From assembly GCA_021789195.1 (NCBI GenBank), contig JAJYJU010000002.1:1-45249 (forward strand): a stretch of 45,249 nt of DNA. The letters are read 5' to 3'. The notes beneath the pieces were generated by a model. The model saw only the letters and a list, made by a program, of their open reading frames with translations, searched no databases and was not told where the DNA came from. Position numbers and translations under genes: made by a program. Positions 1-45,249 of the stretch are shown here, in pieces. Origin of the DNA: a bacterium (GTDB lineage: Bacteria > Patescibacteriota > Saccharimonadia > Saccharimonadales > UBA4665). Numbering within the stretch: position 1 is the first letter of the stretch; every line of letters begins with the position of its first letter.

Positions 1-1030
1 GTGGCAATTTGAGCTTATGGGTTGCTAAGTACTGCCATGGATCAGATGGTCTAACAGCTAATCTTAACCTTTCGGTTAAAAATTCATTTAATCCAGGGAT
101 GTTGCTGCCCCCGCCAAGAGTTACAAGTTGTTTTATCGGTCTCTCAATGCCGTAATGCTCATCATAATATCTAATCAGGCGCCGGATTTCTTTAATAATT
201 TGCTCTAATACCGGCTCTAAGCCAGCGTGAACTTCTTTCTGGCGCTTACTAACACCTAAACCGTAACGCGTTTTAATAATATGTGCTTCTTGAGGAGAGA
301 CATTTAAAGCCGAGGCGATTGTCTTGGTAAAAATTTCGCCTCCGCCTTGGACGGTGCTACCGGTGAGCATATTGCCATCAAAGATACCGATGTCGGAAGA
401 AAGTGACCCAAAGTCAATAATCACTGTTGGCACATCACTCTGGTAGTCGTGCGAGAATAATCTTCCCGCTGCGCTCATAGTAGTTTCAATAAATACTGGC
501 TCCAGCCCCATGATACTAGCTAGTTCCATATATGAATCGACTATTTCTCTAGGAACAGCCGCTGACAGAATTTCGTTTCCCTCACTAAGTTTACGGATAG
601 GCTGATAGTCTAAATATAGTTTTTCTATTGGTACAGGAATATATTGTTCTGCTTCCATAATTACAGCATTGCTCATTTCCTTAGAAGACAAATCAGGAAG
701 ATTTATGGAACGAGTAAAGGTTCTATAGGCCGGTATTGTCATTGCTACACGTCTAGTCGTAATATCTCCTACTAAACGTTCTGCAAACAGCTTTTGAGCT
801 GCTTCAGCAATGATTTCCGGCTTAACTACAACCCCGTCTTTAATAGCGCTGGTATCAAAGTGACTACTGCCATAACCAATCAGCCGGCTTAAGCTTTTCG
901 CACTTTGAGCAACAGTGTCTCTATCGGGACCTGGTTCGGTCTGCATAACCTTCAATGAACCATTGCCGATATCTAAACCGAATAATGGTTTTGACTTAAA
1001 GAAATACGGAAGTTTTTGTCTGCTGCCCAT
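1..1030 (-). CDS. pilM: Type IV pilus assembly protein PilM (3' part cut by window edge)
   Basis: PilM is an actin-like ATPase that sits on the cytoplasmic face of the pilus machine and binds the PilN tail. The reading frame starts at ATG 1028-1030 and stays open to the left edge, so about 343 residues are seen and the C-terminus is missing. Near the N-terminus is the phosphate-1 type motif FGLDIGNGSLK, later IDFGSLSSDIGIF (phosphate 2) and TLGGGSNIPGL (adenosine motif), all typical of the FtsA/PilM fold. It is the last visible gene of the pilus operon, 54 bases after a prepilin gene; pilN and pilO would be expected further left. The start follows a weak AAGGT about ten bases upstream. Family assignment is confident; the missing end cannot be judged. 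Confidence 0.9.
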   Translation of the reverse strand, partial: MGSRQKLPYFFKSKPLFGLDIGNGSLKVMQTEPGPDRDTVAQSAKSLSRLIGYGSSHFDTSAIKDGVVVKPEIIAEAAQKLFAERLVGDITTRRVAMTIPAYRTFTRSINLPDLSSKEMSNAVIMEAEQYIPVPIEKLYLDYQPIRKLSEGNEILSAAVPREIVDSYMELASIMGLEPVFIETTMSAAGRLFSHDYQSDVPTVIIDFGSLSSDIGIFDGNMLTGSTVQGGGEIFTKTIASALNVSPQEAHIIKTRYGLGVSKRQKEVHAGLEPVLEQIIKEIRRLIRYYDEHYGIERPIKQLVTLGGGSNIPGLNEFLTERLRLAVRPSDPWQYLATHKLKLP

Positions 1031-1084
1031 CCACGCTTTACCTTAGGTATAAGTATAGAGTATTTTAGAATTTTTACCCATCGA

Positions 1085-1564
1085 TTAATCAAGTTGCCTT
1101 AGAGTGTATGTTCCGGCCCCAGCCTCTAGAGTAGCAGTTAATGTGTAGTTACTGCAGGTTGTATCGTCTTTCTCGCAACTAGTACCCCCGTTAGTCGGGT
1201 CGTATCCGTAACAGCCTAACTGTGATTTAGCTAGTAACTCAGGACTGCCATTAATTGTGCATACCTTATTGTTTGGCGTCCAAAGCGGATCCTTCAGCAT
1301 ATCTGGTGTTACCTTTTTAAGATTATCCGCAAGCCACTTGGGGTTATTCATATCTGCTAGGCTTGGATAGTAGGTGTTTTGTGAGTAGAAAATTTCAATA
1401 TAATCACGAATATTTTTAATTGCTGCCGTTCTGGTGTCATTTCTAGCTCTGGCCTTAGCACCAGAGTAATCAAATAATACGATCATAAACAATACACCTA
1501 CCAAAGCGAGCATAATAAGTATTTCAATGTAGGTAAAGCCGCTTGAGTCTTTGTTAATTTTCAT
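1085..1564 (-). CDS. Type IV prepilin-like protein (minor pilin, GspG-like)
   Basis: A 159-residue protein with a class III prepilin signal: a short charged leader, Gly-9 followed by FTYIEIL and a hydrophobic helix of about 20 residues. Glu at mature position +5 is present, the residue used in pilin subunit packing. The position +3 residue is Tyr instead of the usual Leu. The soluble part carries YYPSLADMNNP and LKDPLWTP stretches like the GspG/ComGC pseudopilin fold, and several Cys that could form disulfides. It should be cleaved and methylated by a prepilin peptidase, which is not encoded in this window. It lies 10 bases after the PilX-like gene and 54 before pilM, so it is almost certainly co-transcribed. 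Its exact place in the fibre is unknown. Confidence 0.8.
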   Translation of the reverse strand: MKINKDSSGFTYIEILIMLALVGVLFMIVLFDYSGAKARARNDTRTAAIKNIRDYIEIFYSQNTYYPSLADMNNPKWLADNLKKVTPDMLKDPLWTPNNKVCTINGSPELLAKSQLGCYGYDPTNGGTSCEKDDTTCSNYTLTATLEAGAGTYTLRQLD

Positions 1565-1574
1565 CTATATAAGT

Positions 1575-3020
1575 CTAATATAAATAATCCGGCACATAAC
1601 TTGTTATAGTCCAGATTTCCGTATCTGAAGCAAGCGCTGTTCCAAACACAACCGCCCCAGAACCTTGCAGGTTTACGGTTTGCCCGGTTGCAGCTCCCAT
1701 TATGCCACTACCACTAAGTGTAACCTCGCTGAAATATGCATCAAAAACCATACCAGGTATATCTATACCACCGCTAACTGTAATTGTGTTTAATTGCTGG
1801 GAGTAATAAAGATCATTGCCACTAAGAGTAGGGCAGTAGGTGGCTGAAGTTGTACCCGTAGTACAGTCATTTGTGCTATCAAATGAGATAAACTTTATGC
1901 CAGTACCGCTGCTATTGGTAATTAAGGATGATGAGCCGCTAACGGTAATTGTGCCATCTACCATAATGACCGGCTGAGTAGTTCCTAAACTATCCGCCAC
2001 TGTAATACTAGCCGAACCATCAATTTTCAAATTACCGGTAATATATACATTCCCAGTAACAACTAAACTGCAGTTATTATTTATTGTTACATTCCCAGTA
2101 AATTCTAAATTAGCCGGCCAGGTTCCGTTATATGGCGAAGTACTACATGCGTTACTTCCGCTAGTAGTTGTAGTTACCGCGCTAATCTGGGAAAGACGAT
2201 CATATGTAGGTGGTGAATTTACTGGAGCTGTGCAATTAGCTTCCAAACCAAGTCCGGTACTACCGCCTTGTATGTTGTTGTTCGGTCCAGTACTTGTTTG
2301 CCCGGTTGCGCAGACTGATCCATAAATGTAGGTATTGCTGGATAAGCTAATTGGCTGACTTCCGTTACTACAGACTTGAGGGTAAGTAGAACCAGGAGGA
2401 TTAGTGTTTGGACAGGCGTTATTAGCAACGTTTACACCCACTGGCTGGTTATATGTGCCAATTGAAGAATTGCCACTCATATTTATTGTTCCGGACACAT
2501 AAACGTCTGAGTTTGTTATAGCAGCGTTGCCCCCCAAAATTAACCCCCCGGGACCGGTTAGTACTGAATATCCGTTACCACCAGTGCCCACTACAACTAC
2601 CGTTATCTTTCGTTCGACGTATGGGTTGGTATCTGACGGGTTACGGTAAACGTCCCCGGTTGACACAAGGTTCATAGAAGTTACTTTTGTGGGATAATTA
2701 GGATTATCATAGTTATCCGTAATGGTAACTGTGTATGTTGCTTTTCCTTGTGTAGAGTTATTAAAGTAAACTTGTGCTCCTGACGGAGGAGATACCCCAG
2801 AGTTTAAATCATTGACTGTTTCTTCAATGCCGGCCTCAGCCGTTAGTTGAGCATTCTGAACATACGATTCTCTTGTGGTGTGTTGGTAATCAGCTGAAAC
2901 TAGCTGCGCTAAAGATAAAGCTATTAAGGTAATGAACATTACCATGATAAGAGTAGATATTAAGAACCACCCGTTTTCATCTCTAGAATCAATCTTTGAT
3001 ATCAAATTATGCCTAGACAT
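1575..3020 (-). CDS. PilX/GspK-like prepilin with a long beta-strand-rich passenger
   Basis: A protein of 481 residues when started at ATG 3018-3020 (MSRHNLIS). This start overlaps the upstream prepilin gene by 8 bases, a coupling arrangement; a longer start at 3053 would overlap much more. After about 15 residues comes NGWFLISTLIMVMFITLIALSLAQ-type sequence: a prepilin-like cleavage site and helix, but without Glu at +5, as in GspK/PilX tip pseudopilins. The helix continues into a long alpha segment. From about residue 150 the sequence turns into Gly/Ser/Asn/Thr-rich short strands repeating around VSG, ITG, NVYITGNLKI and VTLSGSG motifs, which looks like a right-handed beta-helix. This suggests a pilus-tip component with a surface-exposed passenger. 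The tip and adhesin roles are inference. Confidence 0.72.
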   Translation of the reverse strand: MSRHNLISKIDSRDENGWFLISTLIMVMFITLIALSLAQLVSADYQHTTRESYVQNAQLTAEAGIEETVNDLNSGVSPPSGAQVYFNNSTQGKATYTVTITDNYDNPNYPTKVTSMNLVSTGDVYRNPSDTNPYVERKITVVVVGTGGNGYSVLTGPGGLILGGNAAITNSDVYVSGTINMSGNSSIGTYNQPVGVNVANNACPNTNPPGSTYPQVCSNGSQPISLSSNTYIYGSVCATGQTSTGPNNNIQGGSTGLGLEANCTAPVNSPPTYDRLSQISAVTTTTSGSNACSTSPYNGTWPANLEFTGNVTINNNCSLVVTGNVYITGNLKIDGSASITVADSLGTTQPVIMVDGTITVSGSSSLITNSSGTGIKFISFDSTNDCTTGTTSATYCPTLSGNDLYYSQQLNTITVSGGIDIPGMVFDAYFSEVTLSGSGIMGAATGQTVNLQGSGAVVFGTALASDTEIWTITSYVPDYLY

Positions 3021-3693
3021 TTCTAAATACCATCCTTGTAGTGTAGCTTGCATTTATCGTATGGCCATCATAAGTGCTGGTTAAAGTTAGTGATGGTTGG
3101 ATCGATCTCGCCTGAGCTGGCGTTACAGCAGAACCGTCTGTGTTGGTAGTTGAGTTGTCTCCGTTATAGTAGGCAGCTGTCCAATAAGTAACACCTGTGG
3201 CAATTGTTTTATCTGCTGGGCAGGTTGCCGTTGCAAGGGAAGGCGGGCAAGTAGTAACTGCAGTGTCTCCACTAACCCCTGAAGATATGATACGTCGATA
3301 AAGAGTGGTTCCGCTTAGATAATAGATATAGTCGTCTTTTACGGTTATGTATTTATAAATTGAATTTACGTAAATAGCATTACCTGAGCTATTAGTTGCT
3401 ATATGCGCCAAGATAAGGGTGGTTGGCCCGTACTGCCATCCACCTGATGGTGCATTCGGATCATTATTATGCGGTGAAGACTCAGCACTGCCAGACAGCT
3501 CGATATCTAATGTTATTTGATCAAGTGCGGTCTCAACATTGGTTTGTAAGGCGCTGCTTGCATTGGCCTGCCCAGATGCAATTAGCCATGTAGCAATAAA
3601 GTTAGACAAAGCAAGAGAAAGTATTGATACAACAAGTAGTACTATAAGCAGTTCTATAAGAGTAAAACCGGCTTGATCCTTTATTCTTCTCAT
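3013..3693 (-). CDS. Type IV prepilin-like protein (PilW/GspJ-like minor pilin)
   Basis: A 226-residue protein with a textbook prepilin N-terminus: MRRIKDQAG then FTLIELLIVLLVVSILSLAL, with Glu at +5. The C-terminal region is a variable beta-rich domain with a YKYITVKDDYIYYL segment and two CPPS/CPAD cysteine sites, as in PilW/GspJ minor pilins that capture beta-strand-rich heads. The start ATG (3691-3693) shares its A with the stop of the preceding gene (TAATG), so the two are translationally coupled. It is overlapped by 8 bases at its 3' end by the PilX-like gene. This tight packing suggests that these three minor pilins form one initiation complex, an inference from general minor-pilin biology. 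Confidence 0.82.
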   Translation of the reverse strand: MRRIKDQAGFTLIELLIVLLVVSILSLALSNFIATWLIASGQANASSALQTNVETALDQITLDIELSGSAESSPHNNDPNAPSGGWQYGPTTLILAHIATNSSGNAIYVNSIYKYITVKDDYIYYLSGTTLYRRIISSGVSGDTAVTTCPPSLATATCPADKTIATGVTYWTAAYYNGDNSTTNTDGSAVTPAQARSIQPSLTLTSTYDGHTINASYTTRMVFRNV

Positions 3694-4112
3694 TAATGCC
3701 CGATCCCCAGCCCAATAAATCCAATATCTGAACTTAGTTCAATTGTTGTGTTTGCGCCATATTCACTGTAGGCAATAGTTACATCAACACGTCTTAAACC
3801 AGTGGCTGGCTCGCTAATAGTTACTGTTCCACTCTTATTGCTTGGTAGCTGGTTAGGTAAAGAGGAGCTAAAATTTATTGTGCTCCCTGGAGTTAGTGTG
3901 GCGTAGCCGTAATTACGTAAATCTTCAATTTCGGAACGAGCAGCTCTAACTGCAAGGTCATAATGAGCGGTCTTAGTCTGTGTGACCTGCATTAAGTAGT
4001 ACAAGCCAGTCATGCTGGCAATGACTATCCCTAGAACCATGATAGTAAGAAGCAGTTCAATTAGCGTAAAGCCTGCTTCATTTTCTTCCACATTTGATGG
4101 TGCCCATGTCAT
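3693..4112 (-). CDS. Type IV prepilin-like protein (PilV/GspI-like minor pilin)
   Basis: Starting at ATG 4110-4112 (MTWAPSNVEENEAG) the protein has 139 residues. A TTG at 4157 in the same frame would add 15 residues; I prefer the ATG because it gives a leader of 14 residues before the Gly cleavage site, though no strong Shine-Dalgarno precedes either. After the site comes FTLIELLLTIMVLGIVIASM with Glu +5. The helix is followed by a short domain with RSEIEDLRNYGYATL, typical of the GspI/PilV class. It ends in TAATG with the next gene. It follows pilA by about 80 bases and probably shares its transcript. Confidence 0.78.
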   Translation of the reverse strand: MTWAPSNVEENEAGFTLIELLLTIMVLGIVIASMTGLYYLMQVTQTKTAHYDLAVRAARSEIEDLRNYGYATLTPGSTINFSSSLPNQLPSNKSGTVTISEPATGLRRVDVTIAYSEYGANTTIELSSDIGFIGLGIGH

Positions 4113-4194
4113 AGAATTAGCTAGCTTAATTATAAAACCGCTTGAGCTTACACCCAAACGGTTTTATCATTTGACCTTAGATTGTTAAACTCTG

Positions 4195-4650
4195 CTAGTT
4201 TTGGACTGTAATAGCACCGTCTGGAGCTACAGCTGTACCGGCAGTTAATGTAAAGCCAGTGCAAGCAGTTGTACCAGGGGTAACGTTTCCAGAAGAATCT
4301 ACAGCATCGCCACAACCAGTAGGTGTAACGGCGTATCCATAACCATTAGTGCTGGCTACGAACGTTGTAGCCATTGTGGTATTGTTGCCACCGGCGGCAC
4401 TTGCAATCCAGTTGTCTACATTACTGGTAGCAACAGTCGCACCGACTGCCGGGTAACTACTATAAGAAGCGTAGTACTCAGCCAGCTTATTTTTAATCTC
4501 AGATAGCTCAGATTGAGCAGCTGCCGTATGAGCTTTGTTAGTAGCACCGTTGTATGCCACGAAGGCAATAGCGGCCAAAATACCGATGATGATGATCACA
4601 ATCAACAGCTCGATAAGTGTAAAGCCTTGTGAATTTAATTTTTTACGCAT
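4195..4650 (-). CDS. pilA: Type IV pilin, probable major subunit
   Basis: A 151-residue pilin: MRKKLNSQG, then FTLIELLIVIIIIGILAAIAFVAYNGA, the canonical prepilin signal with Glu +5. The soluble domain is small, rich in Thr/Gly/Ala and has two Cys pairs towards the C-terminus (GCGDAV and ACTGFTL), consistent with a disulfide-bonded D-region. The start is ATG 4648-4650 because AGGTGG ends eight bases before it; an in-frame GTG four codons earlier lies inside that Shine-Dalgarno. It has its own promoter (see 4731-4759), the strongest in the pilus cluster, as expected for the most abundant subunit. It is the only pilin here with strong promoter and RBS, which is why I call it the major pilin. 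Confidence 0.85.
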   Translation of the reverse strand: MRKKLNSQGFTLIELLIVIIIIGILAAIAFVAYNGATNKAHTAAAQSELSEIKNKLAEYYASYSSYPAVGATVATSNVDNWIASAAGGNNTTMATTFVASTNGYGYAVTPTGCGDAVDSSGNVTPGTTACTGFTLTAGTAVAPDGAITVQN

Positions 4651-4730
4651 AGAATTTCCCACCTTTCTATTTTCTTTGTGGCGAAGTTATATCTTATTAA
4701 TTATTTTTTATTACGACCTTAATGCCTAAT

Positions 4731-4759
4731 ATTATTTCTTATGCTTAAAATAAAGTCAA
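4731..4759 (-). promoter_or_regulatory. Promoter of pilA
   Basis: On the minus strand TTGACT (4754-4759) and AATAAT (4731-4736) are separated by 17 bases. The predicted leader is about 75 bases, ending in the AGGTGG ribosome-binding site of pilA. The element sits between pilC and pilA, so pilA and the genes after it can be expressed without pilB-pilC. Confidence 0.65.
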
Positions 4760-4760
4760 T

Positions 4761-4789
4761 AACCTCTATTCTAAGGTTAAAACCTCTAT
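4761..4789 (-). repeat. Direct repeat upstream of the pilA promoter (candidate activator site)
   Basis: AACCTCTAT occurs at 4761-4769 and again at 4781-4789, in the same orientation and exactly 20 bases apart (about two helical turns). On the transcribed strand this is ATAGAGGTT twice, the nearer copy ending one base from the -35 hexamer. The farther copy overlaps the pilC stop codon. Such tandem half-sites are the usual arrangement for response-regulator dimers; no regulator is identified here. Confidence 0.45.
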
Positions 4790-6021
4790 CCTGATACGCT
4801 AGTGGATAATTGGGTAATTGGACCAAAGACGCTTAGTGCAACAATACCCACCATACCACCTAGAACAATAATCATAACTGGTTCAATAATTGAGGAAATG
4901 GCTCCCACAGCAGCATCAACCTCTTCTTCGTAAAAGTCCGCCACCTTAAGGATTATTGTGTCAGTTTGTCCAGTCTCTTCACCTACGGCCAGCATCTGCA
5001 CTACTATAGGTGGAAAATGTTTACTCTTTCCCAGCTCGGTAGATAACTGACTGCCTGACTGAACCGCTTTTGAACTAGCAATTAGATCTCTCTCAATCAC
5101 CGCATTGCCGATTGCCTGAGCGGTTGTATTAATTGAATCCACGATTGAAACCCCGGCCCCCATTAGGGAAGCAAAAGTTCTAGCGAATCTGGCAATAGCA
5201 GTTTTGCTCATAATCCCGTTAACCGCCGGAACTTTTAACAAGAAAGAATGCCATACAAATCGACCATTTTTGGTTTTTATATATCTTCTAAATAAGATGA
5301 ATGCCACCGGCAAGCCAACAATGATAATAATTATAAAGAGCGGACTTTTCATAGTGTGACTAATAGATAACAGGATTCGGGTATAAATCGGCAGCTTGGC
5401 CTTACCGTTACTTAAAGAGGTCAAGATTGCGCCAATTTTAGGCACAATAAAGGTCATCAAGATAAAGAAGGCTACCATAGTTACCGAAAATATAACACCA
5501 GGGTAGATCATGGCTCCGCGGATTTTGCTACGTAACGCTGAGTCTTTTTCTTGCTGAAAAGCAAGTCTATCCAACACTTTGTCTAAAATTCCGCCGGCTT
5601 CACCTGCGCGCACCATATTGACATAAATCGGAACGAAAACCTTGGGGTGTTTTCCAAGCGCATCACTTAAACTTGTACCACTCTGAATGTCAGAGACCAC
5701 GCTGTCTAGGGCTTTCTTTAGAACTGGCGACTGTGTCTGGTCTCTGAGTAATGACAGTGAACGCAGTATTGGCACGCCGGCATTAACCATCGTAGAAAGC
5801 TGTCTGGTAAATATGACCAAGTCTTTAGACTTAACCTTGTTACCGCCGGGTAGCGATATGTTCATCTTTAGGCCCTTATTTTTACCAATCTCATTTATAA
5901 CGATAGGTAAAAGTTGGCGTTCACGCAGAGCAGATAATGCAGCATTTTTGTCTTTGGCTGTAATAGTCCCTTTTTGGACCTGACCATTTTTGGAGTGAGC
6001 GGTATATTCAAATTCAGCCAT
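4786..6021 (-). CDS. pilC: Type IV pilus inner-membrane platform protein PilC
   Basis: A 411-residue GspF/PilC family protein. It forms the membrane platform on which pilin subunits are added, driven by the PilB motor. The N-terminus has the family stretch EFEYTAHSKNGQVQKGTI. Two T2SSF domains follow (roughly residues 70-190 and 275-395), each ending in a hydrophobic segment. Conserved pieces include FTRQLSTMVNAGVPI and FARTFASLMGAGVSI, the matching halves of the two domains, and VGEETGQTD. Membrane segments are near 172-195, 222-243 and 375-398. The length is typical. It begins three bases after the pilB stop codon, so both are translated from one message. Confidence 0.95.
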   Translation of the reverse strand: MAEFEYTAHSKNGQVQKGTITAKDKNAALSALRERQLLPIVINEIGKNKGLKMNISLPGGNKVKSKDLVIFTRQLSTMVNAGVPILRSLSLLRDQTQSPVLKKALDSVVSDIQSGTSLSDALGKHPKVFVPIYVNMVRAGEAGGILDKVLDRLAFQQEKDSALRSKIRGAMIYPGVIFSVTMVAFFILMTFIVPKIGAILTSLSNGKAKLPIYTRILLSISHTMKSPLFIIIIIVGLPVAFILFRRYIKTKNGRFVWHSFLLKVPAVNGIMSKTAIARFARTFASLMGAGVSIVDSINTTAQAIGNAVIERDLIASSKAVQSGSQLSTELGKSKHFPPIVVQMLAVGEETGQTDTIILKVADFYEEEVDAAVGAISSIIEPVMIIVLGGMVGIVALSVFGPITQLSTSVSG

Positions 6022-6024
6022 TTA

Positions 6025-7845
6025 TTAATCCTTGCTCGCCTCAGTTACACGCATAACCTCTTCTAGAGATGTTTGTCCACGCAAACTCTTAATTAGGCCA
6101 TCAAAATGCATGGTAATCATGCCATCACTTACGGCCTGATTTTCTAAGGCCTCACTGGTAGTGTTGCTAACAATAGACTTTTGTATTGATTGGCTGTTGT
6201 CCATCACCTCATATATACCAACTCTTCCCTTATACCCAGTATGGTTACAGCTAGCGCAACCGTCTTCGTGAGCATGCCAGAGTCTGACAATAGTCTTATC
6301 CGTACTGCTCAAATCATTTACTGAACCTTTGCCATCGCCAACTTTATCTATGCCGATCCCATCTTTAAGAGCTTGGATTTCAAGGGCGTTAATAGAAGCG
6401 AAATCATGAACGGACTGCAGAGCAAAGGTTTCTTTAATTCGTGTAATAATGCCTTCATCTGGCGTATATTGTTCCCGGCAATCAGGGCATAAACGACGTA
6501 CTAAGCGCTGACCGATTACGGCCCTAACTGTCGAAGCAATCAGAAAAGGCTCAACTCCCATATCCATTAGGCGAGGCAAGCATGTAGCTGCATTACTAGT
6601 GTGTAGCGTGGAAAAGACTAAGTGCCCGGTTAGTGCTGCTTGGATAGCTAAATCAGCCGTTTCAACATCACGAATCTCCCCAACCATAATTATGTTAGGG
6701 TCTTGTCTTAGAAGAGAGCGAAGCCCGTTAGCAAACGTCATACCAGCAATCGGGTTTACCTGGGTCTGGTTTACTCCTTGGATCCTGTATTCTACCGGGT
6801 CTTCAACGGTAGATATATTAACACTCGGCGTGTTGAGCTGAGACAGAACACTAAACAGAGTAGTAGACTTACCCGAACCAGTTGGTCCAGTAACTAAAAT
6901 CATGCCGTGAGGCTGAACAATGGCTTGCTGCAGTAGTCTTAAGGCATTTCCCCAGAAGCCAAGCTCCTCAAGAGTAGATGCTTTGACTGACTCGTTTAGA
7001 ATACGCATGACTACTTTTTCGCCATCAACAATCGGCAAAGTCGATACACGCAAGGCAAACACCTGGCTTCCCACCGCTATCTTAAAGCGTCCATCTTGAG
7101 GTGCCCGGTGCTCGTCAATCTTTAAGTTGGCTAATATTTTAATACGGCTGACAAGTGCATTAAGTACTCTGCGCGGTAACTTGTTGGCTTCACGTAGTAT
7201 GCCATCGATTCGGTAGCGCACTACCACGTATTTCTCACGAGGCTCAATGTGAATGTCACTGGCTCCGGCTTTAACACCGTATTCAATAATTAAGTTAACT
7301 GTTTGGGCAATTGGAGAATCTTCTTTTAAGTCGTTCTCATCAACCGTCTCTTCATCTTCATCATCACCCAGTTCATCGCTAGAAATTACCTTAGTCAGCT
7401 CTCCTTCAATATTACCCCTATATGTATCTAGCGCGGCTTGAATTTGGCTTTCCGAGGCTACGTAAACTTTTAAGTTGTTGCCTAATTGTTTACGTAAAAA
7501 GTTAACTGCTTGTATGTCATCCGGGTCAGCTAGAGCAATGTGGATAGTTCCGTCTTCATCCATATCGAAGACCACCGCGTTATATTGTCTAGCAATACGT
7601 TCCGGTAATTGTTTAAACAGCTCCCGTTTAATGTTCTTCGGGTTTAAATCAACGAAGGGAACATCTACTGCGTCAGCGTAAAGTTTGGTTAGTTCTTTAT
7701 CGGTTAGGATATTACCCGCTACAACCAAGTCTTGTAACGGTCGTTTTTCAGATTTTTCCTGTTCGCGGAGTTGGGTCAGCTGCTCAGCGCTAACTTTGCC
7801 GCTGTGCTTAAGGAAATCCTCGACGATTTTGTCGGCGATGCGCAT
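6025..7845 (-). CDS. pilB: Type IV pilus extension ATPase PilB
   Basis: A 606-residue GspE/PilB family hexameric ATPase that powers pilus extension. An N-terminal GspE_N domain (about residues 1-150) contains LPERIARQYNAVVF and ALADPDDIQAVNFL. The catalytic domain has SDIHIEP, Walker A GPTGSGKST (near residue 323), the Asp box and LLRQDPNIIMVGEIRD (Walker B), then STLHTSNA (His box). The tetracysteine zinc site is present as CPDC and CASC. An acidic linker DEDEETVDENDL near residue 165 is notable but common in GspE proteins. It is first in the operon, divergent from recA. A -10 hexamer TATACT lies at 7885-7890 with a poor -35. No PilT retraction ATPase is encoded in the window. Confidence 0.96.
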   Translation of the reverse strand: MRIADKIVEDFLKHSGKVSAEQLTQLREQEKSEKRPLQDLVVAGNILTDKELTKLYADAVDVPFVDLNPKNIKRELFKQLPERIARQYNAVVFDMDEDGTIHIALADPDDIQAVNFLRKQLGNNLKVYVASESQIQAALDTYRGNIEGELTKVISSDELGDDEDEETVDENDLKEDSPIAQTVNLIIEYGVKAGASDIHIEPREKYVVVRYRIDGILREANKLPRRVLNALVSRIKILANLKIDEHRAPQDGRFKIAVGSQVFALRVSTLPIVDGEKVVMRILNESVKASTLEELGFWGNALRLLQQAIVQPHGMILVTGPTGSGKSTTLFSVLSQLNTPSVNISTVEDPVEYRIQGVNQTQVNPIAGMTFANGLRSLLRQDPNIIMVGEIRDVETADLAIQAALTGHLVFSTLHTSNAATCLPRLMDMGVEPFLIASTVRAVIGQRLVRRLCPDCREQYTPDEGIITRIKETFALQSVHDFASINALEIQALKDGIGIDKVGDGKGSVNDLSSTDKTIVRLWHAHEDGCASCNHTGYKGRVGIYEVMDNSQSIQKSIVSNTTSEALENQAVSDGMITMHFDGLIKSLRGQTSLEEVMRVTEASKD

Positions 7846-7884
7846 GATTGTTTATTTATGAGCCCACATTAACCTTTAGCGTTT

Positions 7885-7890
7885 AGTATA
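7885..7890 (-). promoter_or_regulatory. Probable -10 element of pilB
   Basis: TATACT on the minus strand, 39 bases before the pilB start. The hexamer 17 bases upstream (TAGCTT) is a poor -35, so the promoter may need an activator. Confidence 0.4.
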
Positions 7891-7958
7891 CCAACCAGCG
7901 ACTAAAAAAGCTAAGGAAGAGAAGATTAATTTATTCTTAAAGACCAAACTGAAATGCT

Positions 7959-7987
7959 TTGTCTATTACCGTCAATAAAAGTATAGT
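7959..7987 (+). promoter_or_regulatory. Promoter of recA
   Basis: TTGTCT (7959-7964) and TATAGT (7982-7987) are 17 bases apart. The leader is about 48 bases and contains a four-codon open frame starting at 8012 (ATG GTG GGT TTT TGA) before recA. I see no LexA box (neither CGAAC-GTTCG nor CTGT-ACAG type), so SOS control is not evident. Confidence 0.6.
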
Positions 7988-8041
7988 AGAGTTTACGCAA
8001 TATGGTGGGTTTTTGAAGAAAGGAACATCAGGTAGATATAT

Positions 8042-9094
8042 ATGGCGCAAACCAAAACCAAATCAGCCGGCAAAACAAGCAGTGTTGCCAGTGATAGCAA
8101 TAAAGAAGGTAAGACCAAGGCCTTAGGTGCTGCCTTGGAGCAGATTGAAAAACAATTTGGCAAAGGCTCAATTATGAAGTTGGGCGAAAGCCACATAAGC
8201 GCAAACATGGAGTTTAGCTCCACCGGTTGCTTATCTTTAGATATTGCTTTAGGTGGTGGTTTACCAAAGGGGAGAGTCGTCGAGATTTACGGACCTGAAT
8301 CATCTGGTAAGACCACGCTAACCTTGCACGCCATAGCCGAGGTGCAAAAACTGGGCGGCACAGCCGCTTTTATTGACGCTGAACATGCACTTGACCCCAG
8401 CTATGCCAAACGTATAGGTGTTGATGTAGCTAATCTGCTTTTATCGCAGCCGGATAATGGTGAGCAGGCACTTGAAATTACCGAAACCTTGGTGCGCTCT
8501 AACGCGGTCGATTTAATTGTAATCGACTCGGTTGCAGCCTTAGTTCCAAGAGCGGAAATTGAAGGCGATATGGGTGAAAGCTTACCCGGTCTTCAGGCAA
8601 GGTTGATGAGCCAGGCGTTACGTAAACTGACTGGTGTTATTGCTAGGTCAAAAACCACAGTTATTTTCATCAATCAGATTCGTATGAAAATCGGGGTAAT
8701 GTTCGGCAACCCGGAAACTACTACAGGAGGCAACGCGCTTAAATTCTATTCAAGCGTACGCATGGACATTCGTCGTATCGGTCAGATTAAGCAAGGCGAT
8801 GAAGTTATTGGCAACCGCACAAGAGTCAAAGTAGTTAAAAACAAGGTTGCCCCACCGTTTAAAGAATCCGAGTTTGACATCATGTATAACGAAGGCATTT
8901 CAAAAACCGGCGATGTTATAGATTTGGCAGCTGAGCGGGGATTGGTTGAGAAAACTGGCGCATGGTACGCATATAAGGGTGAAAAGATTGCCCAAGGTAG
9001 AGAAGCAGCTAAAACCTATCTAAAGAATAATCCCAAGGCTTTAGAAGAACTTACTAAAGACATACTTGCTAGCGAAAAAACTGATCAAGACTAG
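8042..9094 (+). CDS. recA: Recombinase RecA
   Basis: A 350-residue RecA, the strand-exchange ATPase of homologous recombination and DNA repair. After a 30-residue Lys/Ser-rich N-terminal extension comes the family start [19 protein letters not shown]. Walker A is GPESSGKTT (near residue 83), Walker [13 protein letters not shown], and the MAW/L2 regions include [22 protein letters not shown] and [20 protein letters not shown]. The full-length core is intact. It starts at ATG 8042 after AGGT at 8030-8033. The recX gene follows 13 bases later, the usual order in bacteria, where RecX limits RecA filaments. Confidence 0.98.
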
Positions 9095-9107
9095 CAGCAG
9101 GTAAAGT

Positions 9108-9719
9108 ATGATAGTCACGGCGATTAAGCAAATGGCCCATAAGCCGGGTCTATTTAGAATATCCATAGATAATAAGCCGGTTGGTTTTATTTCGGCTCAA
9201 GATGTTGCTAACCTAGGGATAGTTAGTGGCTCTAAGATTGATTCTGGAGTCTATTCTGTTTTAGCTCAAAAGGTAAAGTTTACGACTTATTACCATAAAG
9301 CACTCTTGTTTGCCGACCGCAGACTACACTCAAAGGTTGAGGTCAAAAGATACTTAAAAAGCCATGGCTGCGACATTGAAACAACTGAGCAAATTATAGA
9401 CAAACTGGTTGAGATTGGTGTGATAGATGAAATGAAACTAGCTAATGCTTTTGTAAATGATGCTAAGAACTTAAAACCAATGAGCGCGAAACTGCTTAGG
9501 TATAAGCTAAAAGAAAAGCAAATTGACCCGGAAATAATTAACGAAACTATAACTGGCTCTAATTACGACAACGACCAGGCTCTGGATAAGTTGATTGCCA
9601 GCAAACAATCCCAGTATCTAAATGAGCAGCCACGTTTTTTCCGCTATCTACTGCGCCAGGGCTTTAGTTATTCAGACATTGCTAAACGGATTGGTTCGCC
9701 GGAGCGACCTAAGTTTTAG
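9108..9719 (+). CDS. recX: Regulatory protein RecX
   Basis: A 203-residue RecX family protein that modulates RecA filament growth. The recognisable part begins near residue 60 with tandem three-helix modules: ADRRLHSKVEVKRYLKSHGCD, then VIDEMKLANAFVNDAKNL and SAKLLRYKLKEKQID, and a last module LLRQGFSYSDIAKRI. The N-terminal 60 residues are beta-rich and poorly conserved. It forms an operon with recA (13-base gap, AGGTAAAG as ribosome site). Its stop codon overlaps by four bases the stop end of the convergent PRC-barrel gene. Confidence 0.88.
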   Translation: MIVTAIKQMAHKPGLFRISIDNKPVGFISAQDVANLGIVSGSKIDSGVYSVLAQKVKFTTYYHKALLFADRRLHSKVEVKRYLKSHGCDIETTEQIIDKLVEIGVIDEMKLANAFVNDAKNLKPMSAKLLRYKLKEKQIDPEIINETITGSNYDNDQALDKLIASKQSQYLNEQPRFFRYLLRQGFSYSDIAKRIGSPERPKF

Positions 9720-10234
9720 GTAGCAGTTGCCGGAGCGGTTGCCGTGCTACTAGCCTCCAAATCATAAATAATTACTTTCGTATCGGTTACTTCCTGGACT
9801 TGGCTGCGGTCAATGCTTAAATTGCCCTGAGTGAAGCTTTTAAACACCGACTGGGATACGTACAACTTTTGTATAAACATAGACTCTGAATCAACCGCGT
9901 AATCACTAATCTTGCCAATTCTTTTCTTACTAACCGTTACCACCTGCTTGCCAATTAACGAGTAGTTAATGCCCATAACATCTTTAAGTCTTAATAAATC
10001 GGCCGGGTCACTCAGTGAATCATGGTCGTTTACTATAAAGCCCTTTGGAAGAAACTCGCGTATGTCCTGGTAAACCAAGACCATGGTTTTGTTGCTGAAG
10101 CGGTCTTTACAATATAAGCCTTCAACCTTTAGGTTATTTGGATTAATAATTGGCACAGTAGCTCTACCTATCTCATCGCTTGTGCGTAAAGACATGATTG
10201 GCTTATTGATTAATGTGGCACTTAATTGCAGCAT
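9716..10234 (-). CDS. PRC-barrel domain protein
   Basis: A 172-residue protein from ATG 10232-10234 (MLQLSATLINKP); a further upstream start in the frame would add a non-conserved tail. It looks like two PRC-barrel beta-domains, the first with SLRTSDEIGRATVPIINP and the second with LIGKQVVTVSKKRIGKISDYAVD. PRC barrels are small RNA- or protein-binding adaptor folds, as in RimM. The C-terminus is a low-complexity Ala/Thr tail. TATACT lies 13 bases before the ATG, so any leader would be very short. The gene is alone on its strand between recX and tsaE. Function is unknown. Confidence 0.65.
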   Translation of the reverse strand: MLQLSATLINKPIMSLRTSDEIGRATVPIINPNNLKVEGLYCKDRFSNKTMVLVYQDIREFLPKGFIVNDHDSLSDPADLLRLKDVMGINYSLIGKQVVTVSKKRIGKISDYAVDSESMFIQKLYVSQSVFKSFTQGNLSIDRSQVQEVTDTKVIIYDLEASSTATAPATAT

Positions 10235-10326
10235 AATACTTAAGTTTAGTATAAGGCTAAAGCTAAGTCTTGCGCCAATAACCAAGACTGGAGTTTTAGC
10301 CAAATCCATCAGATAATAGGTTAGCT

Positions 10327-10788
10327 ATGCAAGAGACTAAACAGATTAAGCTTAAAGGAGCCAACGCAACTAAAGATTTTGCATCCGGTATTGGTGCAAG
10401 GTTAAGGGGAGGCGAAGTGTTTGAACTTATTGGTGACCTTGGGGCGGGCAAGACCACTTTCGTCATCGGCTTGGTCAAGGGAGCTAATATTGACGAACCG
10501 GTCAGTAGTCCGAGCTTCACTATTCGTAACGACTATGTGTCTAAAAAGCTGGCTATTGCTCACTACGATTTTTTTAGACTAAGCAAACCGGGTGAGCTAA
10601 GTGAACTCTTAAACGAATCAGTTAATGAATCTAGCACAGTCTCAGTTATAGAGTGGCCGGACACAATAAAGAACGTTTTACCAGATAAACATGTAAAGAT
10701 TGAATTTGTTCCGCAGGCAGATGATTCGCGTTTGCTTAAGCTTAGCTATGCAAAAAGATACGAATATTTATTCGCCACTAAGGCATAA
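10327..10788 (+). CDS. tsaE: tRNA threonylcarbamoyladenosine biosynthesis ATPase TsaE
   Basis: A 153-residue TsaE (YjeE). It binds TsaB-TsaD and its ATPase cycle supports synthesis of the t6A37 modification on ANN-decoding tRNAs. Walker A is GDLGAGKTTF (residues about 37-46), followed by SSPSFTIRNDY and HYDFFRL with the expected Tyr-Asp-hydrophobic pattern, and later VIEWPD, the TsaE WP/EW motif. Length is typical. It lies seven bases before tsaB, so both subunits of the complex are co-expressed; tsaD and tsaC are not in this window. Confidence 0.93.
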   Translation: MQETKQIKLKGANATKDFASGIGARLRGGEVFELIGDLGAGKTTFVIGLVKGANIDEPVSSPSFTIRNDYVSKKLAIAHYDFFRLSKPGELSELLNESVNESSTVSVIEWPDTIKNVLPDKHVKIEFVPQADDSRLLKLSYAKRYEYLFATKA

Positions 10789-10795
10789 TACTAAG

Positions 10796-11188
10796 ATGCT
10801 TAATCTATTAATCAGGACCGACCAGCTAGTAGCTGAATTGTATCTGTTTAGCGATACTAAATGCCTGGCTGAGTATTCATGGAATGCAGAGCGAAGACTA
10901 GCTGAGACAATCAACATCGAGATTGATCGACTGCTAAGCAAAGCCGGCAAAAAGCTTGGAGATTTAAACGGCATCGGCGTATATAGCGGCCCGGGCAGTT
11001 TTACGTCACTTAGAATTGGTCTTAGTACGGCTAATGCACTTGCCCTGGGTTTAGGTATCCCGATTGTTCAATCCAATGATGAAGACTGGAAAGAGCAGGC
11101 TATAGATCTTTTAGAAAAGGGCCAGGACAAGCACATAGTTCTGCCTGAATACGGTGCGCCAGCTAGAATTACTTTGCCTAGGAAATAG
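10796..11188 (+). CDS. tsaB: TsaB-like protein, N-terminal domain only
   Basis: A 130-residue protein from ATG 10796, seven bases after tsaE. It matches the first half of TsaB, the dimerising partner of TsaD: an actin-like fold start LIRTDQLVAELYLF, then GIGVYSGPGSFTSLRIGLSTANALALGLGIPIV, the TsaB signature. Usual TsaB proteins have about 220-230 residues; here the protein stops shortly after the signature and lacks the second domain. No frame continuing the family was seen behind the stop, so it is a natural short form, not an obvious frameshift. The retained domain is the one that contacts TsaD in known structures. Confidence 0.85.
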   Translation: MLNLLIRTDQLVAELYLFSDTKCLAEYSWNAERRLAETINIEIDRLLSKAGKKLGDLNGIGVYSGPGSFTSLRIGLSTANALALGLGIPIVQSNDEDWKEQAIDLLEKGQDKHIVLPEYGAPARITLPRK

Positions 11189-11208
11189 TCAAATATATCT
11201 CTTTTAAA

Positions 11209-11238
11209 TTGACCATGTGTTGCTAAACAGCGTATATT
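11209..11238 (+). promoter_or_regulatory. Promoter of rny
   Basis: TTGACC (11209-11214) and TATATT (11233-11238), spacing 18. The transcript would begin near 11245, giving a leader of about 190 bases before the rny ATG. Confidence 0.6.
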
Positions 11239-11244
11239 TATTCT

Positions 11245-11437
11245 TAGAGCTTGATTCTAGAGAGACTTATCCTATTGTCAGGCCTCTGCAATAACCGTAT
11301 TTAATTAGTTTTGAGGTTAATTTTTTAGAGACAGGACCATATTCTGACTTTGTCGGACTAGTGAAGTGACAGCGATCGTTCGTAAACAATTTCAATAGAG
11401 TCCACTCTTTATACGACCTCCAATAGTAGAAAGGAAG
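11245..11437 (+). other. Long untranslated leader of rny
   Basis: About 190 bases without a convincing open frame between the predicted start of transcription and rny. It contains two similar AGAGA(C) stretches but no strong hairpin or riboswitch that I recognise. The ribosome site GAAAGGAAG sits just before the ATG. Confidence 0.4.
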
Positions 11438-12955
11438 ATGATGGCTATATTATCCATAGTATTAGCTGTGGTGGGCATTGGCGTTGGCTACGGAGCCAGC
11501 TTTTATGTAAGCAAACAAAAAACATCAGATATTGAAAGTAAACTCGAAAAAGAACGTAAAGAAGCTGAGAAAGAGATTGAGAAAATCACATCTCAAGCTA
11601 GAGAAGAGGCTGCTAAGCTTTCTGAAGAGGCCAGAAGAGATGAGCAGAACAGAAGGAAAGAACTTAAGGATTTAGAAAACAGGCTGGTCGTAAGAGAAGA
11701 GTCGCTGGACAAAAAACTTGATGAACTAGATAAGCGCAATCAGAAATTGCGTGCCAGCGAGGATGAAGTAGATAAGCTTAAAGATGAAATCCGAGATATT
11801 CGAGTTAAGCAGCAAGAAAAGCTAGAGAAAATTGCTAAGCTGACTAAAGCTGAGGCTGCAGATAAGCTAATGCAGATGACCGAACGGGATATTAAGAATG
11901 ATCTGATTGGATTGGTTGCTAAACTACAAAACGAAGCTAAGGAAAACGCCGAAGAATCAGCCGCTTTAATAATTACTACCGCAATGGAGCGAATGAGTAG
12001 TGAAGTAACGGCTGAACGCACCATAACTTCTATGAAGCTGGAAGACGAAGAAATGAAAGGCCGCATTATTGGTAAAGAAGGCCGTAACATTCAGGCTCTA
12101 CAGCGCGCGACCGGCGTAGACATAATGGTTGACGATACACCAGGATACATAGTTCTTAGCTCGTTTGACCCGGTTAGGCGAGAAGTTGCCCACCAGGCGC
12201 TTGAAATGCTCATGAAGGACGGAAGAATTCACCCAGGACGCATCGAGGAAGTGGTTGAAAAGGCTCAGAAAAACGTTGAGAAAGATGTTGTTAGAGCCGG
12301 AGAAGATGCGGCCAGAGAAGCTGGCATCATTGGTATTCCTAAAGAGATTCTTCACTTACTTGGGGAGCTTAAGTACCGTACCAGCTACGGCCAGAATGTT
12401 CTTAAACACTCAACCGAAATGGCTCATCTAGCCGGTATGATTGCCGAAGAAGTCGGCGCTAACATTAAGACAACCAAGTATGCCGCTCTAGTCCATGATT
12501 TAGGCAAGGCCTTAACTCATAAGATGGAAGGTAAACACCATCATATATCTGGCGAGATGCTACGCAAATACGGAGCTCCTGAAGAAGTAGCTCTGGCAGC
12601 TGAACAACACCACGACGACGTTGAAGCTACAAGCGTCGAAGCTTTAATTATACGGGTGGTTGATGCCATTAGTGCCAGTCGCCCAGGCGCCAGAAATATA
12701 AGTGCTGAAAACTTTACAGAGCGCATGAAAGAGCTTGAGAATATTGCTAACAGCTTTAGTGGCATAGACAAGAGTTATGCTATTAGTGCCGGTAGGGAAG
12801 TACGTGTATTTGTTCGTCCCCAGCAGATTGACGATCTAAGCGCTATTCGTTTAGCCCGAGATATTGCCACGAAGATTGAATCATCCATGCAATATCCAGG
12901 TACAATTAAGGTCAACGTGATTCGGGAGACCAGAGCAATTGAGTTTGCCAAGTAA
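11438..12955 (+). CDS. rny: Ribonuclease Y
   Basis: A 505-residue RNase Y, the membrane-anchored endoribonuclease that starts mRNA decay in many bacteria lacking RNase E. One N-terminal membrane helix (residues about 3-24) is followed by a long Glu/Lys/Arg coiled coil (to about 185). Next come a KH RNA-binding domain with GRIIGKEGRNIQAL and a metal-dependent HD domain with LKHSTEMA and LVHDLGKAL (HD near residue 351), then HHDDVEA. All catalytic residues are present. Start ATG 11438 follows GAAAGGAAG. The next gene overlaps its end by 17 bases; rny-ymdB pairing is conserved in many bacteria. Confidence 0.96.
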   Translation: MMAILSIVLAVVGIGVGYGASFYVSKQKTSDIESKLEKERKEAEKEIEKITSQAREEAAKLSEEARRDEQNRRKELKDLENRLVVREESLDKKLDELDKRNQKLRASEDEVDKLKDEIRDIRVKQQEKLEKIAKLTKAEAADKLMQMTERDIKNDLIGLVAKLQNEAKENAEESAALIITTAMERMSSEVTAERTITSMKLEDEEMKGRIIGKEGRNIQALQRATGVDIMVDDTPGYIVLSSFDPVRREVAHQALEMLMKDGRIHPGRIEEVVEKAQKNVEKDVVRAGEDAAREAGIIGIPKEILHLLGELKYRTSYGQNVLKHSTEMAHLAGMIAEEVGANIKTTKYAALVHDLGKALTHKMEGKHHHISGEMLRKYGAPEEVALAAEQHHDDVEATSVEALIIRVVDAISASRPGARNISAENFTERMKELENIANSFSGIDKSYAISAGREVRVFVRPQQIDDLSAIRLARDIATKIESSMQYPGTIKVNVIRETRAIEFAK

Positions 12956-13757
12956 AGTCAGGTTCTTATATGTCGGTGACATTATGGGTAGCACCGGGCT
13001 TAATTTAATTGAGTCGGAACTTCCTAAAATAAAGACAGATAAACAGATAGACGTAGTCATTGCTCAGGCCGAGAATGTTAGCGGGGGTAAAGGTTGCATA
13101 AAAGAAGACTTTGAAAGACTTAAAAAGGCAGGAGTGGATTTTTGTACCGGCGGTAACTGGACTCTCTTTCAAAAATCCATTCATCCTGTTCTAGAAGATC
13201 CCAACGAACCTATCATTCGCCCGGCAAACTATCCAAGCGGGACACCTGGGCTGGGCTATAAGTATGCCAAGACAAAATACGGCAAAGTTCTTGTAATTAG
13301 CTTGCTCGGGCAGATAGTCGGCAAGGATAGAAAGCTTAGCTTGGATAGTCCGCTAAAAGTTATAGATGAAATATTAGAGCAGGAGCAACATGTCTCGCGC
13401 ATTGCAACGATAGTTAATTTCCATGGAGATTTCAGTAGTGAAAAAGTAGTTATTGGACACTACTTAAACGGTAGAGTAAGTGCCGTAATTGGCGATCATT
13501 GGCATGTGCCAACCGCCGATGCCAGAGTTTTAAACAAGGGAACGGCACATATTAGCGACGTAGGCATGGTGGGAGCTTTAAATGCCAGCTTGGGCGTAAA
13601 GGCAGACATAATTATTAAACGTTGGCGGGATAATGAAATAAACACCAACGAGATAGAAACAAGCAAACCATGGCAATTAAACGGTCTAATTTTTGATGTC
13701 AATCCAAAGATCGGCAGGGCGCTAAAAATCGAGCCAATTAATCTCACTTATGAATAG
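12939..13757 (+). CDS. YmdB-family metallophosphoesterase with altered active site
   Basis: A 272-residue member of the YmdB/TIGR00282 family, whose characterised members hydrolyse 2',3'-cyclic nucleotides. Motifs are VGDIMGSTG, AENVSGGKG, RPANYPSGTPG, NFHGDFSSEK, GDHWHVPTAD and GTAHISDVGM. The family motif GNHTW reads GGNWTLF here, so the metal-site Asn is kept but the adjacent conserved His is replaced by Trp, and FHAE is FHGD. The start is a TTG at 12939 (a second TTG at 12945 is possible), inside the end of rny, implying coupled translation. Activity may be reduced or different; the fold assignment is secure. Confidence 0.88.
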   Translation: MSLPSKVRFLYVGDIMGSTGLNLIESELPKIKTDKQIDVVIAQAENVSGGKGCIKEDFERLKKAGVDFCTGGNWTLFQKSIHPVLEDPNEPIIRPANYPSGTPGLGYKYAKTKYGKVLVISLLGQIVGKDRKLSLDSPLKVIDEILEQEQHVSRIATIVNFHGDFSSEKVVIGHYLNGRVSAVIGDHWHVPTADARVLNKGTAHISDVGMVGALNASLGVKADIIIKRWRDNEINTNEIETSKPWQLNGLIFDVNPKIGRALKIEPINLTYE

Positions 13758-13771
13758 AGCAGACTTTTTGC

Positions 13772-13777
13772 TATACT
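13772..13777 (+). promoter_or_regulatory. -10 element of tRNA-Pro(TGG)
   Basis: TATACT 15 bases before the tRNA, with TTATGA 18 bases further upstream as a weak -35. Confidence 0.45.
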
Positions 13778-13792
13778 GCCCCTGATATATAT

Positions 13793-13869
13793 CGGGGATT
13801 GGCGCAGTTGGCTAGCGCGCCGCGTTTGGGACGCGGAGGCCGGAGGTTCGAGTCCTCTATCCCCGACCA
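13793..13869 (+). tRNA. tRNA-Pro (anticodon TGG)
   Basis: The cloverleaf folds completely: acceptor CGGGGAT/ATCCCCG, anticodon stem CCGCG/CGCGG with loop TTTGGGA, so anticodon TGG. Discriminator A and an encoded CCA end at 13869. Confidence 0.97.
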
Positions 13870-13888
13870 CATACCATCACAGACCAGT

Positions 13889-15670
13889 TTATTCCTCTAA
13901 GAAACCACCGGATTGATGAGACCAAAGCTTTGCATATATGCCGTTCTTATTACTGAGCAGTTCTTTGTGCGTGCCTTGCTCGGCAATTTTTCCTTGATCC
14001 AACACTACTATTCTATCCATCTTCTGAATCGTGCTTAGTCTATGAGCAATAACAATTGCGGTTCGTCCTTGCATTAGCTTCCAGAGCGACTCCTGTATTA
14101 GGGCTTCACTCTCACTATCTAGCGCACTTGTAGCCTCGTCCAACAGCAAGACAGGAGCATTTTTGAGCATTGCACGGGCTATTGCTATTCGTTGTCTCTG
14201 ACCACCACTGAGCTTTATGCCTCTTTCTCCGACTAAAGTGTCATATTTGTTTGGTAATAGATTTACAAACTCATGGGCGTGAGCCGCTTTTGATGCCGCT
14301 TCAATCTCGTTATCACTCGCACCTTCCTTGCCGTAGCCAATGTTCTCTTTAATTGTTCGGTGAAACATAATTGGCTCTTGAGGAACGTAGGCTATTTTGC
14401 TGCGCAAGTCATCTTGAGTTATTTTGGCAATGTTTTGCCCATCAATTAATATCTCGCCGGCGTCAATATCACTAAAACGCAGCACTAAACGTGTAAAGGT
14501 TGTTTTACCTGAGCCGGAGTGGCCAACCAAGCCTAATTTCTCACCTGGCTTAATCTCGATATTAAAATCACTGAACAGGGCATCGTTGGCACCGTCGTGT
14601 TTAAAATCGACGTGAGCGAAATTGATTTTGCCCTTACGAATCCTGACTTTCTCTGGACGCGCCGGGTCTTTAACCTCTGGCTCAATTTGCAGAATCGACA
14701 CCATGTCACTGGCATCGCCAAATGCCCGGTTGTAATTTCTAAGCGAACTATTGGCAAACATCCAAAGCAGTCCAACCAAGCTACTGGTGTAACTAAAGAT
14801 TAAGAATGCTGTTGCTACGTTTGCTTTGAATAACAAAACACCTAGGATAGCCATAATTAAGGCTGAGGAAGATAGAATTTTTGTTGAGAAGCTAAAGAAA
14901 CTGTTCTGCTTCTGACTGGCGCGCATGATAGCAAGAGTGCCTTCTCTGGTCGTGTTGGTTACTGAGTCAAACTGTTTTCGCTCATATGCACCTCCTGCAA
15001 AGCTTTTAATAGCTAAGACATTGGTTACGCTGTCTGCTAAGTATCCTGTCTGTTTGCTTTCCATGGACGCTTGCTCAGCGCTCAGCATGCGAACTTTCTT
15101 GGTTATAAAAATACTTCCCACTATGAATAGCAGGGCAAAAATAATAAGTATAATTACGAAAAGCAAAGCCCGACCACTAAGAATGATTACCGTAAATACC
15201 ATGCTTGATAGAAGTTGAAGCACTTGAAAGACAGTAGTATCTGAAAATCGGATAAAGCTACCCATTAATTTGTTGGTTTGCGATACTAAAGATCCGCCAA
15301 AACGGTTAGCATGAAAATTAGCGCTTAAATCAAGCAAATGCGAATATACTCTTCGGGCAATATCTCGTTCTACATTGGCTTCAAGCTTCCATTGGAACAA
15401 ATCTAAAATTCTCCACCCAACCCCACCTATTATTAATAGACCTATGTAAAGAAGAATTTCAGGACCAAAACTGCCTAAGATGTTATGCGAAGAATAATCT
15501 CCTTTCGCCAGACGGCCTAGAACTAAAGCTAAAACCAACGGGGGCAGATACTGTTCGAACAGAACAGATAAAGGCACGGCTATCAGTATAGCGATTACGT
15601 AAGCAGGGTAGCGCCAAACATGATGCCAGAAAAATTTAAGTGTTAATTTAGTTGTTGAGTTATCAGACAT
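13889..15670 (-). CDS. ABC transporter, fused permease and ATPase (exporter type)
   Basis: A 593-residue half-transporter of the ABCB/MsbA type that works as a dimer. About six membrane helices occupy residues 1-310. The nucleotide-binding domain has Walker [10 protein letters not shown] (near 383), Q-loop YVPQEP, signature [14 protein letters not shown], Walker [12 protein letters not shown] and the H-loop IAHRLSTI, all intact. The start ATG 15668-15670 follows a strong GGGAGG at seven bases. It is monocistronic, ending just after the convergent tRNA-Pro. The substrate cannot be read from sequence; lipids, peptides or drugs are all handled by this family. Confidence 0.93.
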
Positions 15671-15977
15671 AGCGGAGCCTCCCGCTCACGCGTTTAGTTT
15701 GATTAGTATGTTTAAATGTATTAAAGAGTGTCTTAAAGTGGTAGTGACCTAGCACACCGATAGGGCGGCTGGATATTGTCCGCGTGTAATCATCTTTGAA
15801 ACCATATCTTAATGCGCCCTTTCCTTTAAGTTGATAAAGATAACGCTAATTCTAACACCTAAGCGACTCTTTAGGCAAAACTTTTAGGCCATACTTAATA
15901 ATTATCTAAGAAGAATTTAGACACTTAGCTACACGGACTTTAACCGGGTTTTTAATTTTAACTTCTGCACCTATTTG
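15671..15977. other. Intergenic region without a gene
   Basis: About 300 bases between the ABC exporter start and the next gene's stop. On the minus strand there is a GGGAGG ribosome site for the exporter and a modest hairpin around 15753-15774. I see no tRNA, known riboswitch or open frame longer than about 15 codons. Confidence 0.5.
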
Positions 15978-16571
15978 TTATTTTGATGACTGCACAGTTA
16001 AATTAGTGCCTGACGCATTTACATGAGCAACGGCGTTTGTTTTACCAAAAGGACTTCCGTTAGTGCCTACTAAAACTTCATCTCCAGCTCTAACGGCTGC
16101 CGAGATATCGTAGTAAGTAACTTGACCTTCTTTATTAACAGTAGCTGCATAAGTGTCGCTACTTGATACATCGACATTACCCGACTGCCCCTCGACAAGC
16201 GTAGCAAAGTAAAAAGTTTCTGGTGGACTACCTCGTTTTAAGGTTCCTTCTTCATTTCCGGCAGGGGTGCCGTCAGAATTTGTGATCACGTTATTATTTA
16301 GCCCCACAATGTCTGAATTAGTCGGCACCAAGGTTAAATTATTAAAGCCCTTAATCGTATTAGGACTACCATATTTATCACCTATTTTTGCTTGCAACTC
16401 ACTAATGGTGCCAGGTTTTACCTTGCCGTCTTTGCTAAGCGTATTATAAGCAGCAGCTACTGTAAGAGCAGATAATGCGACAAAGCCAAGCTTTCGTAAC
16501 GGTCCAGGCTTATATTTTTCTTGCCTAGCGTGTTTTGGTGAAGTTTTTTCTACTGTTTTATATTGATTCAT
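15978..16571 (-). CDS. Hypothetical membrane-anchored extracytoplasmic protein
   Basis: A 197-residue protein I do not recognise. The first 27 residues are charged (Lys/Arg/His/Pro rich), then a short hydrophobic segment LGFVALSALTVAAAYNTL (about residues 28-45) that should be a membrane anchor or signal. The rest is Ser/Asn/Thr/Gly-rich, with VGLNNNVITNSDGTPAG and a C-terminal part YDISAAVRAGDEVLVG that could be a small beta domain. It is probably outside the membrane. TTGCTT-17-TATGCT ends seven bases before the ATG, so the message should be leaderless, and no Shine-Dalgarno is present. Confidence 0.7.
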   Translation of the reverse strand: MNQYKTVEKTSPKHARQEKYKPGPLRKLGFVALSALTVAAAYNTLSKDGKVKPGTISELQAKIGDKYGSPNTIKGFNNLTLVPTNSDIVGLNNNVITNSDGTPAGNEEGTLKRGSPPETFYFATLVEGQSGNVDVSSSDTYAATVNKEGQVTYYDISAAVRAGDEVLVGTNGSPFGKTNAVAHVNASGTNLTVQSSK

Positions 16572-16578
16572 AAACTAA

Positions 16579-16607
16579 AGCATAACACTAATGCTTTATA
16601 AAAGCAA
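16579..16607 (-). promoter_or_regulatory. Promoter giving a leaderless message for the gene at 15978-16571
   Basis: TTGCTT (16602-16607), 17-base spacer, TATGCT (16579-16584). Only seven bases separate the -10 from the start codon. Confidence 0.55.
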
Positions 16608-16699
16608 GTATATTTTATTATATTGTTATATTTTTCATTCATTTTTGTTAAAAACGGCATAAAGTAAATATATACACTGAAGCATAAGGAGCTAATCTG

Positions 16700-16993
16700 A
16701 TGCACCAAGTATTTACAGAAAGTAGCTTTAAGTTTGAATCCAGAGATCAAATTCCTGATCATATAGAGGCGGTACCTGATTCTTTCGCTCACCCTGCTAG
16801 GTATCATCTTGATGGAGTTGATCAATTATCACATACATTTCCGCTTGCCAGAGATATATCTGACCTTCCAACAGCTGAGATATTGCGAGATGCTCGTCTC
16901 AGGCTTATAGAACAAACAAAGAATGCTAGCACTTCCAGCAAGCTTGGAACCCAGGTTCTCGTGGTACTAATCTATCCAAGATCAATAACTTAA
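16700..16993 (+). CDS. Hypothetical small protein
   Basis: A 97-residue protein with no recognised family. It is supported by a strong ribosome site: AAGGAG at 16686-16691, eight bases before ATG 16700. The N-terminal two thirds are acidic and His/Asp/Pro-rich, followed by a helix-like stretch [19 protein letters not shown] and a short hydrophobic end [12 protein letters not shown]. No signal peptide. It stands 42 bases before tRNA-Pro(CGG). Confidence 0.6.
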
Positions 16994-17035
16994 GACAAAC
17001 AGATGCACTCGAGTGATATACTTGGAAAGTTAAAT

Positions 17036-17112
17036 CGGGGTGTAGCGCAGCTTGGTAGCGCGCAGCGTTCGGGACGCTGAGGTCGTCCGTTCAAATCGGA
17101 TCACCCCGACCA
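17036..17112 (+). tRNA. tRNA-Pro (anticodon CGG)
   Basis: Acceptor CGGGGTG/CACCCCG, anticodon stem CAGCG/CGCTG with loop TTCGGGA, giving anticodon CGG; A73 and encoded CCA. TATACT at 17017-17022 is its likely -10. Confidence 0.97.
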
Positions 17113-17183
17113 ATTTCCATCTTGCTACTGCTTGCTAAAAATAAAGAAATAAAACACTATTATAGCAAAGCAGGAGTGACAGA

Positions 17184-17753
17184 TTGGGTAGTCAAAATCC
17201 AGAAATAACTCAACAGCCTTCAATAGCGCATCAAGCCGTAAATATTTTAAGAGAAGCGTATCAAAAAATACAAATACTAGAGCACATGTACCCGTTTGAA
17301 TTAAGGGAAGAGCAAAGTACTGAGGCAATCGTTTTAAGCGAGGCTATGACAGCCTTTGTGGGAGCTAACCTCGATGACGTATTAGATATAAGTACTCTTC
17401 CAAGATCTGAAGACCTAAACGAAGCAATTAAAAACTGGTCAGAATCGAGAGTACAGCGAAGATTAGCAGAACTGGCGATTAGCGCTTTGACAGGTGATGC
17501 GCAGTTTAAGACCGCGGCTATTCTAAACGGAAAAACAATTCACGCAAAAAGCTACGTTCAAGGCTTTTCAGAAGCAGACAAATTTCATAAAAATATCAGC
17601 AAGGATAATCCTGCTGAGGTCACCGCACCTTTCTATACGTCTAACCCTAGGAACGGCGCAATTGTCTTAGGACAAGCTCTGCGCTTCTATGAAGTGCCTT
17701 TGTTTGACAGAAAAGCCCCACACAGCTCTATTTCAAGTATAGAAGTGCTGTAA
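17184..17753 (+). CDS. Hypothetical protein
   Basis: A 189-residue soluble protein, mostly helical by composition, family unknown. The start is a TTG at 17184, chosen because AGGAG (17172-17176) lies seven bases before it. The central part contains SESRVQRRLAELAISALTGDAQF, and the C-terminal region ENDs with an NPRNGAIVLGQALRFYEVP stretch. No Cys and no membrane segment were seen. It is convergent with the metal ATPase gene, 12 bases away. Confidence 0.65.
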   Translation: MGSQNPEITQQPSIAHQAVNILREAYQKIQILEHMYPFELREEQSTEAIVLSEAMTAFVGANLDDVLDISTLPRSEDLNEAIKNWSESRVQRRLAELAISALTGDAQFKTAAILNGKTIHAKSYVQGFSEADKFHKNISKDNPAEVTAPFYTSNPRNGAIVLGQALRFYEVPLFDRKAPHSSISSIEVL

Positions 17754-17765
17754 TGGTATATAAAT

Positions 17766-19616
17766 TTAGGTAAGCTGATTTACTTTTATGTTGTGTGCCC
17801 TTAGGGCGTTGAAAATAACAACTACGTCCACCACTTCTTGAAGAACCGCGCCATATATTGGGATAAACTTACCGGTTGCGAATATGAGCATCAACACCAG
17901 ACTTAAGCTGATGCCAATAACAATACTTTGCTTAGCTATAGAAAATGTTTTCTTGGCGATCTGTACAGCATCAGACACCTTGCTTAAATCATCAAGCAAT
18001 ATGACTATGTCAGCCGATTCGCTGGCGGCAGTTGAGCCTCTAGCACCTAAAGCTATACCTACATCTGACCCGGTTAAGACCGGAGCATCATTTACTCCGT
18101 CACCAACAAAGACAGCCGGCCTTTCTTTAATATCCTCTAAAGCATGCAGTTTCTCACCCGGAAGAGTTTCTGCGTAAACTGTTTTAATGCCAACCTGTCT
18201 AGCTATGCTATCGGCAGTGGCTTGATTATCCCCGGTAATCATAACCGTCTTCTTAATACCAAGCTTACCCAACTCCTCAATAGTTATCTTTGATTCTTTT
18301 CTTATCTGATCGCTTAAGAATAAAGCACCCGCCAATTTGGCATTAACGGCAACTAGTACCATGGTTTTGGCGTCACTCGCCTTAACCTTACTTACATCAA
18401 TACCGCGTTTAGAGAGAAAGTCTATCCGGCCAATTAGCAGCTGATCTGACTTATATGAAGCGACTAAGCCTTGGCCAGCAACTTCACTAACTCCCTTGAT
18501 CTTAGCTAGCTTAATCCCTTTGCCTTTTGCAGCTTTAACAATCGCCTCTGCAATAATATGATTTGAGTTTTGCTCACAGCTAGCTGCCATGGTTAGTATT
18601 TCGTCTTTGTTATATGGAGAATAGGCAGTAACGCTATCTAAAGCTAAGTGCCCGCTAGTAAGAGTACCGGTCTTATCGAAGATAACAGTCTTAGCTTCAG
18701 CTAACTTTTCAAGAGCTGAACCGGTCTTAACTATAACCCCGTTCTTATATGAGCGGCTCATGCCAGATATTAAGGCTATAGGGGCAGCCAACAAGAGCGG
18801 GCAAGGGGTAGCAACAATAATTACCTCTAAGAAACGAAGTGGGTGCCCGCTAATTATCCATACACTGACTGCAATAATGTAAGCGGCAATTGTAAAAGGT
18901 ATGCTATATCTGTCAGCTAAACGCACAAAAGGCGCTTTAGAAGCCTGGGCTGATTCAACAAGGTGGACTATTTGTTGGTACTGACTATCTTCAGCACTAT
19001 GAATAGCTTTGGCGGTAATTGAATGTTCACCGTTTAGCGAACCACTTAGTATCTGATCTCCCTCACCCTTTGAAACAGGCAAGCTTTCACCGGTTAAGCT
19101 AGCTTCATTAAAGCTACTAGACCCTTCTATAATAACGGCATCAACTGGTACAAGTTCCCCGGGCTTAATAATAACCCTGTCACTTACCCTTACTTCGCTG
19201 GCAGCTAGATCAACTACTTTCCTGCCTCTTAAAACATGGGCTTGCTGAGGCGACCCCTTAAGCAGGGAATCAAGTTCAGCATGCGAGCGTTTCTCGGCGT
19301 AGTCCTCAAGCGCTTCGCCACCAGTAAGCATAATAACGACTACTATGGCCGCAAAATCTTCTCTTAATATAACGGAGGATATGATGGCGGTAAGAGCCAG
19401 TATGTCTATGCCGTACGTACCAATGCGGATATCTTCCCACATCGATTTAATAAGGGGCAGGCTTTCTAAGATTGATACAGTGCCCATAATCCATAGGGCA
19501 ATCGTATGTTGACCGCTGAAATAGGTAGCTATGCCGGCTATAAGGGCAACAAAGGCGGCACTAAAAAGCCAGTAGTGTTTAAAAAATTTATATAAGTTAA
19601 TGATGGTTTTTTTCAA
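17766..19616 (-). CDS. Heavy-metal translocating P1B-type ATPase
   Basis: A 616-residue ion pump without an N-terminal metal-binding (HMA) domain. Eight membrane helices are recognisable. The actuator motif is SLTGESLPVSKG, the ion-site motif TPCPLLLAAP (CPC type, near residue 270), the phosphorylation site DKTGTLTSG (near 312), then a divergent SNHIIAEAI in place of SEHPL, MITGDN and GDGVNDAPVL. The last helix reads QEVVDVVVIFNALRAH. These place it in the P1B group, but the helix 6 and 8 motifs do not allow a safe choice among Zn/Cd, Co, Cu or Mn. The start is TTG after GAGGGT. It probably exports metal from the cell. Confidence 0.9.
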   Translation of the reverse strand: MKKTIINLYKFFKHYWLFSAAFVALIAGIATYFSGQHTIALWIMGTVSILESLPLIKSMWEDIRIGTYGIDILALTAIISSVILREDFAAIVVVIMLTGGEALEDYAEKRSHAELDSLLKGSPQQAHVLRGRKVVDLAASEVRVSDRVIIKPGELVPVDAVIIEGSSSFNEASLTGESLPVSKGEGDQILSGSLNGEHSITAKAIHSAEDSQYQQIVHLVESAQASKAPFVRLADRYSIPFTIAAYIIAVSVWIISGHPLRFLEVIIVATPCPLLLAAPIALISGMSRSYKNGVIVKTGSALEKLAEAKTVIFDKTGTLTSGHLALDSVTAYSPYNKDEILTMAASCEQNSNHIIAEAIVKAAKGKGIKLAKIKGVSEVAGQGLVASYKSDQLLIGRIDFLSKRGIDVSKVKASDAKTMVLVAVNAKLAGALFLSDQIRKESKITIEELGKLGIKKTVMITGDNQATADSIARQVGIKTVYAETLPGEKLHALEDIKERPAVFVGDGVNDAPVLTGSDVGIALGARGSTAASESADIVILLDDLSKVSDAVQIAKKTFSIAKQSIVIGISLSLVLMLIFATGKFIPIYGAVLQEVVDVVVIFNALRAHNIKVNQLT

Positions 19617-19642
19617 AATTACCCTCGTGTTTGGTTATAAGA

Positions 19643-19720
19643 TGGGGCGAATGATGGGACTTGAACCCACGACCTCCGGGACCACAATCCAGCGCTCTAA
19701 CCAACTGAGCTACATTCGCC
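19643..19720 (-). tRNA. tRNA-His (anticodon GTG)
   Basis: Acceptor GCGAATG/CATTCGC with an encoded extra G at -1 facing C73, the identity pair of tRNA-His, and encoded CCA. Anticodon loop TTGTGGT gives GTG. The last anticodon-stem pair is A-C. Confidence 0.96.
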
Positions 19721-19794
19721 ATGGATCACATGCTTCAACAACAGGGGTGATTATACGAGATTTTGAGGTGTTTTGGCAAGCAGAACGGTGTTAT

Positions 19795-20361
19795 CTATTC
19801 TTTTGGTATTGCCTCAAATACCGATTTAAGCAGAGGATATACCTTCTTGCCGGCACCACGGACGGATTGAACTGGCCTATTAACTAACTGCTGGAACTTC
19901 CCAGGATCAATCAAACCGTCTTCTCCCATACAATCTCTTCTTATAATAGTTTCACAGGTACTTACTAGTCTTGGTGCAAAACCATAATCTTCGCAAATCT
20001 TCCTAAAGCTATCTATTGATATAGAGACTTTTTCCGGTAGCCTGACTGGTTCTTCTTGATGGTCCTCAATAGATTGCTGTACCATGCCTGTTGCATGGCC
20101 TAAAAATACAGACAATTGCTTTCTATCGCCGGAGTTACTAACTATTACTTCTATAGCATAATTTCTAAGTGGTTCTAAATCAGCCGAAACAGCTTCAGCG
20201 GGAATTACCCCATATAAATCAAAGTTGCAGAGCTCAGAAAGCATGCTACACATAGCTCTAGCCTTGTCTGGATTAGGCAGAACTTCTTCAATTTTCGCAT
20301 AGAGGTTTTCAAAACCCTGCACACGAAAAGTCTCAGGCGTACTAACCTCTGAAGGGTCCAT
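19795..20361 (-). CDS. Hypothetical protein
   Basis: A 188-residue soluble protein of unknown family starting MDPSEVSTPETF at ATG 20359-20361. An upstream ATG at 20385 is in frame, but the promoter TTGTAT-17-TATTAT ends six bases before 20361, so the shorter form on a leaderless message fits better. The sequence is acidic in its first half (YAKIEEVLPNPDKARAMCSMLSELCN) and ends with a basic stretch VRGAGKKVYPLLKSVF. It contains five Cys. It lies directly downstream of the terminator of the candidate small RNA. Confidence 0.65.
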   Translation of the reverse strand: MDPSEVSTPETFRVQGFENLYAKIEEVLPNPDKARAMCSMLSELCNFDLYGVIPAEAVSADLEPLRNYAIEVIVSNSGDRKQLSVFLGHATGMVQQSIEDHQEEPVRLPEKVSISIDSFRKICEDYGFAPRLVSTCETIIRRDCMGEDGLIDPGKFQQLVNRPVQSVRGAGKKVYPLLKSVFEAIPKE

Positions 20362-20367
20362 AGCAAT

Positions 20368-20396
20368 ATAATACAACAAAAGCATTAGAAATACAA
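20368..20396 (-). promoter_or_regulatory. Promoter giving a leaderless message for the gene at 19795-20361
   Basis: TTGTAT (20391-20396), 17 bases, TATTAT (20368-20373), then six bases to the ATG. It lies after the terminator at 20421-20449, so the gene is independent of the RNA upstream. Confidence 0.55.
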
Positions 20397-20420
20397 GAGT
20401 AAGAGAAGAGAAGACGGTAT

Positions 20421-20449
20421 AAAAAACAAAAAGACCTATTGCTAGGTCT
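20421..20449 (-). terminator. Intrinsic terminator
   Basis: On the minus strand a seven-base-pair stem AGACCTA/TAGGTCT with loop GCAA (20432-20449) is followed by a T-rich run (TTTTTGTTTTTT, 20421-20431). It would end the candidate small RNA or read-through from the tRNA genes. Confidence 0.8.
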
Positions 20450-20560
20450 CTTTGTTGGCTAAGTCATTTCTGGCTTAGTCTGTCATCTTTCGATGGCAAC
20501 CACCTCAACGATGGTACTTATTAGTTTAGCAGTCCCGGGTTTTATTGCAAGCCCGCGAAA
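20421..20560 (-). ncRNA. Candidate structured small RNA (unrecognised family)
   Basis: Four consecutive hairpins on the minus strand. ACCATC/GGTGGT has loop GTTGA (20499-20515). CATC/GATG has loop GAAA (20484-20495). CTAAG..CA/TG..CTTAG has loop GAAA (20459-20478). The last is the terminator hairpin with loop GCAA. Three of four loops are GNRA only when read on this strand, the same strand as the T-run. The 5' end is unknown; a GTTATACAC -10-like site lies near 20572. I do not recognise it as 6S, SRP, RNase P or a known riboswitch. Confidence 0.45.
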
Positions 20561-20567
20561 AATAATC

Positions 20568-20676
20568 CGTGTATAACTATGTGGATAAGACATCTATATA
20601 ATCTGTTAAAGGACAAATAATTTTGTAATAAAAAATAGATTTACCGCTTATGCTTATCCACATATATTGTGGATAA
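20568..20676. other. Cluster of four DnaA boxes around an AT-rich core (candidate oriC)
   Basis: Box A CGTGTATAA at 20568-20576 has one mismatch to TTATNCACA. Perfect boxes are TGTGGATAA at 20580-20588, TTATCCACA at 20654-20662 and TGTGGATAA at 20668-20676. The last two form an inverted pair with a 5-base spacer. Between the second and third box lie 65 bases, strongly AT-rich, suitable as an unwinding element. No dnaA or dnaN gene is nearby. Confidence 0.5.
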
Positions 20677-20679
20677 ATA

Positions 20680-20756
20680 TGGTGCCCCGGGATGGATTCG
20701 AACCAACGACCTTAGGCTTAGAAGTCCTCTGCTCTATCCAGCTGAGCTACCGGGGC
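20680..20756 (-). tRNA. tRNA-Arg (anticodon TCT)
   Basis: Acceptor GCCCCGG/CCGGGGC, anticodon loop CTTCTAA giving TCT, A73 and encoded CCA. The anticodon stem GAGGA/GCCTA is mismatched at its first and last pair, and the T stem has one T-T mismatch. Its 3' end is three bases from a DnaA box. Confidence 0.9.
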
Positions 20757-20761
20757 GTAAG

Positions 20762-20836
20762 TGGTGCGGGTGGGGAGAGTCGAACTCCCGTCTCCAACTT
20801 GGAAGGTTGGAATAATGGCCGTTATACCACACCCGC
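20762..20836 (-). tRNA. tRNA-Gly (anticodon TCC)
   Basis: Acceptor GCGGGTG/CACCCGC, anticodon stem CCAAC/GTTGG with loop CTTCCAA, anticodon TCC, A73 and encoded CCA. Five bases from tRNA-Arg, so they are one transcript. Confidence 0.96.
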
Positions 20837-20893
20837 AACAGGGGCGATTATATCATCTTTTATCGGTTTGTGCGGTTTTCTTAGAGTTAAGTC

Positions 20894-22417
20894 TTATATA
20901 TCGTTAAGGATCGTTATGTGTGCACCAAGTGAATTCAAGCGACTAGCCAAGTCTTCATAGCCGCGGTTAATTGTATAAACGTTTCTAAGCATAGATGTGC
21001 CAGGCGCCGCAAGCATGCCAATTAGTAACATGACAGCTGGTCTGATGCCGCTGGGGCTGACTAGATCAGCCGGTTTAAATTTAGTCGGACCGTTTACAAA
21101 AACACGGTGCGGGTCGGCCAACTCTAAATCAACGCCAATTTTTTTCATCTCGGTGAACATTAAGGCTCTATCCTCATAAATCCAGTCGTGTATTAGAGTG
21201 CGGCCTTTAGCTACTGCTGCAATAGGCACAAAGTAGGGCAAATGGTCGATGTTAAGACCGGGAAATACGTTAGGGTGAATTTTTTCTTTCGGAGCAATCA
21301 AGCTACCGTTATGTTTATGTATATGCAGATCAACTAACTCTGTATAACCGTTATCTGCCTTAAAGGGCTTAGACATGTCGTACTTAAGTCCCATCTTCTC
21401 TAATTTAAGTAATTCCAGTTCCAAGAACTCTATAGGAGCACGTTTAATGGTTATTGCCGAATCAGTAGTGACAGCTGCTGCTATAAAAGTCATTGCTTCT
21501 ACCGGATCTTCACTGGGTGAGTAGGTAACGTTACGGTTAATTTCTTTTAAGCCGTGTACGACTAAGGTGGATGTGCCAATTCCTTCAACCTTTACGCCAA
21601 GCTTGATTAGATAAAGGCACAAGTCTTGAACCGCATAATTAGCGCTAGCCATTTTAATCACAGATACTCCAGGTGTTAGCGCTGCCGCCATTAGTACGTT
21701 CTCAGTTGTTGTATCTCCGGATTCGTAAAGCACTACGTTGCGAGAAGGTAATTTTAGCTTGGTGCGCACAATGTAGTGTTCGGTAACGGTCTTAACGTCC
21801 ACGCCGTACTCTTCAAGAGCATAAAGGTGAGGAAGTACTGTTCGCCTCCCTAGTTCGCAACCTCCGGCGTAGGGAATAACAAACTCTTTTGAACGGTGTA
21901 TCAAAGGCCCGATAAACATTAAGACACTCCTAGTTCGCTTAGCTGCCTCATGATCAATTGAGGCTAGATTTAAGCGATCAGGTACTTTTATCACCAGATC
22001 ATTAACATTTTGCCACTTAATATTGACACCAATGCTTAACAAAACTTCTACAATACGGTTCACTTCTTCGATGCGAGCGACATTCTTTAGTGTTGTAGTT
22101 CCCTTGTTAAGTAAACTTGCGCAAAGTAAGCTTACGGCTGCATTTTTGCTAGTCTTAAGAGCAATTTCACCCTTAAGCTCGTGCCCACCATCTATTTTTA
22201 AATTAACTGCACTGCCAGTGATGCTAATAATCTGCTTATTTAAAACCTCGCTTATACGACCAAGTGTTTCAAGACTAAGATTCTGTCTGCCGTGCTCCAT
22301 TCGATTAACGGCTGATTGGGATGTAGATAATTGCTTGGCAAACTCGCTTTGAGTCATTCCACGCTGTTGTCGGATTTGAGATATTAACTGGCCTATCTGT
22401 TGGTTAGTTGAAGGCAT
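20894..22417 (-). CDS. murA: UDP-GlcNAc enolpyruvyl transferase (MurA) fused to an N-terminal XRE helix-turn-helix
   Basis: A 507-residue protein. Residues about 7-61 are an XRE/Cro-type HTH (LISQIRQQRGMTQSEFAKQ, SQSAVNRMEHGRQNLSLETL). Residues 71-507 are an EPSP-synthase-fold MurA, which adds enolpyruvate to UDP-GlcNAc as the first committed step of peptidoglycan synthesis. Catalytic features are kept: Lys91-Asn92 in TSKNAA and Cys187 in AGGCELGRR, with the C-terminal SGIRPA and INRGYEDL segments. Usual MurA has about 420 residues, so the extra length equals the HTH. The frame is continuous, with no sign of a join error. TTGCTA-18-TATAAC ends six bases before the ATG, so the message is leaderless. 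The HTH may autoregulate. Confidence 0.92.
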   Translation of the reverse strand: MPSTNQQIGQLISQIRQQRGMTQSEFAKQLSTSQSAVNRMEHGRQNLSLETLGRISEVLNKQIISITGSAVNLKIDGGHELKGEIALKTSKNAAVSLLCASLLNKGTTTLKNVARIEEVNRIVEVLLSIGVNIKWQNVNDLVIKVPDRLNLASIDHEAAKRTRSVLMFIGPLIHRSKEFVIPYAGGCELGRRTVLPHLYALEEYGVDVKTVTEHYIVRTKLKLPSRNVVLYESGDTTTENVLMAAALTPGVSVIKMASANYAVQDLCLYLIKLGVKVEGIGTSTLVVHGLKEINRNVTYSPSEDPVEAMTFIAAAVTTDSAITIKRAPIEFLELELLKLEKMGLKYDMSKPFKADNGYTELVDLHIHKHNGSLIAPKEKIHPNVFPGLNIDHLPYFVPIAAVAKGRTLIHDWIYEDRALMFTEMKKIGVDLELADPHRVFVNGPTKFKPADLVSPSGIRPAVMLLIGMLAAPGTSMLRNVYTINRGYEDLASRLNSLGAHITILNDI

Positions 22418-22423
22418 CAGATT

Positions 22424-22453
22424 GTTATACCATATATGATTTTAAAATAGCAA
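22424..22453 (-). promoter_or_regulatory. Promoter of the HTH-murA gene
   Basis: TTGCTA (22448-22453), 18 bases, TATAAC (22424-22429), six bases to ATG. The spacer contains CATATATG. Confidence 0.6.
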
Positions 22454-22543
22454 TAGTGTTTTGTTTTTGAGTTGTAAAATGCATTTTATTCCTTTTGTTC
22501 AATTGCTACAATAGCCACTAAGATCTTAAGGGAATCATATATG
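22431..22543. repeat. Inverted 11-base copies and a central palindrome between murA and glyA
   Basis: AATCATATATG lies at 22533-22543 across the glyA start codon, and its reverse complement at 22431-22441 inside the murA promoter spacer. Between them is the perfect 12-base palindrome AAAATGCATTTT (22476-22487). These are candidate operators in the divergent promoter region. Confidence 0.4.
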
Positions 22544-23812
22544 CAAGATAAAGCCGTAGCTAAACTTATTGCTGCCGAAGAAAAGCGTCAGAGTGAGGGA
22601 CTAGAACTTATACCTAGCGAAAACTATGTCAGTAGTGAAGTTAGGCAAGCGATGGGCAGCATATTTACTAACAAGTACTCGGAAGGATTTCCCGGTAAAC
22701 GTTATTACGGTGGTCAGGTTAACACTGATGCGGTGGAGAAATTAGCTATTGACCGCGCTAAAACCTTATTTAAGGCAGATCACGCTAACGTACAACCTCA
22801 CTCCGGGGCTCCTGCTAACGAAGCGGTTTATCATGCCTGGATGGAACCGGGTGACACCATAATGGGCATGGAGTTAAGCCACGGTGGCCACCTTACTCAC
22901 GGTCGCCCCGGTACTATATCTGCCAAGTTGTTTAATTTTGTGCGTTACGGCATAGATGACATTGAAACCGGAAAAATAGACTATGCTCAGATGCGTGAAA
23001 CGGCTCTTAAGACCAAGCCTAAGATTATTCTAGCCGGCTTCTCATCCTATCCGAGAGAGCTAGATTATGCAAAATTTGCTGCTATTGGCGAAGAAGTCGG
23101 TGCGGTCCTAATGGCAGATATGTCACATATTGCCGGTCTTATTGCCGGCGGAGTGCTTAATAACCCTTTTGATTTCGGTTTTCATATAATGACCACTACG
23201 ACGCACAAGACGCTCAGAGGTCCAAGAGGCGCCATGATTTTATCGCGGGGCATTGTAAGCAATCCATTAAAACCAGTAGATAAGACCATAGATAACCTAC
23301 CTACTTTAATTGACAGATCTGTCTTTCCCGGTTTGCAAGGGGGTCCTCATATGCACATTATTGCCGCAAAAGCGGTCGCTTTTTATGAAGCAGCTCAGCC
23401 AGCCTACAAACTGTATTGTGAACAGGTATTAATAAACGCCAAGGTTCTAGGTGACGAACTTATGAAACTTGGCTTTAAGTTAGTTACCAACGGAACGGAT
23501 AACCACATGGTTCTAGCTGACATTCAGACCAGTTTCGGGTTTGATGGTGGTGTGGCCGAGAAGACGCTTGATCGAATCGGGCTGACCTTAAATAAGAACG
23601 TTGTACCGGATGACCCCTTACCTCCGTTTAGACCAAGCGGTGTTCGTCTTGGTACGCCAGCAATTACCACTAGAGGGCTAAAAGAAGAGCATATGATAAA
23701 AGTTGCTCAGTGGATGCACAAGGCACTAAAAAGTCACAATGATGAAACTGAGCTTAATAAGCTTGCCAAAGAAGTTAAGCAGTTTGCCAGTGAGTTCCCC
23801 TTGCCGGATTAG
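22541..23812 (+). CDS. glyA: Serine hydroxymethyltransferase
   Basis: A 423-residue PLP enzyme that interconverts serine and glycine with tetrahydrofolate, supplying one-carbon units. The N-terminus has EGLELIPSENYVS and NKYSEGFPGKRYYGG. The cofactor lysine is in TTTHKTLRGPRG (near residue 223), and the end has PSGVRLGTPAITTRG. Everything needed is present and the length is normal. The start follows AAGGGA at seven bases. It diverges from murA and converges on murB with a four-base overlap of the ends. Confidence 0.97.
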   Translation: MQDKAVAKLIAAEEKRQSEGLELIPSENYVSSEVRQAMGSIFTNKYSEGFPGKRYYGGQVNTDAVEKLAIDRAKTLFKADHANVQPHSGAPANEAVYHAWMEPGDTIMGMELSHGGHLTHGRPGTISAKLFNFVRYGIDDIETGKIDYAQMRETALKTKPKIILAGFSSYPRELDYAKFAAIGEEVGAVLMADMSHIAGLIAGGVLNNPFDFGFHIMTTTTHKTLRGPRGAMILSRGIVSNPLKPVDKTIDNLPTLIDRSVFPGLQGGPHMHIIAAKAVAFYEAAQPAYKLYCEQVLINAKVLGDELMKLGFKLVTNGTDNHMVLADIQTSFGFDGGVAEKTLDRIGLTLNKNVVPDDPLPPFRPSGVRLGTPAITTRGLKEEHMIKVAQWMHKALKSHNDETELNKLAKEVKQFASEFPLPD

Positions 23813-24840
23813 CTTGGTAAAATCTGGGGCTCCATTACTAAATCTATCGAGAACTGATGTTTGACCTTGGCTTTAATTTCATCCGCAAAAGCCAATAGTT
23901 TTGTGGTTGAGTCTCCCGAGCGGTTGACCAATATTAATGGTTGTATAGGCCAGGTAGCAACACCTGACTCCTGGTCAAAATAATCCTTAAAACCAGCCTG
24001 TTCGATGAGCCATGCGGCAGGAATCTTAACTTGGTTATTCTCTGCGGGCCAGTTAGGGACCGATGGGTAGCGATCCTCGAGCGCAAGTAGCAAAGAGTTG
24101 TCTACGATTGGGTTGGCGAAGAAAGAGCCACAATTTGGTGTAACTTTAGGGTCGGGCAGCTTCTCCTTTCTTATCGTCATGACTGCCTGTCGTAAGGTGT
24201 CCGCACTGGCATCGGTAATTTTATGTTGTTCCAGGTAATTAGCTACTGCTGAATAATATGGTGGCATTGGTTTATTTCGGCTAAGCATCAGAGTAATTGA
24301 AGTTATTAAATAACGTCCCTTAGACGATGATTTAAAAATACTGTCCCTATATGAGAAGTTGCAATCTGATGCCGGTATAGTAACCATATTTAACGATTCA
24401 AGATCAAAGGCTGTTACAGTAGCCAAGGTTTGCGATAGTTCCTGTCCGTATGCGCCAACATTTTGTACAGGAGTTGCTCCGGCAGTTCCCGGAATCATAC
24501 TTAAGCATTCAATACCGGACAAGCCTAGTTTGACACATCTCTCTACTACCGTATCCCAAACTTCACCCGAACCAACCGAGACATATGTACCAAACTCACT
24601 ATCGCTCACAACTTCAAAACCCTTAATCCTATTAACAATAACCAGTCCAGGAAACCCTTCATCACGCCATATAATGTTGCTACCATGACCAATGACTACG
24701 ATTGGTATATTGCTGGATTTAGCACTTTTGGCCGCTTCGATTAATTGTTCCTGGCTTTCAGCAATGGCAAGATATGAAGCTGGACCACCAAGTCGCATAG
24801 TCGAGTAATCTTTAAGCGATATGTTCTTTTGTATTTCCAT
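23809..24840 (-). CDS. murB: UDP-N-acetylenolpyruvoylglucosamine reductase (MurB)
   Basis: A 343-residue FAD enzyme that reduces the product of MurA to UDP-MurNAc. FAD-binding stretches are VIGHGSNIIWRDEGF and MIPGTAGATPVQNVGAYG; the substrate loop FSYRDSIFK is present. The catalytic Ser is in NCGSFFANPIV and the C-terminal Glu in VMEPQIL. It resembles type I (Escherichia-like) MurB, with the PAAWLIEQAGFK segment. Its location three genes from murA gives the first two steps of muropeptide synthesis in one neighbourhood. Confidence 0.95.
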   Translation of the reverse strand: MEIQKNISLKDYSTMRLGGPASYLAIAESQEQLIEAAKSAKSSNIPIVVIGHGSNIIWRDEGFPGLVIVNRIKGFEVVSDSEFGTYVSVGSGEVWDTVVERCVKLGLSGIECLSMIPGTAGATPVQNVGAYGQELSQTLATVTAFDLESLNMVTIPASDCNFSYRDSIFKSSSKGRYLITSITLMLSRNKPMPPYYSAVANYLEQHKITDASADTLRQAVMTIRKEKLPDPKVTPNCGSFFANPIVDNSLLLALEDRYPSVPNWPAENNQVKIPAAWLIEQAGFKDYFDQESGVATWPIQPLILVNRSGDSTTKLLAFADEIKAKVKHQFSIDLVMEPQILPS

Positions 24841-24886
24841 ACCCCTTAACTATAGCAAAACGACTTGCATAAGATTTGCCTCTCGC

Positions 24887-24892
24887 TATAAC
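24887..24892 (+). promoter_or_regulatory. -10 element for the HTH gene at 24901
   Basis: TATAAC eight bases before the ATG, with TTGCAT (24865-24870) 16 bases upstream. The leader would be absent or one to two bases. Confidence 0.45.
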
Positions 24893-24900
24893 ATATTGGC

Positions 24901-25440
24901 ATGAATCAACCTTCATTTGGGCCACAACCTTTTATTAAGCTAGGGGAAAAACTAAAAGCCTTGCGCAAATCAAGCCAAGAGAGTCTGGCTGAAGTGTCTG
25001 GTGCCGTGGAGATTGAAGAGCATATTTTAGAGCGCTTTGAAACTGGCATGGATCGTCCTGACGAAGAAATCCTCAACTTGCTGATTAATCACTATCGCGT
25101 AAACGACCAGCGGGCTCTTCAGCTATGGGAACTGGCGGGCTATAGTGACAACGTTGATTTAGATATTGAAGAAGCAGTAACGGCAGCAAAGCAGCTAATA
25201 ATGGTCTTAGCAACTGATGGCCGTACCATATATACGGATAACGTGAACATTGACGTTAATAGTAAGGGTATGACCCTTAGCTTTTCTCAATCGTCTCCTA
25301 TAGGCAAGCCATTTACGGTGTCCCGTTTAGGTATGAGCTACGAAACAGCGCATGAAGTTCAAAAAGCTATAAACACTGCTCTTACGTATGCTAAATACGC
25401 TACTAAGCGCCCATTACTCCCGCCGGGAAAAAAAGCGTAA
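24901..25440 (+). CDS. Helix-turn-helix protein with a DUF3467-like C-terminal part
   Basis: A 179-residue protein. Residues about 12-68 read as an XRE/RodZ-type HTH (LGEKLKALRKSSQESLAEVSGAVEIEEHILERFETG). The second half (about 100-170) has IYTDNVNIDVNSKGMTLSFSQ and SRLGMSYETAHEVQKAI, which resembles the DUF3467 pattern of a beta-hairpin domain ending in a helix. It probably acts in the cytoplasm as a DNA-binding regulator, but no target is known. It diverges from murB. Confidence 0.7.
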   Translation: MNQPSFGPQPFIKLGEKLKALRKSSQESLAEVSGAVEIEEHILERFETGMDRPDEEILNLLINHYRVNDQRALQLWELAGYSDNVDLDIEEAVTAAKQLIMVLATDGRTIYTDNVNIDVNSKGMTLSFSQSSPIGKPFTVSRLGMSYETAHEVQKAINTALTYAKYATKRPLLPPGKKA

Positions 25441-25525
25441 GAATTATTACAGATATGAGTATGTTACGGTTATATGCTTTTTATGGTGTTTAAAATCAAT
25501 AATTTTTATAAAGGCATATACATAA

Positions 25526-25609
25526 ATGACCATTGAACAGATGCTTGGCAATCTCAACCGCATAGCCCAAAAAACTGCTGCTACACCAGCAAAACCTAAA
25601 AAACTTTAA
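25526..25609 (+). CDS. Possible 27-residue small protein
   Basis: ATG 25526 opens a frame MTIEQMLGNLNRIAQKT followed by a Pro/Lys-rich tail. A weak AAAGG lies 12 bases upstream. Composition is plausible for a small protein but conservation cannot be tested here. Confidence 0.25.
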   Translation: MTIEQMLGNLNRIAQKTAATPAKPKKL

Positions 25610-25619
25610 GTTATTGTAT

Positions 25620-26051
25620 CTATTTTGCAGTACCGATTGAATGTAATCGTTTTAAGACGTGTACTGCTAAAAGCAGACTCATTATAGCCATTGGTATTTC
25701 TCCTAATATGGCCATGGTGACGGCTTCGTTAAATCCTTTTGAACCAGCATGATAGCTTAATATGTCAAACCAGGCATCGGTAATAAACAGAGTGGCTGTT
25801 ATGGTAGATGTAATCACTACATATATGGACTTAAGTTTGGCTAAAATACCGGTTGTTAGAAGTGAACCGATTAAGGCCGCGTCCAAGCCAACCCAGGTAA
25901 TATCCCAGTTTCTAGACAGATGATGTGTCGGTAGAGCAAAACTTAAATAAACGGCCCAGGGAATTAGTAAAACAGAGATTATTACATAAAGTCTGGCCGA
26001 CCAAGCCGGAATACTGATTTTAACTTTACGAAAGTACCCACTTTTTGCCAT
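25620..26051 (-). CDS. Hypothetical four-helix membrane protein
   Basis: A 143-residue integral membrane protein with four hydrophobic segments (about 18-40, 50-70, 74-98 and 110-134) and short loops. Its basic first 17 residues suggest a cytoplasmic N-terminus. A WDITWVGLDAALIGSLLTTGILA stretch is the most distinctive part; I do not recognise the family. It starts 15 bases after the glycosyltransferase stop codon with AAGGAAG upstream, so they form an operon and may act together in the membrane. Confidence 0.7.
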   Translation of the reverse strand: MAKSGYFRKVKISIPAWSARLYVIISVLLIPWAVYLSFALPTHHLSRNWDITWVGLDAALIGSLLTTGILAKLKSIYVVITSTITATLFITDAWFDILSYHAGSKGFNEAVTMAILGEIPMAIMSLLLAVHVLKRLHSIGTAK

Positions 26052-26066
26052 CTTATATCTTCCTTA

Positions 26067-27161
26067 TTAAGAACCGCCCGTGTAGCCGGCCACATAATGC
26101 ATTGTAAAATATCCCCACAAGATTGCCGATAGCACCAGCACCAACGAATAGGCAAGCGTAGAGCGCTTAAATTTGTTTAACAGCATTATTTGCAGGGGGA
26201 AATTAATAAGCATGTAACGCGGATATCCTGCAAAGTTTGTAGTTACAATTGGGAGTAAAACAAATAACAAACTATATAGGGCGAAGCTTTTGCGTCTTGA
26301 GTACCAATAAACGGTTGAGATTATGGCTAAAATAAATAAAACTAGCGCTATAGGAGACAGACTGTTAATCATGGGCTGAATAAAACTGCCGACAGCCCAT
26401 TTTAGGTGATGTTTTTGAGCGCTAATAAATGCAAACGGCTTATGTAACTTAATGCCTAAGTAGGTTACATATCCGATTAAGCCGACCATGCCACTGCCAG
26501 CAGCTACTAAAATCTGCCATAGCTTGGCCTTAGCTTCATACAAAACAGCGGCGACAAGTAAGATAATAAAAACCCCGTCTGGTCGCGTAGCGGTTGCCAA
26601 TCCGGTTAGTATGCCTGCTAGTATATAGCGGTTTTTAAGAGCAAAGTACAAAGCCCCTAAAGCTAGAAGAGTAAACAGACCTTCACTATACGTCGCAGCC
26701 AGAAACACTCCTGTTGGGAAAAACAAAAACAGTAACGCACCCATAACCGATGTAACCTTGTCATTATCAAAGTACTCTTTAAGTATTTTTAGGTAGAAGA
26801 TTAATGATCCAAATAGTGCCAGCCAACTTACCACAAGCCCGCTTATTAGAGGAGAGCTTACAAGAAACATTACTAATCTAATTGCTAACGGATAGAGAGG
26901 GAAAAACGCCACTAATGAATTATCAGTATAACCATGCTTTGCAATATGAAGGTAATGAATCCCATCCCACTCTGCCATAAAGTCAAGATGAGTGCCCGGC
27001 TCAGCATTATATCTGGCAGATGCAACATTACCTGGGATAGTTTGGTTAGAAATATGACCCAGCCCTAGGGTTAGTATTATGAAACCGGCAGCTAAAAAGG
27101 CAGCAACTAGTACTTGTCGCTTACTTATCCAATTAACTATCGTATTGATTTTATTTTCCAT
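26067..27161 (-). CDS. PIG-V-like GT-C glycosyltransferase
   Basis: A 364-residue polytopic membrane protein. Eight or more hydrophobic helices follow a short N-terminal segment. An extracytoplasmic loop near residue 60 carries EWDGIHYLHIAKHGY, then AFFPLYPLAIR, matching the WDG..Y..IA..GY and FFPLYP pattern of PIG-V/DUF2029 mannosyltransferases, which use polyprenol-linked sugars. The Asp of WDG is the probable catalytic residue. The acceptor is not known; cell-envelope glycan or protein glycosylation are both possible. Confidence 0.8.
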   Translation of the reverse strand: MENKINTIVNWISKRQVLVAAFLAAGFIILTLGLGHISNQTIPGNVASARYNAEPGTHLDFMAEWDGIHYLHIAKHGYTDNSLVAFFPLYPLAIRLVMFLVSSPLISGLVVSWLALFGSLIFYLKILKEYFDNDKVTSVMGALLFLFFPTGVFLAATYSEGLFTLLALGALYFALKNRYILAGILTGLATATRPDGVFIILLVAAVLYEAKAKLWQILVAAGSGMVGLIGYVTYLGIKLHKPFAFISAQKHHLKWAVGSFIQPMINSLSPIALVLFILAIISTVYWYSRRKSFALYSLLFVLLPIVTTNFAGYPRYMLINFPLQIMLLNKFKRSTLAYSLVLVLSAILWGYFTMHYVAGYTGGS

Positions 27162-27213
27162 AACCTAAAATCAATTATACGCATATAAGCCTGTCAAATA
27201 GATTAAGCAAAAG

Positions 27214-27219
27214 TATACT
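27214..27219 (+). promoter_or_regulatory. -10 element for the gene at 27228
   Basis: TATACT eight bases before the ATG, no Shine-Dalgarno; a leaderless or near-leaderless message is implied. Confidence 0.45.
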
Positions 27220-27227
27220 TAAACTTA

Positions 27228-27968
27228 ATGAATCTATTGCCAAAGCGTGTTTTAAAAAAAATTAATAGCCAGTTTGGTGAATTTAGTGTTGAAGAGCTTA
27301 CTTATAACGGACGCCCTTCAAGAGTACTGTTTAATGGTCCGCAACATTCTGCTCAATCCGGCATAGCATTAGACAATGACCCGAGAATGCTATTTGACTA
27401 CAACCAAAGCTTATTTGAACTAACTCAAGCCATGCAGCCAAAAAACATTTTAGTGCTAGGTGGTGGCGCCTTAACATTACCTTCTAAAATAGTCGAACAC
27501 CTAAGATCAAGCGAGATTGAAGTTATCGAGATTAATCCTGACCTAATTAAGTTGGCCACAGAGCATTTTGACTTTATCCCTAACCCCAGGTTAAAAGTTA
27601 TAGTTGACGATGCCTTTAAGGTTATAACTAAATTTCCTCCCAGTAGTTACGATTTAATCATTACTGATTTATTTAATGATCTTTCTACGCCAGATATCTT
27701 CTTAAGCTTAGACTTTGCAAAAGAGCTTAACCGAATTAAAAAAACCGAAGGAATCGTAGCGACAAATTGCATATCAGCACTTTCTGGGGATGAGTCTGAA
27801 CCAGCCCGTAAACTTTTAAGTGTATATAAAGAAGCAATTGGACCAGTTCGGATTGTTAAAGTTGAACGGCAATACCATATGAATCACACGCCACAAAACC
27901 TGCTTATTTTAGCTGGCCCTAACAGCAGCTCATTGCTGCCCGGTTTGGAAGAAGTTAACTTAGTTTAA
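27228..27968 (+). CDS. Spermidine-synthase-fold (class I methyltransferase-like) protein
   Basis: A 246-residue protein. It has the nucleotide-binding start ILVLGGGALTLPSKI, the acidic strand VEVIEINPDLIKLA, and VIVDDAFKVI with YDLIITDLFND, as in spermidine synthase and its many relatives. The N-terminal beta-domain is short. The acidic pair expected for aminopropyl transfer is in ITDLFND. Polyamine synthesis needs decarboxylated SAM, for which no gene is seen here, so this may be a relative with another substrate. It diverges from the glycosyltransferase gene. Confidence 0.78.
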   Translation: MNLLPKRVLKKINSQFGEFSVEELTYNGRPSRVLFNGPQHSAQSGIALDNDPRMLFDYNQSLFELTQAMQPKNILVLGGGALTLPSKIVEHLRSSEIEVIEINPDLIKLATEHFDFIPNPRLKVIVDDAFKVITKFPPSSYDLIITDLFNDLSTPDIFLSLDFAKELNRIKKTEGIVATNCISALSGDESEPARKLLSVYKEAIGPVRIVKVERQYHMNHTPQNLLILAGPNSSSLLPGLEEVNLV

Positions 27969-28044
27969 GTTGTCTTAGCTAGAATGTATTGGCAAACTCC
28001 TTATGTTTAGATTATGATTATTGTTAAGATTACCCATAGAAACA

Positions 28045-29415
28045 ATGTCAAAAAACATAATTGAAAAGACAATTGAGGCTCCAGCAGAAGCACTTGAATA
28101 TGGTATTGAGAGTGGTCAGAAACTTGCCCATAACCTTTCTTCAGGTAGTTATGGACAACCAATTAAAAAGGCTAAGGATTATTGGTACCTACTTGGTCCG
28201 GGCTTAACTACAGGAGCTTCTGACGATGACCCATCTGGTATAGCAACCTATTCTCAAGCTGGTGCGCAGACCGGTTTTGGTTTCCTCTGGACCGCCCTGT
28301 TTACCTTTCCTCTAATGGCAGTCATTCAAGAGGCCTGTGCCAGAATTGGTCTAGTCACTGGACGCGGCCTAGCATCTAATATTCGCCTACATTTCGGTAA
28401 ACGAACTCTTTATTGGAGTACCATTTTGCTGTTTGCGGCCAATACATTTAACATTGGTGCAGATATTGGTGCGATGGCTAATGCCACCCAGCTGGTATTT
28501 AATCTAAACACCACGTTATTAGTTATCGGCACAACTCTTTTCATATTGTTGCTACAAATATTTACTCCCTACGTTCGCTATGCAAAATATCTTAAATGGC
28601 TGGCTTTGGTCCTAATTGCTTATATAGCTTCAGCCATTCTCGCTAAACCGCACTGGTCAAGCGTGATTAGCGGAACTTTTGTGCCCCATATTAGTTTTAC
28701 TAAAAGTAATTTGATCTTGTTATGCGCCGTACTCGGTACAACAATTACACCCTACTTGTTTTTTTGGCAGACATCTCAGGAAGTAGAAGAACAAATAGCT
28801 CAAGGTAAACTGACTATTGCTGAGCGTCGTGGCAGTAATAAAGAAGCAGTTAAAAAAATGCGCATAGATGTCTGGTCGGGCATGTTTTTTTCAAATCTAG
28901 TAATGTTTTTTATCATTGCCGCTTGCGCCAGCGTTTTATTCTCGCACGGCATTACTCACATAGATACGGCGGCTCAAGCAGCTAAAGCGCTCCGCCCATT
29001 TGCCGGATCAGCCAGCTACTACTTATTCGCTGCCGGCATAGTTGGGATGGGCTTGTTAGCCATTCCGGTTTTAGCCGGATCCAGTGCTTATGCAATTAGT
29101 GAAAGCCTTGGTAAGAGGCAGGGTCTAAATTCCAAGCTAAAGCAAGGTTACGCTTTTTACGGCGTAGTTATTATCTCAATGCTGGTCGGTTTAGGCATAA
29201 ACTTTCTAGGAATTAACCCTATTAAGGCGCTTATCTACTCAGCCGTAGCCAACGGTATCGTGGCACCAATCATCTTAGTTCAGATTATGCTTTTAGCCAG
29301 GAACCAAAAAGTTATGGGAGAGTGGAAAAACGGCAAGCTAAGTGGGGCATTTGGTTGGATACTGGTAGGACTAATGAGTTTTTCCGGTGTAGCGGCGATA
29401 TACAGCCTGTTTTAA
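28045..29415 (+). CDS. NRAMP-related divalent metal transporter
   Basis: A 456-residue membrane protein with about eleven helices. A TTG start at 28021 is in frame, but ATG 28045 removes a non-conserved leader. TM1 contains SDDDPSGIATYSQ (residues 59-71), where NRAMP transporters have the DPGN motif, and TM6 has GTTITPYLFFWQ (near 231) in place of the MPH motif. So it belongs to the NRAMP superfamily but lacks the Asn and Met ligands used for Mn/Fe. Family members with altered ligands are known to carry Mg2+/Mn2+, which is a possibility here. Promoter: TTGGCA-18-TATGAT upstream. Confidence 0.85.
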   Translation: MSKNIIEKTIEAPAEALEYGIESGQKLAHNLSSGSYGQPIKKAKDYWYLLGPGLTTGASDDDPSGIATYSQAGAQTGFGFLWTALFTFPLMAVIQEACARIGLVTGRGLASNIRLHFGKRTLYWSTILLFAANTFNIGADIGAMANATQLVFNLNTTLLVIGTTLFILLLQIFTPYVRYAKYLKWLALVLIAYIASAILAKPHWSSVISGTFVPHISFTKSNLILLCAVLGTTITPYLFFWQTSQEVEEQIAQGKLTIAERRGSNKEAVKKMRIDVWSGMFFSNLVMFFIIAACASVLFSHGITHIDTAAQAAKALRPFAGSASYYLFAAGIVGMGLLAIPVLAGSSAYAISESLGKRQGLNSKLKQGYAFYGVVIISMLVGLGINFLGINPIKALIYSAVANGIVAPIILVQIMLLARNQKVMGEWKNGKLSGAFGWILVGLMSFSGVAAIYSLF

Positions 29416-29505
29416 ATATATTTAAGGTTTGACGTAAAACTGAGAAAATAGGATGTATTTTAGTGTGTTTTGGCATGACGCTTTTGCTATACTATTTTTT
29501 AGCAT

Positions 29506-31185
29506 ATGGAAGAACCAAAACAAGGACGCGACCGGGATGCTGCGTTGAACCGGAGGAACTTCTATATTGACGGCGTATCTAGACCTCCATCAAGAGATTC
29601 GCAGTATAGTCGTAGCAAGATACCAAGACCGCAGGTAAGACCAACCGCAAATATAAGTGACTTTAACTCCCCCAATCTAGCAAAACAGCAAGACATCAGC
29701 TTGCCTACCCAACCTCAACTCATGGATAGACCTTCGCAGAGTACGACACCTGACCAGTCACTGCTTAACATGTCTTTGCCTAAAGACATAGCGCGCCATA
29801 GGCATAAACCAGCCACTAAACGAAAGTCGCGTGGCAGGCGAATTGTAAAATATAGCCTACTAAGTTTGGCCGTTATTTTAATTGGCGGTGGCATATACTA
29901 CGGTTCGTCTATCATCAGCAATGTTAATAAGGTGTTTCATGGCAATGTATTCTCGGATGTTCATGCAATTTTTAGTGGTAGCAAACTAAAAGAGTCTAAC
30001 GGTAGAATTAATATCTTACTAGCCGGAGATTCAGTAGACGATCCGGGACATCAAGGAGCTATACTAACCGACTCAATCATGGTCATTAGTTTTAATCCGA
30101 CAACTAAAAGTGGTTTTATTCTAAGTATACCCAGAGATTTATGGGTAGACATTCCCAGCTGGGGTCATCAGAAGATAAATGCCGCAAACGCAGTTATTAA
30201 TTTTTCGCAACCAGGTTACCCAAGTGGCGGTATTGGCCAGCTCCAACAAATTGTTCAAACAGATTTGGGCATTCCAATAGATTATGAAGCAACCATTGAC
30301 TATACAGCCTTTAGAGATGCCGTTAATGCTGTCGGCGGCATAACAATAGATATTCAAAGTCCTGATCCGCGTGGCCTATATGACCCATACACGCATCTGA
30401 AACTACCAAATGGAGAAGTTACCTTAACTGGTCAGCAAGCGCTTGATCTCGCCAGATCTAGAGGCGACGGACCTGGTGCATACGGCTTTCCAACAGCCGA
30501 CTTTACCCGGACTCAACACCAGCGCCAAATGCTAGTTGCGCTATTTAAGAAATCTCTTTCAATTGGAGTTTTGTCTAACCCGGTTAAAGTTGCTAACTTA
30601 TTTAATAGCTTCGGTAATAACGTAACAACTAATTTAACCCTGGGCGATGTTACCTCTCTGATTCATGCAACCGGTGGTATAAGTCTAGCTAACCTACAAT
30701 CTGTCTCCTACGCCTATGGCGGGACGAATGCCTTACTTCAAAGTTACTTAGCACCTGACGGAGAAGATGCTTTAATACCAACCTTGGGCATAGACAATTT
30801 TACAAATATCCAGGCGTTTTATCAGCAACTGACATCATCGAACCCAATCACGCAGGAAGCGCCTACAGTCACAATTTTAAATGCCAGTGATGTTACTGGT
30901 TTAGCCTCCCGCGAAAAAACGGTCTTAGAGGCACAGGGTTTTAATGTTCTAGACGTTTCCGATGCCAGCACGGTATACCCTAAATCTTTAATAATAGATA
31001 ACTCTAGCGCTGCTAAACCAGCCTCGCTTACTAAACTGAAGAACGATATTAAAGGGCAGGTCACATCTTCTGTAAGTTCATCAAACGAAGCTAGTGAAGC
31101 AGCTAATTACAGTACTGACTTTGTAGTTGTTCTAGGCCAGGACTGGGATAATACACCTGCTACTGGTAATCCAATTCAAAACTAG
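29506..31185 (+). CDS. LCP (LytR-CpsA-Psr) family protein with LytR_C domain
   Basis: A 559-residue protein. An N-terminal cytoplasmic tail of about 110 residues (Arg/Pro/Gln-rich) leads to one membrane helix (about 116-137). The LCP domain follows (about 165-320) with RINILLAGDS, HQGAILTDSIMV, SIPRDLWVDIP and GQQALDLARSRGDGPGAYG, including the conserved Arg and Asp residues. The C-terminus has a LytR_C domain with VTILNASDVTGLA. LCP enzymes transfer glycopolymers from lipid carriers to peptidoglycan or proteins. The long basic tail is unusual. TATACT lies 12 bases before the ATG. Confidence 0.92.
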   Translation: MEEPKQGRDRDAALNRRNFYIDGVSRPPSRDSQYSRSKIPRPQVRPTANISDFNSPNLAKQQDISLPTQPQLMDRPSQSTTPDQSLLNMSLPKDIARHRHKPATKRKSRGRRIVKYSLLSLAVILIGGGIYYGSSIISNVNKVFHGNVFSDVHAIFSGSKLKESNGRINILLAGDSVDDPGHQGAILTDSIMVISFNPTTKSGFILSIPRDLWVDIPSWGHQKINAANAVINFSQPGYPSGGIGQLQQIVQTDLGIPIDYEATIDYTAFRDAVNAVGGITIDIQSPDPRGLYDPYTHLKLPNGEVTLTGQQALDLARSRGDGPGAYGFPTADFTRTQHQRQMLVALFKKSLSIGVLSNPVKVANLFNSFGNNVTTNLTLGDVTSLIHATGGISLANLQSVSYAYGGTNALLQSYLAPDGEDALIPTLGIDNFTNIQAFYQQLTSSNPITQEAPTVTILNASDVTGLASREKTVLEAQGFNVLDVSDASTVYPKSLIIDNSSAAKPASLTKLKNDIKGQVTSSVSSSNEASEAANYSTDFVVVLGQDWDNTPATGNPIQN

Positions 31186-31199
31186 AACCATTAGCACTA

Positions 31200-31228
31200 T
31201 TGCCAACTTTCGCAAATAGCGTGATAAT
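31200..31228 (+). promoter_or_regulatory. Promoter of the small membrane protein gene at 31253
   Basis: TTGCCA (31200-31205), 17 bases, GATAAT (31223-31228), followed by an AAAGGAG ribosome site. Confidence 0.5.
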
Positions 31229-31252
31229 ATAACCAAATTAAAGGAGATAAAA

Positions 31253-31567
31253 ATGGATTGGCAATTATATGTGTATAGCTTTTTAGCAGGCGTTATTGGC
31301 GCAAACGGACTTCCTAATTTTATTAAAGGAGTATTAGGCAAGAAACACCAGACACCATTTGGCCGCCCCTCATCAGCTATAGTCAATGTTATATGGGGTT
31401 GGCTTAACTTCGTCGTAGCAATAATACTTTTGTACTATGGACATGTCCATCAGCACTTACTTAGATCCTTCGCTCTAGTTGCAATTGGTGCACTGTTAAT
31501 GTCTATGCTACTTGCTTATGTGTCATCTAAGCATCCTGAACACAACCAAGATAGTAAAAATAGTTAA
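31253..31567 (+). CDS. Hypothetical membrane protein
   Basis: A 104-residue protein with three hydrophobic segments (about 5-22, 42-62 and 71-91) and a hydrophilic His/Lys/Asp tail. AAAGGAG ends six bases before the ATG. A GRPSSAIVNVIWGWLNF stretch joins the first loop to the second helix. It is not a family I recognise. The gene ends two bases before the convergent TauE gene. Confidence 0.7.
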   Translation: MDWQLYVYSFLAGVIGANGLPNFIKGVLGKKHQTPFGRPSSAIVNVIWGWLNFVVAIILLYYGHVHQHLLRSFALVAIGALLMSMLLAYVSSKHPEHNQDSKNS

Positions 31568-31568
31568 A

Positions 31569-31925
31569 CTAAAAGAAAAGCATCTTAATGCCAATACCAA
31601 TGGCTGCTGCTCCAAATATGCGAGCTAGCAAGGCCGATGGCAGAGTAGAGGCATATTTAGATAGAACAAAACTTCCTATCAAAAAACCAACGATTATATA
31701 CAGGGCAGCCTTTAAGTTAACTGCATCATGTTTCCAATAGGCATAGGCCGCAAATATTCCTAGTGGTGGCAAGAGTAGCACTAAAGAAGTTCCAATGGCT
31801 GTTTTGGTACTAAAATGAGCAAAGAATATAAGAGCTGGAATTATTACCAATCCGGCTCCGGTGCCAATTACAGCTGTAAGAGCTCCGGAAACCAAACCAA
31901 TCAATAAATATAAAATTATAGGCAC
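31569..31925 (-). CDS. Half-size TauE/SafE-like membrane protein
   Basis: A 118-residue protein with four hydrophobic segments. It opens with GLVSGALTAVIGTGAGLVIIPAL, the repeat signature of the TauE/SafE/YfcA family, then TAIGTSLVLLLPPLG, the second repeat piece. Normal members have about 240-260 residues built from two such halves; only one is present, so it would have to pair with itself or another half. No second half is near. Family members export sulfite and related anions; the substrate here is unknown. Confidence 0.75.
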   Translation of the reverse strand: MPIILYLLIGLVSGALTAVIGTGAGLVIIPALIFFAHFSTKTAIGTSLVLLLPPLGIFAAYAYWKHDAVNLKAALYIIVGFLIGSFVLSKYASTLPSALLARIFGAAAIGIGIKMLFF

Positions 31926-32001
31926 AACTGTAAATTAGCATAAACATTTTAGAGCAGACTAGCAAGCCGTAAACTATTAACAGCTAATAGCTTAGCAAGG
32001 T

Positions 32002-32250
32002 CTAGTATATATCTCTAATAACGCTGCTTGGCCTCAAGTCTGGGAAGTGTCTAAGCAGGCATTTAAAATGATTTGCCGGTATAGAATAGGCAATATCGTC
32101 ATACTCCACACCTTCTTGGGAAAGAAGTGCTCTACCCATGAAAGTATCGACACAGTCATGCGGATCTAATCCAACTTGTGTACCTTCAATGAATACAGAA
32201 GCGGTGATTGAGCTATCTGGCCCAAGCTCTATTCTTTTAGATTCTCCCAT
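32002..32250 (-). CDS. Hypothetical small acidic protein
   Basis: An 82-residue soluble protein supported by an AAAGGAC site six bases before the ATG. It contains DSSITASVFIEGTQVGLDPHDCVD and ends in DLRPSSVIRDIY. It has two Cys and no membrane segment. No family is recognised. Confidence 0.6.
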   Translation of the reverse strand: MGESKRIELGPDSSITASVFIEGTQVGLDPHDCVDTFMGRALLSQEGVEYDDIAYSIPANHFKCLLRHFPDLRPSSVIRDIY

Positions 32251-32369
32251 TTTTATGTCCTTTGTTTAATAATGTTTTACGTTAGCACAGCCTTTTTAGG
32301 TAATCAACAATTAATTTGGCTTAATGACATATATGTTGTGCATAAACGATCAGGCCATATCTGAGCTGA

Positions 32370-32375
32370 TATACT
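32370..32375 (+). promoter_or_regulatory. -10 element for the HAD gene
   Basis: TATACT nine bases before ATG 32385; weak -35. Near-leaderless. Confidence 0.4.
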
Positions 32376-32384
32376 TTTTATTAA

Positions 32385-32954
32385 ATGTACAAAGCTGTAA
32401 TATTTGATTTCTTTGACGTGATACACACAGACGGCTACCGTTCCTGGCTCGATCTGCACGGATTTAAGCGGGAAGGAAATTTTAAACAGATTGTTGAACA
32501 AATGGACCATGGCATTATAAGTCTCGATGAATTTCTGCAAAAACTGGGAGATATTACAAATCAGTCACCCAAGGAAGTATTAGAAGAAATGGAAGGCGGT
32601 GTCATTATAGACTATAAAGTTATTGAAATTGTCGAAAACCTTAGAGCAAACTATAAAGTCGGATTACTCTCAAATGCTTCGTCAGATTTCATAAGAACAT
32701 TATTGAAAGAGCATGATTTAGAAAAGTACTTTGACGAAATAGTTATATCCAGCGAGGTAGGGCTCATAAAACCCAATGCGGAAATTTTTAACCTCATACT
32801 ATATAGATTAAATATCAAGGTCGATGAGGCTATTTTTATTGATGATAACGAGATAAATGTGCATGGATGCGAAGCGGTTGGCATAAAAGGAGTACTTTAT
32901 ACCAATGTCGCGAACTTAAACACTGAATTATCAGCCCTAGGAATTAAGTATTAA
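32385..32954 (+). CDS. HAD-superfamily hydrolase
   Basis: A 189-residue HAD phosphatase-like enzyme. Motif I is VIFDFFDVIHTDG: nucleophile Asp8 is present, but the position two residues on, normally the acid Asp, is Phe10, with Asp11 next. Motif II is LLSNAS, motif III the Lys in IKPNAEIF, and motif IV FIDDNEIN, all intact. A cap of helices fills residues 17-85. It belongs to the epoxide-hydrolase-N/YihX-like subgroup; the substrate is likely a small phosphorylated metabolite. Confidence 0.85.
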   Translation: MYKAVIFDFFDVIHTDGYRSWLDLHGFKREGNFKQIVEQMDHGIISLDEFLQKLGDITNQSPKEVLEEMEGGVIIDYKVIEIVENLRANYKVGLLSNASSDFIRTLLKEHDLEKYFDEIVISSEVGLIKPNAEIFNLILYRLNIKVDEAIFIDDNEINVHGCEAVGIKGVLYTNVANLNTELSALGIKY

Positions 32955-33008
32955 GCTGGCTTTATAGTATTTATAGAAGAAGTTCTAAAAGCAATATAAT
33001 AATTAAAA

Positions 33009-33452
33009 CTATTTTTTGCTAAGTAGAAGTAGAGTTAAAGAATGATGCAGAATTGCTAGCTCGGAAGGATCTCTGCCTATTCTTTGTCTGGGAAAATGCA
33101 TCTCTTCTTGCCTAAAAGTATCTTTCAACGACATTGTTTGTGATCTCATTGATAACGGTGAAAGCGCTATTCTAGCTACAGAATTAGTGAGGTGCGATCC
33201 ATGAAATGAAGGATCGCCATTTTTCAAAGACTTGTCAGTTTCAATTACGTTATTCCGCCACGCTATTAAATGTTCAATGGCATCATCAGGCGCGGCATGC
33301 CCATACCCAGGATTATGAACTCCGTAGAGGAGCTGTTTAATCATTTGATCTGGAGTTACTAAAAACCTTCCTACATCTGATACATCGGGCAACCGTACAG
33401 TATCGTCGGTTGGGAGCAGTAGGTCATTAGGTATTTCAAGAACGTCTGACAT
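33009..33452 (-). CDS. Hypothetical protein
   Basis: A 147-residue soluble protein beginning MSDVLEIPNDLLL; a longer in-frame start at 33473 is less likely. No family is recognised. The middle has HNPGYGHAAPDDAIEHLIAWRNNV, followed by RSQTMSLKDTFRQEEM, and the end is Leu-rich. TTGACT with 17 bases to TTTTAT, and six more to the ATG, implies a leaderless message. There is no Shine-Dalgarno. Confidence 0.55.
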   Translation of the reverse strand: MSDVLEIPNDLLLPTDDTVRLPDVSDVGRFLVTPDQMIKQLLYGVHNPGYGHAAPDDAIEHLIAWRNNVIETDKSLKNGDPSFHGSHLTNSVARIALSPLSMRSQTMSLKDTFRQEEMHFPRQRIGRDPSELAILHHSLTLLLLSKK

Positions 33453-33568
33453 AAATATATAAAAACATAACAACTCTAAAAAGTCAATTAATGTTTCAAG
33501 AGAGTCTAGTTAATTTTAATTACCCATGTTAAATTTTGTGCAAGGCTATTAAAGTAGTTAGACCGATA

Positions 33569-33892
33569 TTAGTCCTCCGTTAATAATGGATAGATATCTA
33601 TAGCTGGTTCTTCGTAGGGGTGATTATTGCGAATTACTTGAATTATGTTTTTGAGTTTCTTTTGTTCGCAGGTTATCTCAATTCTTTCTTCTATAACCTC
33701 TTCCAATTTACCGACTTCGCCAATTTTAGGATGCGCTCCTTCTTTTGGTAGGAATCTACCGATTCCTTTTACTGAAAAGCTGCAATGGCTGTAACTACCT
33801 ATGCGACCACCATTGGCATCACCAATGTTTTTACGTAACATTTCCGCGTCTTTTTCCGGCACAGTAACAACAACTTTTAATAGATGTCCCAT
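33569..33892 (-). CDS. Stand-alone NIF3-like (CutA/PII-fold) domain protein
   Basis: A 107-residue protein. It matches the extra domain inserted in bacterial YqfO/NIF3 proteins: KVVVTVPEKDAEMLRKNIGDANGGRIGSYSHCSFSVKGIGRFLP, then HPYEEPAIDIYPL at the end. The fold is PII/CutA-like and forms trimers. The flanking NIF3 core domains are absent; the protein occurs alone. HPYEE and Cys are typical conserved residues. Function is unknown, although metal or GTP binding has been suggested for the full-length family. Confidence 0.75.
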   Translation of the reverse strand: MGHLLKVVVTVPEKDAEMLRKNIGDANGGRIGSYSHCSFSVKGIGRFLPKEGAHPKIGEVGKLEEVIEERIEITCEQKKLKNIIQVIRNNHPYEEPAIDIYPLLTED

Positions 33893-34134
33893 GAAGAAAG
33901 TATATCAAGTTAAATGATTGTATTGGTACACCTTCCCGTTTCCGCTTGGAACCGCCTCAAGAGCGAATTACTGCGGTGGCAAGAGACATTTAAAGTATCA
34001 CCTCTGCCAAATCTAACGTAGTGACTACCAGGCTGAATTAGAACCAGTGTATACAGAGTGAGCATAGGATGCGAATGTAAAGCTATGGCTACTTAATAAA
34101 TTAGGGTTGGGCGCTGAGTAAAAAACAATAAAAG

Positions 34135-34515
34135 CTACTCAACAATAGTAACCGACAATGACGTATGACTATATTCTCGAAAATGCCTGTCAATGGTGAT
34201 TATTTCTTGGCAGTCGTTTTCCTCTGCACAAGCTGCCTGTAAGCAGTCTTCAAAATCTTTATTATCATAGCGCTTATTAGCAATTTTAATGGCTTGATCA
34301 CTTAAGGGTAAGACTGTAAGTACCGATAGCATATCGTTTATATGCTCTGGTGATAATTTGTACCTTTCAGCCATGTACCAGATAATATGGAGAGTCAATG
34401 CGCTAATTGCATACTCTTTTGCTGGGTCGCTCAGCAATTTCTGGCATGCATCTAAGAGCTTGCGGGCAAATAGAATTTCAAGTAAAACATTTGCATCTAC
34501 CAGTGTGCGATTCAT
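34135..34515 (-). CDS. PIN-domain toxin (VapC-like) of a toxin-antitoxin module
   Basis: A 126-residue PIN-domain nuclease. The acidic catalytic residues appear in VDANVLLE (Asp8), in DFEDCLQAA and in ITIDRHF. Proteins of this type cleave tRNA or rRNA when freed from the antitoxin. Its ATG overlaps the antitoxin stop by four bases (34512-34515), the usual order antitoxin-toxin. The antitoxin is of the Phd/YefM class, not the VapB class. Confidence 0.85.
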   Translation of the reverse strand: MNRTLVDANVLLEILFARKLLDACQKLLSDPAKEYAISALTLHIIWYMAERYKLSPEHINDMLSVLTVLPLSDQAIKIANKRYDNKDFEDCLQAACAEENDCQEIITIDRHFREYSHTSLSVTIVE

Positions 34516-34784
34516 TGCTGATACGACTCGTTCAAGGAGTGATGATACAGTTCATCGGTAGGTATTGATGCGTTTACTTTACCTTTATTGCTACTGAAAA
34601 AGTCTTTGTTTCGGTTAAACATTGCTGCCAAGGTAGAGCCATTATTGATACGTAAGTTTTGTGTAGGCTTGAGAACGCCAATAATTTCTGAGTGACGTAT
34701 GATGACAATTTCCTCCCCCCTTTGTAGTCTATCGAGGTATTCACTGAGATTGTCCCTTAATTTTTTAGCTGTAGTAGTTGTCAT
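34512..34784 (-). CDS. Phd/YefM-type antitoxin
   Basis: A 90-residue antitoxin: MTTTTAKKLRDNLSEYLDRLQRGEEIVIIRHSEIIGVL is the Phd/YefM DNA-binding fold, and the second half (about 45-90) is the flexible toxin-neutralising tail. AAGGAC precedes the ATG. A palindrome and -35/-10 sites lie upstream (34806-34840), consistent with the known autorepression of this class. Confidence 0.88.
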   Translation of the reverse strand: MTTTTAKKLRDNLSEYLDRLQRGEEIVIIRHSEIIGVLKPTQNLRINNGSTLAAMFNRNKDFFSSNKGKVNASIPTDELYHHSLNESYQQ

Positions 34785-34805
34785 GGTATTGTCCTTAAAC
34801 TTACA

Positions 34806-34825
34806 CTTTTAGTGTACACCAAAAG
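34806..34825 (-). promoter_or_regulatory. Palindromic operator over the promoter of the Phd/PIN module
   Basis: A 20-base imperfect palindrome: arms CTTTT/AAAAG around GTGTACAC with one mismatched pair. TTGACA (34835-34840) and TACACT (34811-34816) form the promoter with 18 bases; the operator covers the -10. Confidence 0.6.
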
Positions 34826-34996
34826 AGTAACATGTGTCAAATAGCCACGATTTTATGACCTTGGAGAGATTTGTTGTGAATTTTGGGAATTGTTCTTCCA
34901 GTAGTCGAACCAAATATAAGAAGTTACTCTCCTTCACTTACTAAATCTCAAAATATTTAGAACCTTAGAAACAGCGGTTGTCGCTGCAAAAGTCGA

Positions 34997-35073
34997 TGGT
35001 ACGCCCGAAGGGATTCGAACCCCCGACCTTTGGTACCGGAAACCAATGCTCTATCCAGCTGAGCTACGGGCGC
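34997..35073 (-). tRNA. tRNA-Arg (anticodon CCG)
   Basis: Acceptor GCGCCCG/CGGGCGT, anticodon stem TTGGT/ACCAA with the loop giving CCG, A73 and encoded CCA. Confidence 0.95.
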
Positions 35074-35113
35074 ATGCCTAGCTAGTAATTATCTTACAGT
35101 TTTATTTTAATGG

Positions 35114-35722
35114 CTATTGGATTTCAGGCGGTGGCGTTGTGCTATTGTCAGTAGGTGGAGTAGGGGCTTGATAGTTGGTTGGCGTAGTTGCGGTGGGTTG
35201 AACGGGAGAAGTCATTTGTGCTGGTTCACTACTTGGCATTGCGGGTACGGGTACTTCATTGTCCATCATGTCATTAAACGAGTCTTGTACGATCGCCACA
35301 CCTATAAAATGCAAGATCCACAAAAGTATAAAAGTTAGAGCGGTTGAAGATTTACCATTTGTATATTCGTTTACTGCTTTAGAAAACTTAAAGAACCAGT
35401 AGAAGGAAACAGCTAACAAGATAAGCCATACGACCACATAAAGTAGTATGCCAACAACGGCTCCACTGTTCACACTTGTACTAGAGGTGGCTAGGCTGCC
35501 ATTAGTAAATGTGGTTGATGAAGTCGGCTTACTGTTCATTGCCACAATAATCACAACGGGTATAAAAAGCAAAACCGGAGCAAATAATAGCCAAATTGAT
35601 GGAATTTTAATCCTTGTACTCTTATTTAATTCTTTCTTAGTAACTACCATCCAATAAATGTCATATATACCAAGCGTAATTAAACTAAGTCCAAAAACTG
35701 CAAATGGATTTCTTTTTTTCAT
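35114..35722 (-). CDS. DUF4234-like membrane protein with a Pro/Thr-rich tail
   Basis: A 202-residue protein. The first 20 residues contain NPFAVFGLSLITLGIYDIYWM, the motif of DUF4234 membrane proteins. Four hydrophobic segments follow (about 8-27, 41-62, 88-110 and 127-147). Residues 160-202 form a low-complexity Pro/Thr/Gln/Ser tail. An internal Ser/Thr-rich loop (about 65-85) separates helix 2 from 3. Function unknown. Confidence 0.75.
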   Translation of the reverse strand: MKKRNPFAVFGLSLITLGIYDIYWMVVTKKELNKSTRIKIPSIWLLFAPVLLFIPVVIIVAMNSKPTSSTTFTNGSLATSSTSVNSGAVVGILLYVVVWLILLAVSFYWFFKFSKAVNEYTNGKSSTALTFILLWILHFIGVAIVQDSFNDMMDNEVPVPAMPSSEPAQMTSPVQPTATTPTNYQAPTPPTDNSTTPPPEIQ

Positions 35723-36156
35723 TAGTTTTCCTTTTTGTTTGTTTAAAAACTATCTGCATTATAACATAAGCGTTATCCTAGGCTTTTATGCAAATCGACT
35801 CAGAGATATGCCCTATGCATTTATGCGTTTAGATTGTTCTATAACTTCTGGTCGGCTATAGCGTATAACAGTATTTAGAGGTAGACTCTCGGCAATTATC
35901 CATGGATAATCTCAAAAAAACACTACTTATTCCAGTCTCGCCATACTTTTTGATATGACCTAAATCGTCGTCAATTATGGTTGTAGCAAATAGCTCTAAA
36001 CATCCCCCTGGGGCTATTAAAGACATGTCGGATACCAATAATTGGTATCCCATACTTGATGTGTTACGACAGAAATATTACGGGGTTATCGCTAATATAG
36101 GAAAAGAAATAGAGTTCGCCAAACAGTATTTGGGTACTTCTCCCTATGTGCTGGTG
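35723..36156. other. Gap with no firm gene; contains small frames and a long palindrome
   Basis: About 430 bases. Two overlapping frames on opposite strands, a plus one ending at 36174 (49 residues from ATG 36025) and a minus one at 35856-36053, have no Shine-Dalgarno or family resemblance. A perfect inverted repeat with 10-base arms and one central base occupies 36030-36050. There is no T-run beside it. Confidence 0.4.
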
Positions 36157-36576
36157 TCAGGAGCCACTAGTTGATATAAACTTTTCGGGTGTAATTGCAG
36201 GTATCGCGCTTTGACTGAAATCTTTTACGTTACGAGTGATGATAACCGAAGCCCCGCAGTCTTGTGCGGCTTGCTCGACAACCGCATCTTCGTAGTCTTT
36301 TATATTACTTTTGAGCGAACTCTTTAGAATACCACTATCTGTAGCGACAATAGAAAAGCTTTGTAGTAGCCAATTAACATTGCGTTTTATCTCTTCCTTC
36401 GGCACTTTGGCATTCTCAAGTAAATAGGCGAACGTAGTAACTACATGTGCACTAACAAACACGGTGTAATCGATTGGTGATTGTATTTCTAAGACTGCTT
36501 GTGAAGCTTTATAACCCGGACGTTCTAACAAGACATCCAAGATGATGTTCAAATCAACTAGAATATTTTTGTGCAT
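36157..36576 (-). CDS. PIN-domain toxin
   Basis: A 139-residue protein starting MHKNILVDLNIILDV, with catalytic Asp in VDLN, then KDYEDAVVEQAAQDCGAS and ITRNVKDFS, the PIN_3 signature. The start lies 23 bases before the stop of the antitoxin, an overlap often seen in such modules. It would cut RNA when unbound. It differs from the toxin at 34135 in family, so the two modules are not duplicates. Confidence 0.82.
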   Translation of the reverse strand: MHKNILVDLNIILDVLLERPGYKASQAVLEIQSPIDYTVFVSAHVVTTFAYLLENAKVPKEEIKRNVNWLLQSFSIVATDSGILKSSLKSNIKDYEDAVVEQAAQDCGASVIITRNVKDFSQSAIPAITPEKFISTSGS

Positions 36577-36796
36577 AGAGACTTCGTATCGCTTGTTTTG
36601 AATCATCAATTGGATAGCGCTTCAATGCCCCAACCATACTAGCGATACTTGGACTAGCTGTTTTAATATAGTGGGCTCTACATAGCCGTAAATACTCAGA
36701 AAACATACCAGAAACAGAGCTTTTACTAATCTCAGCTTGTTTGTGAGCAAATTGCGCTAAATCTTTATCTATACTAAGAGTAAGTTTCGTTTTCAT
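36554..36796 (-). CDS. DUF6364-like antitoxin
   Basis: An 80-residue protein: MKTKLTLSIDKDLAQFAHKQAEISKSSVSGMFSEYL reads as a ribbon-helix-helix DNA-binding domain (DUF6364 style). The start is ATG 36794-36796, since TATAAT ends six bases before it; an ATG further up would add 12 residues and would lie inside the promoter. The tail after residue 50 is the toxin-binding part. Confidence 0.82.
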   Translation of the reverse strand: MKTKLTLSIDKDLAQFAHKQAEISKSSVSGMFSEYLRLCRAHYIKTASPSIASMVGALKRYPIDDSKQAIRSLYAQKYSS

Positions 36797-36832
36797 ACGT
36801 ACATTATAGTAAACCATACGTATATAAGTCAA
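36794..36832 (-). promoter_or_regulatory. Promoter and operator of the DUF6364/PIN module
   Basis: TTGACT (36827-36832), 18 bases, TATAAT (36803-36808), six bases to ATG. Two CATACGTA sites (36794-36801 and 36815-36822), each with a TACGTA palindrome core and 21 bases apart, flank the -10 element. Confidence 0.65.
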
Positions 36833-36920
36833 CCCTCATTTTCGTGTATTCTGGAATTTCTTACTACTAAAAGATTCGAACAGCTTAACTCTTTGACTTT
36901 CGACAGATATGACTTTCAAT

Positions 36921-36997
36921 TGGTACCCCCTGCAGGATTCGAACCTGCGACCTCCTGTTCCGAAGACAGGCGCTCTAATCCGCTGAGCTAAGAGGGC
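36921..36997 (-). tRNA. tRNA-Arg (anticodon TCG)
   Basis: Acceptor GCCCTCT/AGGGGGT, anticodon stem CCTGT/ACAGG with loop CTTCGGA, anticodon TCG, A73 and encoded CCA. Confidence 0.96.
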
Positions 36998-37099
36998 GTA
37001 ACCTATGTATATCTTAACAAACTATATATTTTTAAGGTGTATTAATATAGGATAATTAAATCAGTGAAATCTCAAATACATTTGGTAAGATAGAAAGTT

Positions 37100-38251
37100 A
37101 TGAACTCTAGTAATTCAGAATCCAATCAACATCTAACTTTTTCCAGTCCTACTTTTGGTACCAAATTCGAAAAAGTCTCACCGCCAGAACACACCCCCAA
37201 ACCCGATAAGCCAACTAAGAAACCTAAGCGCTTAAGACGTGTCAAAAGAATTATATTATCTGTTATTGCATTAATATTTATAGTTGCAGTTATATTTGGC
37301 TGGCAACTATATAACTCTGCATCTAGATTAACTAATGAACACAATCCGTTTTCTCTTATAGCCTCTCTTTGGCCACGCGCGCCGGCAGAGTCAAACGGTA
37401 GAATAAATATTCTTTTAGCCGGGTATTCTGCTGATGACCCTAACCATCAAGGGGCTCAGTTAACGGATTCAATCATAATAATATCTATCAATCCTAAAAC
37501 TAAAGCCAGTAGTTTAATTAGCGTGCCTAGGGATTTGTGGGTATATATACCAGGTTATGGGCAGTCTAAAATTAATGCGGCCTATGAAAATGGTATCAAT
37601 TTTAATAAACCCGGCTATTTCCCAGGAGGCATGGGTCTATTAGAGCAGATAATCAGTCGGGACTTTGGAATCAAATTTGATTACTACGCTTTAATTGATT
37701 ACACAGCACTAAAAGATGCAGTTAATGCTGTCGGGGGCATAAATATTAATATTAGTGCTCAGGATACGCAAAATCCAAACGGTCTTTATGATCCGTATAC
37801 TCATCTTAAATTGCCTAATGGCAACGTTCACTTAGATGGACAGATGGCTTTAGACTTGGCACGCACTAGGGGAGATGGACCAGGCTCTTATGGTATTCCT
37901 CTGTCAGATTTTACACGTACTATGTATCAGCAAAAGGAGTTGGTAGCTTTAAAAGATAAGGTAGTTAATGCATCGACTTTGTTTAACCCGTTAACCATTG
38001 TGAAACTAGTCAATACAGTTGGTAACAATGTGGTTACAAACTTAAAAATAGGTCAAATGGAATGGTTGTACAAATACGTCAAAGGTATTTCTAACGGTAC
38101 CACTAATCAAGTAACCCTAAATGACTACAAAGGCCAGAATTTATTAACTAACTACTACATTGATAATCAAGACGCACTCGTACCTGCAGCGGGGGTCACC
38201 GACTTCAGTGCCATACAGGCGGCTGTTAACCAAATCATTAACGGCAATTAA
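37100..38251 (+). CDS. LCP (LytR-CpsA-Psr) family protein
   Basis: A 383-residue protein, a paralogue of the one at 29506. A basic, Pro/Lys-rich cytoplasmic N-terminus (about 1-47) is followed by one membrane helix (about 49-72). The LCP domain (about 100-265) has RINILLAGYS, HQGAQLTDSIII, SVPRDLWVYIP and MALDLARTRGDGPGSYG. Unlike the other protein it has no LytR_C domain. The shared core residues suggest the same glycopolymer-transfer chemistry at the outer face. It ends two bases before the convergent dedA-like gene. Confidence 0.9.
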   Translation: MNSSNSESNQHLTFSSPTFGTKFEKVSPPEHTPKPDKPTKKPKRLRRVKRIILSVIALIFIVAVIFGWQLYNSASRLTNEHNPFSLIASLWPRAPAESNGRINILLAGYSADDPNHQGAQLTDSIIIISINPKTKASSLISVPRDLWVYIPGYGQSKINAAYENGINFNKPGYFPGGMGLLEQIISRDFGIKFDYYALIDYTALKDAVNAVGGININISAQDTQNPNGLYDPYTHLKLPNGNVHLDGQMALDLARTRGDGPGSYGIPLSDFTRTMYQQKELVALKDKVVNASTLFNPLTIVKLVNTVGNNVVTNLKIGQMEWLYKYVKGISNGTTNQVTLNDYKGQNLLTNYYIDNQDALVPAAGVTDFSAIQAAVNQIINGN

Positions 38252-38253
38252 TA

Positions 38254-38874
38254 CTAGTTTGAATCAGTAACTTCAGCCCGTCGGCGAACATACCACCAAA
38301 CAATTAGTCCGACTATCACAAGTGCGAATAAGATGCTAATTGGTGTGAAATATCCAGATATATTATTCCAGTTTCCTGCTACGGCTCGACCGGTGTAGGC
38401 AAGGGCAAAAACCCAAGGCAAGCTACCAATTAGTGTAAACAAGCTAAACTTTGCAACCGGCATTTCGGCTATTCCGGCAGGAAAGCTAATGAAGGTACGC
38501 ACTACTGGCAGTATTCTACCAATCAGTACTGCAACTTCGCCAAACTTTGCGAAGAAGGCTTCTGCTTTATCTAAGTCTTTATGTCTAAGCAAAGCATAGC
38601 GTCCCCATTTTTCTACCAATACTCTTCCGCCTGTCTTGCCAACCCAATAAGCTATTAATGACCCGAGTAAATTGCCCAATACACCAAGTAGCCCAATGAC
38701 TAATATATTAAGATGCGAAGATACCCCAGCAATCGTTAATCCCGTGGTTAAGGCTCCGCCAAACAACATAACTACTTCACTTGGAACAGGAATACAAGCT
38801 GACTCCAAGGTCATCAGTAAAAATATTGCGAGGTAACCGTGCCGACTAATTTCCGAAACTATTAAGTGTTCCAT
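38254..38874 (-). CDS. DedA/SNARE-associated family membrane protein
   Basis: A 206-residue DedA family protein. Conserved stretches are ESACIPVPSEVVMLFGGAL, LGNLLGSLIAYWVGKTGG and GRILPVVRTFISFPAGIAEMP, with the DedA acidic and Arg residues. Four to five hydrophobic segments. DedA proteins flip lipids such as undecaprenyl phosphate or phosphatidylethanolamine across the membrane and support envelope synthesis, which fits the neighbouring LCP gene. It may serve undecaprenyl carrier recycling; this is inference. Confidence 0.9.
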   Translation of the reverse strand: MEHLIVSEISRHGYLAIFLLMTLESACIPVPSEVVMLFGGALTTGLTIAGVSSHLNILVIGLLGVLGNLLGSLIAYWVGKTGGRVLVEKWGRYALLRHKDLDKAEAFFAKFGEVAVLIGRILPVVRTFISFPAGIAEMPVAKFSLFTLIGSLPWVFALAYTGRAVAGNWNNISGYFTPISILFALVIVGLIVWWYVRRRAEVTDSN

Positions 38875-38946
38875 GCAGCCTTAATATCTACTTTAAATTT
38901 AACTTAAGCTCTACATAGAATAGACAAGATTAGACTTTTTTTAAAG

Positions 38947-39495
38947 TCAAAGCATCGATAGGTGAGCAAAGCCAAGAATTACCAAGACTATCACTAGCCC
39001 GGCTGCAACAAAGCAGACGATTGCTGCTATCTGAGCAATATGTCCAACGGTCCAGAAGGCATAAGCATCGCCCAGTAAAAGTCCGCGCAGGGTTTCTCCC
39101 TGGAATAGAGTTTGCTTTTGTGCTTGCAGTGTTGCATCTGTCGGGTTGGCCATAGCTTCGGTACTAACCTGGGCATACGTCTTGCCACCCGCGACTTCGG
39201 ATAAGTGTACGGCAATAAAATGATCAGCGTAAGCTTTAGCCTGAGGGCCGGTTAATAATTGCTGACCAGCATACTGGTTAAGAAATGGACCAATTTCCGG
39301 GCTGGCAAGGGCCGAACTTCCCTTAGGAGGGAAATATATCTTTTGAGATGCCAACTCGCTTTTTACGTTATTAGTAGTAAACGAATAGGCCCACCAGGCT
39401 ATTCCTCCTACAACCACTAGAACAGCAACCATTAGTATGCCTAGTGAAGTTAATAATTTGTCGATAGATCTTCTGTCCGTCTTTTTGTTTGCCAT
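38947..39495 (-). CDS. Hypothetical membrane protein
   Basis: A 182-residue protein with one hydrophobic segment near the start (about 14-38) and a second pair near the end (about 145-180). The middle is an extracytoplasmic Gln/Ala/Pro-rich part (about 40-140) with KIYFPPKGSSALASPEIG and PTDATLQAQKQ. The family is unknown to me. AATTAAAGAAGAG precedes the start. It shares strand but not tight spacing with dedA. Confidence 0.68.
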   Translation of the reverse strand: MANKKTDRRSIDKLLTSLGILMVAVLVVVGGIAWWAYSFTTNNVKSELASQKIYFPPKGSSALASPEIGPFLNQYAGQQLLTGPQAKAYADHFIAVHLSEVAGGKTYAQVSTEAMANPTDATLQAQKQTLFQGETLRGLLLGDAYAFWTVGHIAQIAAIVCFVAAGLVIVLVILGFAHLSML

Positions 39496-39569
39496 TTTAT
39501 TCTCTTCTTTAATTTACGGACACATCATAATCCTAAGCATAAGGATAATCAAGTAGTCCTGTTCATAAC

Positions 39570-39827
39570 TTAAAGATAGTTAGAATTTACGCGTTCTTCG
39601 TTTATGCCATTAATTAAGTTTGTGTAACCCATGCTTTTTAATGCACTTAAAGCAGCCGAAGAACGTCCACCGCTTCGGCAGTAAAGGATAACGAAGCTAT
39701 CTTTAGGAATGCTAACAAGCTTCTCGTGCGTATGGCTCAATTGGGATAGGGGTATATTTAAGGCACCTTCGACGTGGCTCTGCATATATTCATGCGGTTC
39801 GCGAACATCAATAATTATTTGATCCAT
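39570..39827 (-). CDS. Rhodanese-domain protein
   Basis: An 85-residue single rhodanese domain. DVREPHEYMQSHVEGALNIPL is the first half signature and YCRSGGRSSAAL holds the catalytic Cys and its loop. It probably carries sulfane sulfur from thiosulfate or persulfide to an acceptor. It diverges from the Fur-family gene, sharing an 75-base intergenic region that contains a candidate operator. Confidence 0.88.
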   Translation of the reverse strand: MDQIIIDVREPHEYMQSHVEGALNIPLSQLSHTHEKLVSIPKDSFVILYCRSGGRSSAALSALKSMGYTNLINGINEERVNSNYL

Positions 39828-39865
39828 AATGTATTTTTTTACTCCTGATATAAAAATATATTAAC

Positions 39866-39878
39866 GTAAATGATTTAC
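39866..39878. promoter_or_regulatory. Candidate operator between rhodanese and Fur-family genes
   Basis: GTAAAT-G-ATTTAC is a perfect 13-base palindrome midway between the divergent genes. Its AT-rich dyad resembles half of a Fur/PerR box, but is short of the full consensus. Confidence 0.4.
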
Positions 39879-39902
39879 ATTAGCAAATATTTTTAGTAAA
39901 AT

Positions 39903-40301
39903 GTGAAAGTGACTAATGCGAATACAGCCCAGGCCAGGCAGACCAAATATTGCAACGCTATAAAACAAGCGTTGATTAATTTAGGTCATGCCACTAACAA
40001 CGATTTACTATATGAGTTAAGGCAGACCTATCCGGATTTAAGTGCTACTACGGTTCATCGCGCTACCTCAAGATTAGCAAGCCGTGGCGAAATTAGCGTA
40101 GCTCCTGCCTCTCGGGACGGGTCCATGCGATACGACGCTAAGATAAAAGCCCATGATCATTTTCTATGTGATAACTGCGGTTCATTGATGGACATAGACG
40201 TAAAACATAAGTTGAGCGCTATGCTTAATGATTCAATCTGTGATTGTCAGATAACCGGGCGACTAGTCATCAGTGGTATATGTAAGAATTGCTTAATATA
40301 A
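39903..40301 (+). CDS. Fur/PerR-family transcriptional regulator
   Basis: A 132-residue Fur-superfamily protein. The DNA-binding half has ALINLGHATNNDLLYELRQTYPDLSATTVHRATSRLA; the metal-binding half has HDHFLCDNCGSLMDID and ISGICKNC, with two CxxC pairs for structural zinc. Whether it senses iron, peroxide or zinc cannot be decided. The start is a GTG at 39903. It is followed 16 bases later by a glutaredoxin-like gene, so they are co-transcribed. Confidence 0.88.
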   Translation: MKVTNANTAQARQTKYCNAIKQALINLGHATNNDLLYELRQTYPDLSATTVHRATSRLASRGEISVAPASRDGSMRYDAKIKAHDHFLCDNCGSLMDIDVKHKLSAMLNDSICDCQITGRLVISGICKNCLI

Positions 40302-40317
40302 GATAAGGAGATAATAA

Positions 40318-40569
40318 ATGAAAATAACTGTATATAGCACAAAGACCTGCGCATACTGTAGGATGCTAAAGAGCTGGCTAGACAGCAAGTCGATTAGCTA
40401 TACCAACTATAGCGTTGATGAAAATCCTTTTGCGGCCCAGATGATGGTTAGCCAAAGTGGCCAAATGGGCGTGCCGTTTAGTACTATTGAATACGACGAT
40501 GGCAGCATTGAGAAAATCCTAGGTTTTGATAGACCTCGTTTTGAAGCTGCCCTAAGAAGCGTTAGCTAG
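40318..40569 (+). CDS. Glutaredoxin-like protein
   Basis: An 83-residue thioredoxin-fold protein with the active site CAYC (residues 11-14) and QMGVPFSTIEYDDG, the cis-Pro loop. It is like NrdH/YruB-type glutaredoxins. It reduces disulfides, perhaps in ribonucleotide reductase or other enzymes. AAGGAG lies eight bases before the ATG. It overlaps by eight bases the end of the convergent NUDIX gene. Confidence 0.9.
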   Translation: MKITVYSTKTCAYCRMLKSWLDSKSISYTNYSVDENPFAAQMMVSQSGQMGVPFSTIEYDDGSIEKILGFDRPRFEAALRSVS

Positions 40570-40978
40570 ATCGATGAAGAGCCGGGTCAAAGACCTTAAT
40601 AAACTTCACTACGTTTGGAAACAACTCTAGTTTTAGAGCCTCTTCCTTATTAAAAAACTTTAACTCCTGGCATTCTTCGGATGGAGTAAAGTTTAAATCC
40701 TTAAGTTTAATTTCGTATATGACATTAGCGATGTATGTCGCTTTGTTAAGTCTTTTAGTAGTAACAAAATATATTGGCGTCTTAGACACCCAGCTAACTT
40801 CCAGACCCGTCTCCTCTTTAATTTCCCGTCTTAAGCCGGCTAGAGGTTCTTCGTCGTGATTTAGTCCTCCACCTAATAATTCCCATTTTCCGTTGTCTTC
40901 CCTACTGAGCAGGAATCTATCATCTTCATCAACTACAATGCCCTTTACGCTAATCCGGAAATAACTCTTATCATTCAT
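40562..40978 (-). CDS. NUDIX hydrolase
   Basis: A 138-residue NUDIX enzyme. The box is GGLNHDEEPLAGLRREIKEETGLE, which fits GX5EX7REUXEEXGU, with all catalytic Glu present. It begins ISVKGIVVDEDDRFLLSREDNGKWELL, a common start for MutT-like hydrolases that remove nucleoside diphosphates linked to other groups. The substrate is not predicted. Confidence 0.93.
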   Translation of the reverse strand: MNDKSYFRISVKGIVVDEDDRFLLSREDNGKWELLGGGLNHDEEPLAGLRREIKEETGLEVSWVSKTPIYFVTTKRLNKATYIANVIYEIKLKDLNFTPSEECQELKFFNKEEALKLELFPNVVKFIKVFDPALHRSS

Positions 40979-40997
40979 ATCTTAAGAAATATATAAC

Positions 40998-41174
40998 TTA
41001 TACTTTTTCATGAATTAAATTTTGGATAGCCACGACAATAACCCCTATACTTAAAATTCCAGTTAAGTACTGTGGGAGAGTAGTAATTTCGCCTGGCTTA
41101 AATATGTCATGGAAAAATAACAAATCAACAAATAGAAAACCGATTATTAAAACTACACTAAGTATCTTTTTCAT
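40998..41174 (-). CDS. Small two-helix membrane protein
   Basis: A 58-residue protein starting MKKILSVVLIIGF, with two hydrophobic segments (about 4-19 and 37-52) joined by a loop HDIFKPGEITTLPQY. It lies in the gap between the NUDIX gene and the next gene. TATAAT ends six bases before the ATG, so the message is probably leaderless. The charge pattern and intact frame support a real gene. Family unknown. Confidence 0.6.
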   Translation of the reverse strand: MKKILSVVLIIGFLFVDLLFFHDIFKPGEITTLPQYLTGILSIGVIVVAIQNLIHEKV

Positions 41175-41284
41175 ATCCTAATTATATACAGTTTTCCAAT
41201 CTAACCGTTAAGGATACATCAATAACCATCACGCAGCGGTAAATATTGCGCCCAAGACCATATAAAGCCTATTATATATACAAC

Positions 41285-41656
41285 ATGAATCCTGAATTTG
41301 ATTCCAGCGAGAAGGTAAATCTGGAAGAACTTGACAACAGTTCCATAATCGAGCGATATATTGATAGTGACGGAGAAGATGTAGACTGCGCTCGAGAATT
41401 GTCAGCAAGGCTTTTTAAAACTACAAAAGTTACCGAAAATCCTGAGACTATAGCCTTGATGGCACAAGACGGTAAAGTTGTAGAGATGGATGGCAAAAAA
41501 CTAAGTTTAATTAACTATATTGAATGGGCCGCATATGATCACCCTCGAGCCCTTAATATGATTTTTACATTTCTAGTGATGAGTCCTAATGACAAAGATT
41601 ATAAAGATATGTTTGACGCTGTAAGCCTTAGGGCCCAACAAATGCTTGGAATGTAA
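41285..41656 (+). CDS. Hypothetical acidic protein
   Basis: A 123-residue acidic soluble protein starting MNPEFDSSEKVNL at ATG 41285; an in-frame start at 41246 would add 13 residues. It contains ELDNSSIIERYIDSDGEDVDCARELSARLFK and ends in SLRAQQMLGM. A TATTAT lies nine bases before the ATG with TTGCGC 18 bases upstream of it, another near-leaderless case. No family recognised. Confidence 0.6.
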   Translation: MNPEFDSSEKVNLEELDNSSIIERYIDSDGEDVDCARELSARLFKTTKVTENPETIALMAQDGKVVEMDGKKLSLINYIEWAAYDHPRALNMIFTFLVMSPNDKDYKDMFDAVSLRAQQMLGM

Positions 41657-41711
41657 GAGCGGATTCATAGTGCGGATAGTAGGTAGATATAAAAGCAAAA
41701 GGCATTGGTAA

Positions 41712-43280
41712 ATGAATTATCGAGCTGAAAATAGCTCTGCTCCTATTATTGATCAGGAGGCCACGATTACCAATGACCGCTTACTTGCTCAATTATCTGA
41801 AAATATATCTCTGGAAGATGAATTCAGTTCAATTAATAATATATTAGAGTCAGTACAACTTTCTGAAGAGGTTAAATCTTCGCACGATAATATAGATTTT
41901 GAAAAAATAACTTATGAAGGTGCTAAGAAGGTGTGCCGGTTCCTGGCTGAGCTAGCAGAAAAAAACCCCGAATTAGCCAACAGACTTTTTACTGAGTCTG
42001 TGTCAATATCTCATTTAAGCATCCAAAGAGAAGAACTACCTGTAACCAAAGAAGAGGCCACTAAACAAACTTTTGCGTCATTACGCAGTAATTTTAAAAA
42101 GAATAATCAGGACAAAGCAGCCACTAAAACTGAACAGATATCAAATAAAAGCGAGATAAATTTAAATACAGTATATGGCTCTCAAGAGCAGGTAAATCAG
42201 GAACATATAACACCTGAACCGTTACAGCTGGCTGAAACACCCGACCCTAAGAAACAATATGATGAGGAAATAAGCGTAGTTTTAACCCGGCAAATCTATG
42301 AGCAGAATATCTCTCAAACCCCTACTTTAAGCGAAGAAGTATCGATTGAATCATTACCCATGCCTGACTTAGACTTAGAGCAGTCCGAATCAAGCACGAA
42401 AGATAGGCACTTGATAGACAGAGACGATAAAGAAGGTACTTTTAAAAAATCACAAATAAGTGCTAAACCAGAAAACCGGGAAATAGTTTTGTCTTTAGAT
42501 AATTTTACTACTGAAGATGCCGACCCGATTGTTATAGCTGAAAATATATTTGCACAAAAGGATTCTTTTGAGGTGCAGGTAGTTGAAGTTAAAGACACCA
42601 CAATCTCAGAAGATAAAGAAACCATCTCATCATCAGATAAAGATCAATCAAATATTGTTGAGCTTATTTTAGAGATTGATACTGAGTCAGACGATTTGCT
42701 TGATGAATTCAACGAAAGTATGCAGATTTTTCTCGAGCAAGCTTTAGAAGAGCCAGTAATGGACGATAGTTCGGAATTTAGGTCAGACAATGAAAAAACA
42801 AGCAAACTTAATGTTGAGACCAAACCACCAATGGCTATAGTCTCAGAAATGATAGACAAGCTAAGTAATCTTGAGGAAGAAGAACGAAGAAACCTAAATT
42901 TAGTCATAGTTGATATTGTTAACACAGTTCGAATGGTAAAAGATTTATCTGAAACTGGTCATCAATCTGAAGTGATTGATGCGATGCAATCTAACCTAGA
43001 AGATTTGGCAACTGAGCTGTTTAGACAATTAGGAATTGAGTATGAACAAGAAAGCCTAGCTGGTTTTATAAAACTATTTATTAACCCACTAACTACACAA
43101 GAGCAATCAGGTTCAACTGAGTCGGCTGATTTAGAGAACGAAGGAACGCATGAAGCAAAGAATATTCTTACTCAACTATACTCATTAGTCAGTGACACTG
43201 ATCATCGGACCGAGAACTTTATAGGCAAGCTAATCCTATACATGCTTAAGATTAAACCAAAAGCTCAGTTGTTATACTAG
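41712..43280 (+). CDS. Large acidic protein of unknown function
   Basis: A 522-residue protein very rich in Glu, Asp, Ser, Thr and Gln, with almost no Cys, Trp or Gly. Three parts can be distinguished: a helical N-terminal part (about 1-110) with EGAKKVCRFLAELAEKNPELANRLF, a long disordered-looking middle (about 110-360) and a helical C-terminal part (about 370-522) with LEEEERRNLNLVIVDIVNTVRMVKDL. No signal peptide or membrane helix. It may be a scaffold or DNA-mimic-like protein, but there is no real evidence. It follows the acidic 123-residue gene by 55 bases. Confidence 0.7.
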   Translation: MNYRAENSSAPIIDQEATITNDRLLAQLSENISLEDEFSSINNILESVQLSEEVKSSHDNIDFEKITYEGAKKVCRFLAELAEKNPELANRLFTESVSISHLSIQREELPVTKEEATKQTFASLRSNFKKNNQDKAATKTEQISNKSEINLNTVYGSQEQVNQEHITPEPLQLAETPDPKKQYDEEISVVLTRQIYEQNISQTPTLSEEVSIESLPMPDLDLEQSESSTKDRHLIDRDDKEGTFKKSQISAKPENREIVLSLDNFTTEDADPIVIAENIFAQKDSFEVQVVEVKDTTISEDKETISSSDKDQSNIVELILEIDTESDDLLDEFNESMQIFLEQALEEPVMDDSSEFRSDNEKTSKLNVETKPPMAIVSEMIDKLSNLEEEERRNLNLVIVDIVNTVRMVKDLSETGHQSEVIDAMQSNLEDLATELFRQLGIEYEQESLAGFIKLFINPLTTQEQSGSTESADLENEGTHEAKNILTQLYSLVSDTDHRTENFIGKLILYMLKIKPKAQLLY

Positions 43281-43283
43281 CTT

Positions 43284-43784
43284 CTATTTAGCATGCGCTT
43301 TGTAGGGTGCTACGAATCTGTGATAGCCAAGATATAGAACAAGGGCTAGACCAACAGCAACGGCTCCAAACATGTATTGGTTATCCTGTGACGCAACACC
43401 ACGCCCTACGCTATAAAGAAGCGTTAAAAGACCGCCTACCATGACTCCGTCTGCTATAACTTTAATGTTCTTGTGCTCTAATAACATGCTAAGTGCTACT
43501 AAAATTATAGCCGTGGCTAAGGTAATAATAGACACGTTACGGTTATATGGATTCATCTTGTTTTTGTTAAAGTCTTGAACGGATATATCATATGAATTTT
43601 GCAGAGCTATTTGTTGTTCTGTTGGTTGCTTGTTTAGATTATTTAAACTATTTAATGTTTCTGGTGGCTGTGGCATATCCGGTTGCGGATAGAACGTGTT
43701 TATACCTATACCAATAAACAGGGCAATTGTGATGCCTAGGAAGAACGTATATATAAACTGAAGGAACTTATTCTCTTCATGCAT
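43284..43784 (-). CDS. Hypothetical membrane protein
   Basis: A 166-residue protein starting MHEENKFLQFIYTFFLG at ATG 43782-43784, with AGGTG six bases upstream; the longer frame start has no such site. There are about four hydrophobic segments (about 8-29, 85-105, 112-130, and 138-156). An external loop of about 50 residues, rich in Asn/Gln/Pro, follows the first helix. Not a recognised family. Confidence 0.68.
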   Translation of the reverse strand: MHEENKFLQFIYTFFLGITIALFIGIGINTFYPQPDMPQPPETLNSLNNLNKQPTEQQIALQNSYDISVQDFNKNKMNPYNRNVSIITLATAIILVALSMLLEHKNIKVIADGVMVGGLLTLLYSVGRGVASQDNQYMFGAVAVGLALVLYLGYHRFVAPYKAHAK

Positions 43785-43915
43785 AATAAACACCTGACTT
43801 CTAAATATTATTATAGTCTTACCAAAACGCACTCTACAATTTGAGATTTAAGCATAAGCGGAATGGAGGGCCATAGTAGATGCAATCGCAACTGAGATTA
43901 GGTCGGATTTGAATA

Positions 43916-44182
43916 TCAATATAACTGACTGTGCGTACCAATTATAGCGAAAACTACAATCACATCACCTTTGACATAATAAAGGGCTCTCAAATCTCCT
44001 TCTACATCAATACTTCTGTAACCTTTATATTTTCCATTTAGAGCATGATCTCTCAGTACTCTATCTTGAGGATTTTTCTTAAAAAGCTCTAGTCGCTCAT
44101 AAAATCTTTCTTGCTGATTGTTACGAAGCTTCTTGAACTGTTTGGTAAAGCTCTTGGTGAACTCAATTTGGTGGTATAGCAT
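43916..44182 (-). CDS. YafQ/RelE-type toxin
   Basis: An 88-residue RelE-superfamily mRNA interferase of the YafQ branch: FTKSFTKQFKKLRNN, RDHALNGKYKGYRSIDVEGDLRALYYV, and the C-terminal THSQLY with the catalytic His. It would cut ribosome-bound mRNA. It follows the antitoxin without a gap. Confidence 0.9.
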   Translation of the reverse strand: MLYHQIEFTKSFTKQFKKLRNNQQERFYERLELFKKNPQDRVLRDHALNGKYKGYRSIDVEGDLRALYYVKGDVIVVFAIIGTHSQLY

Positions 44183-44458
44183 TTACAAACTCTTGAGATA
44201 GGCTATGGCTTCTTCGGCTGTATTGAATGGTCCACTTGTTTCTCCAGCTTCTATTTCCTTTTCAGCTTGCTCTATGAGTTTTTCCATTTTGGGAGTCATG
44301 ATCTCTACGGCGCTAAAGTGAATTTGTCCAGTAGTCGCTAACTCTGTCAAATAGGCGTTTACTAGAGTGCTCAATGGGATACCAAAAGAGCCAGCCACTA
44401 CTTGCGCCTGTTTTTTTACTTGTTCATCAACCTTAACGTTTAGTACAGCTGTCTTCAT
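44183..44458 (-). CDS. RelB/DinJ-type antitoxin
   Basis: A 91-residue protein. The first 45 residues are a ribbon-helix-helix DNA-binding domain (TAVLNVKVDEQVKKQAQVVAGSFG), then a helical tail for toxin binding with EKLIEQAEKEIEAGETSG. The start at 44456-44458 follows TATACT by seven bases. Operator overlap suggests autorepression. Confidence 0.9.
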   Translation of the reverse strand: MKTAVLNVKVDEQVKKQAQVVAGSFGIPLSTLVNAYLTELATTGQIHFSAVEIMTPKMEKLIEQAEKEIEAGETSGPFNTAEEAIAYLKSL

Positions 44459-44461
44459 ACT

Positions 44462-44495
44462 ACAAAGTATACACTTTGTTAAATTTGATTGTCAA
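44462..44495 (-). promoter_or_regulatory. Promoter and palindromic operator of the RelB/YafQ module
   Basis: TTGACA (44490-44495), 18 bases, TATACT (44466-44471), seven bases to ATG. An 18-base palindrome with arms ACAAAGT/ACTTTGT (44462-44479) covers the -10. Confidence 0.65.
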
Positions 44496-44566
44496 GCGCA
44501 AGAACAAATACTAATCAATGCACACAAAAGATTAAGCACAAGTATTGTGGAGAGCCATCGTGCACG

Positions 44567-45061
44567 TTATTGCAACTGAAATACAAAGAGGTCAACTTCC
44601 CCAAGTGGCGTAGACTGCCGAGTTGCGTACATACCACCATGCGATCGGAATGTTCTTTTGACATGCTCATTGACGCTCCAGGTAGCGGTTACTGGATATG
44701 CGCTTGTTTCACGAATAGCCTTAATCCGGTGATGGAGTAGAGCTGTCCAAATACCCCGTCCCGAAAGTGCCGGTTCTACAAAGGCCGCACCCATTTCCAT
44801 TAGTGGGCCATCAGTATTCTGTAGGGCATGCCGCCACTCCTCTTCATGGTTCGGATTCGGTTCCTCTATCAGGGCGTGTCCGACAATGCGTCCGGCTTCT
44901 ACGGCTACGAAACGCTCAATTGCATGGCGCTGGTAAAGTTTTTGTCCTAGCTCAGAAGAAGGAACAAGCAGCGGGTTGGGCAAGCCGGTAGCAAGTTGAG
45001 ACCGCTCGTAGAGTGCAATTATTTCAGCTTGGTCGGCTAAATCGGCAACTCGTATTTCCAT
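44567..45061 (-). CDS. GNAT-family acetyltransferase
   Basis: A 164-residue N-acetyltransferase. The acetyl-CoA site has VEPALSGRGIWTALLHHRI, a variant of the Q/RxxGxG/A motif, and VNEHVKRTFRSHGGM matches the later beta-bulge region. The N-terminus is the usual MEIRVADLADQAEIIALYE. The substrate is unknown. It is monocistronic and lies after the terminator of the tRNA-Lys transcript. Confidence 0.85.
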   Translation of the reverse strand: MEIRVADLADQAEIIALYERSQLATGLPNPLLVPSSELGQKLYQRHAIERFVAVEAGRIVGHALIEEPNPNHEEEWRHALQNTDGPLMEMGAAFVEPALSGRGIWTALLHHRIKAIRETSAYPVTATWSVNEHVKRTFRSHGGMYATRQSTPLGEVDLFVFQLQ

Positions 45062-45075
45062 AAAAGTATCTTAAC

Positions 45076-45105
45076 AAAATAAAAAACTCCTCGTAGTAAA
45101 GGAGT
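45076..45105 (-). terminator. Intrinsic terminator after tRNA-Lys
   Basis: Minus-strand stem ACTCCT/AGGAGT (45086-45091 with 45100-45105) followed by TTTTTATTTT. Confidence 0.75.
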
Positions 45106-45123
45106 CTTCATCGTGCTTGTGCT

Positions 45124-45200
45124 TGGAGGGCCAGGAGGGACTCGAACCCTCGACACCCTGCTTAAGAGGCAGGTGCTCTAACCAGCTGAGCTACTGGCCC
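45124..45200 (-). tRNA. tRNA-Lys (anticodon CTT)
   Basis: Acceptor GGGCCAG/CTGGCCC, anticodon stem CCTGC/GCAGG with loop CTCTTAA, anticodon CTT, and encoded CCA. The discriminator is T, which is unusual for tRNA-Lys. Confidence 0.95.
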
Positions 45201-45249
45201 GTTCTTTCACACTCCAAAACTTTAGCAAATTTACCTCTGTATTGGCAAT

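Follow-up and report, generated by a model that had tools for sequence, protein, structure and literature searches.

A MurA-type enzyme fused to an XRE DNA-binding domain has a conserved, predicted operator at its own promoter in Patescibacteria and Actinomycetia

MurA, the target of fosfomycin, catalyses the committed step of peptidoglycan synthesis; the enzyme closes when UDP-GlcNAc binds. BirA and PutA are enzymes that double as repressors and are gated by their substrate. Many XRE/HTH_3 autorepressors bind palindromes at their own promoters (PMC12565409). In Streptomyces, murA2 (SCO5998, sven5810) is described as developmentally regulated, with a BldM-WhiI footprint (PMC4125116), SCO5998 is SigB-dependent (PMC8346170), and a further study also treats murA2 as developmentally regulated (PMC12161575). 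A search of one literature library for an HTH-MurA fusion found no paper.

The fusion described here is encoded on a contig from a Saccharimonadales bacterium (JAJYJU010000002.1), of which the whole analysed stretch of 45,249 nucleotides is referred to as the window. On the minus strand, positions 20894..22417 (ATG at 22417) form a frame of 507 codons with no internal stop. Its 507-residue product carries an XRE/HTH_3 DNA-binding domain at residues 12-62 (22232..22384, minus strand; Pfam E-value 9.4e-14, 51.6 bits against a Pfam cut-off of 23) and a MurA-type EPSP_synthase domain at residues 76-492 (20942..22192, minus strand; Pfam E-value 2.6e-41, 142 bits). The original prediction, which had read this gene as a single uninterrupted 507-residue frame joining an XRE helix-turn-helix to MurA and had proposed a domain search as a check, is therefore confirmed by the open reading frame and by the HTH_3 and EPSP_synthase matches within it; the catalytic Lys and Cys that it described as intact are present as K91 and C187. 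In the AlphaFold2 model (mean pLDDT 88), the HTH consists of four helices, and a short flexible junction at residues 65-72 (22202..22225, minus strand), with pLDDT below 50 at residues 65-68, links it to the enzyme. The recognition helix, T32-S33-Q34-S35-A36-V-N38-R39 in the window protein, is nearly invariant across 97 fused proteins, and the HTH and the enzyme are conserved to the same degree (entropy of 1.07 versus 1.09). Since the fusion is found uninterrupted and with an identical junction in more than 100 independent loci, a sequencing error that merged two separate genes is excluded.

The original prediction had called this kind of fusion uncommon, a view that does not hold in a survey covering Patescibacteria and Actinomycetota, because it is the rule in its own order and frequent in Actinomycetia. 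Among the 61 genomes covered at genus, family and order level, 54 had a full-length, one-frame fusion, absences being mostly attributable to incomplete assemblies or broken contigs. Sampling of 380 Patescibacteria genomes gave 53 full-length fusions, 21 MurAs of the same subfamily lacking the HTH, and a canonical MurA in most of the others. About a third of the sampled Actinomycetia genomes (94/297) carry the fusion, split in three of them. One contig scan relied on exact matches to short stretches of the window protein and detects close relatives only. No MurA-like match was obtained in three Patescibacteria genomes of family f36 (G065, G088 and G192), each complete on a single contig and about 0.8 Mb long; these cells possibly live without peptidoglycan precursor synthesis of their own.

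An 18-bp palindrome precedes the murA start codons, with the consensus TATATCA-N4-TGATATA in Patescibacteria and TATCTCA-N4-TGAGATA in Actinomycetia, at a median distance of 11 bp from the start codon in both. This operator of the HTH-MurA fusion is new here. In the window, the predicted operator (22426..22443, minus strand; AAAATCA-TATA-TGGTATA, i.e., AAAATCATATATGGTATA) ends 8 bp before the murA ATG and is a weaker, less symmetric variant (4/7 pairs) with 11/14 half-site matches to the Patescibacteria consensus; an actinomycete operator fragment reads TATCTCATATCTGAGATA. At least 11/14 half-site matches were found in all 28 Actinomycetia loci (0.4% of shuffles) and at least 12/14 in 96% of them (0% of shuffles), compared with 57% of 92 Patescibacteria loci at the latter threshold (0.4% of shuffles) and none of 15 non-fused relatives. 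The left half of the palindrome matched 5.1/7 positions at murA versus 2.0/7 at 2,618 other TGATATA-like sites (p = 1e-33), and its enrichment at murA was also evident against TGATATAAT-like sites (p = 6e-27). Dinucleotide shuffles, non-fused relatives and this right-half comparison served as controls, and together they rule out an artefact of AT-rich DNA. The palindrome is conserved on the gene's own promoter across three lineage groups.

Several loci show variant arrangements. In three Actinomycetia loci (L239, L241, L261) the operator is mixed: its left half resembles the Actinomycetia form (GCTCA, ACTCA or TCTCA), whereas its right half is TGATATA. A subclade of Saccharimonadales family f26 (L249, L252, L253, L255) has an asymmetric one with TATGCA or similar on the left and TGATATA on the right. 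Patescibacteria lineage f46 (L111, L112, L114, L115, L117) carries another operator-like palindrome some 60-95 bp upstream of the murA start, which suggests cooperative binding or a second promoter. Long perfect inverted repeats lie between glyA and murA in L032, L044 and L045, two of them centred on GCGATCGC (as in CTAATAGATTATGCGATCGCATAATCTATTAG).

Read directly from the sequence, a putative -10 element, TATAAC (22424..22429, minus strand), overlaps the right half of the window's operator and would yield a nearly leaderless murA mRNA. A scan of the 200-bp intergenic stretch for a consensus sigma-70 promoter gave no site, and the promoter position is therefore taken from the conserved -10-like overlap only. 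Because the right half of the operator in general overlaps a -10-like TATAAT, binding should block transcription.

The operator disappears together with the HTH. It was found in 49 of 56 entries with an intact HTH and in none of 16 without (Fisher p = 6e-11, relatedness ignored); of the seven HTH-intact entries below threshold in the -70 search region, three have a site further upstream. The recognition helix has decayed and the operator is gone in one Patescibacteria locus (L134) and two Actinomycetia loci (L257 and L259), and the two loci in which S33 is replaced by Thr (L109 and L243) share the left half-site TATAGC. A test on independent pairs gave three pairs on well-supported branches, which agree in most pairings and are too few for sign-test significance. 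In the L257 and L259 genomes the enzyme is retained as the sole MurA despite the decayed HTH, suggesting that the enzyme is indispensable and its regulation optional; the L257 copy of the fused gene is split over two frames, by either a real frameshift or an assembly error. As far as sequence comparison can tell, this operator, which is conserved at the promoter and vanishes with the HTH, strongly supports the prediction that MurA is coupled to DNA binding at the murA gene.

As the operator is nearly unique in actinomycete genomes and absent when the HTH is lost or decayed, we consider the protein very probably to be a bifunctional enzyme and single-target autorepressor of its own gene. Its C-terminal part would be the cell's only UDP-GlcNAc enolpyruvyl transferase, and its N-terminal XRE domain would bind, as a dimer, the 18-bp palindrome across its own promoter. 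Once enough enzyme is present, two copies would fill the operator and block RNA polymerase, a single-target negative feedback that would keep the MurA concentration at a set point. We infer here that the protein binds DNA, dimerises, represses rather than activates, and has MurA activity. If true, such one-gene feedback would be a direct and testable answer to the question of how cell-wall output is set in reduced epibionts that lack large regulatory networks, and since actinomycete orthologues can stand in, the 18-bp operator offers a ready DNA-binding assay for bacteria that are hard to culture.

It is also possible, although we hold this only tentatively, that the repressor is gated by ligand. 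Binding of UDP-GlcNAc or PEP would then close the MurA domain and alter the pairing of the HTHs, so that operator occupancy would report substrate supply rather than the amount of enzyme. The short junction between the domains, the retained catalytic residues, which would allow a ligand to bind, the closure of MurA upon UDP-GlcNAc binding and the precedents of BirA and PutA all speak for such gating. However, the junction is modelled as flexible, which disfavours rigid coupling, and plain concentration feedback accounts for everything seen.

A wider regulator, acting also on glyA or on other cell-wall genes, appears improbable. The original prediction had included control of glyA, which encodes a serine hydroxymethyltransferase (22541..23812, plus strand; Pfam SHMT E-value 1e-152) and is a conserved divergent neighbour, lying within 400 bp of murA in 53 of 57 environmental Saccharimonadia loci. 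However, the predicted operator is separated by 8 bp from the start of murA and by about 100 bp from that of glyA, at the murA rather than the glyA promoter, and it persists in lineages in which glyA does not adjoin murA; glyA is therefore not supported as a target and is probably none. In 20 actinomycete genomes searched with up to three mismatches, a site was present at the gene itself in all 20, with four further sites (three mismatches each) altogether, leaving a single site in most genomes, and in 20 Patescibacteria genomes all perfect sites were at murA. The genome of the window has four other sites with three mismatches, one of them 27 bp before a ychF-like start, which could speak for a larger regulon, but on inspection these sites belong to unrelated genes and form no coherent regulon.

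Beyond glyA, the gene for the next pathway enzyme, murB (23809..24840, minus strand; Pfam MurB_C E-value 4e-18), is also a frequent neighbour, some 2.4 kb away from murA in 50 of the 57 environmental Saccharimonadia loci. A second XRE-like protein is encoded divergently 60 bp from murB (24901-25440, plus strand; HTH_31 just below the Pfam cut-off, with no domain assigned to the C-terminal half) and might regulate it. Envelope genes for a PIG-V-like mannosyltransferase, an Nramp transporter and a LytR-CpsA-Psr protein are found near murA and murB (26067-31185), and a 196-residue open reading frame with no Pfam match (19795-20385, minus strand) sits between tRNA-His and a tRNA-Arg/tRNA-Gly pair.

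We then consider the enzyme half itself. Its catalytic residues in the window are K91, R163, C187, R192, D304, D391, R417, R459 and R485. Across 121 fused sequences there is no variation at the equivalents of E. coli K22, N23, R91, C115, R120, D231, D305, R331, R371 and R397, and K22, R91, C115, R120, D305, R371 and R397 (E. coli numbering) are invariant in 15 non-fused relatives as well. Throughout the subfamily, the residues equivalent to the UDP contacts of E. coli MurA (P121, D123, K160, S162, V163, G164) and to D369 are replaced, a conserved YESGDT segment standing in place of the UDP-contacting residues; canonical actinomycete MurAs vary at K160 too. The window protein reaches 300.1 bits against the TIGR01072 equivalog, below the cut-off of 392.7, and 315.5 bits against the broader PRK09369 model, above the cut-off of 297. 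For these reasons we call it a divergent MurA-type enzyme, a subfamily not filed under the equivalog, and treat catalysis on UDP-GlcNAc as presumptive. The same replacements and the missed TIGR01072 cut-off could mean that the enzyme is not MurA and transfers enolpyruvate to another sugar or nucleotide, which we judge very improbable, as its best solved relatives are MurAs by both sequence and fold (Foldseek, TM of about 0.9 to MurA crystal structures), with scores well above those to AroA and NikO. In addition, the window gene is the sole member of the EPSP/MurA family in its genome (0.67 Mb, 95% complete), which also has murB and three Mur-ligase genes, and 14 of the 15 Actinomycetia genomes checked have just one further member of the family, with an AroA-like score, and gave no canonical MurA. 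Being the sole family copy in peptidoglycan-making cells argues that the fused protein would be the working MurA of its cell.

That the HTH serves protein-protein contacts or dimerisation, or is an evolutionary remnant, and that the palindrome is an ordinary extended -10 element, is highly improbable: the right half TGATATAAT does resemble an extended -10 and several lineages lost the HTH yet kept the enzyme, but the left half is retained at murA alone, the palindrome in Actinomycetia is of a GC type without TATAAT, the recognition helix is almost invariant and the operator is lost with the HTH or its recognition residues.

The actinomycete copies form one clade inside Saccharimonadia in both the MurA-domain and the whole-protein tree, the latter with support of 100/100 for the actinomycete clade and 99/99 for its union with Saccharimonadales family f26. 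Forcing Saccharimonadia to be monophyletic with Actinomycetia outside lowers lnL by 104 and is rejected (AU p = 4e-57). Because the basal diversity is Patescibacterial, transfer most likely proceeded from the Patescibacterial side. A phage or plasmid origin was rejected, as tblastn gave only canonical MurAs in phage records; the only replicons with fused copies were two very large actinomycete ones. The fusion is the only MurA in 14 of the 15 actinomycete genomes checked (with L057, L058, L060 and L155-L179 noted), and other genomes keep a canonical MurA, suggesting that a gene from an epibiont lineage may have replaced the native enzyme together with its operator. If so, this would be a rare example of a core-metabolism gene passing from an epibiont lineage into a host lineage. 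Cultured Saccharibacteria have Actinobacteria as their known hosts, and it is tempting to speculate that the donor lived as an epibiont on the recipient itself. The full scenario, in which a substrate-gated enzyme-plus-repressor unit arose in Patescibacteria and passed with its operator to Actinomycetia, often replacing the native MurA, is doubtful in its entirety.

Compared with described systems, the fused protein shares with MurA (PRK09369, TIGR01072; PDB 1UAE, 5UJS) the fold, the catalytic Lys, Cys, Arg and Asp residues and a genome with murB and Mur ligases. It differs from solved MurAs in an identity of only about 25% and an added N-terminal XRE domain, and from E. coli MurA in the replaced UDP-contact segment and D369 and a score below the equivalog cut-off. 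Streptomyces murA2, which may or may not be of the fused type, is a second MurA of Actinomycetia that has regulation of its own. With XRE/HTH_3 autorepressors such as lambda CI/Cro-like proteins and HipB, the fusion has in common the fold and a near-palindromic operator at its own promoter; in contrast to them, it carries an essential biosynthetic enzyme as its second domain, and a look at the genes next to it showed neither a co-encoded toxin nor prophage genes. A further parallel is with BirA (a biotin ligase) and PutA, each a single polypeptide that works as a metabolic enzyme and also represses transcription of a related gene; in the fusion, the own-promoter operator is lost together with the predicted DNA-binding function. 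Unlike BirA and PutA, the fused protein would act at the first step of peptidoglycan synthesis, belongs to another DNA-binding family and apparently has a single target, its own gene.
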